Assembly (NCBI GenBank): GCA_947259315.1 | Contig: CAMYLR010000031.1 | Span: forward strand, 1-64,000 | Source of the DNA: an uncultured Gemmatimonadales bacterium | GTDB lineage: Bacteria; Gemmatimonadota; Gemmatimonadetes; JACCXV01; JAHWKZ01 | DNA: 64,000 nucleotides | Direction of reading: 5' to 3' | Shown here: in pieces, positions 1 to 64,000 of the stretch | How the letters are laid out: the number at the start of each line of letters is the position of its first letter | How positions within the stretch are numbered: position 1 is the first letter of the stretch | Notes under the pieces: generated by a model | Database searches by the model: none | What the model saw: the letters and a program-made list of their open reading frames with translations, nothing else | Told to the model about the DNA's origin: nothing | Program-made: the position numbers and the translations under genes

Positions 1-519
1 GGCAACGTGTGCTGCACGGGAGGGGCGATCCAGCCGGGAGCCTTCGACCAGAGCGAAATCGAGTCCGAGCGCGAGGACATCCTGGTCTACACCACCGAAC
101 CGTTCGCCGACGGTCTCGAGCTCAGCGGCACGATCGGAGTCACCCTGTACGTGTCATCCGACGCGCGCGACACCGACTTCACGGTCAAGCTCGTGGACGT
201 GTATCCGGACGGCCGCGCGTTCAACCTGGACGAGACCATTCAGCGGGTGCGCTACCGGGAAGGCTACGACCGGCAGGTGTTCATGGAGCCAGGCCAGGTG
301 TACGAAGTCGAGGTGAGTCCGCTGACGACGTCGAACTACTTCGCGCCGGGACACCGTCTGCGCATCGAGGTGTCGAGCTCCAACTTCCCGCGCTTCACGC
401 GAAACCTGAACACGGGCGGGAACAACTACGACGAGACCGAGGGCGTGGTGGCCAACAATCGGGTCCACCACTCGGCCGAGCATCCGTCCCACATCCGGCT
501 CCCGGTGATGCGCCGGTAG
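1..519 (+). CDS. CocE/NonD family hydrolase, C-terminal part (5' truncated by window edge)
   Basis: The reading frame is open from the first base and ends at TAG 517-519, so only the last 172 or so residues are present. The visible part is the jelly-roll C-terminal domain found in X-Pro dipeptidyl-peptidase/CocE-type serine hydrolases: it contains [20 protein letters not shown], then a YEVEVSP...[22 protein letters not shown] stretch and the terminal [18 protein letters not shown], all typical of that family. The catalytic alpha/beta-hydrolase domain would lie upstream of the window, so substrate cannot be judged; family members cleave esters or peptides. The gene converges on the DUF2164 gene with no gap. 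Confidence 0.82.
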
Positions 520-765
520 TCAGACCTCGGGAGGCAGCTCGGGCTCGTAGACCTCGCCATCCAGGTCTTCCAACTTCGTAAGTATGAAGGCCCGCGCGTC
601 CTGGACGGCCTGGTTGTAAACAGGTGGCCCGATCTGCTCGAGGAAGAAATCCAGCAGCCGCTCCGCCTGAAACGGACTCAGGTCGCGTTCGAATTCGTCA
701 GAGAACAGTTGCTGCACAGCTTCGACGAGCAGACCGCGCCGTTCATCGTCAAGCGGGAGTCGCAA
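520..765 (-). CDS. DUF2164 family protein
   Basis: An 81-residue protein whose central block LLDFFLEQIGPPVYNQAVQD, followed by ARAFI, is the signature of the DUF2164 family. These are small cytosolic proteins of unknown function, usually 80-90 residues, so the length is normal. The start is TTG at 765, six bases after the stop of the SnoaL-like gene, which suggests one transcript. No metal site, membrane segment or signal is visible. Identification to family is firm; function is unknown. Confidence 0.82.
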   Translation of the reverse strand: MRLPLDDERRGLLVEAVQQLFSDEFERDLSPFQAERLLDFFLEQIGPPVYNQAVQDARAFILTKLEDLDGEVYEPELPPEV

Positions 766-771
766 GAGACG

Positions 772-1173
772 CTACGACTCTACCGCGGCCCGGGCCTGCG
801 CCGTGTCCGCATACTGCTGGAACCGCGTGATCTTACCGTCTCGCAGCCACCAGATGTGGGCGCACTGGGCGTCCATCTCCTTGCCCGTCTCGCGGTGCTT
901 CGCGTGGTATCGGCCCAGCACGACCACGTTACTGCCCGCGTCGAGAACGTGGTCCACCTGGATGTTCCAGTACTCCCATTCCGCACCCAGGCGGGCGAAG
1001 ACGCCCTCCACGACGGCATCCGGTCCCATGTACGGGTTTCGGTCCGCGTACGGGAAGTTCTCGGCCTCGTTCCACTCGACCTGGGGGTCCATTCTCGCCA
1101 CGACGGCGGGAACATCGCCGGTGGCAAACGCGTCGTACATGCTGCGGACCACCTCGGCGCTGGTTTCGGACAT
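772..1173 (-). CDS. SnoaL-like / NTF2-fold ketosteroid isomerase-related protein
   Basis: A 133-residue cytosolic protein with the full pattern of a SnoaL-like domain: an N-terminal helix (VVRSMYDAFATGDVPAVVARM), the VEWNEAE segment, the GPDAVVEGVF segment and a C-terminal HIWWLRDGKITRFQQYADT strand. Members are small alpha+beta barrel proteins acting as isomerases, hydrolases or ligand binders; nothing fixes the substrate here. ATG at 1173 has a good Shine-Dalgarno (AAGGAG about 8 bases upstream). It is the first gene of a two-gene minus-strand unit with the DUF2164 gene and is divergent from the selenoprotein candidate at 1264. Confidence 0.85.
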   Translation of the reverse strand: MSETSAEVVRSMYDAFATGDVPAVVARMDPQVEWNEAENFPYADRNPYMGPDAVVEGVFARLGAEWEYWNIQVDHVLDAGSNVVVLGRYHAKHRETGKEMDAQCAHIWWLRDGKITRFQQYADTAQARAAVES

Positions 1174-1263
1174 TACGCACTCTCCTTTGGTTGACGGCGC
1201 TGGTCTACGTTACGAGGTTCGGCACCATTCGGGCGGTCACTCTCGTATACGGAGGACATTATC

Positions 1264-1917
1264 ATGGCGGCGACTTTAGAGCAGCGCCTCGCAGCGATCC
1301 GCGCGGCGAGCGAGAAACAGATCCCGGAAGACGCCCAGAAGATCATGCATCGCGTGACCGAGGAGCTGCAGCGATCCGGGCAAGCGGAAAAAGCGATCGG
1401 TGAGGGCGACCAGGCGCCCGCGTTCACGCTTCCCAATCAAGACGGGAAGATCGTCAGCTCGGATGAGCTGCTGTCACAGGGCCCGCTGGTGCTCTCATTC
1501 TTCCGCGGACACTGGTGACCCTACTGCAATCCAGAGCTGGATGCTCTGAACAAAGTCATTTCTGAGATTCGCGAAGCGGGTGGCAACTTGGTCGCCGTGT
1601 CGCCGCAGCTCCCTGAGAAGAGCCACGAGCTGATCGAGAAGTACAAGCTGACGTTCGACATCTTGCGCGACGAAGGGAACCAGGTAGCCACCGAGTACGG
1701 CTTGACGTGGGAGCTCCCGCAAGACCTGAGGGACGTCTACCTCGCGTTTGGCATCGACCTGCCGGCGTCGAACGGCGAATCGAGCTGGACGCTGCCGTTG
1801 CCAGCCCGCTACATCATCGATTCTTCGTCGGTGGTTCGTTACGCGCGGGTGGAGGCCGACTACACGCACCGGCCGGAGCCAGTCGAGACGGTGGAGGCGC
1901 TAAAGCGGCTCGCATAG
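1264..1917 (+). CDS. Peroxiredoxin-like (AhpC/TSA) protein, candidate selenoprotein with in-frame TGA at 1516-1518
   Basis: Read through TGA 1516-1518, this is a complete 217-residue peroxiredoxin-like (PRX-like, AhpC/TSA superfamily) protein. Residues before the TGA read LVLSFFRGHW and residues after read PYCNPELDALNKVI, in the same frame; family members have a Cys exactly here (RGxWCPYCN). The TGA is thus residue 85 in a U-P-Y-C redox motif with Cys88. Downstream family landmarks are intact: VAVSPQ, FGIDLPASNG..SWTLPLPARYIID and a conserved C-terminus. A perfect 6-bp hairpin with a G in its loop lies 13 bases after the TGA. Start ATG 1264 has GGAGG upstream. Expected role is reduction of peroxides or disulfides in the cytosol. 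A chance TGC-to-TGA nonsense mutation or base error is the alternative; selABCD are not in this window. Confidence 0.82.
1516..1548 (+). promoter_or_regulatory. Putative bacterial SECIS element just after the UGA codon
   Basis: After TGA 1516-1518, CAGAGC (1532-1537) pairs perfectly with GCTCTG (1543-1548) around the five-base loop TGGAT (1538-1542). Nineteen bases separate the UGA from the apical loop and the second loop base is G. That fits what is described for bacterial SECIS hairpins recognised by SelB (loop about 16-37 bases after UGA, G in the first two loop positions). The stem is short, so this is supportive rather than decisive. Confidence 0.6.
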
Positions 1918-2654
1918 TGCAAAACGGCGCCCGAGTGCGGCCCGACGCGTCTCCAGTCATGTATCAGAGCTGGCGCGACCTGCTGTTTCTGCACTGGGAG
2001 TGGGATGCGGACGAGCTCCAACGCACGTTGCCGGAAGGTCTGCGCGTCGACCAGCACGAGGGTCAGTGCTATCTGGGAGTCGTGCCGTTCAAAATGCGTC
2101 GGGTGCGTCCGCGTTTTGTACCGAACGTGCCAGGGATCTCCAACTTCTTGGAGCTCAACCTTCGCACGTATGTGTATGACGGCAACGATACTCCAGGCGT
2201 GTGGTTCTATTCGCTCGACGCTAACCAGCGGTTGGCGGTCACCGTCGCCAGACGGTTCTTCCATCTGCCGTATCACTGGGCGCGAATGGAAATCATCACA
2301 GACGACGAAGATGTGATGACGTACACGTCGGCTCGCGGCGGCGATCCGTCGGTGGAGGATCGTTATCGCTATCGGGGGATCGGATCAAAGCGGCGTGCCG
2401 AACCCGGCTCGCTGGAGTTCTTTTTGCTGGAGCGTTACGTGCTGTTTGCCGATACGCCGCGCGGGTTGCAGGCCGGTCGCGTGTACCACGAGCCGTACCC
2501 GTTCCGTGACGTCGAGTTGCTCGATTGGGACGAGCAACTCTTTGCGCTAGACGGCTTCGAGCCCCCGCGACGTGCTCCCGATCACGCTGTCATATCGCCT
2601 GGCGTCGACGTGTCGGTCTACGCTCTGGGGACGACGTCTAGTAACTCTTCCTAA
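1917..2654 (+). CDS. DUF2071 / YqjF family protein
   Basis: The protein shows the DUF2071 pattern: near the N-terminus VMYQSWRDLLFLHWE and LPEGLRVDQHEGQCYLGVVP, then FLELNLRTYV, GVWFYSLDANQRLAV, ARRFFHLPYHWARM, and the C-terminal LERYVLFA / VYHEPYPF segments. Function of the family is unknown. The start is uncertain: GTG 1917 overlaps the TAG stop of the peroxiredoxin gene, GTG 1935 and ATG 1959 are in frame, and relatives have a few residues before VMYQ, favouring one of the GTGs. Probably co-transcribed with the upstream peroxiredoxin-like gene. Confidence 0.8.
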   Translation: MQNGARVRPDASPVMYQSWRDLLFLHWEWDADELQRTLPEGLRVDQHEGQCYLGVVPFKMRRVRPRFVPNVPGISNFLELNLRTYVYDGNDTPGVWFYSLDANQRLAVTVARRFFHLPYHWARMEIITDDEDVMTYTSARGGDPSVEDRYRYRGIGSKRRAEPGSLEFFLLERYVLFADTPRGLQAGRVYHEPYPFRDVELLDWDEQLFALDGFEPPRRAPDHAVISPGVDVSVYALGTTSSNSS

Positions 2655-2663
2655 GGGGTCATC

Positions 2664-3053
2664 ATGCGAAAACTCGTTTCCGTTCTAGCGTTGCTCTTGT
2701 TCACCGCTGCCTGCGATCAGCAGGTCGAGGAGGTGGACTCCGCCGCGTGCACCGATCCGACCGGGTCCGCAGACACCGAGATGAAGGCGGTCGAGGCGAC
2801 CCGCGATCAGGAGGTGGTGGTCTTTACTTCCGGCGACGCGACTCTTCCCCACGCGGCCGACGACGTCGTGATCATGCCACCGGGCGAACCGATGGTGGGT
2901 ACGGTGACGTTGACGCCGGCCGGGGGAGAGACCGTATCCGAGACGATGAAGGGGATTCACATCTACCAGCGGCAGGGCGACGGGTCGTGGAAGATGGTGG
3001 AGGACGTCTGGAACTTCGATCCGGCCCCGGCCGGGGATAGGGCGGGCTTATGA
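2664..3053 (+). CDS. Lipoprotein, internally shortened SnoaL/DUF4440-like domain
   Basis: A 129-residue protein with a lipoprotein signal (MRKLVSVLALLLFTAAC, lipidation at Cys17) and a strong Shine-Dalgarno (AAGGGG). The mature part begins and ends like a SnoaL/DUF4440 domain: VEATRDQEVVVFTSGDA, DDVVIMPPGEPMV, then directly GTVTLTPAGGE, IHIYQRQGDGSWKMVEDVWN. In full-length relatives roughly 35-40 residues separate the MPP.EP segment from the T.TLTPAGGE strand, so the domain seems to have lost a helix-strand unit in frame. It overlaps the next lipoprotein gene by four bases (ATGA). Function unknown; possibly non-functional fold remnant. Confidence 0.75.
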   Translation: MRKLVSVLALLLFTAACDQQVEEVDSAACTDPTGSADTEMKAVEATRDQEVVVFTSGDATLPHAADDVVIMPPGEPMVGTVTLTPAGGETVSETMKGIHIYQRQGDGSWKMVEDVWNFDPAPAGDRAGL

Positions 3054-3985
3054 GTTCACAATCCGTGTTTCGTGCTTTTCTAATCGTCTTCTCGGTGACG
3101 GTCTTCGCTTCTTGCCAGACCGGCGAACCGCCAGCGGAGACACCACCCGTAGTCGAAGCATCGACCCACGTCGTGTACGTCACCGCTCGCGACTACGCGT
3201 TCGAAGGCCCGACTGAGATAACCTCGGGATGGACGACGTTTCGAATGAAGAACGTCGGCGCCGAGGAGCACTTTCTGTTGCTGACCCGTCTGCCCGAAGG
3301 CAAGACGCTCGAGGAGTACGGGCAGGAGGTCGGGGCGGTGTTCGCGAGCGTGATGCAGCAACTCGAGGCGGGGACGATCGACAAACTCGAGGCCGGCGCG
3401 ATCCTCGGTCGCGATCTGCCGGAGTGGTACACGACCTCCGCGGTAGTGACGGGCGGGCCTGGGTTCGTCGCGCCAGGGCACACCGCCGAGACGACGGTCA
3501 ACCTCGATCCCGGCACGTACGTCGCCGAGTGCTACGTCAAGACGGTCGAGGGCGTGTTCCACATCGCGCTCGGGATGGTACTGCCGATCATCGTGACGGC
3601 CGAAGATTCGGGCGCCACGGAACCCGCAGCCGATGTCGACGTGACCGTCTCGAACGACGCCATCGATGGACCTGATGCGCTCGCGGCCGGTAAGCACACG
3701 ATCGCGGTTCACTATCGGGAGCATCCCGAAGCGGGACTCGGTAACGACATCCACTTGGCAAGGCTGAATGATGATTCCGACGTCGACGAGGTCGTTCGCT
3801 GGATGGACTGGATGGAGATCGACGGGTTGCGCACGCCAGCCCCGGCGACGTTTGTCGGTGGAGCGCACGAAGCGCCGGTAGACCACGCATCGTACTTCCG
3901 CGTCGATCTCGAGCCCGGACGTTATCTGTGGGTCGTCGAGGCGGTGGCGGAGTTCGGGCGCGCAAAAGAGGTGGTTGTCGAGTAG
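3050..3985 (+). CDS. Lipoprotein with two cupredoxin-like domains, type 1 copper site in the first
   Basis: Residues 1-22 form a lipoprotein signal ending FASC (Cys22). The first domain, about residues 38-188, has a plausible type 1 copper ligand set: His74 (GAEEHFLLL), Cys161 (YVAECYVK), His171 and Met176 (VFHIALGM). The second domain, about 195-311, ends in a similar strand pattern (PGRYLWVVEA) but has no Cys at the ligand position, so it looks structural or degenerate. A periplasmic electron-carrier or copper-binding role is inferred. Start overlaps the previous lipoprotein stop (ATGA), indicating translational coupling. Confidence 0.72.
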   Translation: MSSQSVFRAFLIVFSVTVFASCQTGEPPAETPPVVEASTHVVYVTARDYAFEGPTEITSGWTTFRMKNVGAEEHFLLLTRLPEGKTLEEYGQEVGAVFASVMQQLEAGTIDKLEAGAILGRDLPEWYTTSAVVTGGPGFVAPGHTAETTVNLDPGTYVAECYVKTVEGVFHIALGMVLPIIVTAEDSGATEPAADVDVTVSNDAIDGPDALAAGKHTIAVHYREHPEAGLGNDIHLARLNDDSDVDEVVRWMDWMEIDGLRTPAPATFVGGAHEAPVDHASYFRVDLEPGRYLWVVEAVAEFGRAKEVVVE

Positions 3986-4076
3986 GGACAAAACTCCTCA
4001 AAGATCAAGAAAACTCCCACGGCGCGGGTTGCGGTCTTCGGGTACGGTAAGTGTAGACCCGAAAGGAGGTGTCGCG

Positions 4077-4226
4077 ATGAGACGCCTCGTATTCCTGACG
4101 CCAATACTGGTGACACTGCTGGCTTGCTCCGATGAAGACCCCTTTGATTACGACGCGGAGGTGACCGATCTGGTGCTCGGAACCGCACCCGACGTCTTTG
4201 ATCGTCGATCCCGAACCTCGGAGTGA
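4077..4226 (+). CDS. Small lipoprotein, possibly frameshifted
   Basis: The ATG at 4077 is preceded by an excellent Shine-Dalgarno (AAAGGAGGT, 4062-4070) and opens a 49-residue product with signal MRRLVFLTPILVTLLAC, lipidation at Cys17, then an acidic mature part (SDEDPFDYDAEVTDLV). The frame ends at TGA 4224-4226. In another frame the next codons read LGVSGNGASFQGVMRDGDYTILER and stop at 4290, protein-like enough that a frameshift near 4205 is possible. No family recognised. The signal peptide and ribosome site make expression likely; the true C-terminus is uncertain. Confidence 0.55.
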   Translation: MRRLVFLTPILVTLLACSDEDPFDYDAEVTDLVLGTAPDVFDRRSRTSE

Positions 4227-4348
4227 GCGGGAACGGCGCCTCATTTCAGGGCGTCATGCGCGACGGGGACTACACAATCCTGGAGCGATAAGACAGTTCG
4301 CCGGATAGCGGCGCTGCTGCCCGGCGATCATTATTCTCACTCAGCGCC

Positions 4349-5542
4349 ATGAACGAGCCCCAACACCGCCTGGCTGCCGTTTGGTTTGCCGACATCGTTG
4401 ACTACAGCCGGCTCTCGGCCATCAACGAAGCCGAGGCGCTGCGGCTGGTCGAGATCTTTCAAGCGGTCGTCAAGGAGTCGGTCGAGAAACACGACGGCCG
4501 AGTGGTGAAGTTCCTGGGCGACGGCGTGCTGGCCGAGTTCCCGAGCACCCAATCCGCGGTTCGCGCGGGGATCGATCTTCAAAAAGAGTACACCAAGCGC
4601 ACCGCCGAGAGTCCGCCCGGCGATGGTCACAGCTTGCGGGTCGGGATCCATGTCGGTGACGTGGCGACGATGCCGGACGGCGATCTGTACGGTGACGGCG
4701 TCAACATCGGCGCACGGCTGCAGCAGGCGGCGGGTGCCGGACAAGTCGTCATAAGCGAGGACGTGTGGCGCCAGATCCGGCAACGGCCGGAGTTCGAGTT
4801 CAAAGATCTGGGCGAGCAAGAGCTCAAAGGTGCGCTGGGCCCGATGACGATCTACGGTGTTGATATCGGGGAAGGGTTGGGATCGAGGACCTCGGCGACG
4901 GGGATCGATCCGCGTCGTTTCTCGATCGGCCGATCGCACGGGGGTTCACACCGACGCGGCAAATTGGCACATCTGGGCGCCGGGCTCGCCGTAGCGGTCG
5001 TCGCGGTGGGCATCACCGTGTTCTTGATGCGCGGCGGCGAGGAAGAGCCACCGCCACCGGCGGAGACGTCGACGCCCGAGGCGATCACGGGTCAGTTGTT
5101 CGAAGCGGTCGGCAGACTCCAGGAGATGCAACAAGCGGACGAGGCTCAACAGCAGCTAATCGAGAGCCAGCGCCAGCGACTAGAGGAGCTCGAACAGCAG
5201 CAAGCCGCGCAGGAAGAAACGGGCGCTCCAGTTGTCCCGGGGTTGGCCGAGGAGATGGAAGAGCTTCGCGGGGTGCTCGAAGGGCTGAAAGAGATGGGAG
5301 CGCCCGGCGTAGTCTTCGACTCGCTGGCCGGCGTTGGGATCGTGGATAGCGTGACCGCAGCGATTGAGGCGGCGGGCGTTTCTGCTGAAGAGCCGGCAGA
5401 CGAAGACGCCGAGGTCGTCGCACCCCCGCCACCTGCTCCTCAAGTCCGCCCGGACGCGCAACCGCCCGCGGTCGATCGCGACGCGCCCAAACGACGTGTC
5501 CCGCCCGCGGATCGCCGTCGTCCGCCTGGTCAGCGACCCTAA
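4349..5542 (+). CDS. Class III adenylate/guanylate cyclase with TM helix and coiled-coil C-terminus
   Basis: Residues 5-170 are a class III nucleotidyl cyclase homology domain: metal-binding Asp15 (WFADIVDYS) and Asp58 (KFLGDGVLAEF), then GIHVGDV and GDLYGDGVNIGARLQ. A single transmembrane helix follows at about 210-228 (LGAGLAVAVVAVGITVFLM), then an acidic/proline segment, a Gln/Glu-rich coiled coil (about 255-290) and a long Pro-rich tail. It makes cyclic nucleotide on the cytosolic side; the tail probably lies in the periplasm. Unlike its two paralogues in this window (10051-12123 and 42534-44837) it has no TolB/TPR module. Substrate (ATP versus GTP) is not decided by sequence alone. Confidence 0.85.
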   Translation: MNEPQHRLAAVWFADIVDYSRLSAINEAEALRLVEIFQAVVKESVEKHDGRVVKFLGDGVLAEFPSTQSAVRAGIDLQKEYTKRTAESPPGDGHSLRVGIHVGDVATMPDGDLYGDGVNIGARLQQAAGAGQVVISEDVWRQIRQRPEFEFKDLGEQELKGALGPMTIYGVDIGEGLGSRTSATGIDPRRFSIGRSHGGSHRRGKLAHLGAGLAVAVVAVGITVFLMRGGEEEPPPPAETSTPEAITGQLFEAVGRLQEMQQADEAQQQLIESQRQRLEELEQQQAAQEETGAPVVPGLAEEMEELRGVLEGLKEMGAPGVVFDSLAGVGIVDSVTAAIEAAGVSAEEPADEDAEVVAPPPPAPQVRPDAQPPAVDRDAPKRRVPPADRRRPPGQRP

Positions 5543-5557
5543 GCACGGAACGGAGCG

Positions 5558-5947
5558 ATGAAACAACTTCGGTTATTGCTGATCGTCGGAAACGCCGCCG
5601 TGGTGGTCTTGTTGCTGATGATACCCGGCGGGAAGTTGCTCGGCGTAATAAGGCCCGGGTTCACCGACCCGTCTTTTGTCGGGTGGGTGTTGTACACCGT
5701 TGTGGGCTTGTCGTCTCTCTATGCGCTGTGGGGTGTTCAGTTCCCCCGGTCGAACCTCTCCCGGCCTTTTGTCGCGACTGCGCTTGTTGGCAGTGCGGTG
5801 TTGACGATCTTTTCGGCGCTTGGGGCGCGGAGCTTGTACCTCGCCGCGCGGCCTGACGTCGCGCCGATCGCGGTCGCGGCGACGATCCTATTCGGGCTGA
5901 ACGTTCTCGTTCTCTGGGAGCCGTTCAGAGCGAGAAAGGCTCGGTAG
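5558..5947 (+). CDS. Small four-helix membrane protein (paralogue 1)
   Basis: A 129-residue, very hydrophobic protein with four predicted transmembrane segments: about 3-25, 42-60, 70-92 and 100-118. ATG 5558 has a good ribosome site (GGAG). It closely resembles the next gene: both share LLLIVGNAA/LRFVLIVANTAA, GKLLG, YALWGVQF / LALWGIQF, RPFV and ATILFGLNV, so the pair arose by tandem duplication. No known family recognised; no charged or metal-binding residues inside the membrane. It lies 15 bases after the cyclase gene, so probably co-transcribed with it. Confidence 0.75.
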   Translation: MKQLRLLLIVGNAAVVVLLLMIPGGKLLGVIRPGFTDPSFVGWVLYTVVGLSSLYALWGVQFPRSNLSRPFVATALVGSAVLTIFSALGARSLYLAARPDVAPIAVAATILFGLNVLVLWEPFRARKAR

Positions 5948-5949
5948 CT

Positions 5950-6369
5950 ATGGCCCCGCTTCGATTCGTGTTGATCGTCGCGAACACGGCCGCAATAGCG
6001 GTCTTGTTGGCGATCCCGATCGGAAAACTGCTGGGCTTGATCGATGAACCGGTGGGCGCTGCAGCTGTGTTCGGGTGGCTGATCTACTTCGGTCCGGCGG
6101 CCGCATCAGTGCTAGCGCTGTGGGGCATCCAGTTCTCGCGGTCTGCGCTCACGCGTCCGTTTGTTACCGTCGCCATGCCTGGAAGTTTCCTAGTCGCAGC
6201 ACTCTCGCTGGCGATCGGTTTGACGAGTCCGGGTCCACCCGGCACCCCTCTGTTTGTCGCCGTGGCGACGATCCTGTTCGGTCTCAACGTCTTCGCGCTG
6301 TGGACTCCGTTCAAAGAGCGCGTCGCGGAGTCAACTGCTGATAAGCGGGACACCGATCGGGACACATAA
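5950..6369 (+). CDS. Small four-helix membrane protein (paralogue 2)
   Basis: A 139-residue paralogue of the preceding gene, two bases downstream of it. It has the same four transmembrane segments and shared motifs (GKLLG, LALWGIQFSRS, RPFV, VATILFGLNVFALW) and a slightly longer charged C-terminus (KERVAESTADKRDTDRDT). Function unknown. A Rho-independent terminator starts five bases after its stop, so it is the last gene of the cyclase-membrane protein transcript. Confidence 0.75.
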   Translation: MAPLRFVLIVANTAAIAVLLAIPIGKLLGLIDEPVGAAAVFGWLIYFGPAAASVLALWGIQFSRSALTRPFVTVAMPGSFLVAALSLAIGLTSPGPPGTPLFVAVATILFGLNVFALWTPFKERVAESTADKRDTDRDT

Positions 6370-6373
6370 AGAG

Positions 6374-6405
6374 ACGGGCGACGCGTCACGCGCCGCCCGT
6401 TTTTT
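6374..6405 (+). terminator. Rho-independent terminator
   Basis: ACGGGCG (6374-6380) pairs with CGCCCGT (6394-6400), and inside it CGCG (6382-6385) pairs with CGCG (6389-6392) around the loop TCA with one A.C mismatch; six T residues follow (6400-6405). It directly follows the plus-strand gene ending at 6369. The reverse side lacks a comparable T run, so it acts mainly on the plus strand. Confidence 0.85.
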
Positions 6406-6432
6406 GCAGCTCTTTCTCTGCTAAAACGCGAG

Positions 6433-7158
6433 TTACTTCAGCGTAAACAGGATCGTTTCGATACCTGACTCGCCGGTGACCGCGTGGTCGTGGGCCGCGG
6501 TGGCCTCGACCATGAACACCTCACCCTCGGTGTAGGTGCGCTCGGTCTCTTCGCCGCCCTCGCGATAAGTAAGCGTACCGCCTGTGATTACGACTCCGAT
6601 CTGGCCCTCGGTGTGAGCGTGCTCACCGACCCAGTTGCCCGGTTCACCGATCAGTCTCTGAGCGATGACGCGGTCGGTTTCCAGCACCACCTCGGCCGGA
6701 CGGTTGGGATAGTCCTGCATGGTGGCGGTGCCTGGCTCGCCGGGTGCCATCGTGATCAGCACGAAGTCGGCGCCGTCACTGGAGATCATGTGGTCGTGTG
6801 CCGCGGTCGGCTCGACCTCGATCACGTCGCCGGCGGCGAACACGCGCTCGGTCTCCTCGCCACCTTCGCGGTAGATCTGCGTCGCGTCCTTGAGCACGAC
6901 CGCGATCTGGCCCTCACCGTGTGAATGCTCGCCGGCCCACACGCCATGCTCGGCCGTCACCCGCTGTGCGACGATCTGGTCGTTTTCGAACACTACGTCG
7001 GAAGGCAGGTTCGGGTACGCCTGGCGTACCGCGCTCACTGTCTCTTCGGTGGCGACGGGCTCTTCTTCTTCCATCGCGGCTTCTTGAGCCTGTTGTCCGC
7101 AAGCCGCAATCACAAACAGGATCAGCAATAGACCCGCAAGTCGCTCGAATGTTTTCAA
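6433..7158 (-). CDS. Lipoprotein with two tandem cupin domains
   Basis: Best start is TTG 7158, preceded by AGGGGGGAT, giving a clean lipoprotein signal MKTFERLAGLLLILFVIAAC; ATG 7191 is an upstream alternative without a ribosome site. The mature protein (241 residues in total) holds two near-identical cupin units: SHGEGQIAVVLKDATQIYRE..ERVFAAGDVIEVEPTAAHDH and AHTEGQIGVVITGGTLTYRE..ERTYTEGEVFMVEATAAHDH. Each keeps the cupin His and Glu metal ligands (GEHxHxEGQ) and the distal AHDH histidine. A periplasmic metal- or small-molecule-binding role is inferred; no enzyme activity can be assigned. Confidence 0.8.
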   Translation of the reverse strand: MKTFERLAGLLLILFVIAACGQQAQEAAMEEEEPVATEETVSAVRQAYPNLPSDVVFENDQIVAQRVTAEHGVWAGEHSHGEGQIAVVLKDATQIYREGGEETERVFAAGDVIEVEPTAAHDHMISSDGADFVLITMAPGEPGTATMQDYPNRPAEVVLETDRVIAQRLIGEPGNWVGEHAHTEGQIGVVITGGTLTYREGGEETERTYTEGEVFMVEATAAHDHAVTGESGIETILFTLK

Positions 7159-7263
7159 AATCCCCCCTGAGTTCGTTGAAAAATGGTTCATCGGCTGGTT
7201 GGTAGGTGGCATTAACCTAGCTCTGTGGCGTTGCGGCGGCAAAAACAGCCCGTGTTCGGGGCG

Positions 7264-7767
7264 CTAGTCGCTCTCAGTCCGGTGGTAGGAGGCCTTTCCG
7301 AACGGACGCCACCCATCGCTCCCGAGGACCTCGTCGACGACCTCGAGGGAGTCCTCTCCCACCACGCGATAAGTCGTCCGACCCTGTTCTGTTTCCGCGA
7401 ACCACTGAGTGACGAGCGTCGAGTCGGTTGCGGTGGCTTTGAGCTCGAGGATCTCTCCGCGCGTGTCGAACCAGTTACCGTATAGAGAATCGGAGTCGGT
7501 GACGCGGTAGTGGGCCATCGCTTGCAACACGGTGCGTGCTTGGCCGTTCTCGATAAGCCGGTTCTCGAACGTCAGACGGACGAAACGTTGGTCGAGCTCC
7601 CACTCCCACACCATCGAGAACGTGGCCGGTTGACCGAACAGTTCACCCTCGCCCTCCCATTGACCAATGAGGCGAGGGATGACCTCGGGAACGACGGGTA
7701 CGGAGCGGCTGACGTCCGACGGCAGCAACAAGGGCAGAAACGCCACGGCGAGTACGAGTCTAAACAC
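7264..7767 (-). CDS. Secreted DUF1579-like hypothetical protein
   Basis: A 167-residue protein with a short signal peptide (MFRLVLAVAFLPLLLPSDVS). The mature part resembles lipocalin-like/DUF1579-type proteins: LIGQWEGEGELFGQPATFSMVWEWELDQRFVRLTF, then ARTVLQAMAHYRV..DSLYGNWFDTRGEIL and ATDSTLVTQWF. Such proteins form small beta barrels of unknown function. It is immediately downstream of the sigma-factor gene (11-base gap), so may be in the same transcript. Family assignment is tentative. Confidence 0.65.
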   Translation of the reverse strand: MFRLVLAVAFLPLLLPSDVSRSVPVVPEVIPRLIGQWEGEGELFGQPATFSMVWEWELDQRFVRLTFENRLIENGQARTVLQAMAHYRVTDSDSLYGNWFDTRGEILELKATATDSTLVTQWFAETEQGRTTYRVVGEDSLEVVDEVLGSDGWRPFGKASYHRTESD

Positions 7768-7778
7768 GTTATCCTCTA

Positions 7779-9068
7779 TTAGTAGACGTTTGAAGGAACG
7801 CGAAATCGACGCCGCTCGAGGTATCGCCGAACAGGTCCGTTTGGAGCGAGCGCGATCGCCTTCGACAGCGCCGCGTTGGCTTCCTCTTTTCGGTCCAACC
7901 GAGACAGCAAATCGCCCTCGATGGCGAACAGATGATAATACGTCTGGAGAGCGGGCTCATCGCGGAGTTGTCGAAGGGCGTCCATGCCCGCCTCGGCACC
8001 CTCCACCTTGGTGAGCGCGACGACGCGGTTGAGCGCTACGACCGGTGAAGGATCAAGCACGAGCAGCTGGTCGTACCGATCCAAGATCCTAACCCAGTCA
8101 GTCGTCTCGAAGTTCTCGGCCAACGCGTGATAGCTAGCGATCTCGGCCTGCAGATGATAGGCCGTGATCTCGTCGCCGCGGGCGGCCAATCGGAAATGCT
8201 CGAGAGCTCGCCGCAACAGCATGCGATCCCAGAGTGAGCGATCCTGTTCGTCGAGCAACAGGAGTTCATCTTCGGCGTCAACGCGCGCGGGCAATCGCGC
8301 AGCCTGAAACAGGAACAATGCCGCCAGGGCGTGGACCCGCGGGCCACCGACCACCGGGTGCATCGCTACTAGCTCGGCCAGACGGATCGCTTCGTCGCAA
8401 AGGTCAGCGCGCACCAGATCGTCCCCAGCCGACGTGCTGTACCCCTCGTTGAACATGAGGTACAGGACCTCCAACACCGAATCGATGTGCGTCGGCAGCT
8501 CGTCCGAGGCCGGTATCGCGAGCTGGATTTCATTGTCGCGTAGCGTCCGTTTCGCACGCACCAACCGCTGAGCGATTGTCGGTTTGGTCTTCAGGAACGC
8601 GCGCGCGATCTCGTCGACACTGAATCCGCCGACCGTCTTCAACGTCAGTGCGACTTGGGCGTCGCGCGACAGCGCCGGGTGACAACAGGCGAACATCATG
8701 CGCAGCCGATCATCGTCGAGCTCGTCAGAAAAGAACACCAGCCCCGCATCGACCGATGGCAGGATCGAGCGTTCCAGCTCGTCCCGCTTCTCTCTCCACC
8801 GCCCCTGCCTTCGCAGGACGTCGACGGCGCGGTTCTTTGCCACCCGAAGAACCCAGGCCGTCGGGTTGTCTGGCACTCCGGAATAGGGCCACTTCCGGAG
8901 CGCCTGGAGTAACGCATCCTGCACCACGTCATCGACGAGATCGAGGTTTTCGATCCCGAGGATCCTGGTCAGCGTCGCCGTTAACTGGCCGGCGCGGCGC
9001 CGAAACAGGAGGTCGATCGAACCGCGGACATCTTGGGGCGACTTCCGTGGCAGCTCGCCTTTACTCAA
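7779..9068 (-). CDS. ECF42-type RNA polymerase sigma factor with C-terminal extension
   Basis: Region 2 (DDVVQDALLQALRKWPYSGVPDNPTAWVLRVAKNRAVDVLRRQ) and region 4 (LKTVGGFSVDEIARAFLKTKPTIAQRLVRAKRTL) occupy the first 190 residues, followed by about 240 residues of helical, TPR-like extension (YLMFNEGYSTSAGDDLVRADLCDEAIRLAELV, VALNRVVALTKVEGAEAGMDAL). This architecture beside a DGPF protein marks the ECF42 group. Start chosen as TTG 9068: it overlaps the DGPF gene stop as TTGA, giving 429 residues. ECF42 factors lack a classical anti-sigma factor and transcribe their own DGPF operon; a matching promoter lies at 9463-9489. Confidence 0.85.
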   Translation of the reverse strand: MSKGELPRKSPQDVRGSIDLLFRRRAGQLTATLTRILGIENLDLVDDVVQDALLQALRKWPYSGVPDNPTAWVLRVAKNRAVDVLRRQGRWREKRDELERSILPSVDAGLVFFSDELDDDRLRMMFACCHPALSRDAQVALTLKTVGGFSVDEIARAFLKTKPTIAQRLVRAKRTLRDNEIQLAIPASDELPTHIDSVLEVLYLMFNEGYSTSAGDDLVRADLCDEAIRLAELVAMHPVVGGPRVHALAALFLFQAARLPARVDAEDELLLLDEQDRSLWDRMLLRRALEHFRLAARGDEITAYHLQAEIASYHALAENFETTDWVRILDRYDQLLVLDPSPVVALNRVVALTKVEGAEAGMDALRQLRDEPALQTYYHLFAIEGDLLSRLDRKEEANAALSKAIALAPNGPVRRYLERRRFRVPSNVY

Positions 9069-9421
9069 TCGTGAATCGGGTCGATCTCGCGTAACTCGAT
9101 CCGTCCGCCGTAGCGAAGGTGCGGGCAACCACGTGAGATCTCAACCGCTTCATCGTAATCGGCGGCTTTGATCATGAAGTACCCGCCGATCACTTCTTTG
9201 GCTTCGCTAAACGGACCGTCGACTACACGGACGTCACCGTTGTCACCCGTTAGCCAGCGTCCACCTTCGTCGCGCAGCTTGTTGCCACCGGCCAGCCTAC
9301 CCTCGCCGGCGATCCGTTCGCGCCACGCCCCGTACTCGCCGATCACGTTCTGGATCTCCTGGGGTGACAGCTGGGCGAACCCCTGTGGGTTTTCGTGCAG
9401 CAAGAGCATGAATTCGGCCAT
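9065..9421 (-). CDS. YCII/DGPF domain protein
   Basis: A 118-residue cytosolic protein with the YCII-related fold: AEFMLLLHENPQG, WRERIAGEGRLAGG, then the diagnostic DGPF motif (VVDGPFSEAKEVIGGYFMI) and C-terminal YGGRIELREIDPI. Start ATG 9421 has AAGGAG eight bases upstream; an in-frame upstream TTG is ignored. It overlaps the sigma factor gene by four bases. DGPF proteins are the usual partner and target of ECF42 sigma factors; their chemistry is unknown, though the YCII relative is a chloro-muconolactone lyase-like fold. Confidence 0.87.
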   Translation of the reverse strand: MAEFMLLLHENPQGFAQLSPQEIQNVIGEYGAWRERIAGEGRLAGGNKLRDEGGRWLTGDNGDVRVVDGPFSEAKEVIGGYFMIKAADYDEAVEISRGCPHLRYGGRIELREIDPIHD

Positions 9422-9462
9422 CGTCGTCTCCTTGGGTTGGGTTTCTCGATTCCTATATCCAA

Positions 9463-9489
9463 GACGAATCAGGTCGCGATCAATCGACA
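9463..9489 (-). promoter_or_regulatory. Candidate ECF42 promoter for the DGPF-sigma operon
   Basis: On the minus strand TGTCGA (9489-9484) and CGTC (9466-9463) are separated by 17 bases and lie 42 bases before the DGPF start codon, leaving a leader of about 34 bases that contains the ribosome site. As I recall, the ECF42 consensus is TGTCGA at -35 and CG(A/T)C at -10, so both halves match exactly. This predicts autoregulation of the operon. Confidence 0.6.
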
Positions 9490-9552
9490 TCTAATCAATC
9501 AACCATCCACCGGTCAGCAATCTACTTCGGTGATCTGGCGGCCCGACCCGCG

Positions 9553-10038
9553 ATGGCCGAGGTTGGAACCGATATGGGAGCCCTGCGAAAGACCCTTTTC
9601 ATGATCGAGCTTCTGCTCGGCCCAGGCCTAGCAACGTTTCTGCTCCTTCCGATCGCCATGATCGGTTTTCTGGCGTTCGGGCTCTCGCTGACCGGCATGT
9701 TCATGCCCGGCAGTGACTTGCCAAGCTTCATGTTCGGCGTGTTCCTGCTGCCGTTCTTCTTGATGGCGATGGGTGGGTTGCTCGGCCTTCCCGGTCTCTG
9801 GGCGGCGGTTCTGAGCAGTGGACCGACCCCCGAGCGTCAACGCAAGTTGTTGCTGGGGTCGTTGGTTCTGGGCGTCCTCTCGGCCGGAACGTTCTTGACG
9901 CTCATGGTCTGGGGGTCGATCGAGGGCGGCATGGGTGACTTGCCGGGTACTTTATGGCTAGGTCTCGGTTTCTTGTTCCCGGTTCTGATCGGGCTGCGAC
10001 ACATCGTGCGCTTGTTGTTCGCTGGCCGAGGCACCTGA
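9553..10038 (+). CDS. Membrane protein, four predicted helices
   Basis: A 161-residue hydrophobic protein with helices at about 14-42, 50-78, 92-115 and 122-150; the third begins after a basic/polar loop (SGPTPERQRKLLLGS). No family motif is recognised. ATG 9553 is the longest choice; ATG 9574 is equally possible. It precedes the second cyclase gene by 12 bases and is probably co-transcribed with it, paralleling the first cyclase locus, where small membrane proteins also sit next to the cyclase. Confidence 0.7.
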   Translation: MAEVGTDMGALRKTLFMIELLLGPGLATFLLLPIAMIGFLAFGLSLTGMFMPGSDLPSFMFGVFLLPFFLMAMGGLLGLPGLWAAVLSSGPTPERQRKLLLGSLVLGVLSAGTFLTLMVWGSIEGGMGDLPGTLWLGLGFLFPVLIGLRHIVRLLFAGRGT

Positions 10039-10050
10039 GGTTCGCCATCG

Positions 10051-12123
10051 ATGGATACTCATCAGCACCGCCTGACCGCACTCTGGTTCGCCGACATCGT
10101 CGGGTATAGCGAGCTCGCCGATAAGGACGAGGGCCAAGCCCTGCGTCTGGTCGACGTGCTCCAGACGATCGCTCACTCGACCGCCGAACGATTCGAAGGT
10201 CGAGTCGTGAAGTTTCTGGGCGACGGCGTCCTGGCGGAGTTCTCGAGCACCGAATCTGCGGTTCGGGCCGCGGTGGCACTCCAACACAACTATCACGAAC
10301 GCATTGAGTCCGCGACCGGTGAGGTGCGGCCGCTGCGGGTCGGCGTGCATGTCGGAGACGTTGTCGCGGAGCCCGACGGCGATGTGTACGGCGACGGGGT
10401 AAACGTGGCTGCACGGTTGCAACACGAGGCCGAGGCGGGGCAAGTCGTGGTCAGCGAGGACGTGTGGCGACAGTTGCGACAACGGCCGGAGATCGGGTTT
10501 ACGCTGCTGGGCGAGCGTACGCTTAAGGGTATCGCCAGACCGGTCGTCGTGTACGCAGTCGATGTCGAGTTAACCGCGGCGGAGTTGTCGGGTCGTCCCC
10601 CCGCCGCCCACGCTCACGAGCATCGCAGCCGCAATCTGGCGCTGCTTGGGACCGGCATGCTGATCGCTATCGTCGTTTTGGGTTTGGCCACCGGTTACCT
10701 CGGGCGCGACGGCGAACCCGGCACCCAGCCAACCGCCGCCGACGCCACGGGCGAGGAATTCTATCGATCGGTCGCCGTCTTGCCGTTCGTGAATCTGAGC
10801 CGCGGTGAGGCGGAAAACTATTTCGGTGATGGTGTGACCGAGGATCTGATCGCACGCTTGGCCAAAGTCCCACGCCTCAAGGTGATCAGCCGAACCTCGG
10901 TCATGCAGTACAAGGACACCGACAAAAACCTGCGGCAGATCGGCGCGGAGTTGGGCGCGACAGCGATTCTCGAGGGCAGCGTGCGTCATTCAGGCGACGA
11001 GGTTCGGATCGTGGCCCAGTTGATCGACGTCGAAACCGACACCCACCTTTGGGCCGAGACATACGATCGTGGGATGGCCGATATCTTCGACATTCAGAGC
11101 GATGTCGCCGAGCAGATCGCGACCGCGCTCGAAGCGACGATCAGCGTCGCCCAGCACGACATGATGGTAGCCGCGCCCACCGACGATCTAGAAGCGTACC
11201 AGCTCTACTTGCAAGGACGGTTCTTCTGGAATAAGCGCACGGCCGACGATTTTGCACGCGCGATCGAACTGTACGAGCGGGCGATCGAGCGCGACCCCGA
11301 GTTCGCACTAGCCTACGCGGGGTTGGCGGAGACGTTCGTCATCCTACCCCACTACTCTGACGTGACGGCCAACGAGGCGAACTCAAGGGCACGAGCGGTG
11401 GCCACAAGAGCGCTGGAGTTGGACGCGAAACTGGGCGAGGCTCACGCCGCGCTGGCGCACGTGGATTGGCACCAACTTGAGTGGGAGGCCGGCGAGCAGG
11501 GGTTCCTGCGGGCGATCGAGTTGAGCCCCGGAAACGCCACCGTCCATCAGTGGTACGCCGACTATCTGGCGTCAATGGCGAGGTTTGACGAAGCCCGTGC
11601 TCGCATGAACCACGCTCACGCGCTCGATCCCTTGTCCAACATCATCAACACCGAACTTGGGTGGCTGTCGTTTTTTGAGCGCCGCTACGATGAGGCGATT
11701 GAGCAATTCGAGAAAGTGATCGCCTTCGATCCCGAGTTCCCGCAAGTGTATCTGTACCTCGGTTGGGCGTACGAGCTCACCGATCGGTATCCGGAGGCGA
11801 TTGAAGCGTACCGAACAATGGCTCGCGTGCAGGGACGCGACCCGAACGCGCTCGATGGGTTTGACGCCGCATGGCGCGAAGGGGGCGAACGCGGGTACTG
11901 GAAGGCACGGAAGGAGTTCGCCGACCGGCCGGGCGGCCCGTTTATGTCCCGCGCGTCGACCCGCGCGATGTTGGGCGATGTGGATGGAGCGTTCGAGGCC
12001 ATTGACCAGATGTACGCTGAGCGGGAGATCGACATGGTCTACTCGAAGGTAACTCCATACTGGGAACCGTTGCGTTCCGATCCGCGATACGCGGAGCTGC
12101 TCGAGAAGATGGGGTTGGACTGA
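10051..12123 (+). CDS. Class III cyclase fused to TolB-like domain and TPR repeats
   Basis: Residues 5-170 are a class III cyclase domain with metal Asp15 (WFADIVGYS) and Asp58 (KFLGDGVLAEF) plus GVHVGDV..GDVYGDGVNVAARLQ. A transmembrane helix lies at about 196-215. A TolB-N/FlgO-like domain follows (about 243-345: SVAVLPFVNLS, DGVTEDLIARL, VISRTSVMQYK, AILEGSVR, THLWAETYDR), then TPR repeats from about 390 to 680 (e.g. AIELYERAIERDPEFALAYA). This is a 690-residue signalling protein whose periplasmic module may gate cytosolic cyclic nucleotide synthesis. Paralogous to 42534-44837 over its full length and to 4349-5542 in the cyclase domain. Confidence 0.88.
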   Translation: MDTHQHRLTALWFADIVGYSELADKDEGQALRLVDVLQTIAHSTAERFEGRVVKFLGDGVLAEFSSTESAVRAAVALQHNYHERIESATGEVRPLRVGVHVGDVVAEPDGDVYGDGVNVAARLQHEAEAGQVVVSEDVWRQLRQRPEIGFTLLGERTLKGIARPVVVYAVDVELTAAELSGRPPAAHAHEHRSRNLALLGTGMLIAIVVLGLATGYLGRDGEPGTQPTAADATGEEFYRSVAVLPFVNLSRGEAENYFGDGVTEDLIARLAKVPRLKVISRTSVMQYKDTDKNLRQIGAELGATAILEGSVRHSGDEVRIVAQLIDVETDTHLWAETYDRGMADIFDIQSDVAEQIATALEATISVAQHDMMVAAPTDDLEAYQLYLQGRFFWNKRTADDFARAIELYERAIERDPEFALAYAGLAETFVILPHYSDVTANEANSRARAVATRALELDAKLGEAHAALAHVDWHQLEWEAGEQGFLRAIELSPGNATVHQWYADYLASMARFDEARARMNHAHALDPLSNIINTELGWLSFFERRYDEAIEQFEKVIAFDPEFPQVYLYLGWAYELTDRYPEAIEAYRTMARVQGRDPNALDGFDAAWREGGERGYWKARKEFADRPGGPFMSRASTRAMLGDVDGAFEAIDQMYAEREIDMVYSKVTPYWEPLRSDPRYAELLEKMGLD

Positions 12124-12197
12124 GCGCGAGCACAAGGACCTATCCGGGGGATCACATCATCCCCGACCCGCTCCTCCAATCGACCTACTCCATAGAA

Positions 12198-12737
12198 ATG
12201 GACGCTGACCCAGCGGCAATTTGGCCGTGGCTCGTGCAAATGGGTTATCACCGCGCGGGATGGTATATCGACGCGTGGTGGGACAAGGTGATCCAGCAGT
12301 ATTTCTGGCCTCGAGTCGTGCCCAAGTCAGCCCGCGGCGAGTATCGTCCACCCGCCGATCGGATCGAACCCAACCTACAGAGCCTGGCGGTCGGAGATAT
12401 CGTCCCCGACGGACCGCCGGATTCAGCCTATTACAGAGTCGTGGAGATGGAGAGCGAACACCACTTGTTGTTGCACTCGACCTCACACTTTCAGTACATG
12501 CTGCCGCCTTTCGCGACCGGGACCCGATTCGAGCCACACGGCGAGTTCAGCTGGGTGTTCGTCCTCGACCGGATCGCTGACGGCGTAACGCGACTCACGA
12601 TCCGCTTCCGTGGGGCTGGAGGTCCGCGGCCGGTGGTGATGCTGTTCAAACCAGTAATCTTGATCGCCGATCGTCTTCATGTGCGTCAGATGTTAAAGGG
12701 GACAAGACGTCGGGTGGAGGGATACGCGCTCGGATGA
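12198..12737 (+). CDS. SRPBCC-like polyketide cyclase/START-fold protein
   Basis: The sequence has the START/SRPBCC pattern: MDADPAAIWPWLVQMGYHRAGWYIDAWWD, LAVGDIVPDGP, YRVVEMESEHHLLLHS, WVFVLDRIADGVTRLTIRFRG and a C-terminal RRVEGYA helix. ATG 12198 is the first conventional start, but the frame stays open upstream to about 12120 and the extra residues (TRTYPGDHIIPDPLLQSTYS) also look like family sequence, so translation may begin at a non-standard codon (CTG 12120) or the 5' end is damaged. Such proteins bind hydrophobic ligands. It follows the cyclase gene closely. Confidence 0.72.
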   Translation: MDADPAAIWPWLVQMGYHRAGWYIDAWWDKVIQQYFWPRVVPKSARGEYRPPADRIEPNLQSLAVGDIVPDGPPDSAYYRVVEMESEHHLLLHSTSHFQYMLPPFATGTRFEPHGEFSWVFVLDRIADGVTRLTIRFRGAGGPRPVVMLFKPVILIADRLHVRQMLKGTRRRVEGYALG

Positions 12738-12771
12738 CGATCAAGCGAACCGCTGGTCGTTGATTCCCGGC

Positions 12772-13164
12772 TCACACCGGCGCGAAGACGAAGCGCCGCT
12801 GGAGCCGGAAGTTTGCGATCGTCACCGCACCCAGGACCGCGATCCAGGTCGGCGTCGCCGGCCATCCGAGAAGGTCGACGCCGACGCCGAGAGCCGTCGA
12901 ACTCACGCCCAGCAACGCAAGCTGGACCCCGCCGAAGCGGGCGAAGGAATCGGCGACCGGCGTCGAGGAGCGGAAGGTCCAGCTCCGGTTCCAGGCAAAG
13001 CTCCAGGCGATTCCGGCGCTGTAGGCGAGCGCCTGCGCGATCGTCGCACGCGCTACGAAGCCGTCGAACAACCCCAGACAGAGCCGGAAGACGGTGAAGC
13101 TCAGCAGCGTGTTGCTCGCGCCGACCAGGAGGAAGCGGGCGATTTCTCCCTGGGAGCGGCTCAT
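12772..13164 (-). CDS. GtrA-like flippase family membrane protein
   Basis: A 130-residue protein with four transmembrane helices and the GtrA pattern: FLLVGASNTLLSF near the start, then AQALAYSAGIAWSFAWNRSWTFRS (the conserved N+WTF block), LALLGVSSTALGV, and ANFRLQRRFVF at the end. GtrA proteins are proposed to flip polyprenyl-phosphate-linked sugars across the inner membrane. Start ATG 13164 overlaps the GtrB-like gene stop (ATGA). It is the last gene of a four-gene minus-strand unit with the polyserine lipoprotein, the giant GT-C-like protein and the glycosyltransferase. Confidence 0.85.
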   Translation of the reverse strand: MSRSQGEIARFLLVGASNTLLSFTVFRLCLGLFDGFVARATIAQALAYSAGIAWSFAWNRSWTFRSSTPVADSFARFGGVQLALLGVSSTALGVGVDLLGWPATPTWIAVLGAVTIANFRLQRRFVFAPV

Positions 13165-14141
13165 CCCGCTTCCAGGTGCCAGGCGGCGCGTGCCGCGCCC
13201 CCGGTCTCGCGCCCGACGACGTAGAGCGGTCGGTTCCGGACCGCTTCGTGGACGCTCGCAAGGTAGGTACCGAGGATACCGAGCAGGAGGAAGAGGATTC
13301 CGAACATGAACGACACCACCGTCAGCACCGACGCCCAGCCCGGAACTGTCTCGCCGCGCGCGTATTGGACCACGATGTAACCGATCTCGGCGAAGGCGAA
13401 GACACCGGTCGCCGCCGCCGCCCAAGTGCCGAGACGCAGCGGCAACGTGGTGAACGACACCAGGCCCCGGACCGAGAGTCGGATCATTTTGCCGAGCGTG
13501 AACTTCGAGCGTCCCGCGTGTCGGGGACGCGCCCTGTAGGCGATCGTCGCGCTTGGCGCGCCCAGCCAGTGGATCATCCCACGTAGGAAGGGCTCGGGGT
13601 CGCGGAGACGGAGCAGCGTCTCGAGGACCGCAGCGTCGACAAGGCGAAAGTCCGAGGTTCCCGGGGGCACGTCGAATCCGGCGAGCTTCGAGAAGACCCA
13701 GTAGAAGCCGCGCGACGTCAGCCGCTTGAGTAGCCCAGTGTCATCGGCGTCGAGGCGACTGGTGTGGACGACCTTGGCGCCGTTCCTCCAAGCCTCGAGC
13801 AGACGGGGGATCAGCGCGGGCGGGTGCTGCAGGTCGCCGTCCATGGTGATCACGGCGCGCCCGGAGGCGTACGCGAGCCCGGCGAGGAGCGCGTGCTGGT
13901 GACCGAAGTTGCGGAGCAGCGAGATGCCGCGGACCGACGGCTGCCACCGCTCGAGCGCGGCGATCTGCTCCCAGGTCCGGTCCGAGCTGCCGTCGTCGAC
14001 CAGCACGATCTCGAAGGACGAGACCAGCGGGTGCAACACGGCGACGAGCTCGGTCACGAAGCGATTGACGTTCGCCTCTTCGTTGAACAGTGGCGCCACG
14101 ATCGAGATCTCGAGGCGTTCGCGTTTGCTAAACCCGTTCAT
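13161..14141 (-). CDS. Family 2 glycosyltransferase, GtrB/DPM-like polyprenyl-phosphate sugar synthase
   Basis: A 326-residue GT-A enzyme: SIVAPLFNEEANV, FEIVLVDDGSSDRTWE, LLRNFGHQHALLAGL, ITMDGDLQHPP (metal DxD-like), SDFRLVDAAV, RHAGRSKFTLGKM, then two C-terminal transmembrane helices (about 232-255 and 267-292). This is the organisation of GtrB/ArnC-type enzymes, which move a sugar from a nucleotide donor to undecaprenyl phosphate on the cytosolic face. Start ATG 14141 (CAGGAG upstream) lies 14 bases inside the preceding gene. Pairing with GtrA and a GT-C-like protein points to export of a lipid-linked sugar for transfer outside. Confidence 0.88.
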   Translation of the reverse strand: MNGFSKRERLEISIVAPLFNEEANVNRFVTELVAVLHPLVSSFEIVLVDDGSSDRTWEQIAALERWQPSVRGISLLRNFGHQHALLAGLAYASGRAVITMDGDLQHPPALIPRLLEAWRNGAKVVHTSRLDADDTGLLKRLTSRGFYWVFSKLAGFDVPPGTSDFRLVDAAVLETLLRLRDPEPFLRGMIHWLGAPSATIAYRARPRHAGRSKFTLGKMIRLSVRGLVSFTTLPLRLGTWAAAATGVFAFAEIGYIVVQYARGETVPGWASVLTVVSFMFGILFLLLGILGTYLASVHEAVRNRPLYVVGRETGGAARAAWHLEAG

Positions 14142-17100
14142 CGTCGTTGTCTCCTGTCTCGAGCTGTGCGATCTCGGTGAGGCGCTCGGTGGCACGGGCT
14201 GCCCATTCGGATTCCGGGAAATGTTTGGTGACGGCGCGGAAAGCGAGCCGAGCCGCGGCGCGATCGTCCGAGTTCCGGCGGCAGAGCCCGACGTGGTACC
14301 GGGCCTCGGCGTGGTAAGGCGACTCCGGGTACTCCTCGATCATCTTCTCGAACCGGTCCGCCGCCTCGCTCCATCGCTCCAACCGATAGGTGCTGAGCGC
14401 GCGATAGAAGCTGGCGTGGACTGCCGCCGAGGAGAGTGGCCCGGCGTCGATCGCCCGCCCGAGCTCCCGGGAGGCCTCCTCGAAGCGTTCCTGCTTGTAG
14501 AGCTCCAGGCCCTTCTCATAGAGCAGCGGAGGGAAGGAGTCGCCGATTCCGGCCGTTGCCGTCCACGCGATCGCCGCTGCCCCGACGAGCAGGGTGGAGC
14601 GCCAGGCGAGGCTCGCGCCGGAGTGCGCGGGCGGCTCCCCGCCTGACATGGGCGTCCGACGTCGCCGGCGCACCCCGCCGACAGCGAAGATGAGGACGAC
14701 GGCGAGGCCGAAGAGCGTGGACCCATGGCCCAGTTGCACCAGCGGCGGGTCGCCAAACTCGAGCACGACCTCGGGGCCCTTCGGAACGACGAGCATGAAG
14801 CCGGGAGAGGCGAGGTAGATCCTCTCGCCGGTGCGCGCTCGCCAGCGCGGGTGGTAAGAGACCTTTATTAGTAGGGGATGACCCGGCTGGTCGGTGCGGA
14901 TCGTGATCCGGTGCGGTTCGATCGATTCCTCGATCCCGATGGTGCCGGGGTCGAGTGGGTGACCCTCCACGCGCGCCGGAAGTCGGTCGAGCGGCGGGCC
15001 GAAGCGCGCCCGGTCCTCGGAGTCCGGGCTGCGTCGCCAGACGAGCACCGTGCGGCTCGATCCCGGACGCTTGAACCAGCGGAAGTAGGCGCTCTTCCAA
15101 TCGTCGGTACCGAGCAGGACCGGCGCGGTCTCGAGTGGCACGACGTAGCGGCCGTCACTACCGCGCACGCGATGGATCTCGTAGGGGGGAACCTCCGACT
15201 CGAGCTGGTATTGGTCGGATTTGCGCAGCGCGGTGCGAACCGCGGCGCTGCGAGCCACGACGCGGTCGACGTTGAACTGACGTAGGTGCTCGGCGGCCCG
15301 CTCGGGGTCCAAACGTGCGCAGTGGTAGTCGGGCAGCGGACACGAGGTGACCTCGGAGATCTCCGACTGCAGGTAGAAGATCTCGGGGGTCACCAGCGAG
15401 GACTGGATGTATAGACCCTCGAGTGTCGAGCGACCGGAGAACAACGGCAGCGACTCGAAAGCGCGGATCGATCCGGCCGCGTTGTGAGCCGGCGTGTGCT
15501 CGAAGACGACGCGCGGATCGGTCTCGTCCCCCGCCAGCGTGCGCTGAACCTCCGAGTACGCGTTCCACAGCGGCTTGCGCTCGAAGCCGGAGTAGTTCCA
15601 GCGCATCCACTGCGGGACGAAACCGAGGTGCGCGCCGCACCAGAGCAGCGTCACTCCCACCACGAGCCAAGTCGATGCCGGAATCGGCTGGACCCGGCGT
15701 GCGACGACGCCGAGAGCCGGCGCCGCCGCCAACGCGACGAGCAGCTGCACGGGCGGGAGGAAGCGGACGTCGACCGCACCCAGAAGCGGCGTAAGCCGAT
15801 AGAGCAGAAGGCCGGCGCAGCCGGCCCCGACCAGTGTCGCAACTCGCGCCGGGACCACGAAAGACCGCTTCGAGCTGGCCCGGAGCCGGATGAGAGTGGT
15901 GGCTGCCGCGATCATGGAAACCGCCACTAGCGGGAGGAGGATCGGCGGCAGCACCTCGGGCCAGGAAGAGATACGCCAAAGGTCTCGGTAGGGCGACGTG
16001 AACTCGGCGTAGCCGAGCAGCGGGAGGATCCAGAACCCGATCAGCGCGAAAGCCAGGCCATACATCCGCACCAGGTAGCCGATGTTGCGCCGAAATCCGG
16101 GGAGCCAGAGCAGGTGGGCGGCCGAAAACGCGCCGGCGAGTAGCAGCGCGTACGCGTGCGCGAGCGCTATCAGGGCGAGCAGGATTGCGTTGACCACCAG
16201 TAGGCGGCGCTCGACCAACCCGCGAAATGACGTGCCTAGAAAGAGGATCGCGAGCGAGAGACCGAGCGAATACGAGAACTCGCCAGCCAGCGTGCTCGGC
16301 AGGTTCCCGCCGAACACGGTGTTGGTATCGATGAGGAGAAAAGGCAGAGCGAGGACGGCCGCGATCGCCGGTGTGGGGCGCCGGAAGCCGAGCGTGCGGA
16401 AGCCAAAGTATGCGCAGAGCGGAAGCAGAAAGCTGCCGAGCAGAGTGACGAGCTTGAAGCCGACCGCGAGCCCGACCAGGGGCGCAAACACCGCCATGAC
16501 GAGAAACGGCAGCGGGAAGTAGAGCTGGAAGATCGGGTAGCCCGCAAGGTTTCCCGGCATCCAGCCGAGCAGCCGGCCCTCCGGAAGCAGTGTCTCGACC
16601 AGGTACCTGGCGGTCAGCATGTGCGAGGCCGTGTCGCCGCCGGCCGCGGTGGTCGGCGCGAGCAGCAAGTCGATCGGAACGAGGGTCGCAAGGAAAAGAA
16701 GTACCGCGGCGAGAACGCTGACATCGAGAAGCATGCCCCCGTCGTGTCCGGCTTCCGGTGTTGCGACGGTTCGGAGCCGGCGCGTCGCGATCCAACCGGC
16801 GAGGACGACCAGGAGCGCCACGAGAGCCGGACGGATGCGCTCGGCGGCGAGCGGAGGCAGCTCGAGACGGACCGTCGTGGGCACGAAATGCGCGTCCCGC
16901 GAATCGGCCGAGCGGGTCTCAACGAGTGCGAGGATCTCGTACGCGCTGCCGGGAAACCCGGAGACGTTCTCGATGCGGAACGACGCTTCCGCTCTGCCGT
17001 CGGCGTCGGGGTGCAGACGTGCCACCGAGGAGCCGACGACACCGAGCTCGGTGGGGAGAATCAGCCGAACCGTCACCGGATCGGTGATCTGTGCGATCTC

Positions 17101-17586
17101 TTGGACATGGATCGTGGTCCTCGCGTCGCCGCCGCGAAGGACGATCGAGTCGAGGGTCGCGTCGAGGTCAAGGCTCCGACGGGTACCAGATTCGAGGAGT
17201 CCCCAGGAGAGCGCCGAGAGTGGGTAGCCGCCCTCGTCCTGGTAGCCGACCCGAACGACGATCGGGGTGCGTCCGGGTCGGAGCCGTTCCGGTTCGACGT
17301 GGATGTCAAAAGTCCAGGTCTCTCCGGGGGCGAGCTTGGCGTGGATTCCGGCGCGCTCGGTCCAACCACCGACCTCGACATCGGCGGTCAGCTCGAGCGC
17401 CTCCTCGTCGCCCCGATTCGAGACCTCGACCTCGCAGCGCGCCACGGCGGGGCCGGTCTCGCACCGGGTGCGCACGTCGAGCGTAATCGTTCCCGCCCAC
17501 GCCGACGGAGCGACGAGGGCGCTAATCAGGAGAAAAGCGAGCGGCGGGCGCAACGCACGAGTTGGCCGTGGCCCGCCGGCGCTCAT
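14128..17586 (-). CDS. Giant GT-C-like membrane protein with N-terminal beta domain and C-terminal TPRs
   Basis: A 1152-residue protein. After a signal-like start (MSAGG.. to APSAWA) come one or two beta-rich extracellular domains of CARDB-like pattern (about 33-245: VEVSNRGDEEALELTADVEVGGW). From about 255 to 640 there are around 10 or more transmembrane helices of the PTPS-related/GT-C type, with a likely catalytic Asp318 in the first loop (AAGGDTASHM). A periplasmic segment follows (about 640-960), a further helix, then TPR repeats (about 1025-1145: ALSTYRLERWSEAADRFEKM). I infer a lipid-sugar-dependent glycosyltransferase. It overlaps the polyserine lipoprotein gene upstream and the GtrB-like gene downstream. 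Confidence 0.72.
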   Translation of the reverse strand: MSAGGPRPTRALRPPLAFLLISALVAPSAWAGTITLDVRTRCETGPAVARCEVEVSNRGDEEALELTADVEVGGWTERAGIHAKLAPGETWTFDIHVEPERLRPGRTPIVVRVGYQDEGGYPLSALSWGLLESGTRRSLDLDATLDSIVLRGGDARTTIHVQEIAQITDPVTVRLILPTELGVVGSSVARLHPDADGRAEASFRIENVSGFPGSAYEILALVETRSADSRDAHFVPTTVRLELPPLAAERIRPALVALLVVLAGWIATRRLRTVATPEAGHDGGMLLDVSVLAAVLLFLATLVPIDLLLAPTTAAGGDTASHMLTARYLVETLLPEGRLLGWMPGNLAGYPIFQLYFPLPFLVMAVFAPLVGLAVGFKLVTLLGSFLLPLCAYFGFRTLGFRRPTPAIAAVLALPFLLIDTNTVFGGNLPSTLAGEFSYSLGLSLAILFLGTSFRGLVERRLLVVNAILLALIALAHAYALLLAGAFSAAHLLWLPGFRRNIGYLVRMYGLAFALIGFWILPLLGYAEFTSPYRDLWRISSWPEVLPPILLPLVAVSMIAAATTLIRLRASSKRSFVVPARVATLVGAGCAGLLLYRLTPLLGAVDVRFLPPVQLLVALAAAPALGVVARRVQPIPASTWLVVGVTLLWCGAHLGFVPQWMRWNYSGFERKPLWNAYSEVQRTLAGDETDPRVVFEHTPAHNAAGSIRAFESLPLFSGRSTLEGLYIQSSLVTPEIFYLQSEISEVTSCPLPDYHCARLDPERAAEHLRQFNVDRVVARSAAVRTALRKSDQYQLESEVPPYEIHRVRGSDGRYVVPLETAPVLLGTDDWKSAYFRWFKRPGSSRTVLVWRRSPDSEDRARFGPPLDRLPARVEGHPLDPGTIGIEESIEPHRITIRTDQPGHPLLIKVSYHPRWRARTGERIYLASPGFMLVVPKGPEVVLEFGDPPLVQLGHGSTLFGLAVVLIFAVGGVRRRRRTPMSGGEPPAHSGASLAWRSTLLVGAAAIAWTATAGIGDSFPPLLYEKGLELYKQERFEEASRELGRAIDAGPLSSAAVHASFYRALSTYRLERWSEAADRFEKMIEEYPESPYHAEARYHVGLCRRNSDDRAAARLAFRAVTKHFPESEWAARATERLTEIAQLETGDNDDERV

Positions 17587-17876
17587 GTCGTCGAGGAGCT
17601 GGAGCTGCTCGACGTGCTGGAGCTAGAGCTCGAACTAGAGCTAGAGCTGCTCGAACTGGAGCTAGAGCTGGAGCTCGAACTGGAGCTAGAGCTGGAGCTC
17701 GAACTGGAGCTAGAGCTGCTCGAACTAGAGCTAGAGCTGGAACTCGAGCTCGAAGTGGGGCTGGTGTTCGCGTTGGGGTCGGTCGGACTGGCCGAATCGC
17801 AGCCCCCGACCAGCAGCCCAGCACCGAGGCAGAGAACCCCGGAGACGAGCCCAACGTGACGTCTAAGCCGTTTCAT
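17583..17876 (-). CDS. Polyserine-tailed lipoprotein
   Basis: A 97-residue lipoprotein: signal MKRLRRHVGLVSGVLCLGAG plus LLVGGC, lipidation at Cys26. A short spacer (DSASPTDPNANTSPT) is followed by residues 42-97, of which about 53 are Ser and the last two Thr. The mature protein is therefore almost entirely a Ser/Thr tract. ATG 17876 has a good ribosome site (GAGAGAGG), and the TGA stop overlaps the start of the GT-C-like gene, so the two are translationally coupled. I infer a surface linker or an acceptor for O-glycosylation by the neighbouring GtrA/GtrB/GT-C-like proteins. The opposite strand also has an open frame (Glu-Leu repeat), which I reject. Confidence 0.75.
   Translation of the reverse strand: MKRLRRHVGLVSGVLCLGAGLLVGGCDSASPTDPNANTSPTSSSSSSSSSSSSSSSSSSSSSSSSSSSSSSSSSSSSSSSSSSSSSSTSSSSSSSTT
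17592..17753. repeat. Degenerate tandem repeat encoding polyserine
   Basis: The stretch consists of alternating near-copies of a roughly 24-base unit (CTCGAACTGGAGCTAGAGCT plus GGAG on the plus strand), at least three nearly exact copies from about 17650 on, built from AGC, TCG, AGT, TCC and TCT serine codons on the minus strand. Mixed codons with a fixed amino acid imply selection on serine. Length is probably unstable by slippage. Confidence 0.8.
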
Positions 17877-18059
17877 ACGACCTCTCTCTAAGGAGTTGTC
17901 CGGAGGCGACGACCGGACGATCCGGAATCGCCTGTACTGTAGAGGGAGCGAGGACCGGTATTGATACGACGGAGGGTCTGACGCCGGTGACGGAGGACGT
18001 CTGGACCGGTCATATTCCGCACCCGGGAAAGGCTCTGAACCTGCGAGGACTGCCGAACG

Positions 18060-18968
18060 ATGAGGGCTTTGTGCCGCCGATTCCCAGTTCCAAAGGACTT
18101 TTCGTTTCCTTCGACAGTGTGGTCGAGTGGTTGGTGCGTGCTGGCGCCGTTCTCGGCTGATTACGAGCGGCGCGCGCTCGAGTATCGGTACCGGTTACCG
18201 GGCGGTTACTCGACGCAGGTCGAGTTGCGCCAGCCGGGTGGACGCGGCAAGCCGGTCGTGGCGCAGGTCACCGGGGGTCGGGGAGCGCGGGTCGGTTTGA
18301 GTGCTAGCGAGTGGTCGGCGGTTCGATCGGCGGCGCGACACCTCCTGCGACTCGACGACGACCTCGAGCCGTTCTACGCTCGCTGTCGCGAAGCCGGTGA
18401 GCCGTTTATCCACGCTGAACGGACCGGCTTTGGTCGATTGATGCGGTCGCCGACGTTGTTCGAGGACATCGTCAAGATCCTTGCGACGACGAATACGACC
18501 TGGGCGGGCACCAAATCGATGGTCGCCAATCTCGTCTCGCTGGCGGATGACGAGGGAATTTTCCCGACGCCAGAGCGAGTCGTGGCGATCGGAGCCAAGC
18601 GGTTGCGGGAGCAGGGCCGCTGGGGGTATCGGGCCGAACCGCTGGCCAAGATCGCCCGCGCCGCCGCGAGCGGGCGTCTCGAGCTCGGTCGCTGGGAGTC
18701 GTGGGACGGATCGACCGTAGACTTCGAGTCCGAGATCCTCGAATTGCCGGGCATCGGTCCGTACGCCGCCGCGCACGTGTTGGCGGTGCTCGGTCGGTAC
18801 GATAGAATCGGGCTCGATACCGTTTTTCGCGGATTTGTAAAAGAGAAGTACTTCCCCAGGGCGCGCAAGCCGGTGACCGACGAACGGATGCTCAAGATCT
18901 ACGACAAGTGGGGTGAGTGGCGCGCGCTCGCGTACTGGTTCGATCTATGGTATACCCCGGAGAGCTAG
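18060..18968 (+). CDS. HhH-GPD DNA glycosylase (AlkA/Nth-like)
   Basis: A 302-residue protein with the helix-hairpin-helix glycosylase pattern: N-terminal FSFPSTVWSSGWCVLAPF, FEDIVKILATTNTTW in the middle, the hairpin LPGIGPYAAAHVLAVLG (about residues 230-246) and the catalytic Asp region IGLDTVFRGF about 20 residues later. This fold removes damaged bases; the substrate here is unknown. No Fe-S cluster Cys loop is seen at the C-terminus, so it is more AlkA-like than Nth-like. Start ATG 18060 has GAGGA nine bases upstream. It overlaps the BKACE gene. Confidence 0.82.
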   Translation: MRALCRRFPVPKDFSFPSTVWSSGWCVLAPFSADYERRALEYRYRLPGGYSTQVELRQPGGRGKPVVAQVTGGRGARVGLSASEWSAVRSAARHLLRLDDDLEPFYARCREAGEPFIHAERTGFGRLMRSPTLFEDIVKILATTNTTWAGTKSMVANLVSLADDEGIFPTPERVVAIGAKRLREQGRWGYRAEPLAKIARAAASGRLELGRWESWDGSTVDFESEILELPGIGPYAAAHVLAVLGRYDRIGLDTVFRGFVKEKYFPRARKPVTDERMLKIYDKWGEWRALAYWFDLWYTPES

Positions 18969-19735
18969 AGACCGAACCCGCCGAGCGTCCGGTACTCAAG
19001 GCCGCGCTCAACGGCTCCCGCGACCCATACGAACACTCGCACTTACCGGTCACTGCAAAGGAGTTGGCACGCGAAGCGAGTCATGCAGTGGGCGCTGGTG
19101 CCAACGCCATCCACCTGCATGTGCGAAACGAAGCCCGCAAGGAGAGTCTCGCAGCCGACGATGTCGATCGAACGCTCGACGCTGTCCGGAACGCGTGTCC
19201 CGACACGCCGATCGGGATCAGTACGGCAGCGTGGATCGTTCCCGATACGGGGAAACGGTTGCGCGCTGTGCGTGGATGGAGGCAGAAGCCTGACTTCGCC
19301 TCGGTCAACTTCAACGAGCGCGGCTCGGTCGACTTGATGCAGGCGCTGCTCGACCTCGGCGTCGGCGTCGAGGTCGGCCTAAACGATTGGCAAGCGGCAG
19401 AGACGTTTCTCGCCAGCGATTTGGTCGACCGTGGCGTTCGGATCGTGTTGCAGCCGCGTGAACGGGACAGCGCACTGGCGCTCGAATCGGTCAGCGCGAT
19501 CGAGCACGAGCTCGACGTCCAAGAGATAGAAGCGCCGCGACTGCTGCATGGGTTTGGGCCCACGACATGGCCGTTGATCGATATCGCGATCGTTCGCCAT
19601 TACGAAACCCGCATCGGACTGGAGGACACGCTGACGCTCCCGGATGGTTCGTTGGCGCGTGACAACGCGCACCTGGTTCGCGTGGCGCGCAGTCGCAGGA
19701 AACTCTTGAGGGGAGTCAAAGGAACGGGAGAGTGA
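18950..19735 (+). CDS. BKACE (DUF849) family, 3-keto-5-aminohexanoate cleavage-like enzyme
   Basis: A 261-residue protein of the beta-keto acid cleavage enzyme family: PVLKAALNGSRDPYEHSHLPVT, the metal-binding HLHVRNE block, IGISTAAWI, DFASVNFNERGS, GVGVEVGLND, and C-terminal RIGLEDTL..PDG..A.DN. These zinc enzymes condense beta-keto acids with acetyl-CoA to give acetoacetate and a new CoA ester; the exact keto acid cannot be predicted. Length is slightly short of the usual 270-300. ATG 18950 lies inside the glycosylase gene (19-base overlap); GTG 18917 is an alternative. Confidence 0.83.
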   Translation, partial: VYPGELETEPAERPVLKAALNGSRDPYEHSHLPVTAKELAREASHAVGAGANAIHLHVRNEARKESLAADDVDRTLDAVRNACPDTPIGISTAAWIVPDTGKRLRAVRGWRQKPDFASVNFNERGSVDLMQALLDLGVGVEVGLNDWQAAETFLASDLVDRGVRIVLQPRERDSALALESVSAIEHELDVQEIEAPRLLHGFGPTTWPLIDIAIVRHYETRIGLEDTLTLPDGSLARDNAHLVRVARSRRKLLRGVKGTGE

Positions 19736-19736
19736 T

Positions 19737-20057
19737 ATGACGCTACCAAAACCGCCGTCGACTTACACCGAGTTCGTCAAGCGGTACCCTGAGCTGGCCA
19801 AGGCCTGGGATTTGATCGGAAAGGGCGGCAACGTAGGTCCGCTGGATGGTGACACGATTCGATTGGTGAAGCTCGGGATCGCGATCGGTGCGATGCGCGA
19901 GGGTGCGGTCCACTCGAGCGTTCGAAAGGCACTGTCTATGGGGATCGACGTCGACGCGCTGGAGCAGGTCGTCGCACTAGCTGCCGGCACGCTCGGGTTG
20001 CCGAGCACGGTGGCGGTGTGGACGTGGATTCACGACGAGATACCGAAAGGCGACTAG
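19737..20057 (+). CDS. Carboxymuconolactone decarboxylase (AhpD-like fold) protein without CxxC
   Basis: A 106-residue all-helical protein with CMD-family pattern: YTEFVKRYPELAKAWDLIG, GPLDGDTIRLVKLGIAIGAM, REGAVHSSVRKAL, LEQVVALAAGTLGLPSTVAVWTW. AhpD-type enzymes carry a CxxC-x3-H site at the position here occupied by REGAVHSSV, so redox activity is unlikely; non-redox CMD relatives lack the cysteines too. Start ATG 19737 has GGGAGAG upstream. It follows the BKACE gene by one base and precedes the mini-cytochrome by one base. Confidence 0.8.
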   Translation: MTLPKPPSTYTEFVKRYPELAKAWDLIGKGGNVGPLDGDTIRLVKLGIAIGAMREGAVHSSVRKALSMGIDVDALEQVVALAAGTLGLPSTVAVWTWIHDEIPKGD

Positions 20058-20058
20058 C

Positions 20059-20313
20059 ATGAACAGGACACTCGGTCGAGTAACGTTGTTTGTCGTGGCG
20101 ATCACGCTCGGGTTGTCGTGCGGCGATTCGAGCACCCCGACCGCGCCGCCGGAGGGTCTCGAAGACCACACCGTTCGCCGCGGTGGGGCGTTTCACGGCG
20201 CGGGTCTCAACGACCCCGAGCAGAATTGCGTGCAGTGTCATGGCGCCGACTTGCGCGGCGGCGATAACGGTGAGCCGTCGTGTTTTCTATGCCACGGAGA
20301 GGTGTGGAACTAG
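20059..20313 (+). CDS. Mini c-type cytochrome lipoprotein with two CxxCH motifs
   Basis: An 84-residue protein with signal MNRTLGRVTLFVVAITLGLS and lipidation Cys21 (LSC). The mature part has two haem c motifs only 15 or so residues apart, NCVQCHGADLRGG and SCFLCHGEVWN, the second almost at the C-terminus. This resembles very small cytochrome c fragments such as those seen in photosynthetic/respiratory accessory lipoproteins; distal ligands cannot be assigned. Its role is likely periplasmic electron transfer, or a zinc-ribbon-like metal site if haem is not attached. It is the last gene of the glycosylase-BKACE-CMD series. Confidence 0.75.
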   Translation: MNRTLGRVTLFVVAITLGLSCGDSSTPTAPPEGLEDHTVRRGGAFHGAGLNDPEQNCVQCHGADLRGGDNGEPSCFLCHGEVWN

Positions 20314-20498
20314 GAGTCCGAGCGCTCCAGCCGGTCGAGCCGCTTCTCGATCTCCATCAGCTTGTACAGGATCATGATGTGGGTCTTTTTGGCGTCGATG
20401 CCAACTGGACTCCGATCGCTCGTGATCTCGGCCGCGATCTTTTCGTAGGCTTCTGTCGGGATCTCCAATAGTGCCTCCGGTGTGAGGGTTTCGCGCAC
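20310..20498 (-). CDS. Conserved-looking small acidic/helical protein
   Basis: A 62-residue protein (GTG 20498 with AAGGA upstream) beginning eight bases after the aldehyde dehydrogenase stop, so probably the last gene of the DUF885-acetolactate synthase-dehydrogenase transcript. It ends in an amphipathic helix (MILYKLMEIEKRLDRLERS) suited to a coiled coil. No family recognised. It overlaps the convergent cytochrome gene by four bases. Ribosome site, codon composition and spacing make it likely real. Confidence 0.6.
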   Translation of the reverse strand: MRETLTPEALLEIPTEAYEKIAAEITSDRSPVGIDAKKTHIMILYKLMEIEKRLDRLERSDS

Positions 20499-20506
20499 GC
20501 GTTTCC

Positions 20507-21958
20507 TTAACCGCCGGGGTACCCCAGCTCGGCTGATCTCACGATCGTCATCTTTTCGAGTTGCATGTCACGCATCGTGTACGGGATCCCGCCCGTGCCG
20601 AGACCCGACTCGCGGACCCCGGCGAACGGCATCCAATCGACGCGGAATGCCGTGTGGTCGTTCACCATGACTGCCGATGCGTCGAGGTACCGTGAGGCGC
20701 GGAACGCGGTGTCGAGATCGCGCGTGAAGACCGCGGCCTGGAACGCGTACGGGAGTGAGTTCGCCAAGCCGATCGCCTCGTCGAATCGATCGTAGGGATA
20801 GACCGCGATCACCGGGCCAAAGATCTCGAGCGTGCTGACCTTGGCACTGGTCGGCGGATTGAAGAGCACCGTCGGCGCGTACGTGGTTGACGACAGCTCA
20901 CGCGCGCCGCTCAAGTGTTCAGCACCGCCGTCGATCGCCTCTTCGACCCACTCGCCGACGCGGGTCACCTCTCCTTCGCGGATCAACGGACCGACCTCGG
21001 TTACTGATAGTGTCGGATCGCCGACCGTCATCCCGTACGCCAGCTCGGCGAGTTTCTCGGCCACGTTGTGCGCCACGTCGCGGTGCGCGAAGACGCGCTG
21101 AACGGACACGCACACCTGACCGGCGTGGTAGAAGCCGCCCTTGGCGAGCAGCGGCAGTGCATCGTCGAGGTCGGCATCACCGGCCACGATCACCGGCGCC
21201 GCCCCGCCGTGTTCGAGCGCGCAGCGGGCGCCGGGTGCCAGGTTCGAGCGCAGCATCCAGCCGACCGTGGCGCTGCCGATAAAGCTGAAGAACCCGACCC
21301 GCGAGTCGCTCACCAGCTGACCGGCGACGTCGAGGTCGGTCGTCATGAGCGCCTGGCACCACTCGGGGGGCAACCCCGCCTCGTGGAGGATCTCGACGAA
21401 GCGCCAACACGACAGCGGCGTCGCCTCGGCCGGCTTGACGATCACCGGACACCCGGTGGCGACCGCCGGACCAACTTGATGCGCGATCAAGTTGAGCGGA
21501 TGGTTGAAGGCGCTAAACGCGACCACCACGCCGCGCGGTTCGAGTTGCGAGAACGCCAGCCGTCCGGCTGACGCCGCGTTGACGTTCATCGGGATCTCGG
21601 TGCCGCGTTGCGTGCGCAGCTCTTCGACGCAGATCCGAACGCTGTCGATCGCGCGGTCGGCTTCGACCTCGGAGTCGATCAGCGGCTTGCCGCCCTCGCG
21701 GGCAGCTTCGATCGCCAGCTCGTCGCGTCGATCACGCATGATCTCGATCGCGCGGTCGAGGATCGCGATCCGAGTGGCCGGTGAGAGCCACGTGTCGCGA
21801 TCGCGGTACAACCGGTAAGCGGTCGTCAGCGCTCTGTCGACACCGGATTGATCGGCCTGCTCGACGGTCGCGATTACCGCGTTGTCGAACGGTGCGGTGA
21901 CCTCCATCGTGCCGGCACCACGGGCGCCGGGCACCAACAGCGGGAAGTGATCAGCCAT
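20507..21958 (-). CDS. NAD(P)-dependent aldehyde dehydrogenase
   Basis: A 483-residue ALDH superfamily protein. Visible landmarks: the APFDNAVIATV start, EPRGVVVAFSAFNHPLNL, PVIVKPAEATPLS, FIGSATVGWML, the general-base region CALEHGGAAPVIV, the catalytic Cys in GQVCVSVQRVF, and EIFGPVIAVYPY..FDEAI. The FNHPLN and HGG variants resemble the lactaldehyde/glyceraldehyde-3-phosphate or phosphonoacetaldehyde ALDH subgroups, so a small aldehyde substrate is likely. Its ATG abuts the acetolactate synthase stop, indicating joint transcription and perhaps a linked two- to four-carbon pathway. Confidence 0.85.
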   Translation of the reverse strand: MADHFPLLVPGARGAGTMEVTAPFDNAVIATVEQADQSGVDRALTTAYRLYRDRDTWLSPATRIAILDRAIEIMRDRRDELAIEAAREGGKPLIDSEVEADRAIDSVRICVEELRTQRGTEIPMNVNAASAGRLAFSQLEPRGVVVAFSAFNHPLNLIAHQVGPAVATGCPVIVKPAEATPLSCWRFVEILHEAGLPPEWCQALMTTDLDVAGQLVSDSRVGFFSFIGSATVGWMLRSNLAPGARCALEHGGAAPVIVAGDADLDDALPLLAKGGFYHAGQVCVSVQRVFAHRDVAHNVAEKLAELAYGMTVGDPTLSVTEVGPLIREGEVTRVGEWVEEAIDGGAEHLSGARELSSTTYAPTVLFNPPTSAKVSTLEIFGPVIAVYPYDRFDEAIGLANSLPYAFQAAVFTRDLDTAFRASRYLDASAVMVNDHTAFRVDWMPFAGVRESGLGTGGIPYTMRDMQLEKMTIVRSAELGYPGG

Positions 21959-23593
21959 CTAGATCGGGCACACCAGCTCACCCAGCTTCTCGGTGAGCTT
22001 CATGTTCTCGGCGTAATCGACCGGGCAGTCGATGACGACCACTGTTTCGTCATCGATCGCCTGCTGCAGGACCGGCACCAGCTCGTCGGTGGCCTCCACG
22101 CGGTACCCCTTGGCGCCAAAGCTCTCGGCGTACGCCACCAGGTCGGGGTTGGTGAACTCGGTATGGCTTGGCCGGCCAAAGTGACGCAGTTGATGCCAGG
22201 TGATCAAGCCGTACTCGGCATCGTTCCAAATCAGGATCACGATCGGCGTGTCGGTCCGGAGCGCGGTCTCGATCTCTTGTGAGTTCATGAGGAACCCGGC
22301 GTCGCCGGTGACCGCGACGATCGTACGGTCGGGGTAAACGAGCTTGGCGCCGATGGCGCCCGGAAGCGCGATCCCCATCGATGCGAACCCGTTCGAGATC
22401 AGGCAAGTGTTGGCGCGCTCGGCCTGGTACATCCGGGCGATCCACATCTTGTGCGCGCCGACGTCGCTGATGACGATGTCGTCGGGCTCGAGCACCTGGC
22501 GCAGGTCCCAGAGGATCTTTTGTGGCTTGATCGGAAACCCGCTGTCGTTGGCGTGCTCGGAGAGCTCTTCGGCGATCGCCTGCCGCAGGCCCGATGCGGG
22601 CAACGAGTCGCGCGGCTGACTGGTGGCGGCGACCGCGTCGAGTGCTTGCCCGATGTCGCCGATCAACCCGGCCTCGACGATGTAGTGCTCGTCGACCTCT
22701 GCCGGTGTGGAGTCGATATGGACGATCTGGTGGTTGCGATCCGGGTTCCACAGGTACGGGTGGTACTCGACCATGTCGTAACCCACGCACACCACCACAT
22801 CGGCGCGATCGAAACCGCATCCGACGTAGTCGTGTGCTTGGAGTCCGACCGCGCCCAACGCGTTCGGGTGTGACCATGGGATCGCGCCCTTGGCCATGAA
22901 CGTCGTTGCGACCGGCAGGTTGAGCGTCTCGGCGAAGCGTACCAGTGCATCCGCCGCTCCAGCGCGGATGACGCCGTTGCCGGCCATCACCAACGGATAG
23001 CGCGCGCCGGCGATAAGCTCAGACGCCTGCCGGATCTTCTCCTCCGGCGGCACCGGCGCCAGCGCGCGCTGCACCTTGAGCGGTTCCTTCGCGTCGATCT
23101 CAGCCTTGGCGATGTTCTCGGGCAGGTCGATAAAGCTCGCACCCGGCTTCTCGGCCTCGGATTGTTTGAACGCCTTGCGCACGATCTCGGGAACGATCCC
23201 GGCGTCCAGGACTTGGGTGCTGTATTTCGTGATCGGGCGGAACAGGTTGACCAGATCGAGGTGCTGGTGGCTCTCCTTGTGCATCCGCGTCGTCGCGGCC
23301 TGGCCGGCGATCGCGACCAGCGGCGCGCGATCCATGTTCGCGTCGGCGACACCGGTGACCAGATTGGTAGCTCCCGGACCGAGCGTCGCCAGACAGACAC
23401 CGGCGCGGCCCGTCAACCGACCGTGCACGTCAGCCATGAACGCCGCGCCCTGTTCGTGACGGGTGGTGATGAACTCGATCGAGCTATCGAGGAGAACATC
23501 CATGACATCGATGTTTTCTTCGCCGGGGATACCGAAGATCCGCCCGACGCCTTCGTTCTCGAAACACCGAACAAACAGCTCAGAAGCTTTCAC
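21959..23593 (-). CDS. Thiamine-diphosphate enzyme, acetolactate synthase-like large subunit
   Basis: A 544-residue ThDP enzyme. N-terminal domain with catalytic Glu in FGIPGEENIDVMDVL and TRHEQGAAFMADVHGR; GATNLVTGVADANMDRAPLVAI; central domain; C-terminal ThDP/Mg site GDAGFLMNSQEIETALR..IVILIWNDAEYGLI. The pattern fits catabolic acetolactate synthase (pyruvate to acetolactate) but related carboligases or decarboxylases are possible. No regulatory small subunit is nearby, which favours a catabolic form. Start GTG 23593 overlaps the DUF885 stop (GTGA); an ATG upstream is in frame but lies within that gene. Confidence 0.83.
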   Translation of the reverse strand: MKASELFVRCFENEGVGRIFGIPGEENIDVMDVLLDSSIEFITTRHEQGAAFMADVHGRLTGRAGVCLATLGPGATNLVTGVADANMDRAPLVAIAGQAATTRMHKESHQHLDLVNLFRPITKYSTQVLDAGIVPEIVRKAFKQSEAEKPGASFIDLPENIAKAEIDAKEPLKVQRALAPVPPEEKIRQASELIAGARYPLVMAGNGVIRAGAADALVRFAETLNLPVATTFMAKGAIPWSHPNALGAVGLQAHDYVGCGFDRADVVVCVGYDMVEYHPYLWNPDRNHQIVHIDSTPAEVDEHYIVEAGLIGDIGQALDAVAATSQPRDSLPASGLRQAIAEELSEHANDSGFPIKPQKILWDLRQVLEPDDIVISDVGAHKMWIARMYQAERANTCLISNGFASMGIALPGAIGAKLVYPDRTIVAVTGDAGFLMNSQEIETALRTDTPIVILIWNDAEYGLITWHQLRHFGRPSHTEFTNPDLVAYAESFGAKGYRVEATDELVPVLQQAIDDETVVVIDCPVDYAENMKLTEKLGELVCPI

Positions 23594-25371
23594 GAACCCT
23601 CGCTCTCGATCCAACGATCGACACGCGACTCGAGTACCGATAACGGAACGGCGCCAGCGGTCAGCACGACGTTGTGAAACTTACGCACGTCGAAATCGTC
23701 GCCGAGGGCTGTCTCGGCGCGAGTCCGCAGCTCGCGGATCTTGAGCTGACCGATCTTGTACGCCAGCGCCTGACCGGGGATCACGATGTAACGATCGACC
23801 TCGGCCACGACGTCCTGTTCGGTCATCGGCGAGTTCGACATCATCCAGTCGATCGCTTGCTGTCGCGTCCACCCCAGCGCATGCATGCCGGTGTCGACGA
23901 CCAACCGGTTGGCGCGCCAGATATCGAAGTACAACGCGCCGAAGTACTGATACGGGTCGGTGTACAAACCGAGCTCACGACCAAGGGATTCGGCGTACAA
24001 CGCCCACCCCTCGACGTACGCCGTGAAGCCACCGAACCGCCGGAAGGCCGGTAGCTCCTCGATCTCTTGCGCGATCGAGATCTGGAAGTGGTGTCCTGGA
24101 GACGCTTCGTGGAGTGACAGCGCTGTCATGTTGTACTTGGGCCGCGAATCGAGCTTGTACGTGTTGACGTAGAAGATCCCCGGCCGCGACCCATCGGGCG
24201 CGGCGGGGAAGTACTGCCCGGCGGCCATTTGCGGCGCGCGGAACGGCTCGACCGGCCGGACCACGTAATCGGCCTTGGGCATCACATCGAAGATCTGGTC
24301 CAACGCCGCGTTGATCTCCTCGCGCAGGACCTCGTATCCGGCCAGCAGATCTTCGTCCCGGTCAAAGAAGAGCTCGGGATCGGTGCGCAAGTACTCGAAG
24401 AACGCTTGCATGTCACCGTCGAAGCCGACCTCGTTGCGGACACGTTCCATCTCGGCGAGAAGCTTCTCGGCTTCACGCTTTCCGATCTCGTGGATCTGCG
24501 CCGGCGTCAGATCGGTCGTGGTAATCGTTCGAACGTTGTAGGCGTAGAGCTCGGCGCCGCCCGGAATGTGGCTGAGCCCCACGGTGTCTCTCGTGTGCGG
24601 CATGTATTCGTCGCGCACGAAGTCGCGCATCTTCCGGTAGGCCGGAATGAGCACGCTTTGAATGTGGTCGCGGTAGGCGGCCACCAGCCGTTCTCGGTCT
24701 TCGGCCGCGATGTCCTCCGGCATATTGGTGATCGGTCGCCAGAACACGCTCTCCTCGACATCATCGACGATGTGTGCTTCGAGCTGCGGCATCACCCTTT
24801 CCATGATCAGCCGCGGTTGGACGACGCCCGCTTCGATGCCCGCGCGCAGCTTGGCGATCGCCGAGTCGGTCCACTGCGTGTACCCGGCCGAGCGCGAGAT
24901 CCAGTTCTCGTAATCGTCGACGGTGTTGAACGGTTGCGCGTTCCCCCCCGATCCCAACAGCGGCAGAAAGGTGTGAAAGCCGAACATCTGGTTCACCGGC
25001 ATCAGGGTCCGCAAATCGAAGTACCCCTCGGTGTACCCCTCGAGGGTGTTCTCGCGTTGCAGCTTGAAGATGTCGTAGCTGAGCCGGTCCTGGGGGCCCA
25101 GGGTTTCGGGGTCGAACTCGCCCAATCGCTCGAGATACCGTTCCTGGAGCGACCGCATCTGAGCGCCGTACTCGTCGGTCAGCGGGTTGACGAATCGATC
25201 GTTGTAGCGGTGATCGCCGCGAAACGTCGCCGAGATCGGATTGAGTTCGAGGAACTCCTCGTCGTACTCCGCGAACATCGCGTTTAGACGCTCGGACGAG
25301 TTTTGGTCGGGGTGCTGACCCCCGGGCACGGCCACGAGTGCGGCGAGCAGCAAGATTCGGAGATCGATCAC
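23590..25371 (-). CDS. Secreted DUF885 family protein (putative zinc peptidase-like)
   Basis: A 593-residue protein. The family hallmark HEASPGHHFQ (HExxPGHH-type metal site) is present together with FYVNTYKLDSRPKYNMTALSL, GFTAYVEGWALYAESLG, and the C-terminal ETALGDDFDVRKFHNVVL..GAVPLSVLE. The start is best placed at GTG 25371, preceded by a G-rich ribosome site and giving a signal peptide (IDLRILLLAALVAVPGGQ); upstream in-frame codons lie in the divergent promoter region. DUF885 proteins are suspected metal-dependent peptidases in the periplasm; activity is unproven. First gene of an overlapping operon with the acetolactate synthase-like gene. Confidence 0.85.
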   Translation of the reverse strand: MIDLRILLLAALVAVPGGQHPDQNSSERLNAMFAEYDEEFLELNPISATFRGDHRYNDRFVNPLTDEYGAQMRSLQERYLERLGEFDPETLGPQDRLSYDIFKLQRENTLEGYTEGYFDLRTLMPVNQMFGFHTFLPLLGSGGNAQPFNTVDDYENWISRSAGYTQWTDSAIAKLRAGIEAGVVQPRLIMERVMPQLEAHIVDDVEESVFWRPITNMPEDIAAEDRERLVAAYRDHIQSVLIPAYRKMRDFVRDEYMPHTRDTVGLSHIPGGAELYAYNVRTITTTDLTPAQIHEIGKREAEKLLAEMERVRNEVGFDGDMQAFFEYLRTDPELFFDRDEDLLAGYEVLREEINAALDQIFDVMPKADYVVRPVEPFRAPQMAAGQYFPAAPDGSRPGIFYVNTYKLDSRPKYNMTALSLHEASPGHHFQISIAQEIEELPAFRRFGGFTAYVEGWALYAESLGRELGLYTDPYQYFGALYFDIWRANRLVVDTGMHALGWTRQQAIDWMMSNSPMTEQDVVAEVDRYIVIPGQALAYKIGQLKIRELRTRAETALGDDFDVRKFHNVVLTAGAVPLSVLESRVDRWIESEGS

Positions 25372-25469
25372 GACGCCCCCCCGGTGGCGTTGTAGGTTGT
25401 GCGGCTTCTCATGCAAACTAGCTGGGCCGGGCACGTCGAGTCCACGGACCGAGGAGCGGGGCGAAATGG

Positions 25470-26180
25470 ATGCGTAGCCTGATTTTCTGGTCGTTGTTCC
25501 CGTTCGTGATACCACAGGCGATCAGGGTTCGAAAGAACGCGCCGAGATTCAACGATGCAGCGGGACCGAACGAGGGTGCGGTCGGTGAAGGACGCGACTA
25601 CCGCCTCTTGGCGATCGGCGACTCGATCATATCTGGTGTCGGGGCGACCCGCCTTTCGAAGGCTCTCGTTGGTCAGACATCACTGGCATTGGCGGACGCG
25701 CTGGATTGCAGGATCGCCTGGACCGCACGCGGTCGTACAGGGGCTACTTCTCGAGCACTTCTCGATGAACTCGGTGCGAACGGTTTCCCGACCGAGGCCG
25801 ATTTCATCGTTTTAAACGTCGGGGTCAACGACGTCACCTCGCTGGCCACACTCTCGAGCTGGAAGAGAAACCTGACGGAGCTCCTGCGGTTGACATCTGA
25901 ACACTCCCCGGATGCGATCATCGCCGTGGCCGGGATACCGCCACTCGGTGGTTTCCCGCTCTTGCCCCAACCGATGCGCGCCTTGTTCGGGATGCGCGGT
26001 CGGTCGTTCGACTCGGTCGCACGGCGGGTCGTCGCCGAGTTCCCCCAGGCGGTGTTTCTCCCGATCGTGTTCGATACCCGACCCGAGAAGTTCGCGCCTG
26101 ACGGGTACCACCCTTCCGAGGACGGCTATCGAGAGTTCGGTCAGGCGGCGGCTGACCGTATTCTCGAGAAGATGCGCTGA
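25470..26180 (+). CDS. SGNH/GDSL-type esterase
   Basis: A 236-residue hydrolase with block I LLAIGDSIISGVG (Ser nucleophile), block III VLNVGVNDVTS (Asn), and block V DGYHPSEDGYREFG (catalytic Asp and His), i.e. a complete SGNH site. An N-terminal hydrophobic stretch (LIFWSLFPFVIPQA) suggests membrane association or a signal anchor. ATG 25470 follows GAGGAG at moderate distance. It is divergent from the DUF885 gene and convergent with the acetate transporter gene. Substrate could be acyl esters or lysophospholipid. Confidence 0.85.
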   Translation: MRSLIFWSLFPFVIPQAIRVRKNAPRFNDAAGPNEGAVGEGRDYRLLAIGDSIISGVGATRLSKALVGQTSLALADALDCRIAWTARGRTGATSRALLDELGANGFPTEADFIVLNVGVNDVTSLATLSSWKRNLTELLRLTSEHSPDAIIAVAGIPPLGGFPLLPQPMRALFGMRGRSFDSVARRVVAEFPQAVFLPIVFDTRPEKFAPDGYHPSEDGYREFGQAAADRILEKMR

Positions 26181-26193
26181 TATCGAGCGACGG

Positions 26194-26757
26194 TTAGAGC
26201 GGGAGCACCGTCCTTCCGTAGAGCTCGTTCCAGATCTGGACGATAGAGCCATACATCGCCGACAACCCGACGAAAATCCCCTCCCAACCAGCGACGAGGC
26301 CGATCGTTGCATTACCGGTCCAGTCACGCACGGCGAGCAAGAAGAACAGGATCGTTAGGCTCAGGAACACCGTTTGGAGATTGCGAGTGAGCTTTAGCGT
26401 ACCGATAAACATCAAGCCGGTGAAAACGCCCCAAGCGAACAGATACCAACCCATCGCCGTCTCGCTCGCAGCCGGGACACCGGTCCACTTTGGAAAGACG
26501 ATGAGCGCGACGAGCGTAAGCCAAAAGAGACCGTAGGAGCTGAAGGCGGTCGCGCCGAACGTGTTGTTCTTCTTGAACTCCATGATGCCGGCGATGACTT
26601 GGGCGATACCGCCGTAGAACACACCCATCGCGAGGATCATCGTGTTCATCTCGAAGAAACCGGCGTTGTGGATGTTGAGCAGTACGGTGGTCATGCCGAA
26701 GGCCATGAGGCCCAGCGGCGCGGGGTTGGCGATCGACTCGCCTGACGGCTCGGTCAT
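26194..26757 (-). CDS. Acetate/succinate permease, SatP (GPR1/FUN34/YaaH) family
   Basis: A 187-residue membrane protein with six helices and the family signature [18 protein letters not shown] at residues 11-28, then [31 protein letters not shown] and [19 protein letters not shown] at the end. The family imports acetate and succinate with protons. Start ATG 26757 has AAGGAAT upstream. It fits with the ferredoxin-dependent 2-oxoacid metabolism downstream at 27437, since imported acetate feeds acetyl-CoA. Confidence 0.87.
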
Positions 26758-26862
26758 GTAAGGGGGATTCCTTCCTTATTTAGCAAGCTGGGGTAACCAA
26801 CTGATACACGATCCTGTTGCACGACGCCAGGAAAAACGGTGATTACGTCGTATACTTGAAGT

Positions 26863-27312
26863 ATGCGACAGGTCCTCCGTCCGCCACGGTTGGCGATCCT
26901 CTACTTGGTTATCGCTTGGATCGTCGACTACGTGCTATCGAGCCCGGCGGTGATATCGATCGGGTACCGCTTCTGGCTCAGCCTGGTGATCGTTGGTGGA
27001 GGGGTGTGGCTTTCCTACCGCACCGTGAAGTTGTTCGAGCGCGCCGGAACGACCCACAAGCTATCCGGCGAGAGCACCGCGCTCGTCATCGAGGGGCCGT
27101 TTCGGTGGAGCCGCAACCCGCTGTACCTGGGTCTCACGCTGATCGTGCTCGGGATCGCAATCTACGGTGGATCGGTGCCCTTTCTGCTGGTCCCGGTGGT
27201 GTTCTTCCTGACCCTCAATTTCGGATTCGTCCCGTGGGAGGAGGGACGGCTCGAGACGACGTTTGGCGACCCGTACCGGGCGTATCTGCAGGAGGTTCGG
27301 CGGTGGCTCTGA
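26863..27312 (+). CDS. Isoprenylcysteine methyltransferase-like (ICMT/PEMT-type) membrane protein
   Basis: A 149-residue protein with about four hydrophobic helices and the ICMT-type SAM site: GPFRWSRNPLYLGL (residues about 75-88) and the C-terminal PWEEGRLETTFGDPYRAYLQEV. Bacterial relatives methylate unknown small molecules or lipids at the membrane. It precedes the kor operon by 124 bases on the same strand but is not obviously part of it. Another member of this family is at 55615-56100. Confidence 0.83.
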   Translation: MRQVLRPPRLAILYLVIAWIVDYVLSSPAVISIGYRFWLSLVIVGGGVWLSYRTVKLFERAGTTHKLSGESTALVIEGPFRWSRNPLYLGLTLIVLGIAIYGGSVPFLLVPVVFFLTLNFGFVPWEEGRLETTFGDPYRAYLQEVRRWL

Positions 27313-27329
27313 ATCGGTCCCGGATTGAA

Positions 27330-27340
27330 GGGAAATCCCC
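27330..27340. promoter_or_regulatory. Short GGG-AAAT-CCCC inverted repeat upstream of korA
   Basis: GGGAAATCCCC lies 97 bases before the korA start in the only sizeable gap preceding the 15-kb operon (27313-27436). It resembles repeats before the 48199 gene and before gdhA. As an operator it is speculative; a CTTGAGGGCC-rich segment and no clear -10/-35 were otherwise seen in the gap. Confidence 0.25.
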
Positions 27341-27436
27341 TACATGTTTTTGGTGCTCCTCCCTGCTTTCTTGAGGGCCGTCTAACCGGTACCATTAATA
27401 GATGAGAATACATCTTGCGTGTAGTCTGCGTGGACG

Positions 27437-29359
27437 GTGACGACCAAAGCGCAAACCGAGGCCGCGCGCGCCGTTCCTAGCGACAGCGGCGAGCCGCGTT
27501 ACGAAGTCTTCGAGCTCCCCGAGCACACGGTCGAGATCGTGTCCGATTCGGGAGAAGGCGCGCAGAAGTGCGGCCAGATCCTGGGTGCGGTAACGGCCAA
27601 GATGGGGAACGGCGTCTGGACGGTCGAGATCATCCCCGCCGAAATCGAGCCGCCACCTCGTAGCCCGGCCGGCGGCAGTGGCAACCGCGTGCGGATCGGT
27701 TCCGAGCCCGTGACAAACTGGGGTGACGAGACACAGCTCATGGTAGCGTTCAACGAGCAAGTCCTGATGGGACGCCATCGTTTGAACGCGCTCGCCGACG
27801 ATGCCACGATCCTGCTCGAAAACATCTGGGCCGACCATCCCGACGAAACGATTCGGGCCGCGTGGCAAGAAGCGCAGAGCGAGCTCGAAAAGACGAACTA
27901 CCGGATCATCGAAGTTCCGATGCAGGAGCAGTGTCTGACCGTCGTCGAGGATCCGCGTCGCGGCAAGAACATGTTCGTGCTCGGTATGCTGGCCTGGATC
28001 TACGATCGTGATCTCGATCTGTGTCGCGATCAGATAGCGCACGCGTTTCGCAAGAAGTCGGAAGAGATCTACAAGCGCAACGTCGAGCTGCTCGAGCTCG
28101 GGTACGGCTGGGCCGAGGAGAACCTCGATTTCCGGATTCATATTCCGGCGCAACCGACGACCGATCCGATGGTGGTCATGAACGGCAACGAAGCGGTTGC
28201 GCTGGGCGCGATCGCCGCTGGGATGGAGTTGGCGGCGATGTACCCGATTACGCCGGCGACGTCAGCGTCGCACGAGCTCGGCGACGTGTTCGAGAAGTTC
28301 GGTGGCGTGGTGCACCAGGCCGAGGACGAGATCGCCGCCGCCGGCGTCGCGATCGGCGCGTCGTACGCGGGCAAGGTCGCGTACACGATCACGTCGGGCC
28401 CGGGGCTGGCGCTAAAGACGGAGTTCTTGGGGTTGGCGGTGATGATCGAGATGCCGCTGGTGGTGGTCGACGTACAGCGCGGCGGACCCGCTACAGGATT
28501 GCCGACCAAGGTTGAGCAGTCGGACCTGTTGGCGGCGATCTTTGGTCAGCCGGGCGACGCGCCGCACGTCGTCATGGCGCCGGCCACCATAGAAGAGTGT
28601 TTTCACGTCATGGTCACGGCGCGGCGCATCGCGGAGACGTTTCGCACCGTGGTCATCGTGCTGTCGGATGCCAACCTGGCGACCGGGGTACAGCCGTTCC
28701 GACGCCCCGAGCTCGATCCCGCATGGGTGGCGGCGCCACCCGACCTGAGCCCGGTTCCGGAGGGATTGAAACCCTACGATTGGGATGCGAAAACGGGGTT
28801 GTCACGACGGTTTGTGCCCGGTCAGCCAGGTGGCATGTACACCGTTACGGGATTGGCGCACGATGAATCGAGCCGAGTCGCGTACAGCTCGGCGGTGCAT
28901 CAGCGCTCTTCGACGATGCGCAGCCGCAAGATCGCGGTGCTCCAGAGCACGCTCAATCCGCCGGAGGTGTACGGGGACGACAGCGGTGAGTTGTTGGTCG
29001 TCGGGTGGGGCAGCACCAGGGGCGCGATCGAAGAAGCGGTCGATCGTTTGCGAGCCGAGGGGATGAGCGTCTCGTCGCTTCACCTAAGCTTCCTCTCTCC
29101 GCTCGAGCCGGGTATCAAGGAGATCTTCAGTCGGTTCGAGAAGGTGATGACGGTCGAGATCAACTATAGCGATGACCCGGACGCGCCATACATCAACGAA
29201 GAGAACCGCCGCCGCGGACAGCTGGCGTGGTTGCTCCGAGCGCAGACGCTCTACGACGTCGATTGTTGGACGCGAGTGCTCGGCGAGCCGCTGCGACCGA
29301 GAGCGATCGCTAACGCGATCCGGCAGCGAATAGAAACCGTGGAAGGAGACATAGCGTGA
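27437..29359 (+). CDS. korA: 2-oxoacid:ferredoxin oxidoreductase, fused gamma-alpha subunit (KorA-like)
   Basis: A 640-residue protein: residues about 25-190 are the gamma domain (VEIVSDSGEGAQKCGQILG, GRHRLNALADDATILLEN), residues about 240-620 the alpha domain with YPITPATSASHEL near 268, YTITSGPGLALKTEFLGLAV, and TGLPTKVEQSDLL near 353. This is the two-subunit 2-oxoglutarate/2-oxoacid:ferredoxin oxidoreductase form, which oxidises a 2-oxoacid to an acyl-CoA and reduces ferredoxin. Sequence cannot firmly separate 2-oxoglutarate from other oxoacids. GTG start; it overlaps korB as GTGA. First gene of the Kor-PFOR-Rnf operon. Confidence 0.87.
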   Translation: MTTKAQTEAARAVPSDSGEPRYEVFELPEHTVEIVSDSGEGAQKCGQILGAVTAKMGNGVWTVEIIPAEIEPPPRSPAGGSGNRVRIGSEPVTNWGDETQLMVAFNEQVLMGRHRLNALADDATILLENIWADHPDETIRAAWQEAQSELEKTNYRIIEVPMQEQCLTVVEDPRRGKNMFVLGMLAWIYDRDLDLCRDQIAHAFRKKSEEIYKRNVELLELGYGWAEENLDFRIHIPAQPTTDPMVVMNGNEAVALGAIAAGMELAAMYPITPATSASHELGDVFEKFGGVVHQAEDEIAAAGVAIGASYAGKVAYTITSGPGLALKTEFLGLAVMIEMPLVVVDVQRGGPATGLPTKVEQSDLLAAIFGQPGDAPHVVMAPATIEECFHVMVTARRIAETFRTVVIVLSDANLATGVQPFRRPELDPAWVAAPPDLSPVPEGLKPYDWDAKTGLSRRFVPGQPGGMYTVTGLAHDESSRVAYSSAVHQRSSTMRSRKIAVLQSTLNPPEVYGDDSGELLVVGWGSTRGAIEEAVDRLRAEGMSVSSLHLSFLSPLEPGIKEIFSRFEKVMTVEINYSDDPDAPYINEENRRRGQLAWLLRAQTLYDVDCWTRVLGEPLRPRAIANAIRQRIETVEGDIA

Positions 29360-30309
29360 CGATCCCAGTCAATTCGCTGTTGCAGTGCGCGTTGGACGAC
29401 GAGCGGGTATTCGAGCGCTCGGATTACGAGGGACCGGTCCCGCGCTGGTGCGCGGGTTGCGGCGATCATTCGGTCTTGGCGGCCACGCAACGACTGTTGG
29501 CGGACGAGCAGTTCCAGCCCGAAACGACGGTATTTGTCTCCGGGATCGGGTGCTCGAGCCGGTTCCCGCACTACCTGAAGACGTATGGTTTTCATGGCCT
29601 CCACGGCCGGGCGCTGCCGGTCGCTACCGGGATCAAGCTCCATCGGCCCGACCTCGACGTGTTCGTCGTCATGGGCGACGGTGACTGCACGTCGATCGGG
29701 GCCGGCCACTGGGTTCACGCCACCCGCTACAACATGGACATGGTGGCGTTGATGCTCGACAACAACATCTATGGGCTGACCAAGAATCAGACTTCGCCCA
29801 CGACGCCGCAGGGGTATCCGAGCAACACACAGCCCCGAGGCAGCTGGTTGCCGGCGCTCAACCCGGTCGAGGCGACGCTAGGCATTACCAACGCATCGTT
29901 CGTGGCCCAGACCGCGGAGTGGATTCCGCCGCATCTGTTTGCCACCATTAAGGCGGCGTACCACCACGACGGCTTCGCGTTCGTGCGGATTCTGCAACGC
30001 TGCCCCAAGTACACCGCGCCGTTGTTCGAAGAGGGGCTCAAGAACCCCGACTCGATCGAGTTGTTGGTCCACGAAGACGGGGTCATGGTCGACGGTCTCG
30101 AAAACGTCTACAAGAACCAAGTGCGTCACGATCCCGGCGATATCCACGCCGCTCGTAGATTGGCTGAGGAGGACGGGCGGACGCGGCTCGGTGTCTTTTT
30201 CCGTGACGAGTCACGTCCGCGGTACGAGGAGACTCGCCACCTGCAGGCGATCACCGCCGAGGAGAAGGTTACGCGTCTATCGGAGGAGTTGGATCTGCAT
30301 GCCGTCTGA
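29356..30309 (+). CDS. korB: 2-oxoacid:ferredoxin oxidoreductase beta subunit (KorB-like)
   Basis: A 317-residue ThDP-binding subunit: RWCAGCGDHSVLAA near residue 30 (CxxC for the Fe-S cluster), VSGIGCSSRFPHYL, HGRALPVATGIKL, and the ThDP/Mg motif VVMGDGDCTSIGAGHWVHA near 105 followed by MLDNNIYGLTKNQTSPTT. It pairs with KorA. Length (about 280-340) is normal. GTG start overlaps korA; its end overlaps the following orf by 11 bases, so all are translated from one message. Confidence 0.88.
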   Translation: MTIPVNSLLQCALDDERVFERSDYEGPVPRWCAGCGDHSVLAATQRLLADEQFQPETTVFVSGIGCSSRFPHYLKTYGFHGLHGRALPVATGIKLHRPDLDVFVVMGDGDCTSIGAGHWVHATRYNMDMVALMLDNNIYGLTKNQTSPTTPQGYPSNTQPRGSWLPALNPVEATLGITNASFVAQTAEWIPPHLFATIKAAYHHDGFAFVRILQRCPKYTAPLFEEGLKNPDSIELLVHEDGVMVDGLENVYKNQVRHDPGDIHAARRLAEEDGRTRLGVFFRDESRPRYEETRHLQAITAEEKVTRLSEELDLHAV

Positions 30310-31245
30310 CGAACGGATCGAGCAAGCACTCTCGGCGTTTGAGCCGCCACGGGTCGCGTTTCAGTCTGCGATCGCGACGACGATCGGTGAGCTCGACGCG
30401 ATGCTCGCGGCGGGGTCTGCGGGCGAGGGTGAAGCGTCTGAGCGGGCTGCGTCCGAGCTGGGCCGGTTTGCAGCTGGACATATCGACGCGGAGCGGTTCG
30501 CCGCGCTTGTGACAGAAGACTCGCGCCTCGATCCGGTCGCAGCCGAGGCGGTCGGTCGGGCGCGCAAAGTGCTAACCGAGATCGAGGCCCGGAAGCCTAG
30601 AGATTACTGCGTTCGGGTCGCGTCCGGAGAAGACCTAGTGACCAAGGTCGCGGCGGCGTGGGCCGATTTTGGACGCGTGTTTGGCACCGCGCGGCTGGTC
30701 GAAGCTGCGCGCAAAGGCCAGTACCGCTTGCCCAATCACGAGCCCCTGATGTCGTCGTGTCCGTTCCCACAATGGAGCCGCGCCGAGCGAGCCCTGACAC
30801 CGCCATTGATTGTCGACGTCGACGGCGACGCATTGCAGGTCGACGGCTTGGCCAAGTTCCTCGACGGTGCGGCCAAGATCGTGCTGCTGGTGCGCGGCGA
30901 TTCGCCGCCAGCGCCGTTGGCGCGGCTGGTGAGCCCGAGCGTGTTTATCGCTCAGACCGATGACATCGATGCGCTCGATCGAGCGCGCGGTACGCCAGGG
31001 CCGGCGATCGTTGCGGTGGTAAAGAGGATGGCCCGCGCGCCGCGCGCGGTCCGGTATCCGCTTTTCGACAGGCCGAGGACCTGGGTCATCTGCGGGTGTT
31101 GATCGCGATGGCTGAGACCGGAGCGATCGCGCCGGCCACCGCGGCCGGTGGCACCAACGGTGACGAAGCGCCGGCCGAGCCGGCTGATCGGCTCGCCGCA
31201 TGGCTGCTTCAGCAGGCAGATATACCGACCGAGGAGCCGTCGTGA
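30299..31245 (+). pseudogene. Uncharacterised operon gene, single-base frameshift near 31062
   Basis: ATG 30299 lies inside korB and opens a frame that reads naturally to PRAVRYPLF near 31066, then in that frame ends in RPRTWVICGC at 31102. Adding one T to the TTTT run at 31062-31065 continues as RQAEDLGHLRVLIAMAETGA and on to TGA 31243-31245, which overlaps the rnfB start as GTGA like the other junctions here. The restored product is about 315 residues, soluble, with no family recognised. Features: N-terminal helices rich in Ala/Glu, Cys residues at DYCVRV and MSSCPF, PPLIVDVDGDALQ. Lesion may be an assembly error. Confidence 0.7.
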
Positions 31246-32093
31246 GCCCGGAGACGATTCTCGGTTCGATGGCCATTCTGGGCGGTGTCGGCTTGACGTT
31301 TGGTGTCCTGATCGCGCTCGCACACCGGAAGTTGGCGGTGTGGGAAGACCCGCGCCTCGACGTCGTCGCGGACATGCTGCCGGGTACCAACTGTGGTGCG
31401 TGTGGCCTCGGCGGGTGCCGCGCGTTCGCCGAAGCGACGATCAAGGGTGATATCGAACCCGCGAAGTGCACGACGATGGGACAGGAAGAGCGACACGATG
31501 TAGCGCAGTTCCTGGGCATTGAAGCCGGCGAGGCGGTGGCGCTCGTGGCGCGGTTGCTTTGCGCCGGCGGCTCGGATGTAGCGCCAAGAAAGGCCGATTA
31601 CTTTGGCGTTGAAAGCTGTGGCGCGGCGGTGGCGGTTGGTGGTGGTGGCAAAGCGTGTGCGTGGGGGTGTGTCGGGCTGGCCGATTGCGCCGTGGTGTGC
31701 GATTTCGATGCGATCTATATGAATGACGTCGATCTGCCGGTGGTGGATCTCGACAATTGTACCGCGTGCGGAGATTGCGTGGATGCGTGTCCGCTGGACT
31801 TGTTTGTTATCATGCCAGTTGAACATCACCTCCTCGTGCAGTGCCGTAACTTGCTCGAGGGGGACGCAGCGACCGACGTATGTTCAGTGGCGTGCAACGC
31901 TTGCGAGCGGTGCGTCATGGACGCGGCCCCCGGTTTGATCGAGATGCAATCCGGCCTGGCGGTCGTCGATTACGACAAGATCGATCTCGCCGAACCGGCG
32001 GTGATCGATCGCTGTCCGACCCGATCGATCGTGTGGGTCGAAGGCGCACAGTTCCCACTGGAGCGTGAAACCCTAGAGAGTATGGTGGCATGA
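31242..32093 (+). CDS. rnfB: Rnf electron transport complex subunit B
   Basis: A 283-residue protein with an N-terminal transmembrane helix (ILGSMAILGGVGLTFGVLIALA), the RnfB cluster domain (LPGTNCGACGLGGCRAFAEA, then C at AKCTTM), the CAGG region (LLCAGGSD), and C-terminal ferredoxin-type motifs (CGACG-like pattern, CTACGDCVDACP, CNACERC). RnfB takes electrons from ferredoxin and hands them to the complex. GTG start overlaps the preceding orf; stop overlaps the PFOR start (ATGA). The pairing of rnfB directly with a PFOR gene is unusual. Confidence 0.9.
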   Translation: MSPETILGSMAILGGVGLTFGVLIALAHRKLAVWEDPRLDVVADMLPGTNCGACGLGGCRAFAEATIKGDIEPAKCTTMGQEERHDVAQFLGIEAGEAVALVARLLCAGGSDVAPRKADYFGVESCGAAVAVGGGGKACAWGCVGLADCAVVCDFDAIYMNDVDLPVVDLDNCTACGDCVDACPLDLFVIMPVEHHLLVQCRNLLEGDAATDVCSVACNACERCVMDAAPGLIEMQSGLAVVDYDKIDLAEPAVIDRCPTRSIVWVEGAQFPLERETLESMVA

Positions 32094-35000
32094 TCTTCAA
32101 GAAGAAAGCATCGCCGGAAGAAGCACCGCGGTACCCGGGTATCCGGGAAGCGCTGGACGGTGGCAGCGCGGTCGTCGAGATGGAGACCGCGGCCAGTGAG
32201 GGGGCCGGCGCCTATCCGATTACGCCTTCGACCCAGATGGGCGAGGGTTGGGCGCAAGCTGTGGCGTCGGGCAAGACGAATGTAAATGGCCGCCGGTTGT
32301 TGTTCTTCGAGCCGGAGGGTGAGCACGCCGCTGCTGCGGTGACCGCCGGCATGAGCATGACCGGGTTACGGGCAACCAACTTCTCGAGCGGGCAGGGGAT
32401 CGCGTACATGCACGAGTCGCTCTACGCGGCTGCCGGCAAGCGACTCACCTACGTGCTCAACGTCGCCGCCCGGGCGATGACCAAGCACGCGCTCAACGTC
32501 CACGCCGGCCACGACGATTACCACGCCATCGATGACACCGGCTTCTTCCAGTTCTTTGCCAAGGACGTTCAGTCGGCGGCTGACCTCAACTTGATTGCGC
32601 ATCGGGTCGCCGAGCTGTCGCTCAACCCGGGTGTCGTTGCGCAGGACGGTTTCCTCACCAGTCACGTAATCGAGTCGATGTTGCTTCCCGAGCGCGAGCT
32701 GGTGAAGGAGTACCTCGGAGACCCGAGCGACATGATCGAGTCGCCGACCCCCGCGCAGCGGATGGTGTTCGGGAAAGAGCGGCGTCGGATTCCAGAGATG
32801 TTCGACCTCGACTACCCGGCGATGCTGGGCCCCGTGCAGAACCAGGATGCGTACGCTCAGGGCGTTGCCGCGCAACGTCCGTTCTATTTCGATCATGTTC
32901 GCGAGATCACCGACGACGCGATGGCCGAGTTCGCGGCCCTGACGGGTCGACATTACGCCCCGGCCAGCGGCTACCGCATCGAGGACGCCGAGTATGTGCT
33001 CGTAGGTCAGGGCTCAGTGGTCGCCAACGCGGAGGCGGTGGCCGATCACTTGCGCGACACGCGCGGTATCAAGATCGGTGTTCTCGACCTCATCATGTTC
33101 CGCCCGTTCCCGGCTGATCTTGTCACGCGTCTGCTGCGTGGCAAAAAAGGCGTCACCGTTCTCGAGCGTGTCGACCAGCCATTGGCGGTCGATCCCCCGC
33201 TGTTGCGCGAGATCCGCGCTGCCATGTCTCAAGCGCTCGAGAACGGGCGGGCGGATGAGCCGTTGCCGTATCCGGGGGTGGCGTCGATCACGCTCGACGA
33301 GACGCCCGATTTTTACGCTGCCGGGTTCGGCTTTGGTAGCCGCGACCTGCAACCAGGAGACTTGATCGCGGCGGCTGAGAACATGCTGCCCAAAGGCAGC
33401 AAGCGGCGCCATTTCTATCTGGGGATCGATTTCGTGCGCGTGGACACGCAGCTCCCCAAGCTCCAGCTGTGGCAAGAAGAGTTGCTCGAGGATTACCCGA
33501 GGTTGGCCGATTTGACGCTGCCGTCGGCCGGCGATTTCGATCTCGCCCCGCCGGATTCGATCGCCATACGGATCCACTCGATCGGCGGTTGGGGCGCGAT
33601 CACGACCGGCAAGAATATCGTCCTGACGGCGTTCGAGTTGGCCGGGCTCCACGTGAAGGCGAACCCCAAGTATGGATCCGAGAAGAAGGGCCAGCCGACG
33701 ACGTTCTACGCCACGCTAGCGCACGAGCCGATCCGGATAAACGCCGAGCTCAAGCACGTCGATGTGGTGCTCTCGCCGGATCCCAACGTGTTCCGTCACT
33801 CCAACCCGCTGGCCGGACTCTCCGAGGGCGGTGTGTTTGTGATCCAGAGCGACCGCCCGGTCGAGGAAGTGTGGCGGTCGCTACCGGTCCCCGCCCGGCG
33901 CGACGTTCGCGAGCGACAGCTCAAGGTCTTTGCGGTGGACGGGTTTACGATCGCAACCGAGGAGGCGAGCGATCCTGAGCTCAGGTATCGGATGCAGGGA
34001 GCGGCGTTCATGGGAGCGTTCTTCGCCGCGTCGCCGTTCCTCGAGCGTGAGAACCTGACAGAGGAGCGGTTGTTCGAGGGGATCCGGGCCCAGCTCGAGG
34101 AGAAGTTCGGCAAGCTGGGTGAGCGCGTCGTCGACGATAACTACCGGGTCATTCGGCGCGGCTTTGATGAGGTACACGAGGTACCGGCCCTCGACGAAGA
34201 GGAGCTGGTCGACCTGGTCAGCGAACCGTCAAAGGCGAGCCACGTCCCGATGCTGATGGATGTGCCGAACGCGGCCGACGGGATCGGCAACCCAGGTCGG
34301 TTCTTCGAGCAAGTTTGCGGCCTCTGTCTGGTAGGCGAAGACGTGATCGCCGATCCGTTCACGGCGATCAGCGCGATGCCGGCGGCGTCGAGCACGATCC
34401 GCGACATGACCGATATCCGGTTCGAGGTGCCCGACTTCGTGGCCGACCGTTGCACGGGGTGCAGCCAATGCTGGGTCCAGTGCCCCGACGCGGCGATACC
34501 GGGGCTCGTCAACACGGCCGAGGACGTGTGGAACGCGGCGATCGATACGGCCACCAACGGTCGTTCGCTGCCGCGGATTCGTCAGCTCGCAAAACCGCTC
34601 GCCAGCGAGTCGCAAAAGCTGCTCAAAGGGATGGAGTTTCATGGGTTTGGCGAAGTCGCCTCGGCGGCGTACCGAAACATCGTAGCCAAGCTCGGTTGGG
34701 ATGCCGATCGCCGAGCGCAGCTGGATGAGGAGTTTGCCGCCGTCTACTCGATCCTGTCGGAGCTTCCGCTGGCCAAGACGGTGCCGTTCTTTGATGTCCC
34801 CGAATCGAAGGAGAAGGGCAGCGGCGGGTTGTTGTCGATCACCATCAACCCGGAGACGTGCAAAGGGTGCAACATCTGCGTCGACGTCTGTCCCGAAGAG
34901 GCGCTGGTCACCGTCAAGCAAGACACCGAGATCGTCGAGCGGTTGCGGCGCAACTGGGAGCTGTGGCAGCTCCTCCCGGACACCGATGATCGGTACATCA

Positions 35001-37126
35001 ACATTCGCGATCTCGAGCAGGGGATCGGGGTGTTGTCGTCGCTGTTGCTCAAGAAGATCAACTATCGCTCGATGGTCGGTGGCGACGGTGCGTGTATGGG
35101 GTGTGGGGAGAAGACCGCTGTGCACCTCGTTACGTCAACGGTCGAGGCTTTGGTGCAACCTAGGGTCGAGCAGTTTGTGACCGAGATCGACGGGTTGATC
35201 GCCGAACTTGACGCCAAGGCGCGCGGTCTGCTCGCGGCGGACGCGGATCTAGATGTCTCGACCATGACTGATGATGAGACGGTCGATGTTCCGCTGACGG
35301 TGGAGAAGCGCGATGTGGTCAAGCAACTGGCGGATTCGATCCGCGATCTCAAGGACCTCCGTTGGCGCTACACGGAGGGCCCCAGCGGTCAGGGCCGAGC
35401 GTCGCTGGGGATCACCAACGCCACCGGTTGCTCGTCGGTTTGGGGCAGCACGTATCCCTACAATCCGTACCCGTTCCCGTGGGTCAATCATCTGTTCCAG
35501 GACGCGCCCTCGATCGCCATCGGGATCTTCGATGGTCACATGCGCAAGATGGCGGATGCGTTCATCGCCGTGCGCCGCGCTCGTCTGCTGGTCGAAGATG
35601 CGTACGACCCGGAGGAACACGACGCGTTCTTCGAAGCGTTTGATTGGCACCAGTTCACCGACGATGAGTTCGCGCTGTGTCCGCCGATCCTGTCGATCGG
35701 CGGCGACGGGGCGATGCTCGACATCGGGTTCCAAAACCTGTCGCGGCTGATGGCATCGGGGAAGCCGATCCGGGTCATGGTTCTCGACACGCAGGTCTAC
35801 TCGAATACCGGCGGACAGGCGTGTACGAGCGGGTACACCGGCCAGGTCGCTGACATGTCGGCCTACGGTGCGGCTCAGCACGGCAAGCAAGAGGTCCGTA
35901 AAGAGCTGTCGCTGATCGCGCTCGCGCACCGCGGGGTGTTCGTGCATCAATCTTCGCAGGCGTCGCCATCGCACATGATCGCCGGGATCATCAAGGGGCT
36001 CAGGACGCGGCGGCCGGCGGTCTTCAGCATCTACACGCCGTGCCCGGTCGAGCACGGGCTGGCTGACGAGTGGGCGCCGCACGCGGCGAAGCTGGCGCTC
36101 GAGAGTCGCGCCTTCCCGCTCTTGACGTACGATCCCGATGGCGGCCAGGCGCTCTCCGATTGTCTCGACTTGATGGGCAACCCGGCGGTCGACGACCGCT
36201 GGCCGATGTACGAGCTGGAGCACGTGGACGACGAAGGCGAGACCCAGCGTTTGGAGCTGCCGCTCACGATCGCCGACTGGGCAGCCACCGAGACGCGCTT
36301 CAAGAAGCACTTCAGCCCGATACACAATGGCGACGAAGAGGCCGAGATCCTGTTCCACGAGTATCTCGATCTGCCGGCCGACGAGCGTGAGGACCGACAG
36401 CCGTTCGTCTACACGATCGATGATGAGCGCAAGCTGGCCAAGCTGGCGGTGTCGCCGGAGATCGCCGAGCTGGCCGAGGAGCGGCTCCTTTTCTGGTCCC
36501 AGCTGCGCGAGCTGGGTGGTCTCGCTGAGGCCGATGCGGAGGCTGATCTGGAGGCCGAGTTCAGCCAGCGCGAGGCCCAGTTGCGCGGTGAGTACGAAGC
36601 TCAATTGGCGAAGCTCCGAGCCGAGTACCCACGCGTGGTTGCGCGCCGTCTGGCGGAGGGGTTGCTGCGTGGGGGTGGAGACCGGACGGTAGCCGATTTG
36701 CTGGCCTCGGCCGAGGCGACCCCGGGTTTGGAACCGATCAGCTTGGATGTGGCGGGTGTCGACGGGAAGGTCGCGGCTGCGCCGGCAGCGGTCGCCCAAC
36801 CGGCAGCCCCGGCGGTTGTGGCCGAACCGGCTCCAGCGGTCGCAGCCGAGCCGGAAGAGGAAGAAGAAGAGGGGCTCGTCATCGAGCCTTCGGTCGAGAC
36901 GTTGCGCTGCACGTCATGCAACGAGTGCACCGACCTCAACGCCAAGATGTTCGCCTACGACGATAACAAGCAGGCATACATCAAGGATCCGCGCGCCGGG
37001 ACGTTCGCCGAGCTGGTGATGGCCGCCGAGCGGTGTCCCGCCGACATCATTCATCCGGGCACCCCGCTGAACCCGAAGGAAAAGAATCTCGACAAGTGGA
37101 TCGCCCGGGCCGCGCCGTACAACTGA
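32090..37126 (+). CDS. Giant pyruvate:ferredoxin oxidoreductase-like enzyme with fused C-terminal ferredoxin domain
   Basis: A 1678-residue single-chain enzyme (NifJ-type PFORs are about 1170-1200). Order: alpha domain (about 25-240, AGAYPITPSTQMGEG), second alpha part (303-480), gamma domain (about 484-660, HSIGGWGAITTGKNI), two [4Fe-4S] motifs (Cys788/791/794/798 and Cys924/927/930/934), beta/ThDP domain (Cys1002/1005; GGDGAMLDIGFQN near 1204; YSNTGGQ near 1237), a helical/coiled-coil stretch (about 1440-1560), an Ala/Pro linker (about 1560-1600) and a terminal cluster domain with Cys1607/1610/1613/1649. It should convert pyruvate and CoA to acetyl-CoA, CO2 and reduced ferredoxin. It overlaps rnfB and sits four bases before rnfC. 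Confidence 0.88.
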   Translation: MIFKKKASPEEAPRYPGIREALDGGSAVVEMETAASEGAGAYPITPSTQMGEGWAQAVASGKTNVNGRRLLFFEPEGEHAAAAVTAGMSMTGLRATNFSSGQGIAYMHESLYAAAGKRLTYVLNVAARAMTKHALNVHAGHDDYHAIDDTGFFQFFAKDVQSAADLNLIAHRVAELSLNPGVVAQDGFLTSHVIESMLLPERELVKEYLGDPSDMIESPTPAQRMVFGKERRRIPEMFDLDYPAMLGPVQNQDAYAQGVAAQRPFYFDHVREITDDAMAEFAALTGRHYAPASGYRIEDAEYVLVGQGSVVANAEAVADHLRDTRGIKIGVLDLIMFRPFPADLVTRLLRGKKGVTVLERVDQPLAVDPPLLREIRAAMSQALENGRADEPLPYPGVASITLDETPDFYAAGFGFGSRDLQPGDLIAAAENMLPKGSKRRHFYLGIDFVRVDTQLPKLQLWQEELLEDYPRLADLTLPSAGDFDLAPPDSIAIRIHSIGGWGAITTGKNIVLTAFELAGLHVKANPKYGSEKKGQPTTFYATLAHEPIRINAELKHVDVVLSPDPNVFRHSNPLAGLSEGGVFVIQSDRPVEEVWRSLPVPARRDVRERQLKVFAVDGFTIATEEASDPELRYRMQGAAFMGAFFAASPFLERENLTEERLFEGIRAQLEEKFGKLGERVVDDNYRVIRRGFDEVHEVPALDEEELVDLVSEPSKASHVPMLMDVPNAADGIGNPGRFFEQVCGLCLVGEDVIADPFTAISAMPAASSTIRDMTDIRFEVPDFVADRCTGCSQCWVQCPDAAIPGLVNTAEDVWNAAIDTATNGRSLPRIRQLAKPLASESQKLLKGMEFHGFGEVASAAYRNIVAKLGWDADRRAQLDEEFAAVYSILSELPLAKTVPFFDVPESKEKGSGGLLSITINPETCKGCNICVDVCPEEALVTVKQDTEIVERLRRNWELWQLLPDTDDRYINIRDLEQGIGVLSSLLLKKINYRSMVGGDGACMGCGEKTAVHLVTSTVEALVQPRVEQFVTEIDGLIAELDAKARGLLAADADLDVSTMTDDETVDVPLTVEKRDVVKQLADSIRDLKDLRWRYTEGPSGQGRASLGITNATGCSSVWGSTYPYNPYPFPWVNHLFQDAPSIAIGIFDGHMRKMADAFIAVRRARLLVEDAYDPEEHDAFFEAFDWHQFTDDEFALCPPILSIGGDGAMLDIGFQNLSRLMASGKPIRVMVLDTQVYSNTGGQACTSGYTGQVADMSAYGAAQHGKQEVRKELSLIALAHRGVFVHQSSQASPSHMIAGIIKGLRTRRPAVFSIYTPCPVEHGLADEWAPHAAKLALESRAFPLLTYDPDGGQALSDCLDLMGNPAVDDRWPMYELEHVDDEGETQRLELPLTIADWAATETRFKKHFSPIHNGDEEAEILFHEYLDLPADEREDRQPFVYTIDDERKLAKLAVSPEIAELAEERLLFWSQLRELGGLAEADAEADLEAEFSQREAQLRGEYEAQLAKLRAEYPRVVARRLAEGLLRGGGDRTVADLLASAEATPGLEPISLDVAGVDGKVAAAPAAVAQPAAPAVVAEPAPAVAAEPEEEEEEGLVIEPSVETLRCTSCNECTDLNAKMFAYDDNKQAYIKDPRAGTFAELVMAAERCPADIIHPGTPLNPKEKNLDKWIARAAPYN

Positions 37127-37130
37127 GCTC

Positions 37131-38459
37131 ATGATACTGCGCTCGGGGTTCCGTCACGGCGTTCACCCAGCGGATTCAAAACACCTGACCGAAAACGTTC
37201 CGATCCGTCGGATGGGGTTTCCGACCGAGGTCGTCTTGCCGCTCAGGCAACACGCGGGCAAACCAGCCCGGGTGCTGGTCGCGCGGGGCGACAAGGTCGA
37301 GCGGGGCGATAAGATCGCCGCTGCCGACGGCTTCATTTCGGCGCCCGTTCATGCGTCGGCTACCGGCACCGTCGCGGGCGTGGAGTTGTGGCCCCACCCG
37401 GACGGCAGCATGGCCGAGGTTGTGCGGGTCACCGTCGAGCGATACTCACCGCAGATCCCGCGACCGCGGTTGGTGCCGCGGTGGGAGGGGCTGTCGCCAG
37501 AAGAGGTCGTCAAGGCGGTGCAGGAGGCGGGCGTGGTCGGTCTCGGCGGCGCCGCGTTTCCGACGCACGTCAAACTGTCGCCGCCACCCGATGCCGACGT
37601 CGAACTGTTGATCGTCAACGGTGCCGAGTGCGAACCGTATTTGACGACCGATCACCGGACGATGGCCGAGTACCCCGAGCGAGTCCACTTCGGGACCCGC
37701 GTCATGATGCAGTGTTTGGGCGTCGACCGAGCGGTGATCGGGGTCGAGAAAAACAAGCCCGACGCGATCGATGTGCTGACCGCTACGATCCCCGACGATC
37801 TCGACATCACGATCTTGCCGCTGACGGTCAAGTACCCTCAGGGCGCCGAGAAGATGTTGATAAAGGCGATCACCGGGCGCGAGGTACCATCGGGAAAGCT
37901 CCCGATGCACGTCGGCGTGATCGTCCAGAACGCGGGCTCGATCGCCACGATCGCCGAGGTTTTCGAGACCGGGTTACCGCTCGTCGAACGCATCGTCACC
38001 GTGACCGGCCCGGGTGTGAAGCGCCCTTCGAACCTGGTCGTGCCGGTCGGCTCGAAGTTGCGTGACGTGTTGGATTTTTGCGGTGGTCTCACCGATGACG
38101 TCACCGAGGTCCTGTTCGGCGGTCCGATGATGGGTGCGCCGCAGACCGACCTCGATGTGCCGATCATCAAAGGGACGACCGGTGTGGTCGTCCTGACGCG
38201 CGCCGAAACCGAGCGCCATCCGGTGTACCCGTGTATCCATTGTGGTCGTTGTCTCGACGCGTGCCCGGTGTTCCTGAACCCTCAACTGCTCGGCTCGCTG
38301 GCACAGGTCGGCCGGTACGAGGAGATGGAAGCGTCGCACCTAGCCGATTGCATGGTGTGCGGGGCGTGCTCGTACGTTTGTCCATCCAACATCCCGTTGT
38401 CGCAGATGTTCTCTTTGGGGAAGGCTGCGCTGCAAAAGATGGCCACAAAGGTCGCGTGA
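37131..38459 (+). CDS. rnfC: Rnf electron transport complex subunit C
   Basis: A 442-residue peripheral subunit: early barrel-sandwich domain (LPLRQHAGKPARVLVARGDKVERGDKIA), the nucleotide/FMN-binding region (GVVGLGGAAFPTHVKL, VNGAECEPYLTTDHR), SLBB-like segment and two C-terminal 4Fe-4S motifs CIHCGRCLDACP (about 368) and CMVCGACSYVCP (about 407). RnfC carries electrons to or from NAD(H). Its stop overlaps the rnfD GTG start. The gap to the PFOR gene is only four bases. Confidence 0.93.
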   Translation: MILRSGFRHGVHPADSKHLTENVPIRRMGFPTEVVLPLRQHAGKPARVLVARGDKVERGDKIAAADGFISAPVHASATGTVAGVELWPHPDGSMAEVVRVTVERYSPQIPRPRLVPRWEGLSPEEVVKAVQEAGVVGLGGAAFPTHVKLSPPPDADVELLIVNGAECEPYLTTDHRTMAEYPERVHFGTRVMMQCLGVDRAVIGVEKNKPDAIDVLTATIPDDLDITILPLTVKYPQGAEKMLIKAITGREVPSGKLPMHVGVIVQNAGSIATIAEVFETGLPLVERIVTVTGPGVKRPSNLVVPVGSKLRDVLDFCGGLTDDVTEVLFGGPMMGAPQTDLDVPIIKGTTGVVVLTRAETERHPVYPCIHCGRCLDACPVFLNPQLLGSLAQVGRYEEMEASHLADCMVCGACSYVCPSNIPLSQMFSLGKAALQKMATKVA

Positions 38460-39457
38460 GCGACCCACGCTTCGAACTCACCGCGTCACCACACCTGAAA
38501 GGTGGCGCCACCACGCGCCGGATCATGTGGTCGGTGACCGGGAGTCTGGTGCCGATCGTCGCCGCGGCGGCGTACTTCTTTGGGCTCAGCGCGCTGCTGG
38601 TGATCGCGGCGGCAACGGCCGGTGCGGTCTTGACCGAGCGCGTGTTTGGTACGCCGGGCAGCCTGGGCGACGGCTCGGCGGCGATCACAGGCGTCTTGCT
38701 GGGGCTCTGCTTGCCGGCCGGTATGCCGATGTGGATGGCGTTTCTGGGGGGCGCGTTCGGGATCGGTTTTGGCAAGCTGATCTTCGGTGGCTTGGGCCAA
38801 AACGTCTTCAACCCGGCGCTGCTCGGTCGGGCGTTCTTGCAGGCCGCGTTTCCGACCGCGATCACCACGTGGCCGGCAGCGGGTGGGAGCTTTACCCAAC
38901 TGCGGGGAGACAACTTCGCGCTGCCGCTCATGCGCGCGTCGAGCGACGCAGTGACGGAGGCGACACCGCTCGGGCTCATGAAGTTCGAGGCTACGTCGAC
39001 GCCGGTGGGCGATCTGTTTATGGGCAGCACCGCGGGTTCGGTCGGCGAGACGGCGGCGCTGTTGATCCTCTTGGGCGGCGCCTACCTGGCGATCAAACGG
39101 TACCTCGATTGGCGGATCCCGGTGGCGATCTTTGTCACCGTGGCCGCGCTGTCAGGGATCTTGACCGCCATCGACTCGACTTACCCGGGGCCGCTGTTCA
39201 TGCTCTTCTCGGGTGGTTTGATGTTGGGCGCGGTGTACATGGCGACCGACCCCGTGACCTCGCCCGTCACGCGGCGCGGGGCGTGGATTTTTGGAGTCGG
39301 TGTCGGCGCGCTGGTGGTGGTGATTCGCGTGTGGGGCGGACTGCCTGAAGGAGTCATGTACGCGATCCTGCTGATGAACGCGATGGTGCCGTTTATCAAT
39401 CAAGCGACTCAACCCCGAGTCTTCGGAAGAAGCGGTGACGGGATGGTGACGGCGTGA
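38456..39457 (+). CDS. rnfD: Rnf electron transport complex subunit D
   Basis: Starting at GTG 38456 (GTGA overlap with rnfC), a 333-residue integral membrane protein of about nine to ten helices. The conserved N-terminal SPHLKGGATTRRIMW and the flavin-attachment motif DAVTEATPLGL are present; Thr170 is the expected covalent FMN site. FNPALLGRAF and DPVTSPVTRRGAWIFG are further family blocks. Part of the membrane core that translocates Na+ or H+. Confidence 0.92.
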   Translation: MSDPRFELTASPHLKGGATTRRIMWSVTGSLVPIVAAAAYFFGLSALLVIAAATAGAVLTERVFGTPGSLGDGSAAITGVLLGLCLPAGMPMWMAFLGGAFGIGFGKLIFGGLGQNVFNPALLGRAFLQAAFPTAITTWPAAGGSFTQLRGDNFALPLMRASSDAVTEATPLGLMKFEATSTPVGDLFMGSTAGSVGETAALLILLGGAYLAIKRYLDWRIPVAIFVTVAALSGILTAIDSTYPGPLFMLFSGGLMLGAVYMATDPVTSPVTRRGAWIFGVGVGALVVVIRVWGGLPEGVMYAILLMNAMVPFINQATQPRVFGRSGDGMVTA

Positions 39458-40089
39458 CGATCCGCGGCGCGCCAGCATGGCGGTTGGTGACGACGTTGGC
39501 GGCAGCCGGAGGGATGGCCGGTCTGCTGATCGTCGTCGTATTCGAGTGGGCTGAACCGCGAATCGAGGCCCACCGTGCGGCCGTGCTAGCCGCCGCGATC
39601 GACAACGTGCTGGCCTCCCCGGCTCACTACGACACGTTGTACGTCGTCGACGGTGCGTTGCGCGAGACGCCACCTGAAGGCGTGCTCGAGCGCGATCTCG
39701 AACGCGTGTTCCTGGGATACGACGAATCCGATGTGCCGGTGGGGTTCGCGGTTACCGGTGGTGAGCCAGGGTATCAGGACATCATCCAGTTGATCTTTGG
39801 CTACGATCCGGGCAGTGGCGAAGTCGTGGGAATGGAGGTGTTGGAGAGCAAGGAGACACCGGGCCTTGGTGACAAGATCGAGAAGGACGCCGAGTTCGTG
39901 GCCGAGTTCGACGGTGTCCAGACGCCGCTGGTCGGGGTCAAACAGGGCGCCGGACAGGGCGATCCTAGCGAAGTCGACATGATCACCGGCGCCACGATTT
40001 CGTCGCGCACCGTGATCGCGATCATCAACAATCGGCTCGAAGAGCTCGGTCCGTTGCTCGACACGTACCCGGCGACGGTGAAGCGATGA
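39454..40089 (+). CDS. rnfG: Rnf electron transport complex subunit G
   Basis: A 211-residue protein with one N-terminal transmembrane helix (about 10-30) and a periplasmic FMN-binding domain. The flavinylation motif DMITGATISS has acceptor Thr181; ESKETPGLGDKIEKDAEF is the conserved preceding block. ApbE, encoded three genes downstream, should attach the FMN. GTG start overlaps rnfD; stop overlaps rnfE (ATGA). Confidence 0.93.
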   Translation: MTIRGAPAWRLVTTLAAAGGMAGLLIVVVFEWAEPRIEAHRAAVLAAAIDNVLASPAHYDTLYVVDGALRETPPEGVLERDLERVFLGYDESDVPVGFAVTGGEPGYQDIIQLIFGYDPGSGEVVGMEVLESKETPGLGDKIEKDAEFVAEFDGVQTPLVGVKQGAGQGDPSEVDMITGATISSRTVIAIINNRLEELGPLLDTYPATVKR

Positions 40090-40748
40090 AGAGCGCGACG
40101 ACCGCGCAGTACGACCTGATACGCGGCATCTGGCGCGAGAACCCGGTCCTTATCCATCTGCTCGGGTTGTGTCCTGCGCTGGCGGTCACGAATACGGTCG
40201 CCAACAGCCTGGCGATGGGGTTGGCCACGTTCTTCGTGCTGATGGGGTCGAGCCTGCTGGTGTCGACGTTCAAGCGGTTCATCCCGCACGAAGTGCGGAT
40301 CTCGGCCTACATCCTGATCATCGCCACGTTTGTGACGATCGCGGATCTGGTGCTGGCGGCGGTCGTACCCGAGATCCACAAAGCGCTGGGCGCGTTCATA
40401 GCGTTGATCGTCGTCAACTGCATGATCCTCGGGCGCCAGGAAGCGTTCGCGTCGAAGCGTCCGGTGTCCCGAGCCGCGCTCGACGCGACCGGCACCGGTA
40501 TCGGGTTCTTGATCGCGATGCTCATGATGGGCTCGGTGCGCGAGCTGCTCGGCAACGGCACGCTGCTCGGGTACAGTGTCTTTGGCGCCGGGTTCGAGCC
40601 ATGGATCATCATGATTCTCCCGCCCGGAGGTTTCCTCACGCTGGGCGTGTTCTTGCTCGCGATGGGCTGGTGGCGGGGACGGACCGAGGGTGCACAGGCT
40701 CGGGTCAGGCGTTGGCCTCACGGTGTGGCGACGCGGAGGGCGGCATGA
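40086..40748 (+). CDS. rnfE: Rnf electron transport complex subunit E
   Basis: A 220-residue membrane protein with six helices. It has the Rnf/Nqr A-E family pair of cysteines, Cys29 in HLLGLCPALAVT and Cys112 in VVNCMILGRQ, which with the RnfA pair hold an intramembrane [2Fe-2S] cluster. SVRELLGNGTLLG and the IPHEVRI loop are family blocks. The C-terminal tail is basic and may lie in the cytosol. Confidence 0.93.
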   Translation: MKSATTAQYDLIRGIWRENPVLIHLLGLCPALAVTNTVANSLAMGLATFFVLMGSSLLVSTFKRFIPHEVRISAYILIIATFVTIADLVLAAVVPEIHKALGAFIALIVVNCMILGRQEAFASKRPVSRAALDATGTGIGFLIAMLMMGSVRELLGNGTLLGYSVFGAGFEPWIIMILPPGGFLTLGVFLLAMGWWRGRTEGAQARVRRWPHGVATRRAA

Positions 40749-41320
40749 GCGATCTCTTCTGGATCCTGATCTCGGCGATGGTGGTCAACAACTTTACGCT
40801 CGCGCTGTTCCTCGGGTTGTGCCCGTTCATGGGCGTGTCGGCGCGCGTCGCGACCGCGCTGCGGATGGGTGCGGCGAACATTTTTGTGATGGTGATTACG
40901 TCGCTGACGGCCTGGGTTCTCAACACATTCGTATTGACGTACGCGCCGTACTTGAGACTGATCTCGTTTATCGTCGTCATCGCATCGCTGGTCCAGATCG
41001 TCGAGATGACGATCAAGAAGCTGAGCCCGACGCTGTTTCGCGAGCTCGGCATCTTTCTACCATTGATAACGACCAACTGCGCCATTCTGGGGCTCGCGAT
41101 CTTCCAGACGAATCGCGGCTACGGATTGCTGGAGGGGCTCGCGTTCGCGGTCGGAGCCGGGCTCGGGTTGGCGTTGGCGCTGGTCCTCATGGCATCGATC
41201 CGCCAGCAGACCGAGCTCTCCGACTTGCCGGGATTGGCGCGCAACATGGGACTCGTGTTGATCGTGGCCGCCAGTCTATCGATGGCGTTCATGGGCTTCG
41301 CCGGGTTGTTGAGCTCATGA
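40745..41320 (+). CDS. rnfA: Rnf electron transport complex subunit A
   Basis: ATG 40745 overlaps the rnfE stop (ATGA) and gives 191 residues with six helices, inverted-topology partner of RnfE. Cys26 (FLGLCPFMGV) and Cys112 (TTNCAILGLA) complete the four-Cys cluster site. The C-terminal GFAGLLSS is close to the usual family end. With rnfB, C, D, G and E the complex is complete, in the order B-(PFOR)-C-D-G-E-A. Confidence 0.93.
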   Translation: MSDLFWILISAMVVNNFTLALFLGLCPFMGVSARVATALRMGAANIFVMVITSLTAWVLNTFVLTYAPYLRLISFIVVIASLVQIVEMTIKKLSPTLFRELGIFLPLITTNCAILGLAIFQTNRGYGLLEGLAFAVGAGLGLALALVLMASIRQQTELSDLPGLARNMGLVLIVAASLSMAFMGFAGLLSS

Positions 41321-41484
41321 CCGTCGTTGTTGCGATGCTCGCGGCGGCTACGCTGTTCGTCGTGTTCGCGTTGGTGATGCTCCAGTCGGGCAAAGACCCG
41401 GCGTGCGGCACCTGCGGAAGACGCGACCGGACCGGATGCGAAACGTGTGCTGAAACAGCCGATGAGGAGTGGAACGATGATTGA
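41317..41484 (+). CDS. NqrM-like small Cys-rich membrane protein
   Basis: A 55-residue protein, ATG 41317 overlapping the rnfA stop. It has one transmembrane helix (about 2-22) followed by a short cytosolic tail with two CxxC pairs, Cys30/33 and Cys41/44 (ACGTCGRRDRTGCETC). Size, topology and Cys pattern match NqrM (DUF539), needed to deliver iron for the cluster between NqrD and NqrE. Position between rnfA and apbE mirrors nqr operons, where apbE and nqrM follow the complex. Role in building the RnfA/RnfE [2Fe-2S] site is inferred. Confidence 0.72.
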   Translation: MTVVVAMLAAATLFVVFALVMLQSGKDPACGTCGRRDRTGCETCAETADEEWNDD

Positions 41485-42478
41485 GCGCGACCCAGATCGA
41501 CAATCGCTGCCGGATCGGCGGCTGTTTCTGACGCTCGGGATCGGGGCCTTCGTGGTTGCGTCGCTGCCACGGGCGATGCGGCCCGGACGGCACCTCATTC
41601 GGCGCACAGCGCCGGTCATGGGCACGATCGCTGAGATCGCCGTCGCGCATCAGAACGCGCGCTACGCTCAAGGGGCGATCGACGCGGCGCTCGATGCGCT
41701 GCGGTGGGTCGATCGGACGATGTCCCGATTCAACGCGGATTCGGACGTCGGGCGGGCCAACCGATTGGCGGTCGCACGACCAGTCATCGTGAGCCAGCCG
41801 ACGGCGGATGTACTGACTGAAGCGTTGCGTTGGGCCGACGCGAGCGACGGCGCGTTCGACCCCTGTCTGGCCAATGCGGTGGCGCTCTGGGACGTGGAGC
41901 AACGCGTCGCGCCACCCCCGGAGGTCGCTGTGCGACGCTACGCCAACCGACAACTGTACCGGAAGCTCGAGGTCGGCCGCCGAGCGAACGGCGCGCCGGT
42001 GGTCGTGTTTCGCGACCGCGAGATGGCGATCGACCTAGGTGGGATCGCCAAGGGGTACGGCGTCGACCGCGCGGTCGGTGCGCTGCGCGAGTGGGGGATC
42101 CGCAACGCGTTGGTCAACGTCGGCGGAGACCTCTACGCGTTGGGTGTTTCCGAGAACGGTGATCCGTGGGAGATCGGGATCCGCTCATCCGACGATCGCG
42201 ACCGAATCACTCACACGGTGCGAGTCCGGGATCGCGCGATCGCCACCTCGGGTGACTACGAGCAGTTCTTCGAGCACGGTGGTCGGCGTTATCACCATCT
42301 GCTGGACCCGGTTACCGGATCTCCCCGCCGCTCGCGGCTCCACAGCGTAACGGTTAGCGCCGATACGTGCATGACGGCCGACGCCGCCGGTACCGCGGTC
42401 TTTGGTCGCCCCGCGGATCGCGCTCGGCAGCTCGTGACCGCCACGGCGAAGGACGCGGAGATCGTCCACATCGGGTAG
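41477..42478 (+). CDS. apbE: FAD:protein FMN transferase (ApbE)
   Basis: A 333-residue protein. The signal region DRRLFLTLGIGAFVVASLP has a twin-Arg-like RRLFL motif, so export through Tat is likely. ApbE blocks: APVMGTIAEIAV, VDRTMSRFNADSDVGRAN, AIDLGGIAKGYGVDRAV, NALVNVGGDLYALG, the H-LLDPVTGSP block and VSADTCMTADAAGTAVF (metal/catalytic Asp-Thr). It flavinylates the Thr residues of RnfG and RnfD. ATG 41477 overlaps the NqrM-like gene by eight bases and has GAGGAG upstream. Last gene of the long operon. Confidence 0.92.
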   Translation: MIERDPDRQSLPDRRLFLTLGIGAFVVASLPRAMRPGRHLIRRTAPVMGTIAEIAVAHQNARYAQGAIDAALDALRWVDRTMSRFNADSDVGRANRLAVARPVIVSQPTADVLTEALRWADASDGAFDPCLANAVALWDVEQRVAPPPEVAVRRYANRQLYRKLEVGRRANGAPVVVFRDREMAIDLGGIAKGYGVDRAVGALREWGIRNALVNVGGDLYALGVSENGDPWEIGIRSSDDRDRITHTVRVRDRAIATSGDYEQFFEHGGRRYHHLLDPVTGSPRRSRLHSVTVSADTCMTADAAGTAVFGRPADRARQLVTATAKDAEIVHIG

Positions 42479-42533
42479 ACGAGAGCACCCTGTTTCGAAA
42501 GCCGAGCGGTTGGCCGCGACCTAGATTACCGAT

Positions 42534-44837
42534 GTGAGCGTGACTGTAGAATCTGGCGACCGCCGCCTGGCGGCGGTGCTGTTCGTCGATGTAGCTGGGT
42601 ACACGAGCCTAGCCGCCAAGCGCGAAGACGAGGCGCTCCGACTCGTCGATCTATTCCAGTCGATAACCCGTGACGTCGTCGGCCGCTACAACGGTCGACT
42701 CGTGAAGTTCCTCGGTGACGGCGCGCTGGTCGTTTTCAGCAGCACCGACCGCGCGGCGCGTACGGCGCTCAAGATCGTGAGCGACTTCGAGGAACAATCG
42801 CAGAGGATAGACATCCCCGCTCGGGCCCACGCCGGTCTCCACTTGGGCGAAATCGTAACGACAGCCGACGGCGACGCATATGGCGACGGTGTCAATTTCG
42901 CGTCGCGTCTTCAGACGGTCGCCAACCCTGGGCAGGTAGTCGCGAGCGAGTACGTGTGGCTGCAGCTCCGGAGGCGCGACGACTTCGAACTAGAGTCGCT
43001 AGGGGATCGTGAGCTAAAAGATATCGGCGAAGCGATCGCGGTCTACGGGGTCACGCTGGCCGAGGGGGTCTCGTTGGAGGACGCGCAATCGACGGTGCAG
43101 ACCGCTGCGACGATGCCTGCTGCGGAAGCCACCCGGCCCCGCGCACCACGCTGGCTCACCTGGCGTGGCGGGCTGGCGGCCGCGGCGGCGGTGCTCGGCT
43201 TGGTGCTCGTGACTTGGATCGTCGACCGACGGGGTGAAGAACCAGGTACGGGTGACACGCGTGTCGCAACCGCTAGCGTCGCGCAGATCGACCGCTCGAT
43301 CGCCGTGCTCCCGTTCGCGAACATGAGCGCGGACCAAGAGAACGAGTACTTCAGCGACGGGATCACCGACGACATCCTGACCGCAATCTCGAAGATCGAA
43401 GATCTGCGCGTCATCTCACGCACGTCGACGATGCAGTACAAGAACACCGAAAAAGACGTGATTCAGATCGGCGAGGAGCTGGACGTCGCCACGATCCTCG
43501 AGGGAAGCGTTCGCCGGCAGGGCGACCGCGTCCGGATCACCGCTCAGCTCGTCAACGCCGAGACCGACGAGCACATGTGGGCCGAGACGTATGACCGCAA
43601 CCTGACCGACATCTTCGAGATCCAGAGCGAGATCGCCGGGGAGATTGCGACCGCGCTTCAGACCACGCTGACCCGAGCCGAAGCCGAGGCGATCGCGGCA
43701 GGCCGGACCGGCGACCTCACCGCCTACGACCTGTACCTGAAGGGCCGTGACTACCTATGGAGCTCGCTTGAGACGATGACCGGGGCGACACAAGGCATCG
43801 ATACCGCGGTCGATCTCTTCAATCAGGCGCTGGCGATCGATCCCGAGTACGCAGGAGCGTATGCCGGGCTCGGTCAGGCGTACGTCTTCCGATCGTTTTT
43901 TGCCGAGGCAGCGTGGGCTGACTCGGCGAGGGTGGCAAGCGAAAAGGCGATCGAGCTCGACCCGAACCTGGCCGACGGCCATTACGCGCTCGGGTTTGCG
44001 CTGTGGAAGGCCGGGGACTACGAGGGCGCCATCGTGCAGGCACACCGGGCGCTCGAGCTGAACCCGAACTACGCGCGCGCTACCGAGGGCTTGGCGCACT
44101 CCTTGTACCAGCTCGGTCGGTTGGACGAAGCGGTTGTGGCGGCTAAACGAGCGGTGGCGCTCGAGCCGACCAACGGCGAGTTCTATGAGTTCGTCGGGAT
44201 GATCTACATCGACCTCGTTGACTACGATGAAGCCGAGCGATGGTTTCGTCGGCGACTCACGATCGAGCCCGATAACGGGAGCAGCCATGCCTTCATCGGG
44301 TACCTCCACCTGCTGCGAGGGGATGAGGTCAAGGCTGCCGAGGAGATCGAGCTCGGACGGTCGCTGGAACCGCTATCGATGCACGTTATGGGCAATCAAA
44401 TGCGCCTGGACCTCGAACGTGGCAACTACGAGCAGGCGCGACCGTTGATCGAGACGTTCGTGGTCGGGTTGGCGCCCGAGTTTCAACCGCTCACGTATCT
44501 CGGCTTCGTACACTTGAAACTGGGTAACGACGACGAGGCGCAGGAGCTTCTCCGAGAGGCTGAGCGGGTCGCACGGGCCCAAATCGAAGCCGTCGGTCAG
44601 ACCCCGCAACACGTGTACATGTATCTCATTCAGTCGCTGGCGATCCAGGGTCGAGTCGACGAAGCGGTTGACGTGCTCGAAGGCGCATATAGCGAAGGTT
44701 TTCGCATGTATCAGCCGCTGCGCACAGATTTGACGTTCGAGCCCCTTTTCGGGAACGAGCGGTTCGAGGCGATCATGACGCGGATGGAAGCGGATATCGC
44801 TCGGATGCGGGAACGTCTCCAGCGCGAGAGTCCGTGA
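42534..44837 (+). CDS. Class III cyclase fused to TolB-like domain and TPR repeats
   Basis: A 767-residue signalling protein, full-length paralogue of 10051-12123. Cyclase domain with metal Asp19 (VLFVDVAGYT) and Asp62 (VKFLGDGALVVF), GLHLGEIV, GDAYGDGVNFASRLQ; transmembrane helix about 212-232; TolB-N/FlgO-like domain about 258-362 (SIAVLPFANMS, EYFSDGITDDIL, VISRTSTMQYK, ILEGSVRRQ, HMWAETYDR); TPR repeats about 400-745. Probably senses something through its periplasmic part. GTG start, 55 bases after apbE; the stop overlaps the Cys-repeat protein gene (GTGA). Confidence 0.87.
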   Translation: MSVTVESGDRRLAAVLFVDVAGYTSLAAKREDEALRLVDLFQSITRDVVGRYNGRLVKFLGDGALVVFSSTDRAARTALKIVSDFEEQSQRIDIPARAHAGLHLGEIVTTADGDAYGDGVNFASRLQTVANPGQVVASEYVWLQLRRRDDFELESLGDRELKDIGEAIAVYGVTLAEGVSLEDAQSTVQTAATMPAAEATRPRAPRWLTWRGGLAAAAAVLGLVLVTWIVDRRGEEPGTGDTRVATASVAQIDRSIAVLPFANMSADQENEYFSDGITDDILTAISKIEDLRVISRTSTMQYKNTEKDVIQIGEELDVATILEGSVRRQGDRVRITAQLVNAETDEHMWAETYDRNLTDIFEIQSEIAGEIATALQTTLTRAEAEAIAAGRTGDLTAYDLYLKGRDYLWSSLETMTGATQGIDTAVDLFNQALAIDPEYAGAYAGLGQAYVFRSFFAEAAWADSARVASEKAIELDPNLADGHYALGFALWKAGDYEGAIVQAHRALELNPNYARATEGLAHSLYQLGRLDEAVVAAKRAVALEPTNGEFYEFVGMIYIDLVDYDEAERWFRRRLTIEPDNGSSHAFIGYLHLLRGDEVKAAEEIELGRSLEPLSMHVMGNQMRLDLERGNYEQARPLIETFVVGLAPEFQPLTYLGFVHLKLGNDDEAQELLREAERVARAQIEAVGQTPQHVYMYLIQSLAIQGRVDEAVDVLEGAYSEGFRMYQPLRTDLTFEPLFGNERFEAIMTRMEADIARMRERLQRESP

Positions 44838-46135
44838 CCACGATCCCGAAGCACCGGCGGACACTTTTCGCCGGCGTGATCGTGGCGATGCACGTCTTGG
44901 GATTAGCTGTGTTGATATCGCTGGGCGACGGGTTCTCGCTCTTCGACCGCGGATCGCGCGTTGATAGCGAGATCAAGACGGAACCGGGAGCCGCGGCAGA
45001 CGTCTTGGTCGAGAAGTGCAGCGATCTGGGAGGGCAAGACAAGGTCGGCTGCTATCAGGCCGAGTTGAGCGAGCGGCTAATTGCCCTGGGCGTCCGTCCG
45101 ACGATGGACGCGCTCGATTCGCTCGTCGTCCGAGACAACGACGCCGCGCGCGATGCTCACGTCTACGCGCATCACATCGGTATCGAAGCCTACCAGCTCT
45201 CACCCGACGTGAGCGAGACGTTCTCGGGGTGCACCGAGAGCTTCTCGTCGGGGTGCTATCACGGGGTGATCCAGGCGTACTTCGAAGATCGTGGCGACAC
45301 CGACGCGGAAGCGCTCGAGGAACTATGCCGCGCTTACAAGCGGCCCGATCAGAGCCGTTGGATCCTGTTCCAATGCGTGCACGGTATGGGTCACGGACTG
45401 ACGATGTACTTCGATCATCATCTGCCCAGGGCGCTCGAAGCGTGCGATTTGTTGGATGACCTCTGGGATCGTGAGTCGTGCTACGGCGGGGCGTTCATGG
45501 AGAACGTCATGGGTGCGACTTCACCGCACCACCCGGCCACCGTTTTGGTCTCTGAAACCGAACACGATTCCGATGCGCACGGACACGAGCAAATGGGTCA
45601 CGATGCGCCGGACGTGGCTTGGAAAGCGATCGATCCCAACGACCCGCACTACCCCTGCTCGGTCATGGACCCGCGTTACCACCAGCAGTGCTACCTCATG
45701 CAGACTTCGGTCATGCTGCACCACAACGGCGGCGACCTGCAAGATGCGTCGGTGTCGTGTGATGGAGCGCCGGAAAACATGCGGCCGACATGCCACCAGA
45801 GTTTGGGTCGCAGCGTCACCGCGTATACGAAAGATCCCGAGACGGCTGCCAGCCATTGTGAAGCCGGCAGCGCCGAGTACCGCGGTTGGTGTTATGTGGG
45901 CGTCGTAAAAGCGTTTGTCGATTGGACCGCGCGGGCCGAGAGCGGTCTCGATTTTTGTCGCGTCATCGAGTACGACCAGGACTATAAGTCTATGTGTTAC
46001 AAAGGCTTAGGGGAGGAGATCGCAGCCCTGATCGCGGACCACGAGACGCGCGCGTCGCTGTGCGCACAAGCCGAAGACGAGTTCGTCACGACGTGTCGTC
46101 AGGGCGCGCAACTGCGCGCAAGAACGGGTTCCTGA
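44834..46135 (+). CDS. Secreted/anchored Cys-pair repeat protein, unknown function
   Basis: A 433-residue protein with one N-terminal helix (about 11-33) as anchor or signal. The rest is about nine units of 30-70 residues, each beginning Cys-x(7-13)-Cys, e.g. CYHGVIQAYF, CYGGAFMENV, CYLMQTSVML, CYVGVVKAFV, CYKGLGEEIA after the second Cys, followed by an amphipathic helix. This looks like a helical solenoid pinned by disulfides. His-rich patches (VHGMGHGL, HDSDAHGHEQMGH) may bind metal. No family recognised. Overlap with the cyclase-TPR gene argues that it acts in the same pathway. Confidence 0.72.
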   Translation: MTTIPKHRRTLFAGVIVAMHVLGLAVLISLGDGFSLFDRGSRVDSEIKTEPGAAADVLVEKCSDLGGQDKVGCYQAELSERLIALGVRPTMDALDSLVVRDNDAARDAHVYAHHIGIEAYQLSPDVSETFSGCTESFSSGCYHGVIQAYFEDRGDTDAEALEELCRAYKRPDQSRWILFQCVHGMGHGLTMYFDHHLPRALEACDLLDDLWDRESCYGGAFMENVMGATSPHHPATVLVSETEHDSDAHGHEQMGHDAPDVAWKAIDPNDPHYPCSVMDPRYHQQCYLMQTSVMLHHNGGDLQDASVSCDGAPENMRPTCHQSLGRSVTAYTKDPETAASHCEAGSAEYRGWCYVGVVKAFVDWTARAESGLDFCRVIEYDQDYKSMCYKGLGEEIAALIADHETRASLCAQAEDEFVTTCRQGAQLRARTGS

Positions 46136-46153
46136 TCCCGCCCCTCGAAGACG

Positions 46154-47029
46154 TTACAGCATCGGCGCAATTACCTCGCGCGCGAACTCGATCAACGTCG
46201 TCGGCGTTGTGGTGTCCGGTGACCGCTCCTGCGCCGCTCCGATGAGACCCGAGTCGAAACCACCGTACATCTCGATGAGCGTGTCCGCGACGTTCGCGCT
46301 CAACCCCATGCCGAGCAAAGCCTCTCGGGTTTGACCTTCATCGACCTGCACATGGGCGATGGGACGACCGACGCCTTCTGATATCGCGGCAGCCGCCTCG
46401 TCGAAAGAGAGATCGGCTGGACCGTGGAGCTCTTGGACAGACGTCCCGGTCCAGCTGTCGTCGAGGAGTCGAGCGGCAGCCGCCGGGCCGATGTCCCGGG
46501 TGGCGATCATCGGAAGTCGAGTCTCACCAGAAACGGGCAGGAATATACTGCCCGCATCCCGCATCGGTTCGATGAACGCGAGGAAATTCTCGAAGAAGTA
46601 GGTCGGTCGCAGATGAGTCACGTGGGTCGCGACTTCGTCGAGCATCTGTTCGACGTCGCGAAGACCCGCGATCGGGCCGGTACCCGCCTCGAGGTGCGCA
46701 CCCACGCTGGAGAGGTTTACGACGTGCGGAATCTTGTTCTCTCGGACCGCCGCGGCGCCATTCGCGCCGACGGCACATTGGAAACCGCGAAAATCTTCCG
46801 CGGTCAGTTCGGCCGGTGTGAGCCAAAACAGCGCGTCCGCTCCACGAGTCGCGTCGATGACGTACGCTTCGTCCTCGAGCGATCCTTGGCGGGCTTCAGC
46901 ACCGCGCTCTGCGAAGGCGCCGACTTTGGCTGGGTCACGTACCAACAAAACGACGTCGGCGCCAGCGTCCAACAGCGTTTTGGTGACGATGCGCCCGATA
47001 TTCCCCGTCGGGGTTGTTACAGCGATCAT
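46154..47029 (-). CDS. NmrA-like NAD(P)-binding (atypical SDR) protein
   Basis: A 291-residue Rossmann protein: nucleotide site VTTPTGNIGRIVTKTL at the N-terminus, LLVRDPAKV, HVVNLSSVGAH, THLRPTYFFENFL, and IATRDIGPAAA..LLDD, all typical of NmrA/QOR2-like proteins. Start ATG 47029 chosen because of a clear AGGAGG nine bases upstream; the frame extends further but without a ribosome site. Could be an NADPH-dependent quinone or flavin reductase or a redox sensor; substrate unknown. Downstream of the Kelch lipoprotein gene on the same strand. Confidence 0.83.
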   Translation of the reverse strand: MIAVTTPTGNIGRIVTKTLLDAGADVVLLVRDPAKVGAFAERGAEARQGSLEDEAYVIDATRGADALFWLTPAELTAEDFRGFQCAVGANGAAAVRENKIPHVVNLSSVGAHLEAGTGPIAGLRDVEQMLDEVATHVTHLRPTYFFENFLAFIEPMRDAGSIFLPVSGETRLPMIATRDIGPAAAARLLDDSWTGTSVQELHGPADLSFDEAAAAISEGVGRPIAHVQVDEGQTREALLGMGLSANVADTLIEMYGGFDSGLIGAAQERSPDTTTPTTLIEFAREVIAPML

Positions 47030-47045
47030 CGTATCAAACCTCCTG

Positions 47046-48047
47046 CTATGGCGTAAAACGTTCGTTTGCCCGACCAAACGTGAGACCGGCTTGTGGGCCG
47101 CCACCGACGACGTAGATCGAGTTGTCTACTACGGCGGCACCAAGACCGTGGCGTGCGGTTGGCATCGGCTCGAGTTGCTCCCACCGGTTTGTCGCCGGGT
47201 CGAACCGCTCGTTTGTGCTAAAGGTGTTTGTCGATTGGAGATCTTCGCCACCAAACAAGTAAAACCTATTGTTGAGAGCTACCGCTGCGACCCCGCTCCT
47301 GGCGGTCGGCACGGGTGGGCCGGCCGACCACCGATCGTTGACTACGTCATAGATCTCGAACGTGGTTCGGTTCTGGCCCCCGAAGCGACCCGCCGCGACG
47401 TAGATGTTGTTCCCGATGCCAGCCGCGGCGATATGCTCGCGAACGGTCGGCAGCGGAGCCAACGATTCCCACGAGTTGGTGACCGGATCGTAAACATCGT
47501 GTGTGCCGACTGTTTGTCCGGCCGCGTCGACGCCACCGATCGCGTGGACCTTGTTGTTCACGACCGCCACCGCCAGCGCGCCGCGGCTGGTGCCCATCGG
47601 AGCGCCGGCTGACCACGCGTCGGCGACGGGATCGTAGATCTGCACCAAGTTGATCGGGTTGAAGCTGGTACCGAAGTAGCCGCCGACGACGTACAGGAGC
47701 CCGCCGACAGCCGCCATGCCCGCGTGGTTCACCGACGCCGGGAGCTCGGTCACGGTCGTCCATCGATCGGTGGACGGATCGTACCGCTCGACCGTCGATG
47801 ACGCGGTTCGGCCGGGACCGAAGCCGCCGGCCACGTAGATCTGCCCGCCGAGGGCGGCGGCACTGTTCTCGGTCCGCGCGTTGGTCATCGACTGCAAGAC
47901 CTCCCACGGCCCCGAACCGCCGGGGGGTGGCGTCGGCCCCGTGGTCGAGCGGTTGCTGCTGTCGCCGTTGCAGGCGATCTGGGTGGCCAGCACCAGGCCG
48001 AGTAGGGCGAGACGATACATCGTGTCGTAAAGGCCCTTCACTCCCAT
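47046..48047 (-). CDS. Kelch-repeat lipoprotein
   Basis: A 333-residue lipoprotein with signal ending LVLATQIAC and a Pro/Gly linker, followed by about six Kelch units, each with a VxGG-x-Y hallmark: IYVAGGFG, LLYVVGGYFG, VHAIGGVD, IYVAAGRFG, FYLFGGED, IYVVGGGP, with ERYDPSTDRW-type turns between. This forms a six-bladed beta-propeller. Start is uncertain: ATG 48047 is used, ATG 48020 is equally good. Probably periplasmic or surface protein interaction role; no enzyme motif. Confidence 0.82.
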   Translation of the reverse strand: MGVKGLYDTMYRLALLGLVLATQIACNGDSSNRSTTGPTPPPGGSGPWEVLQSMTNARTENSAAALGGQIYVAGGFGPGRTASSTVERYDPSTDRWTTVTELPASVNHAGMAAVGGLLYVVGGYFGTSFNPINLVQIYDPVADAWSAGAPMGTSRGALAVAVVNNKVHAIGGVDAAGQTVGTHDVYDPVTNSWESLAPLPTVREHIAAAGIGNNIYVAAGRFGGQNRTTFEIYDVVNDRWSAGPPVPTARSGVAAVALNNRFYLFGGEDLQSTNTFSTNERFDPATNRWEQLEPMPTARHGLGAAVVDNSIYVVGGGPQAGLTFGRANERFTP

Positions 48048-48198
48048 AACGTTGCGTCGCTCCCCGGGGGCCTGCCAGCCGTCTCCCGACACCCACTTGG
48101 GGGATTCCCCGACAGAATTGCCACCACCTGTCGGTCTAGAATCTCTAGTGAGCGATCCGATATCGAGGTGTTCATTATTGGCCAGGAAGGAGCTACCG

Positions 48199-48420
48199 GT
48201 GACGAGAGAGGAAATCCTCAAGGCGCTTCACGAGATGTCTCCCGAAGAGCAGGAGGCGATCCGGGAAGAGATCTTGATGCTTGGCTACGATACCCCGGAA
48301 GCCGGCTCCGCGATGGCGACCTGCATCGAGATCATGAAGGAGATCCGGGACGGTAAGGACCCGGAGCAGGTTTGCCGCGACATGATTGAGGACATGGCCG
48401 GCATCGCCTGTCCCGACTGA
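48199..48420 (+). CDS. Small acidic helical protein, unknown
   Basis: A 73-residue protein starting GTG 48199 with AAGGAG about seven bases upstream. Sequence is rich in Glu and helix-forming residues (REEILKALHEMSPEEQEAIR) with a C-terminal Cys (CIEIMKEI, VCRDMI, IACPD, three Cys in all). No family recognised. In-frame upstream codons lie in sequence without a ribosome site, so the shorter form is preferred. A GGGGG-ATT-CCCC repeat is 89 bases upstream. Confidence 0.65.
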   Translation: MTREEILKALHEMSPEEQEAIREEILMLGYDTPEAGSAMATCIEIMKEIRDGKDPEQVCRDMIEDMAGIACPD

Positions 48421-48544
48421 CGCTGCACACCGTCTGAAGTCTGCGTCCCGTTTGAATACACGGCCGCGACGGATAGTCTAGAGTGTTGGCGCCGCGGGAT
48501 CGCCCGCCGCCCGCTCTAGACGTCTTGTCCAATGGAGGTTCGTC

Positions 48545-49318
48545 GTGGTCAGCTTACTGCGTTTGTCACTCGCCCCGGTCGTGATGATCGTCGCACTCGC
48601 CGGTCCAGTCCTCGCGCAAGAAGCGGGGGACGCCACATCCGAAAGCGTCACACCCGAGATAATCCTAGCCGGAAGCAACTTGTACAACGGGGGGACATGC
48701 ATCATTTGTCACGCCATCGCCGGTAAAGGAAGTGGAACACGAGCGCCGGATCTATCCGATGTCGAGTGGCTTCATAGTCAGGGCGACCTCGATGGAATCC
48801 TGCAGACGATCCTGGCCGGGGTTTCTCAGCAGAACATCAAGGCGGTCAAGCCCAGACAGTTTCCGATGAACCCGAAGGGCGGACTCAACGTACCCGACGA
48901 GCAGATCGCCAACGTGGCCGCCTACGTATGGGCGTTGAGCCAGCCTGAGCCGCACGAGTTCATCGAGCAACAGTGGCGGTTCCTGGAGTTGGCGCGGTCC
49001 GGTCAGTTCGCAGATGCGCGCGCGGTGTTCGAAGCCGCTCAGCAGACGTACCCCGACAACTTGCTAGTTCCCGAGAACGGGATGAACGCGTTCGGCTACG
49101 AGTTTCTTGGAAGCGGTGACGTCGACGGCGCGATCGAAGTGTTCCAGCTCAACGTCGATCTGCATCCGGAAGCGTTCAATCCGTGGGACAGCCTGGCCGA
49201 GGCGTACATGACGAAGGGCGATAACGAGCGTGCGATCGAGTACTACCAGAAGTCGCTCGACCTAAACCCTCAAAACACGAACGCGGTCGATAAGCTGAAA
49301 GAGCTCGGCGCGGAGTAG
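48545..49318 (+). CDS. Cytochrome c fused to TPR domain
   Basis: A 257-residue exported protein with signal peptide (SLAPVVMIVALAGPVLAQ). Residues about 40-135 are a class I-like cytochrome c domain: haem motif Cys52-Cys55-His56 (GGTCIICHAIAGKG) and a Met in QFPMNPKGG as likely distal ligand, then VPDEQIANVAAYVWAL. Residues about 145-257 are TPR repeats (AIEVFQLNVDLHPEAFNPWDSL, AIEYYQKSLDLNPQNTNA). The combination suggests a periplasmic electron carrier docking on a partner. GTG start. Confidence 0.8.
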   Translation: MVSLLRLSLAPVVMIVALAGPVLAQEAGDATSESVTPEIILAGSNLYNGGTCIICHAIAGKGSGTRAPDLSDVEWLHSQGDLDGILQTILAGVSQQNIKAVKPRQFPMNPKGGLNVPDEQIANVAAYVWALSQPEPHEFIEQQWRFLELARSGQFADARAVFEAAQQTYPDNLLVPENGMNAFGYEFLGSGDVDGAIEVFQLNVDLHPEAFNPWDSLAEAYMTKGDNERAIEYYQKSLDLNPQNTNAVDKLKELGAE

Positions 49319-49329
49319 ACGCCGCTCGC

Positions 49330-50421
49330 TCAGTCGTCTGGACGGGTCAGCCTCTCGGCGATAAACGGGAAGACGATGCGCTCCAGTCGCTCGTCGATCT
49401 CCTCGCGGTGATCGCCCTCGTAGACGTCGAGCACGTGGGGGACACGTAGCTGGGCCAGCCGCTCGGAGAAGCGACGGCTGCCGACGGGAATGTGTGAGAA
49501 CTGGTCGCCAGTGCCGTAGTCGATGGCCAGCCCTTCAAGGGATGCCAGCGCCGGCCAGTGCTCATCGAGGCGATGGAGCGGGAACCGCGCGCGGTACTCG
49601 TGGAAAACCGACTCGATGACCACGCGCTCGCCGTCCAGAACGCCGAACGGCAACGCCACGAACATCGGGGGTGTTTCGGGTGCCGGCGAGAACGCGGTCA
49701 GGATCCCCATCGACCCGACGAGCCAAAAATCTCTGGCCTCAGCGGCGGCCCCGATCTCGTCCCAGCTCTCGACCTCAGCCGCTCGGCGCCAGACGTCGTT
49801 GCTCTGGCCGATATCCTCGATCGGCGCCAGGCAACATGGGCTCATCGCGTATGCGATCCCAAACACGTCGGGTCGCTCCATCGTCAAGTGTATGGCCCCG
49901 TAGCCACCCATCGAGTGGCCGGCGACGGCTCGAGTTTCGCGCCGCGCTTCGGTTCTGTATTGCTGGTCGATGTAGGCCGTCAGGTCGTCGGCGATGAAAC
50001 CGGCCCAGCGGCCGCTAACCGGGGAGTCGCGGTAGAACCCGCCGCCCAAGTGGTTGCCACCGTCGGGCATGACGACGAGCACAGGTGGAAGGCGGCCGCC
50101 ATCGATCATGCGGTCGAGGATCGTCGGAATCTCGTAGTACTCAATCCACATGTCGGGGTTGTCGAAGATGCCGTGCAGGAGGTACACGACCGGATAGCGC
50201 CGGTCCGTGTCTGCGTCGTACCCGGGAGGCACATAGACGAGCACACGCTTCTCGGGCGCGTCACCGATCAGATTGTCAGCCAGCGACGGCGCGTCGACGA
50301 CGTGAGCGTCGACCCGCGACCCGACCGCCGTAGCGACCTGCGCTTGGGCTGTTACGGTCACACCCAGCGCGAGCGTCGCGGCTAGGGTCAGGGATGTCAG
50401 ACGGCGGCAATGATGCGGCAT
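49330..50421 (-). CDS. Secreted esterase (putative esterase D/feruloyl-type alpha/beta hydrolase)
   Basis: A 363-residue exported protein with signal peptide (LTSLTLAATLALGVTVTAQAQ). It has the esterase family pattern: RVLVYVPPGYD, YPVVYLLHGIFDNPDMW, VVMPDGGN, nucleophile elbow AVAGHSMGGYGAIHL, and DVFGIAYAMSPCC; the C-terminal DVYEGDHREEID region supplies the likely His. Lipase, feruloyl esterase or mycolyl-type activity is possible. Gene lies convergent with the cytochrome c-TPR gene. Confidence 0.82.
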   Translation of the reverse strand: MPHHCRRLTSLTLAATLALGVTVTAQAQVATAVGSRVDAHVVDAPSLADNLIGDAPEKRVLVYVPPGYDADTDRRYPVVYLLHGIFDNPDMWIEYYEIPTILDRMIDGGRLPPVLVVMPDGGNHLGGGFYRDSPVSGRWAGFIADDLTAYIDQQYRTEARRETRAVAGHSMGGYGAIHLTMERPDVFGIAYAMSPCCLAPIEDIGQSNDVWRRAAEVESWDEIGAAAEARDFWLVGSMGILTAFSPAPETPPMFVALPFGVLDGERVVIESVFHEYRARFPLHRLDEHWPALASLEGLAIDYGTGDQFSHIPVGSRRFSERLAQLRVPHVLDVYEGDHREEIDERLERIVFPFIAERLTRPDD

Positions 50422-50455
50422 ATCGTCTCCCTACGCGGGTCTTGGCTGCTAGGTT

Positions 50456-51373
50456 TCAGAGTTCCGCCACCGTCTGCCGCGGGCGACCGGTCCGAGACAG
50501 GGTGACTCCGACCACGATCGCGGCCGCGCCTAGCAACTGAAGCGCATTCGGGACTTCGTTGAGGGTGAGCCAGGCGATCGCCAGAGCGACGATCGGAATC
50601 GTGTTCGAGTAAAGCGCGGTGCGAGTGCTCCCCATGTGGCGCACGCCGTAGTACCAGAGCAGGTAGGCGACGGCGATCGAAAGGGCTCCGCTGTACAGAA
50701 GTCCGGCCCAGGACGCCCACCGAATGGGCGCCCATGACTGACTCGATAGCGATGGCGCGCTGACGAGGAGTAACCCGAGCGTCCCGATCCACAGCGTCAC
50801 CGAGGTCACCGGCAGCGCGCCGTAGCGGCGGACGAGCGGGCTCGAGCCCACCGTGTAGAGCGACCAGCCGATCGCGGCGGCCACCATCAACAGATCGCCA
50901 CGGACCGTCGCCTGGCCGAACTCGACGCGAGCGCTCCCCCACACGATAAGCCCGACGCCCAGCAACGAGAGCGCGACTCCGAGCCATGTCTTGGTGCCGA
51001 GCCGCTCGTGCCCCAGCCAAGACGATAGGACCGCCACGTATGCCGGAACTGTGCCCAGGATGAGCGCCGAGTTCCCGGCCAGCGTGCCGTCGATCCCAAG
51101 GATGAACAGCACTTGGTACGCGGTGTTGCCGAGCAGCCCGAGGCCGACCAGCGCCAGCCACTCCGAGCGTCCGAACCGTGGCAGACCACCGGTACGACGC
51201 AGAAACAGCAGCATCAACGCCGAAGCCAAGACGAAGCGTGTGGCGTTGAACGCCAGCGGTTCGAAGTCGACCAACGCCGCCTTGACGACCGAAAAGTTCG
51301 CCGCCCAGATCAGGACCAGCGCCCACATCGCGAGCTCGGCGCGGTCGTGCGGTGGGTGGTTTAGTCTGCTCAC
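50456..51373 (-). CDS. DMT superfamily (EamA) transporter
   Basis: A 305-residue membrane protein with ten helices as two EamA repeats. Visible blocks include LVLIWAANFSVVKAAL, ATRFVLASALMLLFLRR, GVGLIVWGS and, in the second half, VGGS-like WSLYTVGSSPLVRRY, YSGALSIAVAYLLWYYGVRHMGSTRTALYSN and PIVALAIAWLTLNE. It should export amino acids, drugs or nucleotide sugars; no substrate is visible. Confidence 0.87.
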   Translation of the reverse strand: MSRLNHPPHDRAELAMWALVLIWAANFSVVKAALVDFEPLAFNATRFVLASALMLLFLRRTGGLPRFGRSEWLALVGLGLLGNTAYQVLFILGIDGTLAGNSALILGTVPAYVAVLSSWLGHERLGTKTWLGVALSLLGVGLIVWGSARVEFGQATVRGDLLMVAAAIGWSLYTVGSSPLVRRYGALPVTSVTLWIGTLGLLLVSAPSLSSQSWAPIRWASWAGLLYSGALSIAVAYLLWYYGVRHMGSTRTALYSNTIPIVALAIAWLTLNEVPNALQLLGAAAIVVGVTLSRTGRPRQTVAEL

Positions 51374-51430
51374 GGCGGGTTAGGTTACAGAACCCTAGCT
51401 CAACTGACCGCCAGTACAGGAGGGATGTCG

Positions 51431-52909
51431 ATGACCGACGGCGCAGATCGAAAGAACCTGTTCGAGCGTTTTCTGAGCATCTTCACCGATGTACGGGCTG
51501 GCGAAGGGGCGCTGATCCTTCTCATGGCGCTCGACATCTTCCTGCTGCTGACCAGCTACTACTTGATCAAGCCGGTTCGCGAGGCGTTGATCTTGGCCGA
51601 GGGTGGGGCCGAGGCGAAGAGTTACCTGGTGGCGGCCATGGCTGTGCTGCTGTTCTTCCTGGTCGGTGCTTACGCGAAACTCGTCTCGCGCTACGAGCGG
51701 ACGCGGCTGATCACCGTCGTCACGTCGTTCTTTATCGTCTGTCTGGTCGTCTTTTGGGCGCTCAGCCGGGCTGGGGTCCCGTACCTGGGGTACGCCTTCT
51801 TTATCTGGGTCGGGATCTTCAGCGTGATGGTCGTCGCCCAGTTCTGGTCGTACGCCAACGACGTTTACAACAATGAAGCCGGGAAGCGGCTCTTCCCGCT
51901 GGTCGCATTCGGGGGCTCGTTCGGTGCGTTCGCCGGGGCGGGGATCGCCGAGCGGATGCTCGAGTACTTCAGCGTCTTCGAGATGCTGCTTTGGGCCGGG
52001 GCTGTGCTCGCGGTGTGCATCGGTCTGACGATCGTGATCTCACGGCGGGTATGGGGCAAGGCCGCCCTCCAGGCCCGGCAACGGGAGATGACCGCCAAGC
52101 ACAAGGCCGAGGCGGCAAAGGACGAACCAGGGGAGAAGGAGAGTCTCGGGTTCGACCTGCTCCTCAAGCACAAGTATTTGGGCTACATAGCTCTATTGAT
52201 CCTATTGCTGAACCTGGTCAACACGACGGGTGAGTACATCCTCGGCAAGTTGGTCGAGAACTACGGCGCGGAACGCACAGAGCAAGTGGCGGCCGAGGCG
52301 ACACAGGCCGGCGTCACCCTGTCGTTCGGGAACCGGGACTTCGGCGATCCCGCCGATGCCGACAATCAGCGCGAATACCAACGGTCCGTGATTGGCTCGT
52401 TCTACGCCAACTTCTTCCTGTGGGTCAATCTGCTGGGGATGTTCATGCAGCTCTTCATCGTCAGCCGGTTGGTCAAGTATGGCGGAGTTCGAGCCGGCCT
52501 TATGTGGCTGCCGATCATCGCGCTGGGTACGTACGCGATCATCTTCTTCCTGCCGGCGATCCGGTTCGCCAGGCTCGGCAAGACGTTTGAGAACGCGTCT
52601 GACTACTCGGTCAACAAGACCACGATGCAGATGCTGTTCCTGCCGACTTCACGCGACATCAAGTACAAGGCGAAGCAGGTGATCGACAGCTTCTTCCACC
52701 GCATCGGCGACGTGTTCTCGGCGGTCATCGTTTTCTTGGGAACGTCAGTCTTCGTGTTCGGACCGCGCGGGTTTGCGGTCTTCAATCTGCTCGTGATCGG
52801 GGTGTGGCTGTTTGTCGTGCTGCAGATCGTGCGTGAGCACAAGGCGATCGAAGCCGGCCAGCGACCCGAGATCACGGGTGCGGAAGAAGAGGCACCGGTA
52901 GCGGCGTAG
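51431..52909 (+). CDS. Npt1/Npt2-like nucleotide transporter family protein (MFS-type)
   Basis: A 492-residue membrane protein with about 12 helices. It matches the nucleotide transporter (NTT/ATP-ADP translocase-like) superfamily: LILLMALDIFLLLTSYYLIKPVREALI, FFIWVGIFSVMVVAQFWSYANDVYNNEAGKRLFPLVAFGGSFGAF, and YSVNKTTMQMLFLPTSRDIKYKAKQVIDSFFHRIGDVFSA. These relatives occur in free-living bacteria too and their substrate there is unproven. Start ATG 51431 is preferred over 51425 because AGGAGGG (51416-51422) then has correct spacing. A cytosolic loop (about 215-245) is rich in Lys/Glu. Confidence 0.8.
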   Translation: MTDGADRKNLFERFLSIFTDVRAGEGALILLMALDIFLLLTSYYLIKPVREALILAEGGAEAKSYLVAAMAVLLFFLVGAYAKLVSRYERTRLITVVTSFFIVCLVVFWALSRAGVPYLGYAFFIWVGIFSVMVVAQFWSYANDVYNNEAGKRLFPLVAFGGSFGAFAGAGIAERMLEYFSVFEMLLWAGAVLAVCIGLTIVISRRVWGKAALQARQREMTAKHKAEAAKDEPGEKESLGFDLLLKHKYLGYIALLILLLNLVNTTGEYILGKLVENYGAERTEQVAAEATQAGVTLSFGNRDFGDPADADNQREYQRSVIGSFYANFFLWVNLLGMFMQLFIVSRLVKYGGVRAGLMWLPIIALGTYAIIFFLPAIRFARLGKTFENASDYSVNKTTMQMLFLPTSRDIKYKAKQVIDSFFHRIGDVFSAVIVFLGTSVFVFGPRGFAVFNLLVIGVWLFVVLQIVREHKAIEAGQRPEITGAEEEAPVAA

Positions 52910-52924
52910 GTACGAGAACAGCGC

Positions 52925-55150
52925 TTACTGGAGCATGTCGCCGAACACGATTTCCTCGGCGGCCAGCACGAACGCCGTGGGCGGGAGCTCGCGTGTTTTG
53001 CCGATCATCTGCGTGTAGTACTCGAGGAAGTCGTCGCCGGGTTCTTGGAAGCCAAGCATCACCAGGTCGGCGTTCCGCGAGCTCTCGCGGAGGATCTCCT
53101 CGAACGGTCGGCCGTTGCCGACCAGCACCTCCGGCGTCGCGCCGGTCCGAATCTGGCGCGTGATCTTCTCTAGGTTATTGCGAGCTCCCTGCGCAGCGGC
53201 GTCGTTCGGGACGATCATCTTCAGGCGCACCTCAGCCCCCCTCCACGCAAGACTCGTTTGCAGCAGGTAGGCCAGAATCACCATCAGCCCACCGTTTCTC
53301 TTGAGCCCGCCCCACCACACGTCGATTCGCCGGTGCATGCCGTAGCCGCGGTTCTCGGGATCACGAACGATCACCACGTTGCGCTTCGCTTCGTGGAAGT
53401 GAGCGATCATCTTGCAGTACCGATCGCGCTGGACCGGATCGGCGATGTCCCCGACCATGATCGTATTTGGCACCAGTGGTCCGAGCCCGTAGGCCTCGAC
53501 CAACCGCTCGGCGCCGTCGAAATGGTTTGGCGCCGGAATGACGCGAACCAACGCTTGCACCCCTTGGCGAGTCAGGTATTCGTGGATGTTGACCGACATC
53601 GCTCGTCGACGATCAGCCGGGGTGGAGTCGGCCGGCACGACGGTCGCAACCGTCATGAGCGCTTTGTTGTGGGTGATCGAATTGGCCAGATCGATCAGGC
53701 GCCAGCGTCGCTTGGGAGCTCCCGAGAGGACGAGGATGTGCGGGCGCCAGTTCTTGGGGCTCGGTTGATCAGTGGGTGCGCCGATTCGCAAAAGGCCGGC
53801 GCGCGCAACCGCCATCCAGATACCGCGGCGGACGTCACCCCAGGTCGCCTTGATATCGCGACGCTCCAGCCAGACAAAGACCGCGATGACGAACACCGCT
53901 GCGATGCCCGTCGCCCAGGCATTGATCAACACCATGACCACGATGCACCCGATGGCGCCGTACAGTGACAGTGACCAGTGAGTCTTGAAAACCGGACGGA
54001 ACGAGGGGTTTCCGATAAAGCGTTCGATACCGGCCGCGACATTCAATACGCCGTAGGTCGTCAGGAAGAACATGGTGAGGATTGGCGCGATGATGTTCAG
54101 GTTGCCGAAGTAGACGGCGATGAGCGCTAGCGCCAGCGTGAGGGCGGTAGCCGCCCGCGGTTCGTCGTCGGGGCCGCTGCCGCGACCGAGATAGCGGAAC
54201 GGGCGTGGCAGGATGCCGTCACGTGCGAGCGCCTGGAGCACCCGAGGCGCGCCGAGAATGCTGCCCACCGCGCTCGACAACGCAGCCCCCCAAAGACCGA
54301 GCAGTATAGCGTCGCCCCACAACGAGACTCGACGCATAACGAGCGGGTCTTCGACCAGCGTGACCGGGTCCACCCGGCTGGCGAGGATGACCGGGATCGT
54401 CATGTAGATGAACCATCCGGCACCGATGGCCGCCAAAGTGCCCTTGGGGATCGACCGGGCCGGGTCCTTTAGATCGCCCGACATGTTGACACCCGCCATG
54501 ATGCCGGTCACGGCTGGGAAGAAGACCGCGAACACGACCCAGAAATCCTCGCGCGGCCGGTCGGGCGCATCCCACATCTCGGCTGGCGCGTCGGGCAGCG
54601 GGCTTCCGAACGCCAGCGAGAAGAGCGACAAAGCGATCAGGATCATGACGACGTACTGGGCGCGGATCGCCGCCCGAGCCGAGGTCAGCGCCAGGACGGC
54701 GACGAATAGCGTTGCCACCACACCGACCGAGCGCGGGTCCAAGATCGGGAAGATGCTCACCAGGCTCTCCGCGAACCCGACGGTGTAGAGCGCCACCGAG
54801 AGCGCCTGCGCGAGATACAGCGGGATCCCCACCGCGCCGCCGGCTTCGATGCCGAGCGAACGGCTGATCATGTAGTAAGCGCCGCCGGTCTTGACGGGCT
54901 GATCGGTGGCGATGGCGGCGATCGAGAGCGCGGTGAGATAGGTGATCAATGTCGCCAGGGTCACGATCCCGAGGGTCGCCGTAAGCCCGACGTTGCCGAC
55001 CACCCAACCCGAACGCAGGTACATGAGAACGCCGAGAATCGTGAGCAGCGACGGGGTGAAGACCCCCGAGAACGTACCTAGCCCACGCTCCTCCGGAGCT
55101 TCGCTCCCGGTGGGCTTTAGGGTCGGACGTCGGAGGGGAAGTGAGATCAT
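52925..55150 (-). CDS. APC/SLC12-like permease (cation-chloride cotransporter-like) with large C-terminal domain
   Basis: A 741-residue transporter. The first about 450 residues hold 12 helices (GLGTFSGVFTPSLLTILGVLMYLRSGWVVGNVG; AIATDQPVKTGGAYYMISRSLG; FFPAVTGIMAGVNMSGDLKDPARSIPKGT), the SLC12 cation-chloride signature. The rest (about 475-741) is a cytosolic USP/SLC12-C-like module (PHILVLSGAPKRRWRLIDLANSI, IVRDPENRGYGMHRRIDVWWGGLKRNGGLMV). Expected to move K+ and/or Cl-, or amino acids. Divergent from the arsC-like gene with only 44 bases between starts. Confidence 0.83.
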   Translation of the reverse strand: MISLPLRRPTLKPTGSEAPEERGLGTFSGVFTPSLLTILGVLMYLRSGWVVGNVGLTATLGIVTLATLITYLTALSIAAIATDQPVKTGGAYYMISRSLGIEAGGAVGIPLYLAQALSVALYTVGFAESLVSIFPILDPRSVGVVATLFVAVLALTSARAAIRAQYVVMILIALSLFSLAFGSPLPDAPAEMWDAPDRPREDFWVVFAVFFPAVTGIMAGVNMSGDLKDPARSIPKGTLAAIGAGWFIYMTIPVILASRVDPVTLVEDPLVMRRVSLWGDAILLGLWGAALSSAVGSILGAPRVLQALARDGILPRPFRYLGRGSGPDDEPRAATALTLALALIAVYFGNLNIIAPILTMFFLTTYGVLNVAAGIERFIGNPSFRPVFKTHWSLSLYGAIGCIVVMVLINAWATGIAAVFVIAVFVWLERRDIKATWGDVRRGIWMAVARAGLLRIGAPTDQPSPKNWRPHILVLSGAPKRRWRLIDLANSITHNKALMTVATVVPADSTPADRRRAMSVNIHEYLTRQGVQALVRVIPAPNHFDGAERLVEAYGLGPLVPNTIMVGDIADPVQRDRYCKMIAHFHEAKRNVVIVRDPENRGYGMHRRIDVWWGGLKRNGGLMVILAYLLQTSLAWRGAEVRLKMIVPNDAAAQGARNNLEKITRQIRTGATPEVLVGNGRPFEEILRESSRNADLVMLGFQEPGDDFLEYYTQMIGKTRELPPTAFVLAAEEIVFGDMLQ

Positions 55151-55194
55151 GCCAGATCGCCAGGCATATCGGTCACTAGCTAGGTTTGGGTCTC

Positions 55195-55646
55195 ATGCCA
55201 GAGTCGGAACGAACGCAAGAAGCGATCCTCTTTCTGTGTGTCGCCAACTCAGCCCGCAGCCAGATGGCCGAGGGGCTGGCGCGATCGATGATCGATGGCC
55301 GCGTCGAGATCTATAGTGCCGGTTCCGAGCCAACTATGGTAAACCCGCTCGCGATCCGCGTCATGGCCGAGAGATCGGGATCGATCTGTCGACGCAGCGG
55401 TCGAAATCGGTCGATGACGTACCACTGGACCGCGTCGGCACCGTGGTGACTTTGTGCGCGGAAGAGGTTTGCCCGGTACTGCCAGGAGTCGAGACTCACC
55501 ACTGGCCACTCCCGGACCCGGCCGCTGTGACGGGAGATGAAAACGATCGTCTGGCTGCTTTCCGGTTTGTGCGCGAAGAGATCCGCACCCGGTTGGAAGC
55601 ATCGCTCTCAATGCTCACCGGAAACGCGGAATCCAGCGGGGCGTAG
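55195..55646 (+). pseudogene. arsC: Arsenate reductase / low-molecular-weight PTP-like gene, frameshifted
   Basis: ATG 55195 opens [19 protein letters not shown] with the C-x5-R phosphatase loop (FLCVANSAR), and SAGSEP and [10 protein letters not shown] follow as in thioredoxin-linked ArsC. After AERSG the frame drifts into IC...RR and stops at 55449. In another frame the family sequence resumes ([60 protein letters not shown]) to TAG 55646. A single missing G near 55378-55381 (GGG for GGGG) restores the full gene of about 150 residues. Either a real inactivation or an assembly indel. It ends inside the convergent methyltransferase gene. Confidence 0.78.
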
Positions 55647-56100
55647 AGTCGAAGTACCGTTCGTAGCTCGATCCAAACCGGCGCTTGAGCCCGGGCTCCT
55701 CGTAAAGGGTAACGAATAGGTGGACAAAGAGTGAGAGCGCGGCCGTGAGCGCAATCATTCCTGGTGAGCGGTTGGCAAGACCGAACCCGAACAGAAGCGT
55801 CAGTCCGCCGATATACATCGGGTTTCGCGTCCAACGGTACGGGCCGGCGGCGACGAAGTCGCGCGGCGGATCGAATAACGCCGGTGTACCGTGGCCCCGA
55901 ATGACGAACGTGCCGATACAAATTAGCCCCAGCGTCGCTCCGGCAACCATCAGCACGACACCCGGCAGCCAGGTCCACCCCGGGAGCGGCCCGCCGAGCT
56001 GCGGGTCGAGTGCTCGAGATTGCAGGGCGATCCAGCCGTACGCGAGCACGAACGCGGACGCGTAGACCAGGGACCTGAGTGCGATAAAGAGCGAGCCCAC
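55615..56100 (-). CDS. Isoprenylcysteine methyltransferase-like membrane protein
   Basis: A 161-residue protein with about four or five helices and the ICMT-type SAM site GPYRWTRNPMYIGGL (about residues 90-104), with the C-terminal EEPGLKRRFGSSYERYFDSTPRWIP. Methylates an unknown membrane-associated substrate. It overlaps the arsC-like gene at its 3' end on the opposite strand (about 32 bases). A second family member is at 26863-27312. Confidence 0.83.
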   Translation of the reverse strand: MGSLFIALRSLVYASAFVLAYGWIALQSRALDPQLGGPLPGWTWLPGVVLMVAGATLGLICIGTFVIRGHGTPALFDPPRDFVAAGPYRWTRNPMYIGGLTLLFGFGLANRSPGMIALTAALSLFVHLFVTLYEEPGLKRRFGSSYERYFDSTPRWIPRFR

Positions 56101-56286
56101 CGTTCACAGTCTTATTCGCCCGCTACACAGTCGGCAACCGTGTGGACGGGCAGGGTGGTTGCCGCCGCCGCCGCCGTTGTCTAGGGTGTAAAGCGCGTTC
56201 GGCCCGGTTCCTGCTTGTTTGGCAACCGGCCCTCGACCCGCGAGGGTCCATTGTAGCCAATCGTACCAGAAAGGACTGCACGAAGC

Positions 56287-57120
56287 GTGTTTTGTCACCC
56301 GATTATCTCATTGCGCGGATCGCTCGCGCTGGTGTTCGCGCTGCTGCTGGGAGGACCGGCGGTGTTGTCGGCACAGCAGCTCAATCCTTTCGACGAGCCT
56401 GAACCAGTGGAAGACCCGCTCCCGCTGGCGATCGGCAACGCTTGGACCTACACCGGTGACGTCTGGTGGGCGCCACCCAACTCGCGAACGGTGTATCGCG
56501 AGAACGTCAAGTGGAAGATGGAGATCACCGATATCGTCGAGCGTGACGGGCTCCGTGCGGCGGTGATCAAGGGTCATCCGCAAGACTTGATGTTGTACGA
56601 GGAGGGCCGGGAGCAAGGCGACTACCTCTTGATCGCGACCGACAGCGGCAAGTACTACCTGCTCGATGGGGAGCGCGCCACGGCGGCGCTCGATCAGGTT
56701 CGGGATCCAACCGACCCGCTGATCGACTTGGTCGATGACCCCGATCTGGTCCTCGATCTACCGCTTTTCGTCGGCAAGCGTTTCTGCTCTGCCAAGGAGC
56801 TGCTGCGGCCCGACAGGCTGAACTGTTGGACGGTGTCCGACGAACAGATCACGACGCTGCCCGGCGTCGCGGGTGTGATCGCAAACGAGGAGACGACCTC
56901 GTTCTTGCTGACGCACCGTACCAAGGCCAATCACGCGATCTGGAACTTCGTTCCCGGGGTCGGGTTCACGTCGTTCTCGTTTGGAACGCGCGGCGAGCCA
57001 TCGGCGGTCGAGCTCGTGCTGTTCAAGGTCGAGCTCCGGTCCGGCGATGACGATTCGATGGCTGCGGACGAGGCCACCGGGGAATCGGCCGCCGGGCCGA
57101 CGTCCACCCCGCCTCAGTAG
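56287..57120 (+). CDS. Secreted protein of unknown function
   Basis: A 277-residue protein with signal peptide ([23 protein letters not shown]). The mature protein is strand-rich ([50 protein letters not shown]) with two Cys (FCSAKE, LNCWTV) and an acidic Ser/Thr-rich tail. [13 protein letters not shown] near the C-terminus resembles secreted/lipoprotein families of bacterial MAGs, but I do not recognise it. GTG 56287 is used; the TTG 30 bases later is an alternative. It precedes gdhA by 119 bases and could share its transcript. Confidence 0.65.
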
Positions 57121-57156
57121 GGGTAATTCCCCACCCCCCACCAGGGGTAAAACCCC
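57120..57156. repeat. Two tandem GGGG(TAATT/TAAAA)CCCC inverted repeats before gdhA
   Basis: GGGGTAATTCCCC (57120-57132) and GGGGTAAAACCCC (57144-57156) are 13-base inverted repeats spaced 24 bases centre to centre, about two helical turns. They lie 83-119 bases before the gdhA start and the first overlaps the upstream stop codon. They fit a dimeric regulator site, though G/C-rich hairpins are an alternative. Confidence 0.35.
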
Positions 57157-57238
57157 ACTCCCAGGTACCTGGCCAGGCGCTAGATTCGTAGCGCTCGGAT
57201 ATCCGTCCACATCTCATACGAGAGGATCAGGAGCGGGG

Positions 57239-58532
57239 ATGAACATCGACGATTTCATGGAGTGGGTCGTTCGGCGCAGTGACGCCGAGCCGGAGTTCCA
57301 CCAGGCGGTGCGGGAGTTCGCTGAGAACGTGATCCCGTTTGTAGAAGACAATCCGGAATACAAGAAACCCCGCATCCTGGAGCGAATGACCGAGCCAGAC
57401 CGGGTCATCATGTTCCGCGTCGCGTGGGAATCCGACGACGGCGTCTTTCATGTCAATCGCGGCTATCGAGTTCAGTTCAACAACGCCATCGGGCCCTACA
57501 AGGGTGGATTGCGGTTCGACCCGTCCGTCAATCTCAGCATTCTCAAGTTCCTGGGATTCGAGCAGTGTTTCAAGAATAGCCTGACGACGTTACCGATGGG
57601 TGGCGGCAAAGGCGGCGCTGATTTCGATCCCAAGGGTCGGTCGGATGCGGAGATCATGCGGTTCTGCCAATCGTTCATGAGCGGTCTCTTCCGTTACATC
57701 GGAGAGGACGTCGACGTTCCGGCCGGTGATATCGGTGTGGGGGCGCGCGAGATCGGCTACTTGTTCGGCCAGTACAAGCGGCTTCGCAATGAGTTCACCG
57801 GAGCGATAACCGGTAAGGGCACGGCTTACGGTGGGAGCCTGTTGCGTCCCGAGGCGACCGGGTACGGTTGCGTTTACTTCGCGAACGAAATGCTCAAAAC
57901 CGAGAATGATGGGCTCGAGGGGAAGACGTGTGTCGTCTCCGGCTCAGGGAACGTCGCGCAATGTTACGCTGTCCGATCGCGGAGGGTTCATCTACGAGCC
58001 GGACGGGTTCACCAAAGAGCGATTGGATTGGGTGATGGATCTCAAGACAAAGCGCCACGGTACTCTTGAAGAGTACGTCAAAGAGTTTGGCAGCGAGTAC
58101 CACCGGGAGGAGAAAGTCTGGGGTGTCTCGTGCGATCTCGCTTTTCCATGCGCCACACAGAATGAGATCCAGCTCGACGACGCCAAGGCCCTCGTGAAGA
58201 ACGGCTGTAAGGTGGTCTCGGAAGGTGCGAATATGCCGGTCCACTTTGATGCCGCGGAGGTTATCGCGGCATCCGGGGTCGTGCTTGCGCCTGGGAAAGC
58301 GGCCAACGCCGGTGGCGTCGCGATCTCGGGACTCGAGATGACTCAGAACGCGATTCGGATGAGCTGGACGCGTGACGAGATCGACCAGCGTCTACAGAAG
58401 ATCATGCGCAGCATCCACGAGCAGTGCGTAGAATACGGCCAGGACAACGGCCGCGTCGACTATGTGAAGGGCGCCAATGTGGCCGGTTTCATCAAGGTCG
58501 CCGACGCCATGCTCGCTTACGGCGTCGTGTAG
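57239..58532 (+). pseudogene. gdhA: NADP-type glutamate dehydrogenase with ~35-base deletion/frameshift
   Basis: ATG 57239 (AGGAG upstream) opens a normal Gdh[35 protein letters not shown] (catalytic Lys), [23 protein letters not shown]. In the Rossmann domain it reads [10 protein letters not shown] and then leaves frame at about 57962, stopping at 58069. The other frame continues [21 protein letters not shown] and intact to AMLAYGVV, ending at 58532. Compared with E. coli GdhA about 12 residues (GNVAQ[YAIEKAMEFGAR]V) are missing, around 35 bases. As written no active enzyme could form. The enzyme would make glutamate from 2-oxoglutarate. Confidence 0.85.
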
Positions 58533-60499
58533 GCCTCGAGCAACTCCTGCGCAGCGCGCCGCTCCTCTAGCGTGCCGAGAACTGCGACCCGGTCACCGGG
58601 TCGCAGTTTCGTTTCGGCTCCTGGGTTGGCGTTGCCTCGACGACCTCGTGCGGTCGCGATCACGGTAGCTCCGGAGCGGGTTCGGATTTGGAGCTCGCCG
58701 ATCGATCGTTCGCCAACCCGGGAGCTCGAGGGAACCCGGATCCACTGGATGGCAGTGTTGCTTTGGGACGTGCCGAGGTCCGAGAGGATTTCGGTGTACC
58801 GCTTCGAGAGCCCGCCCGCCCGAATGGGACCGTACATCTCTTCTCTGACCACATCGCTGAAAATCTGGATGTCAGCCGGTGACTTGTCGTACGCGACCAG
58901 CACTTGACGCGCCATCTCGAGACCGGCCTCGAGTTCGGGTTGCACGACTTCGTGAATGCCGAGGTCGGCGAGTTCGACGAGCTCGACCGGGTTGCGAGCT
59001 GTGGCGACGATGTGGGCCGCAGGGTTGATCCTTCTCACGTGCTTGACGACCGCGCGTGTCGTCGTGATGTCGTGAACGGCGACCAACACGAGTCGGGCCT
59101 GATCCGCGTGCGCCGCTGCCAGTACCTCGGGCCGTGAAGCGTCACCCCAGACGACGTCAAACCCGAGCGTACGAGCGACTTCGGAGAGGGCATGGTTGAG
59201 CTCCACTATCGTGAACGGGACTTCGATCTGTCGCATGACTTCTGCTGCGGGACGCCCCGTCCGACCGTACCCGACGATGACGGTGTGGTCGTGTGTGTCC
59301 TCCAACGCGGCGGCTACTGGAGCGGCCACAGGTTCACGAGCGAAACGTGACGCCACACGGTGAAGCGGCGTGGCCGCCCGGAAGAGACCCGGCGAAAGGA
59401 CCATCGTCGCCAGCGCGACGGTTAGCGCGAGCGCGTAGTGATCATCGGACAGCCCTCCAGTGCTGACCCCGGTGCGCGCCAGCAAGAACGAGAACTCCCC
59501 CATCTGGGCAAGGCCGAGGCCGACGAGCCATGGTTCAACTCCTCGGCGGCCGAACACCCTTGCCAACGAGCCGCACACCACGGCTTTCAGTACGACGACA
59601 AAGATGATCGTGGCGATGACCACCGGCAGGTTGGCGAGCAGGTAGCGGGGATCGAAGAGCATCCCAGCCGAGGCGAAGAAAAGCAGTCCAAACACGTCTC
59701 GCAGCGGAACGATGTCACCGACCGCCTGGTGAGCAAACTCCGACTCGCTGAGCACCATGCCGGCGACGAAGGACCCAAAAGCGAATGACAACCCGAACAA
59801 ATGCGTTCCGTAACCGATGCCGACACCCAGCGCCATGACGGTTATCAGAAACAGCTCGCGGGATCCCCAGCGCGCGATCCGGCGCAGCAGGAAGGGCATC
59901 ACACGGGTGCCGATCAGGATCATCGCCGCCAGGAAGACGGCTGCCCGCAAGAACGTCAGGGCGACCTCATCAAACGCGCCTCCCACGTCTGAAACGCGCG
60001 GCAAGATGATCAGCATCGGGGCGACCGCGAGATCTTGCACTACCAGCAGACCGACCATCGCGCGCCCGGCGACGGCGTCCGCCTTGCCCTCGTTCAGCAA
60101 CAGTTTGAGCACGACCATCGTGCTCGAGAGCGAGATCATCGCCCCCATCCACAGCGCTGGGATGCGCTCCCAACCGAGAATCGACTCAGCGAAAACCACT
60201 CCAAGGATCCCCGTGACGAGGATCTGGATCGGACCGCCGATGAGAGCCAGGCGACGCACGCGAACGAGGTCGCCAAAGCGAAGCTCAAGACCGAGCGCAA
60301 AAAGCAGCAGTGCTATGCCAATCTCGGCGAGAAGTTCAATGTCGCGGATCTCGACAACGGTGGGTCCGGCCGTATGCGGCCCGACCGCGACACCGGCGAG
60401 GATGTAGCCCACAAGGAGCGGCTGGCCGAGGCGGTGCGCGATCGCGCCACCGATCACGCCGGCTACAACGATCAGAACGAGGTCAGCAGCGATGCCCAT
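58517..60499 (-). CDS. CPA2-family cation:proton antiporter (KefB/YbaL-like) with TrkA-N and TrkA-C domains
   Basis: A 660-residue protein: about 12 helices in residues 1-390 (GVIGGAIAHRLGQPLLVGYILAGVAVGP, LLLFALGLEL, SLSSTMVVLKLLLNEGK, FGLSFAFGSFVAGMVLSES), a Rossmann TrkA-N domain (IVGYGRTGRPAAEVM) about 405-545 that would bind NAD(H) or nucleotides, and a TrkA-C domain about 575-655 (IGELQIRTRSGATVIATARG, RPGDRVAVLGT). K+/H+ or Na+/H+ exchange, gated by ligand or redox. The gene ends 16 bases inside the gdhA 3' end. Confidence 0.88.
   Translation of the reverse strand: MGIAADLVLIVVAGVIGGAIAHRLGQPLLVGYILAGVAVGPHTAGPTVVEIRDIELLAEIGIALLLFALGLELRFGDLVRVRRLALIGGPIQILVTGILGVVFAESILGWERIPALWMGAMISLSSTMVVLKLLLNEGKADAVAGRAMVGLLVVQDLAVAPMLIILPRVSDVGGAFDEVALTFLRAAVFLAAMILIGTRVMPFLLRRIARWGSRELFLITVMALGVGIGYGTHLFGLSFAFGSFVAGMVLSESEFAHQAVGDIVPLRDVFGLLFFASAGMLFDPRYLLANLPVVIATIIFVVVLKAVVCGSLARVFGRRGVEPWLVGLGLAQMGEFSFLLARTGVSTGGLSDDHYALALTVALATMVLSPGLFRAATPLHRVASRFAREPVAAPVAAALEDTHDHTVIVGYGRTGRPAAEVMRQIEVPFTIVELNHALSEVARTLGFDVVWGDASRPEVLAAAHADQARLVLVAVHDITTTRAVVKHVRRINPAAHIVATARNPVELVELADLGIHEVVQPELEAGLEMARQVLVAYDKSPADIQIFSDVVREEMYGPIRAGGLSKRYTEILSDLGTSQSNTAIQWIRVPSSSRVGERSIGELQIRTRSGATVIATARGRRGNANPGAETKLRPGDRVAVLGTLEERRAAQELLEAYTTP
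58582..58615 (+). terminator. Terminator for gdhA inside the antiporter 3' coding end
   Basis: CTGCGACCCGG (58582-58592) pairs perfectly with CCGGGTCGCAG (58596-58606) around TCA, followed by TTTCGTTTC. It lies 50 bases after the gdhA stop and entirely within the last codons of the opposite-strand antiporter gene (KLRPGDRVAVLGTL region). Confidence 0.7.
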
Positions 60500-60527
60500 T
60501 AATTCAACAGGTTGAGTCGATTATGAT

Positions 60528-61583
60528 TCAGCCAGTGTTTGTGCGATGCCGTCGCCCGCGTATTACGACAGCGATCGTCAACATCGCGAGCGGACCAACA
60601 AACGCGAGTATCGCAATACGATACAGCGCGAGGTCTACGTGGCCACTCTGGTCCAGCACGAGGTACGCTACGTAAATCGTATAGTACAAGAGAAAGACAG
60701 AGCCTTCCCAACGCTCGATCGCGTAGTTGGTGAAGAACACCGGAAGGCAAGCAAAGGCGACGACGCACAGGATCGGCAGGTCGAAGCTCGTGACCGCAAC
60801 GGGGATCAACAACGACGTTTCGGAAGCGGTCGCCGTCAGGCCAAGCACGACCAGGAGGTTTACGACGTTGCTGCCGACGATGTTACCGACCACGAGATCG
60901 GTTTCCGCACGCCGCAATGAAGAGACGGTGGCCGCGAGCTCGGGTAGCGAAGTTCCTATCGCCAGGATCGTCAGCCCAACAACGACCTCGCTGGCACCCA
61001 TGACTCGCGCCACATCGGTTGCGCCACTGACCACGAAACGCGCACCCAGATAAAGGAGGAACGCTCCGGCGATTATCATCGCCACCGCCACGGCGGGACG
61101 GCTGGTCGGTCGAGGGGATTCCTCACGGTCGTCAAACGTCGAGACCGACCGGACTTGAAAGAGGGCCAAGAAATACAGGCCGGCCAGGATTAGCGACGCG
61201 ATGCCTTCCGGCCTGTCGAGACGGCCGTCATACGCCATGCTGAACACGAGGACCGATGCCAGGATCATTACCGGGATGTCGAACCGAACGAGGCGGTCGG
61301 CGACCCGGAGCGGTGTGATCAGCGCCGCGATTCCCAAGATCAGGAGCACGTTGCAGATGTTGCTGCCGACGATGTTGCCGACGGCCATCGTCGGGTGATC
61401 GGTGGCGACCGCGTTCAGTGCTACGGCGATCTCGGAGGCGCTCGTTCCCAACGCTACGATGGTCAAGCCGATGACGACCGGAGGGATACTGAGTGCGCGC
61501 GCCAGCCTCGACGCGCCGGCCACAAACGACTCTGCGCCAAGGGTCGTGATGCCCAAGCCCAGGGCGAGGATAAGCAACGGCAT
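60528..61583 (-). CDS. Sodium/calcium exchanger family protein (CaCA)
   Basis: Starting at ATG 61583 (HHMPLLIL; upstream extension is spurious because it enters the next gene), a 351-residue membrane protein with two alpha repeats: GLTIVALGTSASEIAVALNAV and GLTILAIGTSLPELAATVSSL, each carrying the acidic metal site and followed by VGNIVGSN. About ten helices. A Na+ or H+/Ca2+ antiporter of the bacterial YrbG type. It is 14 bases downstream of the LVIVD protein gene. Confidence 0.87.
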   Translation of the reverse strand: MPLLILALGLGITTLGAESFVAGASRLARALSIPPVVIGLTIVALGTSASEIAVALNAVATDHPTMAVGNIVGSNICNVLLILGIAALITPLRVADRLVRFDIPVMILASVLVFSMAYDGRLDRPEGIASLILAGLYFLALFQVRSVSTFDDREESPRPTSRPAVAVAMIIAGAFLLYLGARFVVSGATDVARVMGASEVVVGLTILAIGTSLPELAATVSSLRRAETDLVVGNIVGSNVVNLLVVLGLTATASETSLLIPVAVTSFDLPILCVVAFACLPVFFTNYAIERWEGSVFLLYYTIYVAYLVLDQSGHVDLALYRIAILAFVGPLAMLTIAVVIRGRRHRTNTG

Positions 61584-61597
61584 GTGATGCTGCCGCT

Positions 61598-63613
61598 CTA
61601 GAACACGGGTGACGGATCGGGTGGCACGAGCTTGACGACCCACAACCCGGAGTTCGGGTCCGACGCGAAGATGTTCCCCTTGTACGGTTGGGCGCCCCAG
61701 GTATCCGTCGTGTTGGGGATCGTTCCCTCGGCATCCTCGGTCATGTACCAGCCGATCTCACGACCCTGCCGGTAGAGGTCGCCGCGCAGCTCGCCCGAGA
61801 TGTCGAGCACGCGCAGGCCGGCCTGGTAGTAACCGATGTACAGCTTGTCGTCCTCGGCCCACATGTTGTGAGCGCCGGCCTCGGGGACGCGATAGTAGCC
61901 GACCTCGACCGGGCGGCGTACGTCTGACACGTCGATCACGTGGATGTACCCGCGTGGACCGTTTAGGCACTCTGCACAGCCAAAAATCTCGTCACCGGCG
62001 AAGACGTAGTCACCGTATCGAACCGCATGGTGGGTGTTTCCGTACGTCTCGCCATCGTTCCCGAGTTGGTACTGGTACTTGTGTTGCGCGACGAATTGCG
62101 GGTCGGTCGGCGTGCCTCCTGCGACGCCATTGCCGACGTCCAGGATCACCACGCCATCGTCCCAATAGCTCAGATAAGCGAGCCCATCCTCGATATTCAC
62201 GTCGTGCAGCCACTTGTTCTGTTTGTCGAGACCCCAGCGCCCGACTCGGCGCGGGTTCGCTGGGTCGGAGATGTCGATGATGTGCAGATCCGCGGTTCCG
62301 TAATGCACTGCGTAAACAAGGTCGCCCTCGATCCACGCGTTGTGGACGCCGCCGGTGAGGCCATCGGTGAAGTGCAAGATCCGCGTGGGGTGCGCGGGAT
62401 CCGCGAGGTTGAGGAGCGTGATTCCGTTTCTACGATTGGCAGCGTTCTCGCTCGTAACTACTGCCACTGACGCATCACCGTTGATCTTGATGTCGTTGAC
62501 CCGCCGGCCATCGAACGCCAGCGAGTCGGTGATCATTGGCCGGGTCGGATCGGTCACGTCCCAAGCGTACATGAGGTTCCCCGAGTACGTACCGGTGTAC
62601 GCGTAATCGCGTCCGTCCTGCCCTTCGAACACCCACAGGTCAGTGGTCGCTTGACCCGCCGGGGCAACGCCATGGGCGATGAGCCGGACGGTGTGGCGCG
62701 GCGGGCGGGGGGTGGCAACGATCTCGGCTACTGCGCTATGGGAGCCGACGCTGGCCATCACTCGGTGAAGCCCCGCCTCGTAGGCGACAAAGGCACCGTC
62801 CGCATCGACGAACGCCCGGTCATGAGCGTGTCCGGGGCCGGGCAGCAGAGTCCATTCGGTTGACACGTTACCAAGGTCCCGGCCGCGCTCGTCGGTTGCG
62901 GTGGCCGACAAATGAGTGACGTTCCCGACCTGTAAGGTTTGCGCGGGGGGTTCGATCTCGAGCCCCCGCACAGGATCTCGTTCAACCCGCATCGACATTG
63001 ACCCGGTGACGTCACCCACCCGTGCGGTGACCCGTGTTTCGCCCGGGGAAATGCCGATCGCCAGGCCACCGGCCGTGACGCGCAGGACACTCGGATCGGA
63101 CGACGTCCACTCGATCTCGGCATCGTGCCGCGGTTCACCTCCCGAGGATGCTCTAGCCGTCAGGGTGGTTCGAGTGCCGGCGAAGATCGTCGGTTGCGGT
63201 TCGATCTCGATCTCGTCAACGGGAGCCGGAGTGACGTAAACACGCACGAACCCGAATACGTCGTCAAAGCCCGGCCCGTCGCGTCGGGAGCGTCTGACCC
63301 TGGCGCTTATAAGCTCCTCGCCCGGTACGATCCCCAACACTTCGGAGGTTTCCGAATCGTACCATGCGCCACTGCCCCGAGAACTGACACGCATCATGAT
63401 GTCGTCGAGCGCGTTGCCATCCGCGTCGAGTGGGGTGATCTCGACAGGCACACGCTCACCGACTTGGACGGTGACTGCCTCGGGTGAGACCTGCAGCTTG
63501 GCTACCGCCTCCTCGGGGTACGTTTGTGCGTGTGCCCCGGTCGCGGCCATCAGTGACAGTCCAGCGGCAACGACACACACGCTCATGGTTCGCAAGATCG
63601 AATGGACGGACAA
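61598..63613 (-). CDS. Secreted Ig-like + LVIVD propeller protein
   Basis: A 671-residue protein with signal peptide (VVAAGLSLMAATGAHAQ). Residues about 35-300 hold three or more Ig/BIG2-like domains (VSPEAVTVQVGERVPV; WTSSDPSVLRVTAGGLAIGISPGETRVTARVGD); residues about 310-660 are LVIVD-type beta-propeller repeats (AWDVTDPTRPMITDSL, LLNLADPAHPTRILH, IIDISDPANPRRVGRWG, VIDVSDVRRPVEVGYYRVP, VLDISGEL). One Cys pair (FGCAECLNG) is present. TTG 63613 has GGAGG at correct spacing and is taken as start. Role in surface or periplasm unknown; substrate is possibly a sugar or peptide. Confidence 0.85.
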   Translation of the reverse strand: MSVHSILRTMSVCVVAAGLSLMAATGAHAQTYPEEAVAKLQVSPEAVTVQVGERVPVEITPLDADGNALDDIMMRVSSRGSGAWYDSETSEVLGIVPGEELISARVRRSRRDGPGFDDVFGFVRVYVTPAPVDEIEIEPQPTIFAGTRTTLTARASSGGEPRHDAEIEWTSSDPSVLRVTAGGLAIGISPGETRVTARVGDVTGSMSMRVERDPVRGLEIEPPAQTLQVGNVTHLSATATDERGRDLGNVSTEWTLLPGPGHAHDRAFVDADGAFVAYEAGLHRVMASVGSHSAVAEIVATPRPPRHTVRLIAHGVAPAGQATTDLWVFEGQDGRDYAYTGTYSGNLMYAWDVTDPTRPMITDSLAFDGRRVNDIKINGDASVAVVTSENAANRRNGITLLNLADPAHPTRILHFTDGLTGGVHNAWIEGDLVYAVHYGTADLHIIDISDPANPRRVGRWGLDKQNKWLHDVNIEDGLAYLSYWDDGVVILDVGNGVAGGTPTDPQFVAQHKYQYQLGNDGETYGNTHHAVRYGDYVFAGDEIFGCAECLNGPRGYIHVIDVSDVRRPVEVGYYRVPEAGAHNMWAEDDKLYIGYYQAGLRVLDISGELRGDLYRQGREIGWYMTEDAEGTIPNTTDTWGAQPYKGNIFASDPNSGLWVVKLVPPDPSPVF

Positions 63614-63644
63614 GGGAAACCTCCGGGTTGCGCTTTAGATGGGC

Positions 63645-64000
63645 TTACCTGATCGGCGCGCCGTGGCTCGGCGGGCAGGCGTCTTGACTGGCCGCCTCTG
63701 CGTCGGCGATGAGCTGTTTCAGGTTGGTCGGGATCGGATGAGCCTTCATGAGCTTGGCCATATACACCAAGTTGTTGGCCATGTAACGGGCCGTCTTGTT
63801 GGTGTACATGTGCTTGTCGCCACCGGCTTCGATGTAGCTCGGTCCTGGACCGGCGTCACCGACCCAGTAGCAATCCGAGTTTGGCGGCACGATGCATCCC
63901 ATGTGCGAGAGGTTGAACAGGGTGTTTGCCGCCGCGTCGTGAGCCCCATCCTCGTTTCCGGTCACCACAACACCGGCGATCTTGTTGTACAGCGGGAACT
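63645..64000 (-). CDS. Flavodoxin-like / NADPH-dependent FMN reductase family protein (3' part)
   Basis: Open to the window edge and ending at 63645; about 117 residues of the C-terminal half are visible. FPLYNKIAGVVVTGNEDGAHDAAANTLFNLSHMGCIVPPNSDCYWVGD is characteristic of the flavodoxin-fold NAD(P)H:FMN/quinone reductases, where GxExG..D and the Tyr/Trp loop line the flavin. The tail (KQLIADAEAASQDACPPSHGAPIR) is polar. Likely transfers electrons from NADPH to FMN or quinones. It precedes the LVIVD protein by 31 bases. Confidence 0.78.
   Translation of the reverse strand, partial: FPLYNKIAGVVVTGNEDGAHDAAANTLFNLSHMGCIVPPNSDCYWVGDAGPGPSYIEAGGDKHMYTNKTARYMANNLVYMAKLMKAHPIPTNLKQLIADAEAASQDACPPSHGAPIR

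Follow-up and report, generated by a model that had tools for sequence, protein, structure and literature searches.

The window, by which we mean the whole 64,000-nt stretch of DNA analyzed here, contains a gene for a peroxiredoxin-like (Prx-like) protein in which one in-frame TGA is followed by a hairpin resembling a bacterial selenocysteine (Sec) insertion sequence (SECIS) (Table 1). This TGA is the single internal stop in the frame 1264-1914 and falls within the sequence FFRGHW-U-PYCNPEL. An earlier note on this DNA had described the gene as intact save for a TGA at its first active-site Cys codon; our translation of 1264-1917 agrees, and the coordinates and the numbering of the motif as residues 85-88 given there are correct. 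The ATG is preceded, at a distance of ~9 nt, by a Shine-Dalgarno-like GGAGG. A match to AhpC-TSA (PF00578; E = 4.9e-29, residues 48-193) in the read-through product continues unbroken across the TGA. NCBIfam returned nothing above a cut-off, and a PHROGs match was weak and uninformative. A crude scan of the window for further readthrough candidates missed even this gene, and we disregard it.

Table 1. Features of the Prx-like gene and their positions in the window.
Feature	Position	Strand	Basis
GGAGG, probable ribosome binding site	1251..1255	+	by eye
Prx-like selenoprotein gene (predicted), 217 residues, Sec at residue 85	1264..1917	+	translation, PF00578 match, homologue alignment
N-terminal helical extension, residues about 2-45, before thioredoxin-like domain	1267..1398	+	AlphaFold2 model
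Probable Sec-UGA codon, U85 of U85-P-Y-C88 motif	1516..1518	+	alignment of Sec and Cys homologues
C88 codon, proposed resolving partner of U85	1525..1527	+	Cys in 44/44 aligned homologues
Bacterial SECIS-like hairpin	1532..1548	+	stem 1532-1537 with 1543-1548, loop UGGAU 1538-1542
Stop codon TAG of Prx-like gene	1915-1917	+	translation

The same interruption recurs in related genes. Within a sample of 395 genomes of the phylum, 40 genomes besides that of the window contain close homologues interrupted by an in-frame TGA (identity 36-48%, E no higher than 1e-24), two of these matches being mere pieces at contig ends. In a codon alignment of 30 Sec genes (the window gene and 29 others) and 13 Cys genes, the TGA occupied the identical codon in all 30 Sec genes, within the motif R-G-x-W-TGA-P-Y-C, and pieces of a homologue from genome G265 showed this same motif. 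The 13 homologues from outside the phylum, drawn from Myxococcota, Pseudomonadota, Cyanobacteriota, Bacteroidota and Actinomycetota, all carry TGC or TGT there, so that TGA and Cys codons do alternate at residue 85. The earlier note had remarked that a nonsense mutation would need to hit precisely this codon; the presence of the TGA at the same codon in the 29 aligned genes of other genomes excludes chance. In a tree of these sequences, the Sec rows and the Cys rows cluster and the window sequence joins a Cys row at 84/48; because the deep branches are weak, the tree does not settle the number of Cys/Sec switches. Against the reading favored below, the other genome of the same genus yielded no match, though it is just 79% complete, and the one of the same family gave weak matches only.

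The genes that the earlier note had singled out as the ones to look for (selA, selB, selC, encoding tRNA-Sec, and selD) are all present in the source genome, a 2.4 Mb draft in 33 contigs with a completeness of 95.8% and a contamination of 0.94%. We obtained matches to selA (472 bits; cut-off 268), selB (372 bits; cut-off 242), selD (366 bits; cut-off 125) and tRNA-Sec (75 bits; cut-off 47), and ARAGORN reads the same tRNA as SeC with the anticodon tca. Rfam and tRNA searches of the window alone returned no matches, the Sec genes being located on other contigs. In selD (L023, G000:C6:214406-215329) the active-site loop reads CAG*ASKL, with the TGA in frame, and the product is predicted to be a Sec-containing selenophosphate synthetase; besides the Prx-like gene, the genome would therefore hold an independent selenoprotein gene whose kind is already known. 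Across the phylum sample, selA was matched in 290 of the 395 genomes and in 41/41 of those with the TGA form (the match in G334 being weak), and the TGA form was found in 0 of the 105 genomes lacking selA (Fisher P = 2e-6, uncorrected for relatedness). Of 12 genomes having the Cys form, 9 contained no selA above cut-off.

The SECIS-like hairpin, which the earlier note does not mention, lies 14-30 nt 3' of the UGA and consists of a 6-bp stem (CAGAGC/GCUCUG) and a 5-nt loop with a G at loop position 2, with a spacing of 19 nt between UGA and loop and an energy of -10.0 kcal/mol. The published bacterial SECIS model describes a loop of 3-9 nt, a stem of 4-16 bp, a G in the first two loop positions, a spacing of 16-37 nt and an energy of at most -7.5 kcal/mol (2026 review, PMC13188914), and the window hairpin conforms to it throughout. 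When compared with shuffled sequences over 46 nt, its energy was unexceptional (z = -1.2). Among 22 sequences, the four inner stem pairs are almost invariant, the fifth still pairs in 14 (A-U or G-U) and is disrupted in 8, and at the outermost pair there are five compensatory cells and nine breaks. As the shuffle score is unexceptional and the two outermost pairs are often broken, support for the hairpin comes from comparison between genes and not from energy: all 30 Sec genes have the core GAGC(N5)GCT[C/T], whereas none of the 13 Cys genes does. The Ala codon at +9, in the 3' arm, is GCT in every Sec gene against a background use of 0.02-0.44 in representative genes, which otherwise prefer GCC and GCG, and the product of the background frequencies over 13 representatives under 75% identity is ~1e-13. 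The Glu codon is likewise GAG in 30/30, the corresponding product over 13 representatives being ~0.002.

These comparisons bear on whether the UGA encodes Sec at all. Given that the window comes from a single genome, assembled as a draft of 33 contigs, the TGA could have arisen from a Cys codon by nonsense mutation in a pseudogene, or be a sequencing or assembly error, but this is exceedingly improbable and in practice refuted by the conservation of the TGA in relatives: the 29 further genes contain no other stops, their downstream sequence is conserved, and the hairpin is confined to the TGA forms. An open frame beyond the UGA would also be seen if this codon were read as another amino acid, such as Trp or Cys, through a changed code or non-programmed readthrough. 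We regard this as very unlikely, as the UGA occurs solely at the catalytic Cys and the Sec machinery is complete; moreover, TGA terminates 23 of the 45 long open reading frames of the window and is the commonest stop there, and there is therefore no genome-wide reassignment of TGA. A different question is whether the hairpin is merely a by-product of protein conservation (E-Q/L-x-A-L) while another element drives Sec insertion. The residues of that helix are indeed largely conserved and covariation in the stem is modest, but the synonymous choices at the Ala and Glu codons are fixed against a GC-rich background, and where a Cys homologue has Ala at the hairpin position its codon is mostly GCA, GCC or GCG, which makes this account improbable. 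We conclude that UGA 1516-1518 very probably encodes Sec, as alignment and genome content indicate and as the earlier note had suggested; the comparative support for this reading consists of a TGA kept at one codon, its exchange with Cys, a hairpin that constrains codon choice and the co-occurring machinery, together with the predicted fold.

An AlphaFold2 model built from 13 sequences (mean pLDDT 94.6, pTM 0.90) predicts a thioredoxin/peroxiredoxin fold in which N-terminal helices precede the thioredoxin-like domain, and no signal peptide is evident in the window protein. The solved (PDB) structures that best match the model are Bcp/PrxQ, AhpE and ResA. By sequence alignment, U85 lies opposite the first Cys of WCPYC in the thioredoxin-family protein 3hdc, and Cys88 lies opposite the peroxidatic Cys of Bcp (2cx3).

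The protein could act on either of two kinds of substrate. A true peroxidase, with ROOH attacked by Sec85 or by Cys88 (the residue at the peroxidatic position) and the remaining one of the two resolving, is a tenable though less favored reading of the same Sec protein; PrxQ/Bcp and AhpE are the top matches in both sequence and fold, Cys88 aligns with a peroxidatic Cys, and selenols are fast with peroxides. However, the family lacks the PxxxT(S)xxC motif of peroxiredoxins, with R81 and U/C85 at the P and T places in 44/44 homologues, and the active-site Arg that precedes a late β-strand, placed by alignment to one AhpE-like paralogue, was found in 0/44. Residue 180, which takes the place of this Arg, is Pro in 30/44, Thr in 12/44, and otherwise Ser or Ala; it would also correspond to the cis-Pro place of a thioredoxin-fold WCxxC site, which reads WUPYC here, and thioredoxins likewise have Pro where peroxiredoxins have this Arg. 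The active site therefore appears closer to the CxxC of thioredoxins than to a peroxidase site, and since both the motif and the Arg are missing from all 44 homologues, we favor a thioredoxin-like thiol/selenol oxidoreductase over a classical peroxidase. The designation of the protein as peroxiredoxin-like in the earlier note accordingly holds for the fold and fails for the defining catalytic residues.

We consider it highly likely that the gene encodes a thioredoxin-fold Prx-like selenoenzyme, probably cytosolic, in which hairpin-directed decoding of UGA supplies a nucleophilic Sec85 and Cys88 serves as resolving residue. SelB and tRNA-Sec would decode the UGA under the direction of the adjacent downstream mRNA hairpin. 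The selenolate of Sec85, which sits where a thioredoxin CxxC has its attacking Cys, would act on a disulfide or, with somewhat lower probability, a hydroperoxide; Cys88 would resolve it by forming a selenenylsulfide (Sec-Cys) intermediate, whose reduction may fall to a thiol donor, for example thioredoxin.

Sec-containing thioredoxin-fold proteins are known from surveys, as the earlier note had stated while being unsure about this exact form. The Sargasso Sea survey (2005) reported a family of Prx-like selenoproteins in which TxxU is replaced by a thioredoxin-like UxxC (PMC1088965), the GOS survey (2008) listed 225 sequences of Prx-like 1 (PF00578, UxxC; PMC2398784), and the 2026 review includes a Prx-like thiol:disulfide oxidoreductase (PF00578, UxxC), a UxxC form of the Redoxin family and a UxxS form of cd02970 (PMC13188914). 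Representatives listed in that review include WP_010940744.1, HEU0032618.1 and MDX2448127.1. Judged by domain and motif, the window gene fits the known Prx-like UxxC class: it shares the Pfam domain, UxxC in place of TxxU, the commonness of Cys homologues and the logic by which Sec is predicted. It appears to differ from the published members in its N-terminal helical extension and F-[FY]-R-G-x-W-U-P-Y-C signature. The class itself has been described since 2005; in the genes compared here the SECIS core is strikingly uniform across one phylum. The N-terminal helices and the signature could define a distinct Sec-dependent subfamily, used near-exclusively in its Sec form by this phylum and in a Cys form by cyanobacteria, proteobacteria and Bacteroidota, in which Sec confers peroxidase activity without the peroxiredoxin residues; we regard this combination as unlikely.

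Other families share part of this architecture. Sec peroxiredoxins (PrxQ/Bcp, TxxU) have the same fold and Pfam family, but their Sec is peroxidatic and lies three positions later, at the place of Cys88, and their PxxxTxxC motif and Arg are absent from the window protein. PRX_like2 (cd02970) proteins, like the window family, are Prx-like with CxxC and without the peroxiredoxin triad, but the cyanobacterial motif IFTExxYCPFCxPH (PMC3514251) differs from the FFRGxWCPYCN of the window family, and the Sec form of cd02970 is UxxS (PMC13188914) whereas the window gene has UxxC. The thiol-disulfide oxidoreductases TlpA/ResA combine a thioredoxin fold with a CxxC whose first Cys is the nucleophile, as proposed here. 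TlpA/ResA proteins are exported; the window protein, which lacks an evident signal peptide, differs from them in this respect and in its extra N-terminal helices.

Inspected by eye, the genes flanking the Prx-like gene vary between genomes (SnoaL-like and DUF2071 in the window, beta-lactamase-like and others elsewhere), and we saw no conserved neighbors pointing to a pathway among the loci viewed. Because the neighbors differ, we make no operon argument. The DUF2071 (COG2071) gene at 1959-2654 (+) lies just 3' of the Prx-like gene and shows no conserved link to it in the viewed loci.

Standard gene callers would truncate the product at residue 84 or begin it beyond the TGA, where 1588 is the first start codon; redox selenoproteins of this Sec-rich phylum may therefore be misannotated. 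The very regular GAGC-N5-GCTC hairpin should be useful for testing bacterial SECIS rules, and the set of Cys and Sec homologues offers clean material for asking what Sec adds to a CxxC site.

Further genes deserve mention. A PrxQ-like gene (L078, G013:C2:453663-453983) has NFTPG*NRQL, the classical TxxU selenoperoxiredoxin pattern. A second clade in the same phylum (L075 and L076, in G067:C2 and G303:C35) also carries a TGA in VFYRGHW*PYC behind a hydrophobic, signal-peptide-like N-terminus, and is probably an exported Sec relative. Finally, a more distant homologue from the phylum (L077, G244:C1:1168369-1168992; 29% identity) has the Cys form RGAWCPYCN although selA is present in its genome, providing a natural Cys/Sec comparison.

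Follow-up and report, generated by a model that had tools for sequence, protein, structure and literature searches.

Operon organization and the polyserine lipoprotein

The window analysed here, a 64,000-nucleotide stretch of contig CAMYLR010000031.1, comes from the 2.4-Mb genome of an uncultured member of the Gemmatimonadota. A sequence-only reading had placed four overlapping minus-strand genes at 12772-17876, and all four are present there (Table 1). In the order lipoprotein, GT-C, GtrB and GtrA, successive genes overlap by 4 nt (ATGA), 14 nt and 4 nt (ATGA). A promoter scan gave nothing above chance.

Table 1. Coordinates of the window operon and of features in the window and in homologous loci
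Feature	Position	Strand	Remarks
Polyserine lipoprotein P0001, 97 aa	17583..17876	minus	signal peptide, lipobox C26, 15-residue spacer, 46-Ser run
46 uninterrupted Ser codons	17616..17753	minus	TCN/AGY alternation in 43/45 steps; variation at wobble positions only
GT-C glycosyltransferase P0002, 1152 aa	14128..17586	minus	signal peptide, predicted periplasmic Ig-like region, PF10131 membrane core, C-terminal TPRs, invariant D318
GtrB/PgfS-like polyprenyl-phosphate glycosyltransferase P0003, GT2, 326 aa	13161..14141	minus	two C-terminal hydrophobic segments
GtrA-type flippase candidate P0004, 130 aa	12772..13164	minus	PF04138
Adenylate/guanylate cyclase with TPRs	10051-12123	plus	PF00211
Small lipoprotein-like protein	20059-20313	plus	CVQCH, CFLCH
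Pilin-like protein with 47 Thr (G416)	L178 7568-8332		reverse-complement orientation; = L190 1320-2084 (minus)
Pseudopilin-like protein (G298)	L136 1-789	minus	contig end
GT-C with low-complexity insert	L090 7842-11552		Desulfobacteraceae
Radical SAM-like protein, ~452 aa	L092 6267-7625		
	L094 10192-11550		
	L131 8407-9765		
	L132 9719-11077		
	L135 10235-11596		

The first product, P0001, contains 57 Ser and 6 Thr in 97 amino acids. Like bacterial lipoproteins, it has a signal peptide with a lipobox cysteine (LLVGG followed by C26); the signal sequence, as read from the protein, runs KRLRRH..VGLVSGVLCLGAGLLVGG up to C26, with a hydrophobic segment at 8-26. The C-terminus consists of 46 serines and then TSSSSSSSTT, and no domain follows the tail. 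No IPTL-CTERM C-terminal signal was found on P0001 (0 NCBIfam families). An RBS-like GAGAGAGG precedes the ORF. Because of this element, the signal peptide, the lipobox and the stop/start overlap, we rejected an antisense artefact; we also rejected a frameshifted N-terminus of the GT-C gene, since that gene encodes a signal peptide of its own.

The DNA of the serine run is a degenerate tandem hexamer array, so slippage is its probable origin. Across 22 TCN-AGY units no non-wobble base deviates (88/88), and all the variation is at the wobble bases (T8/G7/C7 and C16/T6). None of these differences changes an amino acid, although higher-order duplication makes them partly non-independent. Since only the wobble bases vary freely, it looks as if the protein sequence of the run, and not the DNA repeat alone, has been maintained. 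The alternating Ser-codon pattern is unique to this locus in the 2.4 Mb scanned.

In the carbohydrases of Saccharophagus degradans polyserine joins domains, whereas the serine run of P0001 ends the protein and shares an operon with a transferase. These exported enzymes nevertheless establish that long polyserine linkers exist in bacteria (PMC3124978). Such linkers, and the tandem nature of the array, are what one would expect if the tail were a by-product of hexanucleotide repeat expansion that served at most as a flexible tether, its adjacency to the GT-C gene being accidental and the polythreonine association described below reflecting shared ancestry. The restriction of the variation in the serine run to wobble positions speaks against this explanation, to which we return with the genome surveys.

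Families and conserved residues of the predicted glycosylation proteins

P0002 matches PF10131 (PTPS_related, GT-C clan) with 142.5 bits against a Pfam cut-off of 26.4, and has Pfam TPR matches at 1021-1140. P0003 matches PF00535 (95.3 bits) and P0004 matches PF04138 (76.1 bits), so that one overlapping operon brings together a GT2 polyprenyl-phosphate synthase, a GtrA flippase and a GT-C protein by family assignment. A sequence search of solved structures (PDB) with the GT-C alignment returned no match.

Six residues of P0002, D318, H477, R608, W519, G435 and F437, are invariant in the alignment of all 32 GT-C homologues. The sequence-only reading had singled out Asp318 and made its proposal depend on conserved active-site residues, a point that has held. 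D318 lies in the loop just past the hydrophobic segment 291-309, the first core transmembrane segment, a position that matches that of the catalytic Asp in GT-C enzymes (PMC11127046, PMC7801869).

Overlooked by that reading was a secreted N-terminal region of about 220 residues (approximately 32-250), which we call Ig-like from its sequence. Similar regions are found in homologous loci, either fused to the GT-C protein or encoded by a separate upstream gene. Since the signal peptide would be cleaved, this part of P0002 is expected to be periplasmic. The TPRs are likewise predicted to be periplasmic, given segment 954-972 and a second, less strongly hydrophobic stretch at about 990-1007 (read by eye). 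The Desulfobacteraceae GT-C of L090 carries a low-complexity VDRVERVDRVEAVDTVEGG insert within its Ig-like region, apparently through DNA repeat expansion.

Homologous GT-C loci

A contig search with P0002 as the lone query found no match, and when the window's class was searched with PF10131 most matches were weak and partial. A profile built from P0002 and one distant homologue (a two-sequence alignment) recovered nine loci, four of them from Methylomirabilota, with GT-C sequence as the sole criterion. A homologue from the window's own class is CP070829.1. The GT-C is carried by just 2 of 395 Gemmatimonadota genomes, which makes the window locus look horizontally acquired.

Whether homologous loci have Ser/Thr-rich neighbours had been put forward as a check on the acceptor idea, which withstands it. 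A protein with a Ser or Thr homopolymer lies within 10 kb of the GT-C gene in 16 of the 32 loci with readable neighbourhoods; the count leaves out G445, where a mixed TTSSSSSTTSTT protein adjoins the GT-C. The other 16 (L161, L090, L093, L096 and L097 among them) have no tract in the region read, and the enzyme therefore need not sit beside an acceptor. The homologous tracts all consist wholly or predominantly of Thr; a tract of pure Ser is so far known from the window alone.

GtrB and GtrA genes accompany the GT-C in one other locus only, L161, in the same GT-C/GtrB/GtrA order (its GtrB is 46% and its GtrA 39% identical to those of the window). Methylomirabilota and several Desulfobacterota have a shorter DPM1-like GT2 nearby in their place. 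The operon itself holds no sugar-nucleotide genes. For both reasons, the description of the locus as self-contained, offered by the sequence-only reading, is unproven.

L161 lacks a Ser/Thr neighbour, as do several other homologous loci, and the characterised three-component systems modify O-antigen or cell-wall polymers (PMC11127046). These facts would suit a GtrA/GtrB/GT-C trio that decorates a polysaccharide or glycolipid, the lipoprotein being an unglycosylated tether or a bystander. No polysaccharide operon was found around the window genes, however, and the surveys of two phyla described below bear on this explanation too.

In one group of Desulfobacterota (L172, L173, L175 and L177) a GT-C with an Ig-like region lies downstream of SMC in a conserved neighbourhood, and in three of the four a ribonuclease G-like gene is also found upstream of the GT-C.

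Co-occurrence of the GT-C with threonine tracts

The genomes of two phyla were scanned for runs of at least 12 Thr codons. Profile search found the GT-C in 9 of 95 Methylomirabilota genomes, and a Thr run occurs in the same nine and no others, at one place each, 191-263 bp upstream of the GT-C (Fisher p 8.5e-13, from counts that ignore relatedness). In the first four Methylomirabilota loci the gene directly upstream of the GT-C encodes, without exception, an exported protein in which 14-19 threonines follow one another. These four proteins have an IPTL-CTERM tail (TIGR04174), above the cut-off in three and below it in one, and exosortase H is encoded near the GT-C in L092 and L094. By BLASTP, the N-terminal domains of the L091 and L092 proteins are unrelated and the similarity is limited to the tail and the Thr run, which indicates that the element kept next to the GT-C in this phylum is the tract plus its anchor. 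A conserved protein of about 452 residues, resembling B12-binding radical SAM proteins, is encoded 3' of the GT-C in several Methylomirabilota loci (Table 1).

Among 395 Desulfobacterota genomes, 21 carry the GT-C. Thr runs were detected in 13 genomes, namely 12 of the 21 with the GT-C versus 1 of the 374 lacking it (Fisher p 1.5e-16, relatedness again being ignored); nine GT-C-bearing genomes lack a run of that length. The sole GT-C-negative genome with the pattern is G443, where the match proved to lie out of frame in the gene of a secreted repeat protein rich in Asp/Asn. The 12 remaining tracts are all in frame, most of them in proteins with an evident export signal, and their scaffolds are FecR-type (four with a Pfam match), pilin-like with 47 Thr, lipoprotein-like and others. 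The distance between tract and GT-C is 0.2-8 kb in 6 of the 12 genomes. A looser WSN-codon pattern for mixed Ser/Thr runs matched in 54 of 80 genomes, mostly in out-of-frame coding DNA, and was not used as evidence.

Taken together, the scaffolds of the proposed acceptors are lipoprotein, IPTL-CTERM, FecR and pilin-like, and they have in common only a Ser/Thr tract and export. In the GT-C tree, most of the deep branches include tract-bearing genomes. This spread, the replicate in a second phylum and the unrelated scaffolds disfavour a single-clade explanation. Nor is the polythreonine link a mere exosortase effect: the scaffolds in G416, G481, G428 and G781 are FecR or pilin-like, not IPTL-CTERM.

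The repeat by-product explanation gains from association counts that ignore relatedness. It does not predict an association that recurs in two phyla, across most deep GT-C branches and with unrelated scaffolds, nor the close linkage in half of the tract-bearing Desulfobacterota, and we regard it as very improbable. Co-occurrence and linkage of Ser/Thr homopolymers with the GT-C in two phyla would also be unexpected for a polysaccharide enzyme; that explanation is unlikely, if less so than an accidental repeat.

Several of the tract proteins deserve mention in their own right. In G416 (Desulfobacterota) the gene immediately upstream of the GT-C encodes the type-IV-pilin-like protein with its 47-threonine run. 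Polythreonine scaffolds of the FecR type, their long C-terminal tails rich in Thr, are found repeatedly in Desulfobacterota (L183, L184, L185, L186, L187 and L188). In the Magnetococcales genome G298 the sole long polythreonine tract belongs to a pseudopilin-like protein encoded at a contig end, where it is not seen beside the GT-C of that genome.

Relation to known glycosylation systems

Among systems that have been tested, Pgf of Streptococcus mutans (PgfS, PgfM1, PgfE and PgfM2; substrates Cnm and WapA) comes closest; there, cnm is co-transcribed with pgfS and pgfM1 (PMC5856776). The earlier remark was that protein substrates in GtrA/GtrB/GT-C trios are little described; for this related system they are known. 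The two share a GtrB-like membrane GT2, a multi-spanning GT-C-type protein and a Thr/Ser-rich exported substrate encoded alongside, as seen for P0001 and in homologous loci. In NCBIfam P0003 matches PgfS best, but its 205.5 bits fall short of the cut-off of 500, so P0003 is not a PgfS equivalog. Unlike Pgf, the window operon has a PF10131 GT-C with Ig-like and TPR parts, includes GtrA, lacks an epimerase, and would use as acceptor a pure-Ser lipoprotein of the Gram-negative type.

Several membrane proteins cooperate in Pgf. Likewise, the tail of P0001 might be glycosylated by another enzyme of the genome, the operon GT-C extending the glycan or having some other substrate; the window genome has seven further GT2 matches to P0003, and some polythreonine proteins are unlinked to the GT-C. 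Against this, it is this GT-C that tracks the tracts in two phyla (in a survey that took in this GT-C only), and we consider the involvement of another enzyme the least probable of the three alternatives.

GtrA/GtrB/Gtr systems (O-antigen glucosylation; GT136 ribofuranosylation) resemble the window operon in combining a polyprenyl-phosphate sugar synthase, a flippase and a GT-C (PMC11127046). Their known acceptors are polysaccharides, whereas a co-translated protein is proposed here. P0002, with PF10131 and TPRs, also recalls the human protein O-mannosyltransferases TMTC1-4 (GT105) and TMEM260, GT-C proteins for whose extracytoplasmic C-terminal TPRs a role in recruiting the acceptor protein has been proposed (PMC7801869, PMC11292533). 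By Pfam these belong to another GT-C family, and their targets are folded Ig-like domains, not homopolymers; a Pfam search of P0002 to E 0.1 did not find DUF1736, the TMTC-specific loop domain. Finally, the proposed Methylomirabilota acceptors are IPTL-CTERM/exosortase H proteins with a Thr run beside the GT-C, whereas the window lipoprotein has a lipobox and no such tail. Within open-licence PMC papers, the scope of our literature search, nothing was found that connects a bacterial GT-C with tracts of threonine or serine.

Proposed mechanism and implications

We think it probable that the operon is a periplasmic O-glycosylation unit whose GT-C/TPR transferase modifies the serine tail via a polyprenyl-phosphate sugar, and that its GT-C clade acts generally on Ser or Thr runs of exported proteins, whatever their anchor. 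GtrB would move the sugar from a nucleotide sugar to polyprenyl phosphate and GtrA would carry the lipid-linked sugar to the periplasmic face. There the GT-C, with Asp318 as the catalytic residue, would transfer it to serine hydroxyls in the tail of the co-translated lipoprotein, which is probably bound or held by the Ig-like and TPR domains. The product would be a lipid-anchored, mucin-like glycoprotein. What we observe directly is which genes are there, their overlaps and families, the conserved residue, and the linkage and co-occurrence with Ser/Thr homopolymer proteins; we infer the reaction, the sugar, the localisation and the role of the tail as acceptor.

The idea that the lipoprotein is the acceptor of its co-translated transferase, already put forward by the sequence-only reading, is thus a prediction with strong comparative support. 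It is favoured by the translational overlap of acceptor and enzyme genes, co-occurrence in two phyla, the occurrence of Ser/Thr neighbours in half of the readable loci and on unrelated scaffolds, the invariance of D318, H477 and R608, the retention of Ser despite wobble divergence, and the precedents of Pgf and the TPR-bearing GT-C proteins. It is weakened by the half of the loci without a tract, the nine Desulfobacterota without a Thr run, the uniqueness of the Ser tract and the rarity of GtrB/GtrA.

The sharing of an operon by a polyserine lipoprotein and a predicted transferase, and the co-occurrence of GT-C relatives with all-threonine proteins, often adjoining, suggest that bacteria have a counterpart of mucin glycosylation that has yet to be described. 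With rather less confidence, we lean towards a broader view in which this clade, present in several phyla and in many cases bearing TPRs, is a general bacterial mucin-type O-glycosyltransferase that recognises Thr/Ser homopolymers. Any exported protein gaining a tract would then become a surface protein with dense glycosylation, and lineages without the enzyme would lose their tracts.

If so, the GT-C proteins of a group still unassigned (PF10131, frequently TPR-bearing) would acquire a function, and the presence of pure Thr or Ser proteins in some bacteria and their absence from others would be explained. Substrates and modification sites could be predicted from sequence, including those of the methane-oxidising Methylomirabilis. 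Bacteria would then have a system comparable to the protein O-mannosyltransferases with TPRs found in animals, and engineered glycosylation could use a stretch of Ser or Thr as a simple tag.

Other genes of the window

Near the downstream end of the operon lies a gene for an adenylate/guanylate cyclase with TPRs, which has no evident link to it. Elsewhere in the window, a small lipoprotein-like protein has two CxxCH motifs and may bind haem (Table 1).
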